Shown here: one piece after another, positions 1 to 21,130 of the stretch | Numbering within the stretch: the first letter of the stretch is position 1 | Layout: the number at the start of each line of letters is the position of its first letter | IMG/VR virus record: IMGVR_UViG_3300031851_000239 | Coordinates: 1 to 21,130 of that record | Source of the DNA: a virus | Strand: one strand, 5' to 3' | Length of the DNA: 21,130 nt | The notes under the pieces: model-generated | Seen by the model: only the letters and a program-made list of their open reading frames with translations | Databases searched by the model: none | Told to the model about the DNA's origin: nothing | Made by a program: the position numbers and the translations under genes

Positions 1-1
1 T

Positions 2-136
2 ACGTCGGTTGCAGTGTACGACGAAGCGACCAGCGGCAACCAAATTGCGCACGCAGATCTGACGAACGTTAAAAACGTCGGCGTTGGTGATAATTTTCGC
101 ATCCTGTCGGGCCAGCTCGACATAACTTTGGAGTAA
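2..136 (+). CDS. Small tail/virion structural protein, C-terminal part only
   Basis: An open frame runs in from the left edge and ends at TAA 134-136, giving 44 residues (ending in FRILSGQLDITLE). The sequence resembles the C-terminal part of the next gene: both carry a D-A/E-A-T-(G/S)-G-N motif, then a Leu-Thr stretch, and finish with a Q-L-x-I-x-x-x-x-L-type strand. I therefore read it as the tail end of a paralogue in the small phage protein family often annotated as tail fibre protein. The start lies outside the window, so length and N-terminus are unknown. The stop lies 3 bases before the next gene's GTG, and GGAG at 130-133 in its last codons supplies that gene's ribosome binding site. 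Confidence 0.7.
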   Translation, partial: TSVAVYDEATSGNQIAHADLTNVKNVGVGDNFRILSGQLDITLE

Positions 137-139
137 AAC

Positions 140-532
140 GTGGCAGCCTTATCGGACTACGCAGAATTGGCGGTCTTAAACGCAATTGCCGGGCGGGCTA
201 ACTTCACGGCCCCTGCGGCGGTTTATATTGCGCTGGGTGGCGGCGATTTCACTGACACCGGCACGGCGGTGGCGGAAATCTCAGGCAACGGCTATGCGCG
301 CCAGCAAGTCGTTTTTGGCACTAATGCCGCCAATGGCCAAATCAGCAATACGTCGGAAATTACGTTTCCCGTTGCAACCGGCACCCAAGGCGCGGTTACG
401 CATTATAAGCTGATGGACGCCGCAACCGGCGGAAACTGTTTAATCGTGGGCGAGCTAACAGCCGCTAAAACAATCACAACCAATGACCAGCTCAGAATCC
501 AAATTGGTGATCTGACCTTAACGGCAAACTAG
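140..532 (+). CDS. Small tail fibre-family structural protein (130 aa)
   Basis: The 130-residue protein starts at GTG 140, with GGAG at 130-133 six bases upstream. Its pattern matches a common small phage structural family usually labelled tail fibre protein: an N-terminal S-D-Y-A-E-x-x-x-L-N-A helix, a strand giving V-Y-I-A-L (about residues 28-32), a G-Y-A-R-Q motif (about 51-55), T-H-Y-K-L-M-D-A-A-T-G-G-N (about 87-99), and a C-terminal D-Q-L-R-I-x-x-G-D-L strand. The family is beta-rich and probably a virion surface or tail component; its exact role is not established. The truncated gene just upstream looks like a paralogue, so this is a tandem duplication. The product name is a family habit rather than a proven function. 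Confidence 0.75.
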   Translation: MAALSDYAELAVLNAIAGRANFTAPAAVYIALGGGDFTDTGTAVAEISGNGYARQQVVFGTNAANGQISNTSEITFPVATGTQGAVTHYKLMDAATGGNCLIVGELTAAKTITTNDQLRIQIGDLTLTAN

Positions 533-542
533 AGGAAATAAC

Positions 543-1028
543 ATGGCAGGCACAATCACCACGTCTTTGAGTAACGCGTTTAAATTGCAGCTCTTAAAGG
601 GAAATCACGATTTTGACACGAATATGAAAGTTATTCTGTTAAAAGAAGAAAGCGCCCTTTCCACAAATTACGGGGCGGCCACAGTAAGTTCCGGCGCGGT
701 CGGCACGGACGAAGTTAGCCACGCGTCTTATGATGCTGCGTTTTCGCGCAATGTTTTAGGCGCGGGGAACGGAGCCACGGCGGCGATTGCCAACACCTTC
801 CCCAAAATGGACAGCACCACGGCTATCATTGACTTTGATGACGCGGTTTTCGCGAACGTGACAGTCGTGTCTGACGGTGCGATTTTATACAACCCGAATG
901 CCGGCGATCCAAACAACGACGTTATTGCGGTTTTCTCATTTGGAGGGACCGTTTCGGCCACTGCGGGGGATTTCACCCTGCAATTCCCTGCGCCTGGAAG
1001 CAGCACAAGCATTCTGAGACTCGACTAA
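543..1028 (+). CDS. Beta-rich tail/virion structural protein (161 aa)
   Basis: The ATG at 543 is preceded by AGAGGAAATAAC, a strong ribosome binding site. The product is 161 residues, soluble, beta-rich and without cysteine. It has the pattern of a small structural family found beside tail fibre genes in many environmental phages: an N-terminal helix (S-N-A-F-K-x-x-L-L-K-G-N-H-D-F), then V-I-L-L strands, a central I-I-D-F-D-D-A-V-F motif (about residues 95-103), G-A-I-L-Y-N (about 112-117), and a late G-D-F-T-L-Q-F-P strand before a short C-terminal tail. The gene sits 10 bases after one small tail gene and 15 before a fibre gene, so it probably belongs to the tail or receptor-binding apparatus. 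The specific role is unknown. Confidence 0.7.
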   Translation: MAGTITTSLSNAFKLQLLKGNHDFDTNMKVILLKEESALSTNYGAATVSSGAVGTDEVSHASYDAAFSRNVLGAGNGATAAIANTFPKMDSTTAIIDFDDAVFANVTVVSDGAILYNPNAGDPNNDVIAVFSFGGTVSATAGDFTLQFPAPGSSTSILRLD

Positions 1029-1043
1029 AGCGGGTATTTTGAC

Positions 1044-2537
1044 ATGGTCAAATTTATTAACCGATGCAAGATGCCGGTCGCGTCCGGCGGGGCGGGCACA
1101 ATTACGTTTGGGGCGGCTGCCGTCGCCGGGTTTGAGAGCTTGGCCGATCAATCCGTGGGCGCAGGCGATGAGCTGCGCTATACGCTTGAGCAGAACAACG
1201 AATATGAGGTTGGAACCGGCGTAATTGGGCTGTCTGGCGGCACGTACACGATGACCCGCACGCCGCTTAGATCGTCAAATTCTGACAATTCTGCGATTTC
1301 GGCTGGTGCGGCGGCGGTTTGTTTTTTTACTATGCTGGCCGATGATGTTGCGCAATATTTGGCAGACCTGGCAAATGTGTCGGACACGTCGCCAAGCGCC
1401 GGTCAAGCGCTGACTTGGGACGCGGTGGCCAGCACTTGGAAGCCAGCCAGCCCGTCTGGCGGAATTGCAAACGTTTCAACTTATGCAAATTTGCCGGGGT
1501 CGCCCAGCGTGACCGATCTGGCTTTTGTGACAGATACAAAGGCGCTTTATATTTATGATGGCGCAGAGTGGGACCGGTTTTCAACTGGCAGCCAGTTAGC
1601 CCCGCGGTTTACTACTTCGCCAGCTTCATCGCTTGAATTAAACTCTGATGGTTCTACAAGCACTCTCTCGGCAGTGGCGATTGATGATGCAGGTTTCCCC
1701 ATCACTTACGATTGGGATGGTTTCTCTGGTACTAATTCTTACAATTCTTCTAGCTTGCCACCGCAACTTACGGCGGTCGCTGAATCAAGCGGAGTATTTA
1801 CACTTACGCCAAGTACAAACAGTTCTAATTCTGGGTCATTTCAATTTAGAATTAAGGCATCAGATGGGGTGTTATCAATTGCTGAAACCACTAGCGTCAG
1901 CTTAATTTTCCAAACGCCGGTTATAGTTGACAGCTTGCAGACAAGCAATTCGGCTACCCTTCAAGCCACCACTTCTGGATTGATTCAAGCGTTCCTCACA
2001 AATAGCACTTACAGCACAGGTTCCGGCACCCTTCACTTCCCGACCGGCACTGGGAATACTATGCCCACTGGCAAACGATACATAGAGGCAAAAGTTACAT
2101 CTAGGTCTGGGGATGCTCTTTTGGTTGGGTTAGCTAGATATGACGATGCAGTAGCCCGCAACAGCAGACTCGGCTGGGGTAATTCGTATCGTTCGTCCGT
2201 TGCGTATATTAAAATGGAAAACGGTGAGTTGCAACCCGCTAACACCTCAGCGGGCTTTCCGGGCGGCAACGGGTTTTCAGGTGTCCCAGCTTTTGATGTC
2301 GGTGACATAGTTCAGATTGCCTATGACACCAGCGCGGAAAAAGTTTGGTTCGGAAAAAATAACAGTTGGCAATCAGCCACTGGCGACCCCGTTACTGGTG
2401 GGGGCCGAACACTAGACTACTCGGCTGGTGGATATTCTTTTGTTCTAGGTTCGACAACAGGCGGTAACATCGCTTACACGCTACAGTTTGGCGGCACTCA
2501 CACTTATTCAACCCCGACAGGCTTCGAGCTTTATTAA
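1044..2537 (+). CDS. Tail fibre with cadherin-like and C-terminal SPRY-like domains
   Basis: The product is 497 residues. Residues ~1-110 (NRCKMP, then E-Y-E-V-G-T-G and M-T-R-T-P-L-R-S-S-N-S) look like the conserved virion-attachment end of phage tail proteins. Residues ~110-180 include a Y-I-Y-D-G-A-E-W segment typical of fibre linkers. Residues ~190-285 resemble a cadherin/Ig-like fold (ITYDW, then FRIKASDGV). Residues ~345-495 resemble a SPRY/B30.2 sandwich: K-R-Y-I-E-A-K-V, L-V-G-L-A, a G-D-I-V-Q-I-A-Y-D strand, V-W-F-G-K-N-N and a final F-G-G. The role is probably receptor binding. GC content falls from about 57% in the N-terminal part to about 45% after ~1620 (hand count), consistent with an acquired adhesive end. 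The stop overlaps the next start by one base (TAATG). Confidence 0.72.
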   Translation: MVKFINRCKMPVASGGAGTITFGAAAVAGFESLADQSVGAGDELRYTLEQNNEYEVGTGVIGLSGGTYTMTRTPLRSSNSDNSAISAGAAAVCFFTMLADDVAQYLADLANVSDTSPSAGQALTWDAVASTWKPASPSGGIANVSTYANLPGSPSVTDLAFVTDTKALYIYDGAEWDRFSTGSQLAPRFTTSPASSLELNSDGSTSTLSAVAIDDAGFPITYDWDGFSGTNSYNSSSLPPQLTAVAESSGVFTLTPSTNSSNSGSFQFRIKASDGVLSIAETTSVSLIFQTPVIVDSLQTSNSATLQATTSGLIQAFLTNSTYSTGSGTLHFPTGTGNTMPTGKRYIEAKVTSRSGDALLVGLARYDDAVARNSRLGWGNSYRSSVAYIKMENGELQPANTSAGFPGGNGFSGVPAFDVGDIVQIAYDTSAEKVWFGKNNSWQSATGDPVTGGGRTLDYSAGGYSFVLGSTTGGNIAYTLQFGGTHTYSTPTGFELY

Positions 2538-4357
2538 TGTTAGGCTTCGCTCCAATATCAACCGCAACTCTTGGAGGGTCAGGTGTTGCGCGGCCAATTG
2601 TCAACCAAGGCTTGATAGGCGTTGCGGCGACAATTTCTCTTGGGTCAATCTCGGTCACAGCAAACTCAACAATATCTGAAGTCGCAATCAGAAAGCCAAA
2701 CACAACATTCTTCCACGACCCAGATGACGATGGGGTAGGCCAATTTTTAAATAACGAATTTCCATATATCAGCTTTGTAAATTATTTTATCTTAGGATTT
2801 GATCCATCCTTAGCGACCACGCCTAATAATTCACTTGCGCCGACTTGGAGCGGCACATATCCGCACGCTGAAAAATTTGGAATAACTGCTACAATTACAG
2901 ATGAGCCTATTACGTACCAAGGCGCGCATGCGCCGCTCGTAAACGGCGATTATACATTCCCAGCGACGGTCAATGACGCCGGCCTTGCGCAATATCGGCA
3001 GCCGCCACATTTGCGGCATTTGCCTGAGACGATAACGAGCGGTGCGGCAACAATATCATCGCTTGCTGACCCGCTGGTTGCAACTTTAACATTTCCGGCA
3101 AATGACCCCAGTTTGTTTAACGTAATTGTTGGACAAGTTCGGACGATTAACACGTTTGACCCAACAGACAGCGACACATTTTTTGACAGCCTGATTAATG
3201 GAGCCGCCGGTGATATTTTACTGCCAGGCGAAAACAAATTGCGTGAGCTGTTCCATTTATCACCGGACAAAGGTCTTGAAATCGGGTCTGTCTCGGTGGG
3301 CGCATTTGGCACTGACAACACTAGCCTAATAAATGGTGCGGCGTGGGTTCTGTACGGGCTAAAATTGCAGCCACAAACCACTGCAACGCACAATGCTGAC
3401 GGCACGCCTGTGTCTCAAGAGCATACGCTTTTAGTCACCGCATCGATTGGCGCAATCCAAGCAAACGTTGGGTTTACCCCAGCCTCTTTTAACATCACAG
3501 CGGCCTTGGGCAGCGCGCAGGCAAACGTCGCGCAGCCTTTGACCGGCTTTCAGATCGGCACAATGCTAACGCCAGATCCGCCCTGGTATTTGAATCCGTC
3601 TCGCGTGCAATTGGTGGCGCAGGCCAACCAATCGGCTGATAGCGCAGTTTACCCTTATTTGGCCGGCCCGTTTGACACCGGCCCGCTGCAGCACGAATTT
3701 GGCATTTCAATATCACTAGGCACATTGGCCGGCCCATACGGCGTTGACGTGCCTGTGGTGGGCGTGTCCGCTACTGTTTCGTTGGGCGACGAAATTTCAA
3801 CACGCTCGGACAATACTTTGCTCGCGCCGACCTTGCTGGCAACAATTTCAACTGGGCTGGCTGACGTCAAAATCAACGTTACTGAAATTATATCAGACTC
3901 CCTTGGCTCAACAATCTCGCTTGGAGTAACAAGCGAATCCGCCACGTCAAACGCGGTGGCGACTACTTTGGCGGCAACGTTAAGCACGCGCGCTCCTACC
4001 GCCAGCGGTGATGCAAACACGGGCGTAACTTCAGGCGTTTCTGCGACGCTTTCGCTTGGCATCATCACGTTAATTATCACTCGTTACACGTCAATCAGCG
4101 CGAACCTAGATGTCACGCAAACGGTTGTCGCTAGGAATTTCATTGACGCTGGCGCGTCGCCGCAGATCGCGGTTTCGGCCAGCGCGCTGGCCGGGTTTTT
4201 CCGCGACGGCGTGGCAGCCACGGCTGTGTCGTGCAACGTCACCGCCACAGGCAGATTGCTTTGGGAACCTGTTGCCGCCGATGGGGCTGACCCGTGGGTG
4301 CCACAGTCCGGCGGCAATGTTGAGACGCCGGCAGACATCTGGCAAACTGCCGCATAA
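2537..4357 (+). CDS. Large repeat-containing tail protein (606 aa), function unknown
   Basis: The ATG at 2537 shares its A with the previous stop (TAATG), implying translational coupling. The 606-residue product is rich in Ala, Thr, Ser and Leu and is predicted to be mostly beta. A short strand motif of the type T-(I/V/L)-S-(L/T)-G recurs at residues 32-36, 391-395, 413-417, 436-440, 459-463, 481-485 (ending in Arg instead of Gly) and 504-508; the last six are 22-23 residues apart. A related A-S-I-G / A-A-L-G pair lies at 302-305 and 322-325, each followed by A-x-x-A-N-V-like residues. The C-terminus ends with a Trp-containing segment (LLWEP to DIWQTAA), a pattern seen at the ends of phage appendage proteins. 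Lying between two fibre genes, it is probably an extended fibre or tail-tip component. No catalytic motif was recognised. Confidence 0.6.
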   Translation: MLGFAPISTATLGGSGVARPIVNQGLIGVAATISLGSISVTANSTISEVAIRKPNTTFFHDPDDDGVGQFLNNEFPYISFVNYFILGFDPSLATTPNNSLAPTWSGTYPHAEKFGITATITDEPITYQGAHAPLVNGDYTFPATVNDAGLAQYRQPPHLRHLPETITSGAATISSLADPLVATLTFPANDPSLFNVIVGQVRTINTFDPTDSDTFFDSLINGAAGDILLPGENKLRELFHLSPDKGLEIGSVSVGAFGTDNTSLINGAAWVLYGLKLQPQTTATHNADGTPVSQEHTLLVTASIGAIQANVGFTPASFNITAALGSAQANVAQPLTGFQIGTMLTPDPPWYLNPSRVQLVAQANQSADSAVYPYLAGPFDTGPLQHEFGISISLGTLAGPYGVDVPVVGVSATVSLGDEISTRSDNTLLAPTLLATISTGLADVKINVTEIISDSLGSTISLGVTSESATSNAVATTLAATLSTRAPTASGDANTGVTSGVSATLSLGIITLIITRYTSISANLDVTQTVVARNFIDAGASPQIAVSASALAGFFRDGVAATAVSCNVTATGRLLWEPVAADGADPWVPQSGGNVETPADIWQTAA

Positions 4358-4370
4358 ATGAGGTAAAAAA

Positions 4371-5369
4371 ATGGCCGACACCAACACAACGAATTACAGC
4401 CTAGTCAAGCCAGAGGTCGGAGCGTCAGAAAATAGTTGGGGCACCAAAATCAACGCTGGGCTAGACAGCATTGACTCAATCCTGGGCGGCGGCACAGCCG
4501 TCAGCGGCATTGATATAAACAGCGGTACGATTGACGGCGCGGTCATCGGTGGGGCAACGCCTGCCGCAATAACGGGAACCACGCTGACAGGCTCAACTAG
4601 CCTGACCTCTCCGCTCATCCAAACAGAGGCAATCAGTTTTTCTGACGGGGATGCGGCAATGACCATTGCCGACGGCGGGATTGTCGCGTTTAGCGTTGGA
4701 CCGCTACTGCCGAGCTTGACGCTGGGCGGCACGCAAATTACATCAACAGGCTTAGAAATTAACCAATTAAACGCAATCACGCGCGGATCAATCGTTTATG
4801 GCAACGCCTCTGGTGCTACTGCAAGACTAAGCCCAGGCGCAGCCGACACGGTTTTGACTTCAGACGGCACGGATATAAGCTGGGCGGCTGCCGGTGGTGG
4901 TGCAGTCCCCGCTGGCACAGTGATTTATCACGCAGCTAACACAGCACCCGCGGGCTTTATCAAAGCCAACGGTTCGGCTGTTTCACGTTCGACCTACTCT
5001 AACTTGTTTACAGCAATTGGCACAACCTATGGTGCAGGTGATGGCTCTACTACTTTTAACATCCCTGATTTACGTGGTGAATTTATGCGTGGCTGGGATG
5101 ACAGCCGTGGCATTGATAGTGGCCGTGCATTTGGCTCTGCACAGACTGACGAGTTTAAAAGCCACGATCATATAGGAGGCCACGCTAGAGCCGGAGGTAT
5201 TGGTTACGCAGACGGTCGTTATGGAGTTGATACTGCAAGTAATGGTAGCAACAAAGTCTCAGCGAGTGCGGCAGGGTCATTTGCTTTACACTATGCTAAG
5301 ACTTCAGCGACAGGTGGCACAGACACCCGCCCGCGGAACATAGCATTGCTCGCTTGTATTAAATATTAG
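4371..5369 (+). CDS. Tail fibre protein with phage collar domain
   Basis: ATG 4371 follows TGAGGTAAAAAA, a good ribosome binding site. Residues ~8-36 ([20 protein letters not shown] and on to L-D-S-I-D) form the motif typical of the virion-proximal end of many phage fibres. Residues ~40-175 are a Gly/Thr/Ile-rich shaft with T-G-T-T-L-T-G-S-T. Residues ~179-255 match the phage tail collar domain: [36 protein letters not shown], then I-P-D-L-R-G-E-F and R-G-W-D-D. The end, [15 protein letters not shown], is the usual terminus of this fibre class. It is probably a host-recognition fibre. The region with S-H-D-H (about residues 264-267) looks like the variable tip. Confidence 0.85.
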
Positions 5370-5391
5370 GCTGCGCCAAATAGCGTGACTT

Positions 5392-5420
5392 TTGGCATTT
5401 ACCACAACATGTGGTAATAT
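5392..5420 (+). promoter_or_regulatory. Sigma70-like promoter ahead of the stabilization gene
   Basis: TTGGCA (5392-5397) and TAATAT (5415-5420) are separated by 17 bases, matching the sigma70 consensus at 5/6 and 4/6 positions. Transcription would start near 5427, giving a leader of about 22 bases to the ATG at 5450. The spacer is occupied by a 17-bp palindrome (5400-5416), suggesting repressor control. This is the clearest promoter-like site I see in the long rightward gene array. It is predicted from sequence only. Confidence 0.5.
5400..5416. promoter_or_regulatory. Operator-like palindrome 1 (7-3-7)
   Basis: TACCACA-ACA-TGTGGTA is a perfect 7-bp inverted repeat around a 3-bp centre. It lies between the putative -35 and -10 hexamers and overlaps the first two bases of the -10, the position expected for a repressor site. 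Its inner part ACAACATGTGGT (5404-5415) recurs with one change 30 bp downstream. Confidence 0.5.
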
Positions 5421-5433
5421 TTTCACGTCTGTA

Positions 5434-5445
5434 ACAACATGTTGT
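5434..5445. promoter_or_regulatory. Operator-like palindrome 2
   Basis: ACAACATGTTGT is a perfect 12-bp palindrome and matches 11 of 12 bases of 5404-5415, exactly 30 bp away, so the two copies lie on roughly the same DNA face. It falls just after the predicted transcription start and ends 4 bases before the ATG at 5450, taking the place where a Shine-Dalgarno sequence would normally be. A bound regulator could contact both sites. Confidence 0.45.
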
Positions 5446-5449
5446 GCCT

Positions 5450-6931
5450 ATGGCTTTAATTGACATTAAAATACCGCCGGGCGTTTACCGCAACGGTACA
5501 GATTTGCAGAGCGTGGGCCGCTGGCGCGACGCCAATCTTGTGCGTTGGGTGGATGGAACCATCCGCCCAATTGGCGGCTGGCGCATCCGAGCCACCACCG
5601 CCGCCGCCGCTAAAGTGCGCGGAATGATGGCTTGGTCGGACAATAGTTTGGACAGACGAATTGTCCTTGGGACATATAATAAATTATATTCGTACAACAC
5701 TTTTGGCACTCAATCAGATATTACACCAGCCGGACTTATTGCTGGGCGTGAGGACGGGGCGGCGCAAACCGGCTACGGTGGCGGGCTTTACAACGAAGGA
5801 TTTTATGGAACGCCGCGACTAGAATCAACGCGCATTGAGCCGGCTACAAGCTGGGCGCTGCAACCTTGGGGTGAATACTTAGTTGCGTGCAACCGCGATG
5901 ACGGCAAAATATATGAATGGCAATTAAACGGCTCGGTGCCGGCGGCTGTGTTGAGCAACGCCCCGACTGATAATCAAAGCATTGTTGTCACGCAGGAACG
6001 TTTCTTGCTGGCGTTGGGCGCAGACGGGAATAGCCGCAAAATTTCCTGGTGTGACCGCGAAAATAATACAGAATGGACACCTAGTGCGACAAACGAGGCG
6101 GGCGACATATTGCTGGAGACAACCGGCAAAATTATGGCCGGCGTACGAACACAAAACCAAACGATAATTTTAACCAGCACAGACGCACACAGCGTGACTT
6201 ATCAAGGTCCGCCCTATGTTTTCAGCATCGACCGAGTTGGGCAATCTTGCGGATTGGCCGCGCACTTAGCTTACGCCAGCGTTGATGCTGGGGTGTTCTG
6301 GATGGGCTTAAATTCTTTTTACGCGTTCAACGGAAACAACGTGCAAGAGCTGCCTTGTGATGTTTCGGATTACGTGTTTTCCAACATCAACCGCGCCCAA
6401 ATTGGCAAAACATTTGCCATGCCGTTGCAAGGCTACGGCGAAATATTTTGGTTTTACCCGTCCGAGGCGAGCACCGAAAACGACAGATATGTCGTGTACA
6501 ATTTCGTTGAGAACACTTGGTACATTGGCGAGCTTGCGCGCACTGCCGGAGCCGACGCCGGCGCATTTGCATTGCCAATGATGTGCAATCCTACCGACAA
6601 AAAAATATACGAGCATGAGGTGAGTTTTGCATATAGCGGTCTAACGCCATTCGCTGAAACTGGCCCGATTATGCTGGGGTCCGGCGAGAATGTGGCCAGC
6701 GTTACCGAAATGCTGCCCGATGAGAAAACGCAAGGCGACGTTACGGCCACTTTTAAAACGCGCTTCGCGCCGAATGGCACAGAGCGCTCGCATGGCCCAT
6801 ACAGCATGTCCAACCCGACGTCTTTGCGCTTTACTGGTCGTCAAATGCGAATGCGCCTGACCGGCGCGCGCTTGGCTGATTGGCGCGTTGGGATTAACCG
6901 GCTGGACGTTGTTGCCGGAGGGCGCCGTTAA
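5450..6931 (+). CDS. P22 gp10-like packaged-DNA stabilization / neck protein
   Basis: The 493-residue product begins M-A-L-I-D-I-K-I-P-P-G-V-Y-R-N-G-T, followed by G-R-W-R-D-A-N-L-V-R-W and R-P-I-G-G-W. This opening is characteristic of a podoviral family annotated as stabilization protein and compared with P22 gp10, the plug protein that seals the portal after packaging. The body has repeated strand motifs (Y-L-V-A-C-N-R-D-D-G, I-I-L-T-S-T-D-A-H, V-F-W-M-G-L-N-S-F-Y-A-F-N-G) suggesting a beta-propeller-like region. An in-frame GTG at 5444 is possible, but the family begins at M-A-L, so ATG 5450 is preferred. Neither start has a clear Shine-Dalgarno sequence; palindrome 2 occupies that place. 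The stop overlaps the next ATG by one base. Confidence 0.75.
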   Translation: MALIDIKIPPGVYRNGTDLQSVGRWRDANLVRWVDGTIRPIGGWRIRATTAAAAKVRGMMAWSDNSLDRRIVLGTYNKLYSYNTFGTQSDITPAGLIAGREDGAAQTGYGGGLYNEGFYGTPRLESTRIEPATSWALQPWGEYLVACNRDDGKIYEWQLNGSVPAAVLSNAPTDNQSIVVTQERFLLALGADGNSRKISWCDRENNTEWTPSATNEAGDILLETTGKIMAGVRTQNQTIILTSTDAHSVTYQGPPYVFSIDRVGQSCGLAAHLAYASVDAGVFWMGLNSFYAFNGNNVQELPCDVSDYVFSNINRAQIGKTFAMPLQGYGEIFWFYPSEASTENDRYVVYNFVENTWYIGELARTAGADAGAFALPMMCNPTDKKIYEHEVSFAYSGLTPFAETGPIMLGSGENVASVTEMLPDEKTQGDVTATFKTRFAPNGTERSHGPYSMSNPTSLRFTGRQMRMRLTGARLADWRVGINRLDVVAGGRR

Positions 6932-7287
6932 TGGAGCAGTATCGCGTTCCGCAACCCTACGGCAGCGATTGGCGTATCTGGGCCAACCGTGTGACCGCGT
7001 TTCTAAGCCAAAACAAGTCAAATTTGACACAACAAACGGGCAGCGAAAGCGCCAAAGATGACGGCATTATAATGTGGTCGCGCGCTGGTTATCCCGTCGT
7101 TTCGGCGGGCGACGGATTCCGCGAAATAATCATTAAGCGCGCTGTGCCGACGTCCAGCGTTGGCGCTGCCGGCGATGCCGCTGGCATGGTGGCCGTCAGC
7201 ACAACCCATATTTACGTCTGCACTGCGGCGCATGACGGCTCAACAAATATTTGGGCGCGCGCTGCGTTAACTGGGGGTGCCTGGTGA
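6931..7287 (+). CDS. Small tail/neck-associated protein, function unknown (118 aa)
   Basis: The start ATG shares one base with the previous stop (TAATG). The 118 residues begin with an amphipathic helix (residues ~10-35, D-W-R-I-W-A-N-R-V-T-A-F-L). The last third, T-T-H-I-Y-V-C-T-A-A-H-D-G-S-T-N-I-W-A-R-A-A-L, resembles the short C-terminal piece seen in many phage fibre and appendage proteins. It has no signal peptide or membrane segment. Position directly after the stabilization protein and before internal virion proteins suggests a minor virion component of the neck or tail. No enzymatic motif is visible. Confidence 0.55.
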   Translation: MEQYRVPQPYGSDWRIWANRVTAFLSQNKSNLTQQTGSESAKDDGIIMWSRAGYPVVSAGDGFREIIIKRAVPTSSVGAAGDAAGMVAVSTTHIYVCTAAHDGSTNIWARAALTGGAW

Positions 7288-7643
7288 ACGAAGAGCTTGA
7301 ACGCTGCAAACCTTGGATCGAGGCCGCCTTGAAATATAGCGGTGGCACGCACGACTGGATTGACGTCTGCGAGGGTATCTACAAAGGCACCATGCAGCTT
7401 TGGCCGGCGAAAGATTCATGCTTGGTTACTGAGCTTATCACCTATCCGCGCACCAAGGTGTGCAACGTGTTTCTCGGCGGCGGCACGCTTGATGAGATTA
7501 TGGGCATGCATCCCGACGTTGTGCAGTGGGCGCAATACCAAGGCTGCAGTGCGTTAACAATGACAGGCCGATTTGGCTGGAAAAAACCACTGGCGGAACA
7601 TGGCTGGAAGCCGCTCCACCAGAGCTACGTGAAGGAAATATAA
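7284..7643 (+). CDS. GNAT-like small virion-associated protein (119 aa)
   Basis: I start this gene at GTG 7284, which overlaps the preceding stop (GTGA) and follows a GGGGGTG stretch; an in-frame ATG at 7251 would add 11 unlikely residues. The product begins V/M-N-E-E-L-E-R-C-K-P-W-I-E-A-A-L. It contains T-E-L-I-T-Y-P-R-T-K-V-C-N-V-F-L-G-G-G near the middle and T-G-R-F-G-W-K-K-P-L-A-E-H-G-W near the end. The last pattern, G-R-x-G-W-x-x-x-L-x-x-x-G-(W/F), recalls the C-terminal half of small GNAT-fold phage proteins such as the T7 gp13 type, which are needed for virion assembly rather than known acetylation. Assignment is by pattern and position beside ejection protein genes. An active acetyltransferase is not shown. 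Confidence 0.55.
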   Translation: MNEELERCKPWIEAALKYSGGTHDWIDVCEGIYKGTMQLWPAKDSCLVTELITYPRTKVCNVFLGGGTLDEIMGMHPDVVQWAQYQGCSALTMTGRFGWKKPLAEHGWKPLHQSYVKEI

Positions 7644-7644
7644 G

Positions 7645-8250
7645 ATGAGTGGCGGCAAGGGCGGATCAAACACAACCACGCAAGAAGCCTCGATACCAGC
7701 GTATATTGAGCACTACGCAAAGCAAAATTTGCAGCGAGCGGCAGAAGTGGCGCAGCTTGGCTACCAGCCTTATTACGGGCCAGATGTAGCCGCGCTAACG
7801 CCGTTTCAATTGGCCGCTATGGACAATAACCGCGCGGCGGCTGGCGCGTTTGGAATGGCGGCACCAGCGGTAAATACGCTGATGGATGCGCCAACCGAGT
7901 ATGCCGGTGGCGTGCGCGGATATTCATCAAAACCAATTTTTGACCAAGCGCTTGCCGAATATATTGCACGGCACCCAGAGCAGGCCGCGCGCTATGATGC
8001 GTTATTTGGCAACACTGTCGCGCCTTACGTCGCTCCGGTTGCGGCAGCACCGCCGCAAAATGCTACTATTTTTAGCTCGGATGGGGATAATAAAACAGAC
8101 AGAAGCGGCCACACAGTGCATGTGTGGAACGCTCCGCTAAACGCGATTGATGCGTTAGACCCAAGCAACACGGCCGGCGCAACAGACGGAGGCTGGGGCA
8201 GTCACCCTGATGACGGCTGGTCTGATTACTCGTCAAAGGAGTTCAAATAA
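7645..8250 (+). CDS. Internal virion protein, N-terminal type (201 aa)
   Basis: The ATG at 7645 lies one base after the previous stop and is preceded by GAAGGAAATATAAG. The protein opens with M-S-G-G-K-G-G-S-N-T-T-T, then Q-N-L-Q-R-A-A-E-V-A-Q-L-G-Y-Q-P-Y-Y-G-P-D-V-A-A-L-T-P-F-Q (about residues 28-56) and G-A-F-G-M-A. This block recurs in environmental podovirus proteins encoded before other internal virion genes. A second motif, G-V-R-G-Y-S-S-K-P-I-F-D-Q-A-L (about 89-103), follows. The C-terminal 60 residues are Asp/Ser/Gly-rich and look disordered. It is probably an ejection or internal core protein; its function is unproven. It overlaps the next start by one base (TAATG). Confidence 0.62.
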   Translation: MSGGKGGSNTTTQEASIPAYIEHYAKQNLQRAAEVAQLGYQPYYGPDVAALTPFQLAAMDNNRAAAGAFGMAAPAVNTLMDAPTEYAGGVRGYSSKPIFDQALAEYIARHPEQAARYDALFGNTVAPYVAPVAAAPPQNATIFSSDGDNKTDRSGHTVHVWNAPLNAIDALDPSNTAGATDGGWGSHPDDGWSDYSSKEFK

Positions 8251-9140
8251 TGGGTTTAGCATCGGGATACGGAAGCGGCACGCCAACTTTAGCACAAGGC
8301 AACGCAGGCGGTGCGCCTGCAGGCTCTAATAAAGGCGGCCTCGGCGGCGCGCCGGCTAATTATACGCCGGTAAATTCGCTAGCTGGAACGGGCTACAACG
8401 CCGCCCCAGCGACAAGCGTAAACGCAAGCGCCGCCCCAGCGACAACGGCAGCCCCAGTGGCCGGCGGGTTTAACGCAAATCAAGCTGCGGCAGACGCCCT
8501 GCAACTCGGCATGGCAGGTACAATCGCGGCGGGAACATATACGCCGATGAATGCCTCACAAGGCATGGATGCTTACTACAATCCTTACGAACAAAATGTT
8601 GTTGACTCGACAATGCGCGACCTGATGAAAGGCCAGCGCATGTCGCTAAACGACATGGATTTTGCTGCGTCTAACGCCGGCGCTTTTGGCGGATCTCGCC
8701 ACGGGATCGAAGGCGCAGAAACGCGCGGCTTGTACGCGGATAAAGCGTATGACGCAGTTTCAAAACTGCGGCAAGATGGGTTTAACACCGCTCTGGGCGC
8801 AGCGCAGTTTGATGTAGACCAACAAACGGCGGCCAACACAAATATGCTTAGTGCCGCCGATCAGCTCGCGGCTATGGGCCAACAATCATTTGACGCAGGC
8901 CAAACAATTGAGGCCAATCAAATGCGGTATGGCATTATCGATCAGGGAATACAGCAAGCTCTAATTGAAGCGGCAAGAGGCCAATTCGGCGGCTACACCG
9001 GCGCGCCCGGCGCATCAACGCAGTACGTGAATAATGCTTTGGGCAGCACGCCAGCGCCAGTATCGAATACGCAAACGGAAACATATCAGCCTGGCATGTT
9101 TGATTACCTTAAATTGGCGGCCAGCTTGGTGCCCGAATAA
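8250..9140 (+). CDS. Internal virion protein, Ala/Gly-rich (296 aa)
   Basis: The product is 296 residues. Residues ~1-85 are a low-complexity Gly/Ala/Pro/Asn segment that includes an almost repeated N-A-S-A-A-P-A-T-like unit (17 identical bases at 8399-8415 and 8429-8445). Residues ~105-160 hold a recognisable block, Y-Y-N-P-Y-E-Q-N-V-V-D-S-T-M-R-D-L then A-S-N-A-G-A-F-G-G-S-R-H-G, typical of internal proteins encoded near portal genes of short-tailed phages. Residues ~165-245 are helical and Gln/Ala-rich. With the preceding and following genes it probably forms the internal core or an injected channel. Start and stop each overlap neighbouring genes by one base (TAATG), implying coupled, stoichiometric synthesis. 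Confidence 0.65.
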   Translation: MGLASGYGSGTPTLAQGNAGGAPAGSNKGGLGGAPANYTPVNSLAGTGYNAAPATSVNASAAPATTAAPVAGGFNANQAAADALQLGMAGTIAAGTYTPMNASQGMDAYYNPYEQNVVDSTMRDLMKGQRMSLNDMDFAASNAGAFGGSRHGIEGAETRGLYADKAYDAVSKLRQDGFNTALGAAQFDVDQQTAANTNMLSAADQLAAMGQQSFDAGQTIEANQMRYGIIDQGIQQALIEAARGQFGGYTGAPGASTQYVNNALGSTPAPVSNTQTETYQPGMFDYLKLAASLVPE

Positions 9141-10540
9141 TGCGCCCAGATTTTAACGCAATCAAACCATACATTTTTCGCGGCGAAAGCGGTGGCGATT
9201 ATAACGCGCTGTTTAACTACATGAACCGCCCCGGCGGTATGTTTGATAATGTTAAAATTACCGATATGACCGTGGACGGCGCACTAGACTTTGCCACATT
9301 GTCCGGCCCCGGCAGCAATTACGCCTCGTATGTCGGCATTCAGAACGATGGTGTCAAAGCTACGCCAATGGGCGCGTATCAGGTGGTCGGTCGGACCCTG
9401 CGCGACGCCAAGCGCGGCCTTGGGCTGCGCGGCGACGAGCTGATGACGCCAGCTCTGCAGGACCGCATTGGGCGCTATATTTACGATACGCAGGGCACCG
9501 GCGCGTGGGCCGGGTACAAAGGGCCAGCCTATGGCCCAGCAAACGCAAAACAGGAGGCCGCCCCGATGCTGCCAGCACAACAGCAACAGCAAAGGCCGCG
9601 CGGCCTACTTGAGCAATTCGGACTGCAGAAAATGCAACCAGGTGCCGCCGGAGAAACGGGGCAACGGTTTTATCAACGCGACAGCTTTAAGGACTTGGCT
9701 GGCCGCTTGGCGGTGGGCCTTAATTCAATGACGCTCCGGCCAGATCCAAATTTTGCGGGAATGATAGAGGGCAGACGGCAAGAGCGCGCACAGAGAAATT
9801 CGCGAAATAAAACGGTGGAATATCTGCGCGCGAATGGCATGGGCCAATACGCCGACATGGTTGAGGCGGGCCAACTGCAGGCGAGCGCTGTGTTGGGCGC
9901 GATTATGCAGAAAAGCATGGCTGGCACTGACCCCAGCAAGACGCAAAAACTAATTATGGACGCGCGGAAAGAATTTACCTCCTTGCCGGGGGTTAAATCG
10001 TTTTCTGGCGTTTCATTTGCTTATTCACGTATTGCTGCCTCGGCAGATGACCCATCTCCGTCTGGCGACTTGGCGTTAATATTCAACTTTATGAAAATGC
10101 TTGACCCTGGCTCAGTTGTTCGTGAGGGCGAGTTTGCAACAGCGCAGAACGCCGGCGCAGTCGATGATCGTATTAGAAGCCTTTATAATAGAGTAATAGA
10201 TGGCACTAGACTGTCAGATACGCAGCGCGCGGATTTTGTCGGCAGAGCGACAAAGCTGTATTCTGGCGCGCAATCTCAATATCAAACGCTTGCAGATCAA
10301 TATGGCGGATTTGCACAAAACGCCGGGTTAGACCCCAGCCAAGTCATTCCTGACTTTGGCTATTCTGGCGGTGAAATAGCAATTCCAGAAATTACAGATG
10401 GGAGCGGCGATGTTCCGCCAATGCCAACGGGCGACACCATTAATGGCCAGCCTATGACGCAAGCACAATGGGAAAGTCTTTGGAGCAGAGCGTCTGGCGA
10501 GGACAAAGAGTATTTTAGACAAAACGGAAGGTTGCCTTAG
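9140..10540 (+). CDS. Internal virion protein with lysozyme-like murein hydrolase domain
   Basis: The protein has 466 residues. Its first ~130 look like a lysozyme-fold hydrolase: R-G-E-S-G-G-D-Y-N-A-L-F-N (E16 is the likely catalytic Glu), A-T-P-M-G-A-Y-Q-V-V (about 74-83), then L-M-T-P-A-L-Q-D-R-I-G-R-Y-I. The remainder is a Gln-rich linker (about 148-156) and a largely helical region to the end. Virion-borne lysozyme-like domains in podovirus internal proteins, as in T7 gp16, cut peptidoglycan locally so DNA can pass. This is separate from the lysis endolysin encoded at 18892-19524. It overlaps the preceding stop by one base, and its TAG abuts the next ATG. Exact glycosidase class (lysozyme or lytic transglycosylase) cannot be told by eye. 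Confidence 0.75.
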   Translation: MRPDFNAIKPYIFRGESGGDYNALFNYMNRPGGMFDNVKITDMTVDGALDFATLSGPGSNYASYVGIQNDGVKATPMGAYQVVGRTLRDAKRGLGLRGDELMTPALQDRIGRYIYDTQGTGAWAGYKGPAYGPANAKQEAAPMLPAQQQQQRPRGLLEQFGLQKMQPGAAGETGQRFYQRDSFKDLAGRLAVGLNSMTLRPDPNFAGMIEGRRQERAQRNSRNKTVEYLRANGMGQYADMVEAGQLQASAVLGAIMQKSMAGTDPSKTQKLIMDARKEFTSLPGVKSFSGVSFAYSRIAASADDPSPSGDLALIFNFMKMLDPGSVVREGEFATAQNAGAVDDRIRSLYNRVIDGTRLSDTQRADFVGRATKLYSGAQSQYQTLADQYGGFAQNAGLDPSQVIPDFGYSGGEIAIPEITDGSGDVPPMPTGDTINGQPMTQAQWESLWSRASGEDKEYFRQNGRLP

Positions 10541-12394
10541 ATGGCTGATTACACTGAAAGGTTTAATGCTGAAGTGCCAAAACAGCGCGTCAGGGCTATG
10601 GCGCAAGGGCTATCATTTGGTGGGGCTGACGAGATTGAAGCGCGCGCCACGTCATTATTAACAGGCCGTCCATATGACGAGGTATTGGCTGAAATACGCG
10701 AAAAGTTAAAAGCATACCAAAAGGCCGAGCCAATTAAGTCGGCGCTGTACGAGGGCGGCGGCGCAGTTTTGCCTGCACTAGCGGCAGCACCATTTACCGG
10801 CGGCGGGTCTATCCCCGCAACGGCTTTACGGCTGGGTTTACTTGGCGCCGCCGAGGGCGGCGCTTATGCGTTTGGCACTGGCGAAGGCGGCGCAAAAGAG
10901 CGCCTGTCGCGGGTGCCAGGTGGCGCAGCGGCTGGCGTCGCTGCCGGCATTGTTGGCGGAAAAGTGGCGCAAGCTGGCGTATCGGCGGTTGAGGCGTTGG
11001 TTGACGCAACCCGCAGAATAGTAGGTCGGCGAGGGTCTAGCATTGTAGAAAATGAAATACAGAGGCTTGCAGAGCAAACGGGTCGCACCGTTGATGAAAT
11101 TGCGCAAGATATATTTGACGGCAAAATCCTTGCGGAAAACCAGACAATACGCGCGGCCGTAAAGGCTATTCGCGGCAAGGGTGGACCGGCGGCGGGTATT
11201 ATTACTGACACGTTAAAGCGCCGGCCAGAGCAAACGCGCGGCGAGGCAATGGGCGCACTACAGCGCAATCTGACTGAGGGCGGCCAAGGCGCACCTATAC
11301 TTGCAGAGCGCAGGGCGTCGGAGATTTTGACCAAGAAAGCCGAAAACCAAGCATACGAGCCGTTTAAAACGCAACCCGTATCACCAACGGTTTTTGCAGA
11401 GCTGGCCGGTACGCTGCAAAAAGTGCCAAAAGCGGGCGCGGAATTGTTAGAGCAATTTCAAGCGCGCACCGGCACAAAGCCTTTGTTTAGAGAGGTTGAT
11501 GGCGAGGTCCAATTTGCCAGACTGCCGACAGTAGAAGAGGCAGAGCAAGTGCGCCGCGCAGTCGGAAATCGCGCATCAAGCCTATACCGAGGCGGGCAAG
11601 GTGGTGCCGGTGAAGCCGTTGACCAAGCGCAAAAAGATTTGCGCAACGTGCTGGACGTTGAGGTGCCCGAATTAATGACGGCACGGGCGCAGGCTAAGGC
11701 CGTGCGCGATGAGCGAGATTCGTTTACGGCGGGCCGCAAGGCACTGCAGGGCGACGTGTACGAGCGGATGTTAGAGCTGGGCGATTTGGCAGCGGACCCT
11801 AACAAGCTGGCTGCGTATCGCACCGGGTTTTTATCGTTATTGCAAGGCCGCGCCGCAACAAATGCGCGGGCTAGTATGATGCGCAATCTTGCCAATCCAG
11901 AATCAAAAGAAAACATGATTTTGCGGGCGTTGGTGCCAGAGAATAAAATTGACGCGGTTATTAAGCGTTTAGAGACAGCAACAGACAGTCAAAACACGGC
12001 GGACGTTGTTTTGAAAAACACGCAAACCGCCGAAACAATGATGGCCGGAAAGCGCGAAGGGTCAGGTTTGTCAGCGGTTGATATGCTAGGCGTTGCGCGC
12101 GGGGAAATCGGCTCAATTATGCAGGTCGGCAGTAAGTTTGCAGATATGTTTGCGCGCGAATTAAGCGACGCAGAACGCGCACGCGTTGCGCGCATTCTTG
12201 TGTCAGAAAACCCTGATTTGGTTCGGCGGGCGCTGCAAGATGACGGCGGCGTTGCAGCACTGCAAGATTGGATCTCACGAAACAAAGGGCGGGTAACGCG
12301 TGGCGCATCTCGCGCATCAACAGTCACGGCTGCAGGGCCGGCGGCTGATTATTCAGCGCCATTCACACAAGGTCTATTAAGCGGGCCACGGTAA
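10541..12394 (+). CDS. Large internal virion (ejection) protein, 617 aa
   Basis: The ATG directly follows the previous TAG. Residues ~5-55 (V-R-A-M-A-Q-G-L-S-F-G-G-A-D-E-I-E-A-R, then G-R-P-Y-D-E-V-L-A-E-I-R) form a motif common near the N-terminus of phage internal proteins. Residues ~68-150 contain several Gly/Ala-rich hydrophobic stretches (A-V-L-P-A-L-A-A-A-P, A-A-G-V-A-A-G-I-V-G-G) that could insert into or line a membrane channel. The rest, to ~617, is helical and charged and ends in a short Ser/Gly/Ala tail. Its position directly before the portal and after the lysozyme-domain protein supports a role in DNA ejection. The membrane-channel role is inference; no enzymatic motif was seen. 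Confidence 0.65.
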   Translation: MADYTERFNAEVPKQRVRAMAQGLSFGGADEIEARATSLLTGRPYDEVLAEIREKLKAYQKAEPIKSALYEGGGAVLPALAAAPFTGGGSIPATALRLGLLGAAEGGAYAFGTGEGGAKERLSRVPGGAAAGVAAGIVGGKVAQAGVSAVEALVDATRRIVGRRGSSIVENEIQRLAEQTGRTVDEIAQDIFDGKILAENQTIRAAVKAIRGKGGPAAGIITDTLKRRPEQTRGEAMGALQRNLTEGGQGAPILAERRASEILTKKAENQAYEPFKTQPVSPTVFAELAGTLQKVPKAGAELLEQFQARTGTKPLFREVDGEVQFARLPTVEEAEQVRRAVGNRASSLYRGGQGGAGEAVDQAQKDLRNVLDVEVPELMTARAQAKAVRDERDSFTAGRKALQGDVYERMLELGDLAADPNKLAAYRTGFLSLLQGRAATNARASMMRNLANPESKENMILRALVPENKIDAVIKRLETATDSQNTADVVLKNTQTAETMMAGKREGSGLSAVDMLGVARGEIGSIMQVGSKFADMFARELSDAERARVARILVSENPDLVRRALQDDGGVAALQDWISRNKGRVTRGASRASTVTAAGPAADYSAPFTQGLLSGPR

Positions 12395-12403
12395 GGACAC
12401 GAC

Positions 12404-14509
12404 ATGCACACAGAACAAAAGACCCGCGAGCAAATAGAGGCAATCGTTCAAAACGCCGTTGAAGAGGCGGTTGAATTTGTTGAGGCAGAGCTTCGCGACG
12501 AGCGCATAAAGGCGCAGCATTACTACGATGGGCAGGTTTATATTGGGCACGAGGATGGCCGCAGCAAGGTCGTGGCCACCAAGGTGCGCGACGTGGTGCG
12601 AGCGGTTAAACCCAGCTTGATGCGGGTCTTTTTAAGCACGTCACGCCCGGTAGAATACGTGCCGCGCCGGCCTGATCAGACTGCACACGCAGAGCAGGCC
12701 ACGGCGTTTATGCACCACGAATTTGAGCGGCTAAACGGGCATAAAATCTTGGGCGATGCTTTCCACGATGCGTTGGTGAAAAAGCAGGGCATTATTAAGG
12801 CGTATTACAAGAATTATCCGCACGCCGAGATATACACGTACACCGACTTAAACGACGATGAATTGACCATGCTGGCCAGCGAGGACGGCGTGGAAATCAT
12901 TGAGCAAACCACCGAAATGACCGCCGCAATTGATGAAATGGGCATGTCAGTGGAAGCGCCGGTGCATGCGGTAAAACTCAGCCGGCAATCAACGCGCGGC
13001 GAGCTGTGCGTTGAGTCGGTCCCACCAGAGGAATTTTTCGTAAACGATACGGCCAGATCCCTGTCTGATGCGTATATCGTCGCGCACCGTACTGAAATGC
13101 GTATGGGCGACGTGCTGGCGATGGGGTTTGACCCAGAGCAAGTGATGGATCTGGACAGCTTTGATAATGGCGTCAACGGCGACGAAGAGGAAGACTTTGC
13201 GCGCACCGGGTATAGCAATTCTAGCAGCGCTGAGGATGCTGACGCCGATGAAATGAAGCCGGTCACGATTACTGAGGCTTACATGCGCCTCAGCATCGAC
13301 ACCGACACGCCAGTACTGCACAAGTTTGTGCTGGGCGGCACGTCATACACATTGCTGGACTTTGAGCCATGCGATGAGCTGCCTTTTGCCAAGTTGGAAA
13401 TTGATCCAGAGCCGCATGCGTTTTACGGGCGCTCACTAGCCGAGGTTGTAATGGATGACCAGGACGCGGCAACAAGCGTGCTGCGTGGCATCTTGGACAA
13501 CGTGGCTATGGTCAACAACCCGCGCATTGGCATCACGCCAGGCGTTAACGTGGATGACCTGCTCAACAACGAAATTGGCGCAGTGGTCCGCATGCAGCAG
13601 ATGGGGCAGGTGCAAGAGCTGACCATACCATTCGTGGCGGGACAGACGTTAAGCGCCCTCACCTATCTGGACGGGTTGGTTGAGCAGAAAACCGGCGTCA
13701 CGCAAAACATGGCGCTCAACCCGGACGCCATGCAAAGCACTGCCGCCGCTGGCATTAGCGCCACGGTTGAGGCTGCCGCTGCGCAAGTTGAAATGTACAC
13801 GCGCAACCTGGCAGATGGCGTAAAAGATTTGTTTGGCATTATGCTGCGCTTGATGATCAAGAATTGCGACGAAGATCAGATGATGCGCGTCGCTGGCCAG
13901 TTCCAGCCAGTAGATCCCAGAGTATGGGACAGCGGCATGGATATTCAGGTTAACGTCGGCCTTGGCACCGGGCGCGAGAAAGAAAAACAAGCGGCGCTGC
14001 AGCAAGCATTGCAGATGCAAACGATGGTGTATCAACAGTATGGCCCAATGAACGGCCTAGTCAGCCTGACCAACATACGCAATACATTGGCCGACGCCTT
14101 GGCCGCGTCAGGCGTAAGAAATGCAGATCGGTATTTCGCGCCAATCACTGAAGAAATAGAGCAACAGATGTTGCAAATGCAGCAGCAAGCTCAAGCCCAG
14201 CAAGGCCAACAAGATCCCAACGCCGCATTTTTGCAGGCAGAACAAATGAAGGCGCAAGCCAAAATGCAGGGCGACATGGCGAGGCTGCAGCTAGACGGCC
14301 AGAAAGCAATGGCAGAAGAGCAGCGCAAGCGCCAAGAAATGGCCATGCAGGACGATCTGGCGCGAGATCGTATGGCACAATCCCTAATGGTTGATGCAGC
14401 TCAAACTTACGGAAAATATGGCACTGCCGTGGACGTGGCGCGGGTCAAAGCGGAGCAAGACAAGCTGCGCACGCTGACCAGCGTGGCGCAAGGCCAACAG
14501 CGCCAATAA
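12404..14509 (+). CDS. Portal protein (P22-like)
   Basis: The gene encodes 701 residues, close to the ~725 of the P22 portal. ATG 12404 follows TAAGGACACGAC. The opening is helical and acidic; residues ~45-125 (K-V-V-A-T-K-V-R-D-V-V-R-A-V-K-P-S-L-M-R-V-F, R-P-V-E-Y-V-P-R, H-A-E-Q-A-T-A-F-M, H-D-A-L-V-K-K-Q-G-I-I-K-A-Y-Y) are the classic start of podoviral portals. Further portal-like blocks are E-S-V-P-P-E-E-F-F-V-N (about 205-215), F-Y-G-R-S-L-A-E-V-V-M-D-D-Q (about 345-358) and T-G-V-T-Q-N-M (about 430). The last ~120 residues are Gln/Met-rich helix that may form a barrel. The dodecameric ring is the packaging and ejection gate. Its terminase partner is not in the window. Confidence 0.9.
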   Translation: MHTEQKTREQIEAIVQNAVEEAVEFVEAELRDERIKAQHYYDGQVYIGHEDGRSKVVATKVRDVVRAVKPSLMRVFLSTSRPVEYVPRRPDQTAHAEQATAFMHHEFERLNGHKILGDAFHDALVKKQGIIKAYYKNYPHAEIYTYTDLNDDELTMLASEDGVEIIEQTTEMTAAIDEMGMSVEAPVHAVKLSRQSTRGELCVESVPPEEFFVNDTARSLSDAYIVAHRTEMRMGDVLAMGFDPEQVMDLDSFDNGVNGDEEEDFARTGYSNSSSAEDADADEMKPVTITEAYMRLSIDTDTPVLHKFVLGGTSYTLLDFEPCDELPFAKLEIDPEPHAFYGRSLAEVVMDDQDAATSVLRGILDNVAMVNNPRIGITPGVNVDDLLNNEIGAVVRMQQMGQVQELTIPFVAGQTLSALTYLDGLVEQKTGVTQNMALNPDAMQSTAAAGISATVEAAAAQVEMYTRNLADGVKDLFGIMLRLMIKNCDEDQMMRVAGQFQPVDPRVWDSGMDIQVNVGLGTGREKEKQAALQQALQMQTMVYQQYGPMNGLVSLTNIRNTLADALAASGVRNADRYFAPITEEIEQQMLQMQQQAQAQQGQQDPNAAFLQAEQMKAQAKMQGDMARLQLDGQKAMAEEQRKRQEMAMQDDLARDRMAQSLMVDAAQTYGKYGTAVDVARVKAEQDKLRTLTSVAQGQQRQ

Positions 14510-14513
14510 ATCA

Positions 14514-14556
14514 ACATATAGTGTTTAGCGTCTAATTTTTACTACATATAGTATTT
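14514..14556. repeat. Direct repeat pair CATATAGT(G/A)TTT, 30 bp apart
   Basis: ACATATAGTGTTT (14514-14526) and ACATATAGTATTT (14544-14556) differ at one base and are exactly 30 bp apart in the gap between the portal and the next gene. Each includes TATAGT, a -10-like hexamer, but no convincing -35 sits 17 bases upstream. They could be tandem promoters, including phage-specific ones, or protein-binding sites. The gap is AT-rich compared with neighbouring genes. Confidence 0.4.
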
Positions 14557-14561
14557 CTGTT

Positions 14562-14593
14562 AAAATCCCGGCGAAGCGATTTGCCGGGATTTT
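14562..14593 (+). terminator. Hairpin (terminator or processing site) after portal
   Basis: AAAATCCCGGC (14562-14572) and GCCGGGATTTT (14583-14593) form a perfect 11-bp stem with a 10-base loop. The 3' arm ends in four T followed by C, so it resembles a modest intrinsic terminator and is symmetrical enough to act on both strands. It also covers GGGA (14586-14589), the only Shine-Dalgarno-like sequence for the ATG at 14596. Confidence 0.6.
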
Positions 14594-14595
14594 CT

Positions 14596-14838
14596 ATGTC
14601 TACCGACGTCAAAATAAAAGCCGAGGATGCTAAACGTCTAAAATTAGACACAGCATTTCTGCAATTTATGAACGACGTGCGCGACGCACAAATCCTGACA
14701 TTTCGTTCCAGCACTGCCGAGCAAATTGAGCAGCGCGAAGATGCGCACGCAATCCTGCGAGCGCTGGATCTGGTTGAGGCGCAACTCGACGCGGCGATTG
14801 TCGCAGAAACGCTGAAAAGCCGCAGAAAAAACAGGTAA
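14596..14838 (+). CDS. Small conserved protein between portal and scaffold (80 aa)
   Basis: I start at ATG 14596; an in-frame TTG at 14581 lies inside the hairpin and is unlikely. The 80-residue, mostly helical product contains L-D-T-A-F-L-Q-F-M-N-D-V-R-D-A-Q-I-L-T-F (about residues 17-36), Q-R-E-D-A-H-A-I-L-R-A-L (about 47-58) and L-V-E-A-Q-L (about 60-65), ending in a basic tail (K-S-R-R-K-N-R). Small helical proteins of this pattern are commonly found between portal and scaffold or capsid genes in environmental phages. A head assembly or packaging accessory role is plausible from position, but no function is established. The SD-like GGGA is inside the preceding stem, so translation may depend on RNA folding or processing. 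Confidence 0.7.
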   Translation: MSTDVKIKAEDAKRLKLDTAFLQFMNDVRDAQILTFRSSTAEQIEQREDAHAILRALDLVEAQLDAAIVAETLKSRRKNR

Positions 14839-14844
14839 GCACCG

Positions 14845-15825
14845 ATGCAATCGACTGACCTTGATGCTCTTGCCGAGCAAATGATACAAGAGCCAGACAT
14901 AACGTCTGAAGATGATAATCCGAGCGAAGCCGTAGAGGCTCAATCAGAGGCACCTGATGAAGATCAGACCGAGATTGACACCGACATAGCCGAGAGCGCG
15001 GATGAGCCTGTCGAGGCGTCCAGCGACGATGTCGATGACGATGACCTGGATGACGAAGAAATTGATGACGATGAACCGGCAGAGCAAGCCGCCCAACCTG
15101 TACTCTATGACGTCAAAATTGACGGAAAAATGGAGAAACAGACACTTGAGCAGCTCAAGCAATCTGCGTCGGGCCAAGGTTACATCAACCGACGCATGCA
15201 AGAAATTGCGCAAGTTGAAAAGCAATACAACGAGCAATTCCAAGCCCTGCAGCAACAGCAACAGCAAACTCTGGCGCTATACAACCAAGCGCAAAACGGA
15301 CTTGCACCACCCACGCCGCCACAAATCGACTTTGAGCAAGACCCCATTGGGGCGATGCAAGAAGAACGAGCGTACAACGCGGCGAAGGCAGAGTACGACG
15401 GGAAACTGCAACAAGTGCAGCAAATTCAACGTCAACAATCTGAGCAGCAAGAAGCACAAAGCCAGCAATACATTTCAGCCCAGGTTGAAATCCTGCGTGA
15501 AAGATTGCCGGAATTGGTTGGCCCCGACTCTGAGGCCAAGCGCGCAGCCCTAGTCCAAGCGGGCGTCGATTATTACGGGTTTTCCCCGCAAGAGGTCGCC
15601 GCAGTTAAGGACGCTCGGCACGTTCAAGTTTTGAACGACGCCAAAAAATGGCGCGAGCTGCAAACTCGTAAAAAAGAACGCAAGGCCAAGGCTAACGCCG
15701 TGCCGCCCGTTCGCGCTGGCGCAAAACGCCGCCCAGAAACTGCTGAAAATTCCGCACGCAAAAAAGCGCGAGAGCGCTTTGCGAAATCTGGCCGCCTTGA
15801 AGATGCGGTCGAATTATTACTTTAA
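14845..15825 (+). CDS. Capsid scaffolding protein
   Basis: The 326-residue product has the usual layout of a phage scaffold and sits directly before the capsid gene. Residues ~15-85 are very acidic (Asp/Glu runs). Residues ~91-120 hold a short folded block (V-K-I-D-G-K-M-E-K-Q-T-L-E-Q-L, then G-Y-I-N-R-R-M-Q-E). Residues ~120-215 are a Gln-rich coiled coil with a six-Gln run. Residues ~265-312 are very basic (R-K-K-E-R-K-A-K-A, R-A-G-A-K-R-R), a likely capsid-binding segment, before a final helix. Scaffolds direct procapsid assembly and then leave or are degraded. No protease gene is evident nearby. The identification rests on composition, order and length, because scaffolds are poorly conserved in sequence. 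Confidence 0.82.
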   Translation: MQSTDLDALAEQMIQEPDITSEDDNPSEAVEAQSEAPDEDQTEIDTDIAESADEPVEASSDDVDDDDLDDEEIDDDEPAEQAAQPVLYDVKIDGKMEKQTLEQLKQSASGQGYINRRMQEIAQVEKQYNEQFQALQQQQQQTLALYNQAQNGLAPPTPPQIDFEQDPIGAMQEERAYNAAKAEYDGKLQQVQQIQRQQSEQQEAQSQQYISAQVEILRERLPELVGPDSEAKRAALVQAGVDYYGFSPQEVAAVKDARHVQVLNDAKKWRELQTRKKERKAKANAVPPVRAGAKRRPETAENSARKKARERFAKSGRLEDAVELLL

Positions 15826-15841
15826 GTAAGGAACAAAAACC

Positions 15842-16801
15842 ATGGCACAACCGGCCAACACGTTCGATTCATATGATTCGGTAAATAGCATTCGAGAACA
15901 GATAATGGATGATGTTGTAAACATCACGCCAGAAGATACGCCAGCGTATAGCTCGATGAAAAAAGTTTCAGCGTCAAATACAAACGTTGAATTTATGACT
16001 GACACGCTGCGCTCGTCTGGCGCAAACGCTCACATTGAAGGCGACGCAACCACCGGGTCTGCGCGTGTTGCAAGCGTAAGACTGTCCAACCAAACACAGA
16101 TCTTTAAAGATAGCGTTGTCGTTCCAGACACCGATATTGGTCTGGATCGGGTCGGCAAACGCAAGCAACTGGCGTTACAAACGCTGAAAATTGCGGCTGA
16201 ACAAAAGCTCGACATTGAATTGGCGATTTTTGCAAACAACGCCAAGGTTGCGGGTAACGCCACAACAGCGCGTGAAATGGCCGGCATCCCTGCTTGGCTC
16301 AAAACCAACGTCAATTTCCAGAGCGGAAATAGCGGTGCAAACCCAACTGGCGACGGTACGGATGCCCGGACCGACGATGGCACGCCAACAGCGTTTTCAC
16401 AGGCAAAGTTCGACGCTGTAATGCAATCTATGTGGGAAGAGGGCGGCAAGCCTAATACCTGTTATCTGAGCGCATTTCAGGTGAACAAAACGCTGTCGTT
16501 TACCGGCAACAACAATCAGAGGGCGAATGTAACTGGCGCAGATGAGCGTGTTATCAATTCATTAGCGATATATCTGACCCCCTGGGGGCAGGTCAAGTTT
16601 CAACCCTCACGGGAAAACCGTTCGCGTGACGTGTTCATCATGCAGGACGATATGTGGAATGTCGCTGTGCTGCGTCCAACCAAGTCAACCGCGTTGGCGA
16701 AAACCGGCGATAACACACAGCGCCAAGTTGTGACTGAACTGACGCTCATTTGTAAAAATGAAAAAGCGTCTGGTGCAATTTACGACAACACCACCAGCTA
16801 A
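15842..16801 (+). CDS. Major capsid protein, SU10-like (DUF5309 family)
   Basis: ATG 15842 follows TAAGTAAGGAACAAAAACC, a good ribosome binding site. The 319-residue protein follows the SU10-type capsid pattern: an N-terminal A-N-T-F-D-S-Y-D-S-V-N-S-I-R-E, I-T-P-E-D-T-P-A-Y-S-S-M (about 28-39), E-F-M-T-D-T-L (about 50-56), E-G-D (about 66-68), R-L-S-N-Q-T-Q-I-F (about 80-88), a V-A-G-N-A-T-T-A-R-E-M-A-G-I motif (about 136-149), V-F-I-M-Q-D-D-M-W (about 263-271), and the ending A-L-A-K-T-G-D-N then K-A-S-G-A-I-Y-D-N-T-T-S. This is an HK97-fold shell protein. It begins near its mature family N-terminus, with no long delta domain, consistent with the separate scaffold gene upstream. Confidence 0.93.
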   Translation: MAQPANTFDSYDSVNSIREQIMDDVVNITPEDTPAYSSMKKVSASNTNVEFMTDTLRSSGANAHIEGDATTGSARVASVRLSNQTQIFKDSVVVPDTDIGLDRVGKRKQLALQTLKIAAEQKLDIELAIFANNAKVAGNATTAREMAGIPAWLKTNVNFQSGNSGANPTGDGTDARTDDGTPTAFSQAKFDAVMQSMWEEGGKPNTCYLSAFQVNKTLSFTGNNNQRANVTGADERVINSLAIYLTPWGQVKFQPSRENRSRDVFIMQDDMWNVAVLRPTKSTALAKTGDNTQRQVVTELTLICKNEKASGAIYDNTTS

Positions 16802-16808
16802 AAACAAC

Positions 16809-16835
16809 CGGGGGCGTGGCATTGCTGCGCCCTCG
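16809..16835 (+). terminator. Hairpin downstream of the capsid gene
   Basis: CGGGGGCG (16809-16816) pairs with CGCCCTCG (16828-16835), with one G-U pair, and the inner bases can pair further to leave an ATT loop. Only ATTTA follows, not a clear T tract, so it may be a weak terminator or an RNA-stabilising hairpin that keeps capsid mRNA abundant relative to downstream genes. Confidence 0.4.
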
Positions 16836-16860
16836 ATTTACAACGACCAGAGGTATACAC

Positions 16861-17067
16861 ATGCTTAAACGGCTGCGCGTAAGACGCATCAAGGTTATCT
16901 GCAGCAAAGGCCGCATTGAGCGCGGTGACGAGGTCATACTGACCAACGACGAGTATAATTCAATTATCGCCATGTCACCCGACGCATTTGACGTGCTGGG
17001 CGATGTTGAGCCGGAAGCCCCGAAAAAACCAACACGGAAAAAGACAAATGTTAAGCTCGCGCATTGA
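16861..17067 (+). CDS. Small basic head-region protein, unknown (68 aa)
   Basis: The ATG at 16861 has CAGAGG 8-13 bases upstream; an earlier in-frame GTG at 16816 lies in the hairpin and is rejected. The 68-residue product begins with a strongly basic stretch (M-L-K-R-L-R-V-R-R-I-K-V) followed by a small beta-rich core (K-G-R-I-E-R-G-D-E-V-I-L-T-N-D-E-Y), then an acidic segment and a Lys-rich end (P-K-K-P-T-R-K-K). It has no membrane segment. Small genes right after the capsid gene often encode head completion or decoration proteins, but nothing in this sequence identifies it. The basic ends suggest nucleic acid or acidic-protein contact, which is inference. Confidence 0.6.
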   Translation: MLKRLRVRRIKVICSKGRIERGDEVILTNDEYNSIIAMSPDAFDVLGDVEPEAPKKPTRKKTNVKLAH

Positions 17068-17095
17068 CCAGAAAATCACGTTCGAGGGTGACGAT

Positions 17096-17344
17096 ATGGT
17101 CATCAAGAACACCTACGATGCTACGGCGGCGCTGCAAGACGCTGCGTATGCACGCGAGAACAGCCAGAATACGCTTGGCTCGGATTATAAGCACGTCGGA
17201 AACATCGACGCGAGCATGGTCACAAACTGGCTGAAACAGGCCGGTAAAACTTGGGCCGATACTGACGCTGTTGAAGAGGTCATCAAGCGCAATCTGCAGA
17301 ACGGCGAGTTTGCCAAATTCCGCGTTTGGGACGGCAAGTGGTGA
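17096..17344 (+). CDS. Small conserved protein of unknown function (82 aa)
   Basis: ATG 17096 is favoured because GAGGG (17084-17088) lies seven bases upstream. An in-frame ATG at 17048 would add 16 residues and overlap the previous gene by 20 bases, with no good ribosome binding site. The 82-residue product has an N-terminal helical part, then Y-K-H-V-G-N-I-D-A-S-M-V-T-N-W-L-K-Q-A-G (about 30-49), and ends R-N-L-Q-N-G-E-F-A-K-F-R-V-W-D-G-K-W. This H-V-(G/A)-x-I-(P/D)-x-x-(V/M)-x-x-W then F-(K/R)-x-(R/T)-x-G shape is seen in small phage proteins near capsid genes. Function is unknown. It overlaps the next ATG by one base (TGATG). Confidence 0.65.
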   Translation: MVIKNTYDATAALQDAAYARENSQNTLGSDYKHVGNIDASMVTNWLKQAGKTWADTDAVEEVIKRNLQNGEFAKFRVWDGKW

Positions 17345-17580
17345 TGGCAACCGCAACGTTGTGGACCGTCTGCCTAACCGCCGGCCTTGGCCTAGTGAGT
17401 TGGATTTTACGCACAGCGTGGCACGAGCTAAACCGCCAAAATATATTGCTCAATCGCACCCGCGAAGAGCTGGCAAAGGAATACACCACCAAGGCGGAGA
17501 GCCGCGCAGATATGTCTCGCGTGATTGACCGCCTTGAGGCGTTGGACGCCAAACTAGACCGTATAATCGAACGGAAATGA
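17344..17580 (+). CDS. Single-span membrane protein with coiled coil (lysis-region)
   Basis: The ATG at 17344 overlaps the previous stop (TGATG). The 78-residue product has one N-terminal transmembrane segment (about residues 4-24: A-T-L-W-T-V-C-L-T-A-G-L-G-L-V-S-W-I-L), then a charged coiled coil ending in I-D-R-L-E-A-L-D-A-K-L-D-R-I-I-E-R-K. An E-Y-x-x-K-A-E segment joins them. This architecture is common in small phage proteins at the start of lysis cassettes and resembles inner-membrane spanins or holin-associated proteins. Five more tightly linked genes with membrane or lysis features follow. I cannot tell spanin from an accessory holin without experiments. Confidence 0.6.
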   Translation: MATATLWTVCLTAGLGLVSWILRTAWHELNRQNILLNRTREELAKEYTTKAESRADMSRVIDRLEALDAKLDRIIERK

Positions 17581-17581
17581 T

Positions 17582-18064
17582 ATGCCCGTCATCGAGGCAG
17601 CCGTTGCAATCTCCACCGCCGTCAGCGCGTTTAAAACGCTGAAATCTGCCGTTTCGGCGGGCAAGGAATTGGGTGAATGCGCGTCTACTTTGGGGTCTTG
17701 GGCCGGCGCAATTGCGGATTTGCAATACTGCAATAAACGCGCGCAAAAACCCAGCGTGTTTAAAACGTTCGCCGGATCTGCAGAGCAAGAGGCGGCAGAG
17801 GCGTTTGCAAATATGAAACGCGTCCAAGCCATGCAAAAAGAGCTGCATTTGCTAATTGGCTGGCGGTACGGGCCCAAGGGTCTGCAGGAATATTTAGACA
17901 TGACACGCCAGATTAAAGCGCAGCGTCAGGCCACGGTCATACGCAAAGAAGAAATCAAACAAAGCATAATTAACGCCACAGTCGGCATCCTCGCCGGGCT
18001 GGTCGGCATTGGGCTGATTATTGGGCTTGTCTACGCGTTGTTGTGGAAAGATGGCCAAATATGA
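17582..18064 (+). CDS. C-terminally membrane-anchored phage protein (160 aa)
   Basis: The start lies one base after the preceding stop. The 160-residue product has a helical N-terminal half: A-A-V-A-I-S-T-A-V-S-A-F-K-T-L-K-S-A-V-S-A-G-K-E-L-G-E (about 6-32), L-G-S-W-A-G-A-I-A-D-L (about 37-47), and a central E-A-F-A-N-M-K. It ends with a strong transmembrane segment (about residues 130-154: N-A-T-V-G-I-L-A-G-L-V-G-I-G-L-I-I-G-L-V). This pattern is recurrent in environmental phages beside head or lysis genes, usually unnamed. Its anchor suggests a membrane role during lysis or ejection. The last four bases overlap the next start (ATGA). Confidence 0.6.
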   Translation: MPVIEAAVAISTAVSAFKTLKSAVSAGKELGECASTLGSWAGAIADLQYCNKRAQKPSVFKTFAGSAEQEAAEAFANMKRVQAMQKELHLLIGWRYGPKGLQEYLDMTRQIKAQRQATVIRKEEIKQSIINATVGILAGLVGIGLIIGLVYALLWKDGQI

Positions 18065-18315
18065 TTTTGGCGGCAACCGTGGCGCTCGCTGGGCTGGCAA
18101 ACCCGGAATATGTGACGTGCAAATTGGCGCGGCGCATCACCGTCTATGGCGAGAAAATTTGTCTGTACGTCCACGTAAACGGCGGCAGGCAAATGCATTA
18201 CCCCACCACCAGTTTCAGTGAATGCCCTCGGACATACCAATGCAGGTATGCGCCGCAAGATAAAGGCAGAACGCTCAAAGACACGATGGACGCATTAAAG
18301 GAGCAATTCGAATGA
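18061..18315 (+). CDS. Small exported four-cysteine protein, lysis cassette (84 aa)
   Basis: ATG 18061 overlaps the previous stop (ATGA) and has GGAAAG at 18046-18051. The 84-residue product starts with a hydrophobic stretch (M-I-L-A-A-T-V-A-L-A-G-L-A) that could be a short signal sequence. Four cysteines follow, at residues 20, 34, 55 and 61; the last two lie in E-C-P-R-T-Y-Q-C-R-Y. Paired cysteines fit a periplasmic protein with disulfides. A lipobox is not evident before Cys20 (E-Y-V-T-C), so I do not call it an o-spanin. The end is helical (T-L-K-D-T-M-D-A-L-K-E-Q-F). An in-frame GTG at 18043 would add a charged n-region (M-E-R-W-P-N) and cannot be excluded. Confidence 0.55.
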   Translation: MILAATVALAGLANPEYVTCKLARRITVYGEKICLYVHVNGGRQMHYPTTSFSECPRTYQCRYAPQDKGRTLKDTMDALKEQFE

Positions 18316-18512
18316 CAATCGCAATGGAACGAATCTTGGCGTGGAAGATTTTGCCACGCGTTTTAATGGCCGTTATGGCCGTTATGTATTGCCGGGTTTT
18401 AGAGTGGGGAATGTCGTTAGACGATTTATCCACACAACAAAGCGCAATGATTAGCGTCTGTTCTGGCGCAATGACAGGGACGATAGCCGTGTGGCTGTCG
18501 CACGAGAAATGA
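18312..18512 (+). CDS. Two-span membrane protein, holin-like (66 aa)
   Basis: The gene overlaps both neighbours by four bases (ATGA). The 66-residue product has two hydrophobic segments, about residues 12-30 (I-L-P-R-V-L-M-A-V-M-A-V-M-Y-C-R-V-L) and 43-62 (Q-S-A-M-I-S-V-C-S-G-A-M-T-G-T-I-A-V-W-L), joined by a short acidic loop (W-G-M-S-L-D-D-L-S-T-Q-Q). Small size, two helices with small-residue faces (G-A-M-T-G) and location before a GTA-type holin and endolysin point to a holin or holin partner. Two holin-like genes in a row are compatible with a holin-antiholin pair. That is inferred from topology only. Confidence 0.6.
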   Translation: MTIAMERILAWKILPRVLMAVMAVMYCRVLEWGMSLDDLSTQQSAMISVCSGAMTGTIAVWLSHEK

Positions 18513-18895
18513 TCGGCGCGTTAATTGGGCCGCTGATTGAGCTGGCCGGCGGCGCGCTGAAAAACCGCGCTGCAAAAGGGCAAGCCGAGGCGCAGCTAAA
18601 GCTAACCGAGGCAGAGGCCAAAGCGCGTATTATGCTCAGTGAAAAGACGTCGGTTGCCGATTGGGAACGGATTATGGCCGAGGGTACGCAGTCCAGCATC
18701 AAAGATGAGGTGGTGACATTTGCCGTGCTTACGCCCGTTTTGCTGTGTTTTATCCCCGGCATGGAAGACACCGTGAAAAACGGGTTTGACCGATTGGCCG
18801 AACTGCCAGAATGGTACACTTGGCTGGTCTTTACGGTATGCAGCGCCGCCATAGGAATACGCGGCAGTAAGCATTTTTTCGGCGGTAAAAAATGA
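18509..18895 (+). CDS. GTA-type three-helix holin
   Basis: I start at ATG 18509 (ATGA overlap); an in-frame GTG at 18491 would add six residues. The 128-residue protein has a hydrophobic/amphipathic N-terminus (I-G-A-L-I-G-P-L-I-E-L-A-G-G-A-L), a charged helical middle (K-G-Q-A-E-A-Q-L-K-L-T-E-A-E-A-K-A), a W-E-R-I-M-A-E-G-T-Q-S-S-I-K-D-E-V-V motif (about 52-69), and two further membrane segments (about 70-88 and 103-119) ending G-I-R-G. This fits the three-helix holin family first described for release of gene transfer agents of alphaproteobacteria. Holins permeabilise the inner membrane and release the endolysin. The gene overlaps the endolysin gene by four bases. Confidence 0.72.
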   Translation: MIGALIGPLIELAGGALKNRAAKGQAEAQLKLTEAEAKARIMLSEKTSVADWERIMAEGTQSSIKDEVVTFAVLTPVLLCFIPGMEDTVKNGFDRLAELPEWYTWLVFTVCSAAIGIRGSKHFFGGKK

Positions 18896-19524
18896 CAGCC
18901 GCCGTTCTGGAGTTTCCACAACTCAGCGAAATTGACCGGCAGTTTATCTCGCTTGAACAACAGCGCGACGTGATACGCGCACAATATAAATCAATAATGG
19001 AGCCAAAAAAAATGAGCAGTTGGGATACGATGTTTGAGTGGATAATCAAGCACGAGGGCGACACGTTTGTAAACCACCCGGATGACCCAGGCGGCGCCAC
19101 TATGCTCGGTGTGACCATTAAAACGTGGTCAGACTGGATCGGGCGCGAGGCCACGATTGACGAAATGAAGGCGCTGACAAAGGCTGACGTCAAACCGTTG
19201 TATAAAAAATGGTATCACGAAAAGGTGCATGCGCAGGATCTGCCGGTGGGCGTTGATTGGTGCGTGGTGGACATCGGCGTTAACTCTGGCCCAAGCCGCG
19301 CCAAGAAAATGCTGCAGAAATGCGTTGGCGTCAAACAAGACGGCGCGGTTGGACCTAAAACATTGGCCGCTGTGGCTGCGCTTGATCCAGAGGAAATCGT
19401 TGAGCGCCTTTGTGACGAGCGCGCCAGGTTTTACCGCAGCTTGAATAAAGAAATGTTTATCAAGGGTTGGCTGCGGCGCAACAAAGAGGTCAAAGAGCAG
19501 GCCCTCAATTTAATGGAGGCATAA
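18892..19524 (+). CDS. Endolysin, glycoside hydrolase 108 family
   Basis: The longest form has 210 residues from ATG 18892 (ATGA overlap with the holin). The catalytic domain starts near residue 42: W-I-I-K-H-E-G-D (E55 is the expected catalytic Glu), D-D-P-G-G-A-T-M-L-G-V-T (64-75), L-P-V-G-V-D-W-C-V-V-D-I-G-V-N-S-G, D-G-A-V-G-P-K-T-L, then F-I-K-G-W-L-R-R-N. This is the GH108/peptidoglycan-binding layout that cuts murein at lysis. Residues 1-40 are an unusual extension with a likely coiled coil (L-S-E-I-D-R-Q-F-I-S-L-E-Q-Q-R-D). A second in-frame ATG at 19012 with GGAG nine bases upstream would give the usual ~170-residue enzyme. No signal peptide is seen, so release depends on the holin. 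Confidence 0.92.
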   Translation: MTAAVLEFPQLSEIDRQFISLEQQRDVIRAQYKSIMEPKKMSSWDTMFEWIIKHEGDTFVNHPDDPGGATMLGVTIKTWSDWIGREATIDEMKALTKADVKPLYKKWYHEKVHAQDLPVGVDWCVVDIGVNSGPSRAKKMLQKCVGVKQDGAVGPKTLAAVAALDPEEIVERLCDERARFYRSLNKEMFIKGWLRRNKEVKEQALNLMEA

Positions 19525-19525
19525 C

Positions 19526-19672
19526 ATGGCAAAACGTGGTTTGTACGCGAATATTCACGCCAAGAAAAAACGCATCAAGGCGGGGTCCGGCGAAAAAATG
19601 CGCAAGCCTGGCGCTAAGGGCGCGCCAACTGCCAAGTCGTTCAAGCGCTCGGCAAAGACGGCCAAGAAATAA
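19526..19672 (+). CDS. Very basic 48-aa conserved phage protein
   Basis: A short gene begins one base after the endolysin stop, with GGAGG at 19515-19519 as ribosome binding site, and ends one base before the next ATG. The product is 48 residues beginning M-A-K-R-G-L-Y-A-N-I-H-A-K-K-K-R-I and containing G-S-G-E-K-M-R-K-P-G and K-G-A-P-T-A-K-S-F. About a third of residues are Lys or Arg and it has no hydrophobic segment. The G-L-Y-A-N-I-H-A-K-x-K-R-I-x-A-G-S-G-E-K-M-R pattern is one I recognise as widely conserved among phages, with no known function. Strong charge suggests DNA, RNA or acidic-protein binding. It is easily missed because of its size. Confidence 0.82.
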   Translation: MAKRGLYANIHAKKKRIKAGSGEKMRKPGAKGAPTAKSFKRSAKTAKK

Positions 19673-20047
19673 ATGCACCACTCGCACCACACTGGCAGGG
19701 CCGGTGAATTTCTGGTGCAATCTGTGCTGGAGCATCAATACAACCTCGTCACGCAACGCGTGGACGTTGACGGGGTTGACCTGTGGGTGGAGCTGCCAAG
19801 CGGGTTTATCACTGTGCAGGTCAAAGCGGCGCGCGCCGTTGATAAAAGCAAGCGGTATTCTTTCGCGTTTAGCAAAAGCGAAATCACGGCTGCCGTGTAT
19901 TGTTACGTTGCGCTGGATGTCGGATTGTTTTTAATGGACGAGCCGCCGCGAAAGGGGCAAGTGACAAAGAAAATTCCGGCGTTAAAATTTACAAAAGAAA
20001 ATATGCACGAGACAATAAAAAAGGCGCTCAACGTAGAGCGCCTTTAG
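19673..20047 (+). CDS. PD-(D/E)XK nuclease-like protein (124 aa)
   Basis: The ATG immediately follows the previous TAA. The 124-residue product opens M-H-H-S-H-H-T-G-R-A-G-E-F-L-V-Q-S-V-L, giving a conserved Glu (E12) in a first helix. It then has G-V-D-L-W-V (D36) and I-T-V-Q-V-K-A-A, a Q49-x-K51 in place of the usual E-x-K. Spacing of Glu, Asp and Q-x-K matches the PD-(D/E)XK superfamily, including small resolvase-like and Mrr-like members. A metal-dependent DNA nuclease is the likeliest role, perhaps Holliday-junction resolution or processing of concatemers before packaging. The substrate is not determined by sequence. The last codons lie within a terminator hairpin (20020-20045). Confidence 0.72.
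   Translation: MHHSHHTGRAGEFLVQSVLEHQYNLVTQRVDVDGVDLWVELPSGFITVQVKAARAVDKSKRYSFAFSKSEITAAVYCYVALDVGLFLMDEPPRKGQVTKKIPALKFTKENMHETIKKALNVERL
20020..20045. terminator. Bidirectional intrinsic terminator between convergent operons
   Basis: AAAGGCGCTC (20020-20029) and GAGCGCCTTT (20036-20045) form a perfect 10-bp stem with a six-base loop. On the minus strand the stem is followed by a six-T run (complement of 20017-20022), a strong terminator for the leftward genes; on the plus strand the T run is only three. It overlaps the last codons of the nuclease gene. Confidence 0.82.
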
Positions 20048-20051
20048 TTGG

Positions 20052-20300
20052 TTACGGCGCAACCCGCCAGTACGTGACGTTAAGTTCCCAATCTTCAACC
20101 AGCCAGCCTTTGCGGATTAACGATTGCAAAACCTTATGTGACGAGCTGACCGACTTGCGTTGCTTCATCATTTGCTCGCCGTCAATTTTACCTAAGCAAA
20201 TTTCACGCAATGATGGGCACCGGCCAAGCTCTTTCCAATGGTCCCGCACAAAACAGAACATCTCGTGCTGCGTGCGGGTAAGTGGGCTACGTTCTTTCAA
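20052..20300 (-). CDS. LexA-type winged-helix DNA-binding protein (82 aa)
   Basis: The minus-strand gene starts at TTG 20300, preceded by AAAGGG with a seven-base spacer, and overlaps the upstream stop (TTGA). The 82-residue protein has S-P-L-T-R-T-Q-H-E-M-F-C-F-V-R-D-H-W-K-E-L-G-R-C-P-S-L-R-E-I-C and later S-S-S-H-K-V-L-Q-S-L-I-R-K-G-W-L. This is the order of the LexA N-terminal winged helix (L-T-x-x-Q, then P-(T/S)-L-R-E-I, recognition helix, L-x-x-K-G). There is no LexA autopeptidase domain, so it is a stand-alone DNA-binding protein, probably a regulator of phage genes. Its target is unknown. The gene ends four bases from the convergent nuclease gene. Confidence 0.75.
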   Translation of the reverse strand: MKERSPLTRTQHEMFCFVRDHWKELGRCPSLREICLGKIDGEQMMKQRKSVSSSHKVLQSLIRKGWLVEDWELNVTYWRVAP

Positions 20301-20536
20301 TGTACTGCCCTTTCAATGTGCAAATCCTCGCCAACAATCTTGTACGTGACGCCGCCGGTTTGCATTTCGGTGATGCCGATTGTTCGCATCCCCTCGGCCA
20401 GCAAGTCACATAGCTCTTCGCGAGTGCTAAACCAGCGCTCGCACTGTTGCATCGCCTCGGTAATGTTTTCTGCGACATCATCCAGCTTGTTTTTGATTTC
20501 GGCGTCGGTGGGAAAATCGATTACGTTATCGCTCAT
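20297..20536 (-). CDS. Small acidic protein of unknown function (79 aa)
   Basis: I start at ATG 20536, which overlaps the upstream gene's stop (ATGA) and has an AAGGGGCGA-like site upstream; a longer in-frame start at 20605 would run through that gene. The 79-residue product begins M-S-D-N-V-I-D-F-P-T-D-A-E-I and has helices (L-D-D-V-A-E-N-I-T-E-A-M-Q-Q-C, then L-C-D-L-L-A-E-G-M-R-T-I-G-I) followed by a small beta tail (V-T-Y-K-I-V-G-E-D-L-H-I-E). It has no signal or membrane segment. Such acidic proteins in leftward early-type operons are common in phages and sometimes inhibit host factors, but nothing here identifies the target. It overlaps the HTH gene by three bases. Confidence 0.65.
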   Translation of the reverse strand: MSDNVIDFPTDAEIKNKLDDVAENITEAMQQCERWFSTREELCDLLAEGMRTIGITEMQTGGVTYKIVGEDLHIERAVH

Positions 20537-20742
20537 TGGCTCGCCCCTTGCATGAGAGGTAAAATCCAAAGCATCGCGCCTGTTGCGATGAAAATTGACA
20601 GGCAAGCCAGCGTGTCCTGACAGAACAGTTTAATCTGTTCAATCTGTCTCCGCTGTTTTTCTGTTAAGCCTGTCCATATTAACGATATACTTATTATCGG
20701 ATTCCGATTTCCAGATTGCCCCGTAACATTTTGATTTAACAT
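20533..20742 (-). CDS. Small membrane protein of unknown function (69 aa)
   Basis: ATG 20742 on the minus strand follows AAAGGAAGAAC, a strong ribosome binding site. The 69-residue product has a polar N-terminal half (N-V-T-G-Q-S-G-N-R-N-P), a T-E-K-Q-R-R-Q-I-E-Q-I helix (about 27-37), and one C-terminal membrane segment (about 44-64: T-L-A-C-L-S-I-F-I-A-T-G-A-M-L-W-I-L). It overlaps the next gene of the leftward operon by four bases. The function is unknown. The C-terminal anchor could place its helical domain in the cytoplasm. It is not part of the rightward lysis cassette, so a lysis role is less likely. Confidence 0.6.
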   Translation of the reverse strand: MLNQNVTGQSGNRNPIISISLIWTGLTEKQRRQIEQIKLFCQDTLACLSIFIATGAMLWILPLMQGASQ

Positions 20743-20788
20743 TGTTCTTCCTTTTTATGCACTTTTTACACTTACCAAACGGGTGCCT

Positions 20789-21130
20789 CTACCCGTCTGA
20801 CGGCTTGATTGGACGTTGCAGAGGCTCGTCTAGGTCTTCACGCGCTTGCAGGGCGTCCAGCCCGTTTTCGTCCACATAATAGGTCCGACCATTGGTATGA
20901 CCCATCTGCGCCGCGCCTCTTTCGCGCGGATCTTTCGGCAACATACGCCCGAAATCCCAGTTCATCATTGAGATCTGTTGTTGAGCGTATACCGCTTTGT
21001 CGTGACCAAGCAAATCATTTGATTGACTTATGCGCTCGATCTTGTCCGCGTATTCCCGCAAGATGGCGGGGATTTTACGGACATGCTCAGGATGCCAGCA
21101 TTGAATATCAACGCGCTTGCGAAAGCTCAT
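20789..21130 (-). CDS. Unrecognised protein at right edge (113 aa)
   Basis: A minus-strand frame with ATG at 21128-21130 ends at TAG 20789-20791. Because the ATG touches the window edge, its ribosome binding site cannot be seen and the gene could extend further upstream. The visible 113 residues are hydrophilic: R-K-R-V-D-I-Q-C-W-H-P-E-H-V-R-K-I-P-A-I-L-R-E-Y-A-D-K-I-E-R-I near the start, a M-N-W-D-F-G-R-M-L-P-K-D segment mid-way, and an acidic end. No family was recognised. It appears to be the first visible gene of the leftward operon. A short inverted repeat, ACGGGT (20779-20784) and ACCCGT (20791-20796), overlaps its stop codon, without a clear T tract. Confidence 0.6.
   Translation of the reverse strand: MSFRKRVDIQCWHPEHVRKIPAILREYADKIERISQSNDLLGHDKAVYAQQQISMMNWDFGRMLPKDPRERGAAQMGHTNGRTYYVDENGLDALQAREDLDEPLQRPIKPSDG

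Follow-up and report, generated by a model that had tools for sequence, protein, structure and literature searches.

The promoter (P1) that precedes the stabilization gene in the window, which comprises all 21,130 bases of IMG/VR virus record IMGVR_UViG_3300031851_000239, is one of three late promoters that share paired dyad boxes; we put at roughly 0.6 the probability that the three form a late regulon with a single phage-encoded reader, most likely an 82-residue truncated LexA-type winged helix-turn-helix (HTH) protein. This reading is carried by computed observations: the conservation of P1, the pairing of the boxes, their recurrence at three promoters, their agreement within genomes and the co-occurrence of the HTH gene. 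The transcription starts, binding by the HTH protein and the sign of control are predicted from sequence. The preliminary description had proposed a dedicated switch for the stabilization gene, a claim that we abandon, as box pairs of the same kind also lie at the late promoters P2 and P3.

In the proposed mechanism, host σ70 RNA polymerase would recognize P1 (before the stabilization gene), P2 (after the terminase gene) and P3 (after the portal gene) via an extended −10 element. Each promoter of the window lineage would carry two short dyad boxes, 30 to 31 bp apart, overlapping or flanking the core promoter, and one phage-encoded DNA-binding protein, most likely the 82-residue protein, would read them all. 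It would occupy both boxes, which at a separation of about three helical turns face roughly the same side of the DNA, and the tail, head and lysis genes would be timed together through the shared boxes. For an uncultivated marine phage group, the model offers a concrete, testable late-gene circuit built from three promoters, one defined type of box, a rule for its spacing and a protein that leads the candidates. A Rhodobacterales host is probable, since this order accounts for most of the relatives found within bacterial assemblies and Octadecabacter is the host of the nearest isolate. The papers searched for published roseophage late-promoter motifs contained nothing of relevance.

Table 1. 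Coordinates of the promoter elements, boxes and genes discussed, numbered from the first base of the window
Feature	Position	Strand	Remarks
P1 core promoter, TTGGCA-17-TAATAT, extended −10 (TGG before TAATAT)	5392..5420	+	predicted start ~5427
P1 box O1, ACAACATGTGGT	5404..5415	+	right half overlaps extended −10
P1 box O2, ACAACATGTTGT, perfect dyad in leader	5434..5445	+	invariant in all members
Gene predicted to be driven by P1: virion structural protein, P22 gp10-like stabilization protein (phrog_3287, E 3.5e-84)	5450..6931	+	
P3 box A, TCAACATATAGT	14511..14522	+	directly after portal stop codon; conserved in four relatives
P3 box B, ACTACATATAGT	14541..14552	+	starts 30 bp after box A
P3 promoter-like TTTACT-17-TAAAAT, TG before −10	14538..14566	+	layout kept in G037
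Hairpin AAATCCCGGC-loop-GCCGGGATTT	14563..14592	+	predicted P3 start (about 14573) inside loop
Small gene after P3	14596..14838	+	abuts portal gene in genomes without detected HTH
82-aa truncated LexA-type winged HTH, candidate box reader	20052..20300	−	Pfam LexA_DNA_bind E 3.1e-6, above cut-off

Architecture and conservation of P1

The hexamers TTGGCA (5392 through 5397) and TAATAT (5415 through 5420) are separated by 17 bp, with the TG of an extended −10 at 5412 and 5413; this TGn is kept at the same gene start in relatives, which places P1 among σ70 extended −10 promoters. The promoter is thus present where the preliminary description had put it, but the hexamers alone prove nothing, because matches of their score (9/12) are common (19 in 20 kb against 14.8 expected from shuffles), and the match by itself is not significant. 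The palindrome noted in the spacer also holds only in part: TACCACA-ACA-TGTGGTA (palindrome 1) occupies 5400 through 5416, but its long arms are a peculiarity of this window. It is centered on 5408 and the 12-bp unit that O1 shares with the second box on 5409/5410; the two are different dyads. The second palindrome and its offset were confirmed, the shared units starting exactly 30 bp apart.

The protein that starts at 5450 served to fetch 80 relatives; the closest of them, together with the hits of further pattern scans, amount to 13 sequences, of which 11 are distinct. Only five positions vary between the −35 hexamer and the ATG in these 11, and the box starts are always 30 bp apart. Against this near-invariance, 19 of 100 third codon positions are invariant in the first 300 bases of the gene, and the 100 bases upstream of P1 show an average position-by-position agreement of 40%. 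The expectation that the paired palindromes would persist in relatives with the same gene order was borne out, as every window-clade relative that retains the junction has both promoter and boxes.

Three of the five variable positions (5400, 5401 and 5403) lie in the left outer arm of palindrome 1, and the 12-bp unit is its only conserved part. This bears on whether palindrome 1 is instead the intrinsic terminator of the upstream fibre gene. A terminator scan lists it with an 8-bp stem, a 3-nt loop and a T-rich tail, but the stem has only three G-C pairs, the T-rich tail belongs to the −10 region and the outer arm is broken in most relatives. With that arm unconserved the terminator reading is unconserved too, and we rejected it as very improbable.

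The ATG had been described as lacking a Shine-Dalgarno sequence, and its predicted anti-Shine-Dalgarno pairing (−1.4 kcal/mol) is indeed the weakest among 18 window starts tested. The same leader contains an overlapping six-codon frame, ATGTTGTGCCTATGGCTTTAA (5434 through 5459), which crosses the real start codon; its stop is changed from TAA to TAG in L106 and is still a stop. Control at the level of RNA could exploit a leader without a Shine-Dalgarno sequence: in RNA reading through from P2, O1 would pair with O2 in a 10-bp stem that ends shortly ahead of the start codon and blocks the gene, whereas RNA from P1, without the 5′ arm, would be translated. The stem is predicted in the read-through RNA, both arms are invariant and the window clade has no clear terminator upstream. 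However, two copies of one dyad are automatically complementary, and the folding energy does not go beyond that of shuffles (z −1.2 to −1.7). Late promoters of phage T4 are nested in hairpins that hide the ribosome site, and P1 is similarly flanked by two complementary arms right ahead of a start codon; unlike in T4, boxes are present at P2 and P3 as well, which have no comparable arrangement and where they cannot act on a start codon in this way. We regard RNA-level control as improbable.

The paired boxes are absent from more distant relatives (about 61 to 70% identity), most of which have an extended −10 of the form TRTGnTA, often with a terminator upstream, and a normal Shine-Dalgarno sequence, which the gene of the window clade lacks. 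P1 is missing from G037. The gene before P1 is freely exchanged in L003 through L011 and in many distant relatives, and many frames upstream of P1 end in a similar TWPxxP-type tail right before the stop codon, which suggests a shared C-terminal tag on interchangeable fibre-region proteins.

Box pairs at P2 and P3

P1 and P2 sites, among them the P2 site of L266 (79% terminase identity), suggested the consensus ACNACATRTNGT; it was fixed before P3 was seen, although some of the sites behind it belong to the same genomes. Scanning the window with it returned two pairs, 5404/5434 and 14511/14541, both 30 bp apart. With a pair defined as two boxes scoring 9/10 or better and 30 to 31 bp apart, the window holds two and 200 dinucleotide shuffles of it none; neither 200 shuffles of each of eight genomes nor five real genomes that lack the window's box type contained a pair. 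The same dyad is thus found at several promoters, at fixed spacing and above chance, as in a paired-operator regulon. The search of the genome and its relatives for box pairs that had been suggested at the outset added pairs at P3 (window and relatives) and P2 (relatives). Four contigs from outside the family (L092, L097, L101 and L102) also contain pairs, which were judged to be chance; those in L092 and L102 lie in an unrelated coding region. A box in G037, ACAACGTGTTGT, was discarded because it is located inside the coding sequence of a ribbon-helix-helix (RHH) protein.

P2 lies outside the window and was seen in close relatives. The closest, L003 (a 33.9-kb record), has a second copy of the P1 core, ACAACATATGGTAATATTTT, shortly after its large terminase gene; six contigs including L003 share this core, and in every one of them a further ACAACAT lies 31 bp upstream. 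A −35 hexamer is missing from P2, whose upstream box is weak (about 7/10). A 31-bp box pair is found at P2 of G037, and TRTGnTA follows directly after the terminase gene in most of the wider family sampled. In L254, P2 is kept despite ∼1.2 kb of other sequence after the terminase gene, and the genes downstream continue into homologs of the first genes of the window.

The ∼1.2 kb in L254 (2017 through 3249) holds two reverse-strand frames (137 and 121 aa) between terminase and P2, and P2 stays with the downstream genes; reverse-strand genes likewise follow the terminase gene in L265 through L267. Directly after P2 in L239, L246 and L254, the first frame encodes a basic peptide of 23 aa that contains an AT-hook-like KRGRPPKK; in L246 it reads MPSGKGTYGTKRGRPPKKGGKKK. 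Exact copies of the 17-mer ACAACATATGGTAATAT in 17 contigs of unrelated context were set aside, being expected by chance at this collection size.

At P3, box B overlaps the −35 region. G037 (71 to 72% portal identity) has a diverged P3 sequence with the same order of elements: two boxes 30 bp apart, extended −10 and hairpin. Since the predicted P3 start falls in the hairpin loop, RNA from P3 would carry the 3′ arm only and read-through RNA the whole hairpin. P3 also overlaps a hairpin, of ATACCCAA..TTGGGTAT type, in L364 (G046), L368 (G045), L369 (G020) and G036; it seems that P3 is repeatedly built as a promoter inside a terminator-like hairpin.

The boxes of one genome resemble each other more than those of other lineages. 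In the 37.7-kb record G045, probably complete because the record ends split the portal gene, the 17-mer TGTGGTAATATTATACC has exactly three copies, one each at P1, P2 and P3; G036 and G020 have the same core. When P1 and P2 cores were compared across nine genomes, those of the same genome matched each other better than those of different genomes (permutation p 0.002, with sites picked by eye and lineages that are not independent). This likeness within genomes and unlikeness between lineages points to one trans-acting reader. When each genome without the HTH gene was searched for further copies of its own P1 core (≤5 mismatches), nothing promoter-like was found.

The candidate reader

The HTH protein, first put forward purely by inference, emerges as the best candidate for reading the boxes. 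Its model is a winged HTH (pLDDT 88), with LexA among the best structural hits, none of which is below E 0.001. Homologs are found in the window clade (82 to 98%), in G037 (42%) and in the G045/G020 group (about 33%), and the search of the other family genomes yielded none. P3 accompanies the HTH gene in 10 of 11 genomes with a visible portal junction, the window among them, and is missing from all 7 where the HTH was not found, in which the portal gene abuts the next gene; the comparison is confounded by shared ancestry, and some of the records without the HTH are incomplete. The exception is G049, which has an HTH homolog (32%) and no P3. A box was sought in the early region of the HTH gene itself and none was found.

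The boxes might instead be read by the RHH protein, whose gene opens the rightward early block, or by a host regulator, the LexA-type protein being a bystander in the same module. RHH proteins commonly bind tandem or paired dyads, and the genomes that encode the HTH have RHH homologs as well. Yet the RHH proteins of G045 and G046 are identical over about 60 residues while the P3 boxes of these genomes differ, as do their LexA-type proteins in the recognition helix; this contrast, a single comparison, favours the LexA-type protein over the RHH protein. A conserved host regulator would leave the lineage-specific boxes unexplained, and we consider either of these readers unlikely.

Sign of control and related systems

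For the LexA-type protein as reader, we lean slightly, at little better than even odds, toward repression at P1: with O1 on the −10 and O2 spanning about +8 to +19, a bound protein would occlude the promoter. The same regulon with the opposite sign, in which the truncated LexA-type protein activates the late promoters and the palindromes are activator sites, has in our estimate a little less than an even chance. The missing −35 hexamer of P2, the position of box B at P3 and the precedent of GIL01 gp6, whose palindrome overlaps the −35 of a late promoter (PMC6182141), are consistent with activation; O1 overlaps the −10 at both P1 and P2, an unusual place for an activator, as is that of O2 at P1, downstream of the predicted start. 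Box centers lie at about −17.5/+12.5 (P1), −48.5/−17.5 (P2) and −56.5/−26.5 (P3) from the predicted starts, and this lack of a fixed position counts against activation and is also a counterpoint to the regulon reading as a whole.

GIL01 gp6 appears to be the closest characterized precedent. It is a truncated LexA homolog without the C-terminal domain that activates the GIL01 late promoter P3 (Fornelos et al. 2018, PMC6182141) through a single palindrome, GaCACAC GTGTGaC, centered at −43.5, together with host LexA boxes (PMC6182141). The candidate here is likewise a small phage-encoded homolog of the LexA DNA-binding domain (82 aa, no C-terminal protease domain), with palindromic sites at late promoters; gp6 controls capsid and lysis genes. 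Unlike the single GIL01 palindrome near −43.5, the present sites are two boxes 30 to 31 bp apart at three late promoters, and unlike the GIL01 activator system they have an unrelated box sequence and belong to a different phage group and host. One phage protein acting at dyad sites common to several late promoters is also known for the C protein of phage Mu and Ogr of phage P2 (cf. PMC4461284); these are unrelated to the candidate HTH, are activators with sites upstream of or at the −35, and are not known to have 30-bp paired boxes overlapping the −10.

More tentatively, and at somewhat below even odds, a stand-alone LexA-type DNA-binding domain may control all late units of a marine tailed-phage lineage via paired dyads, with the operators of the three promoters changing together while the protein diverged. 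Truncated-LexA control of late genes would then extend from a Bacillus phage to an unrelated phage group. The ACNACATRTNGT and TGTGGTAATATTATACC lineages would let one ask how a regulator and several operators shift specificity together and, if the idea is true, form a natural series of regulator-operator co-evolution.

Two further boxes, ACCACATATTGT and TCTACATGTCGT (TCTACATGTTGT in L241), lie 18 bp apart upstream of the small terminase gene (L003, 31289 through 31318; L112, about 2586 through 2615 on the reverse strand; L241, 4448; L246, 2294 on the − strand) and are possibly a fourth regulated promoter with another spacing. In L241 the pair is preceded by TTTTGGCA, as at P1.
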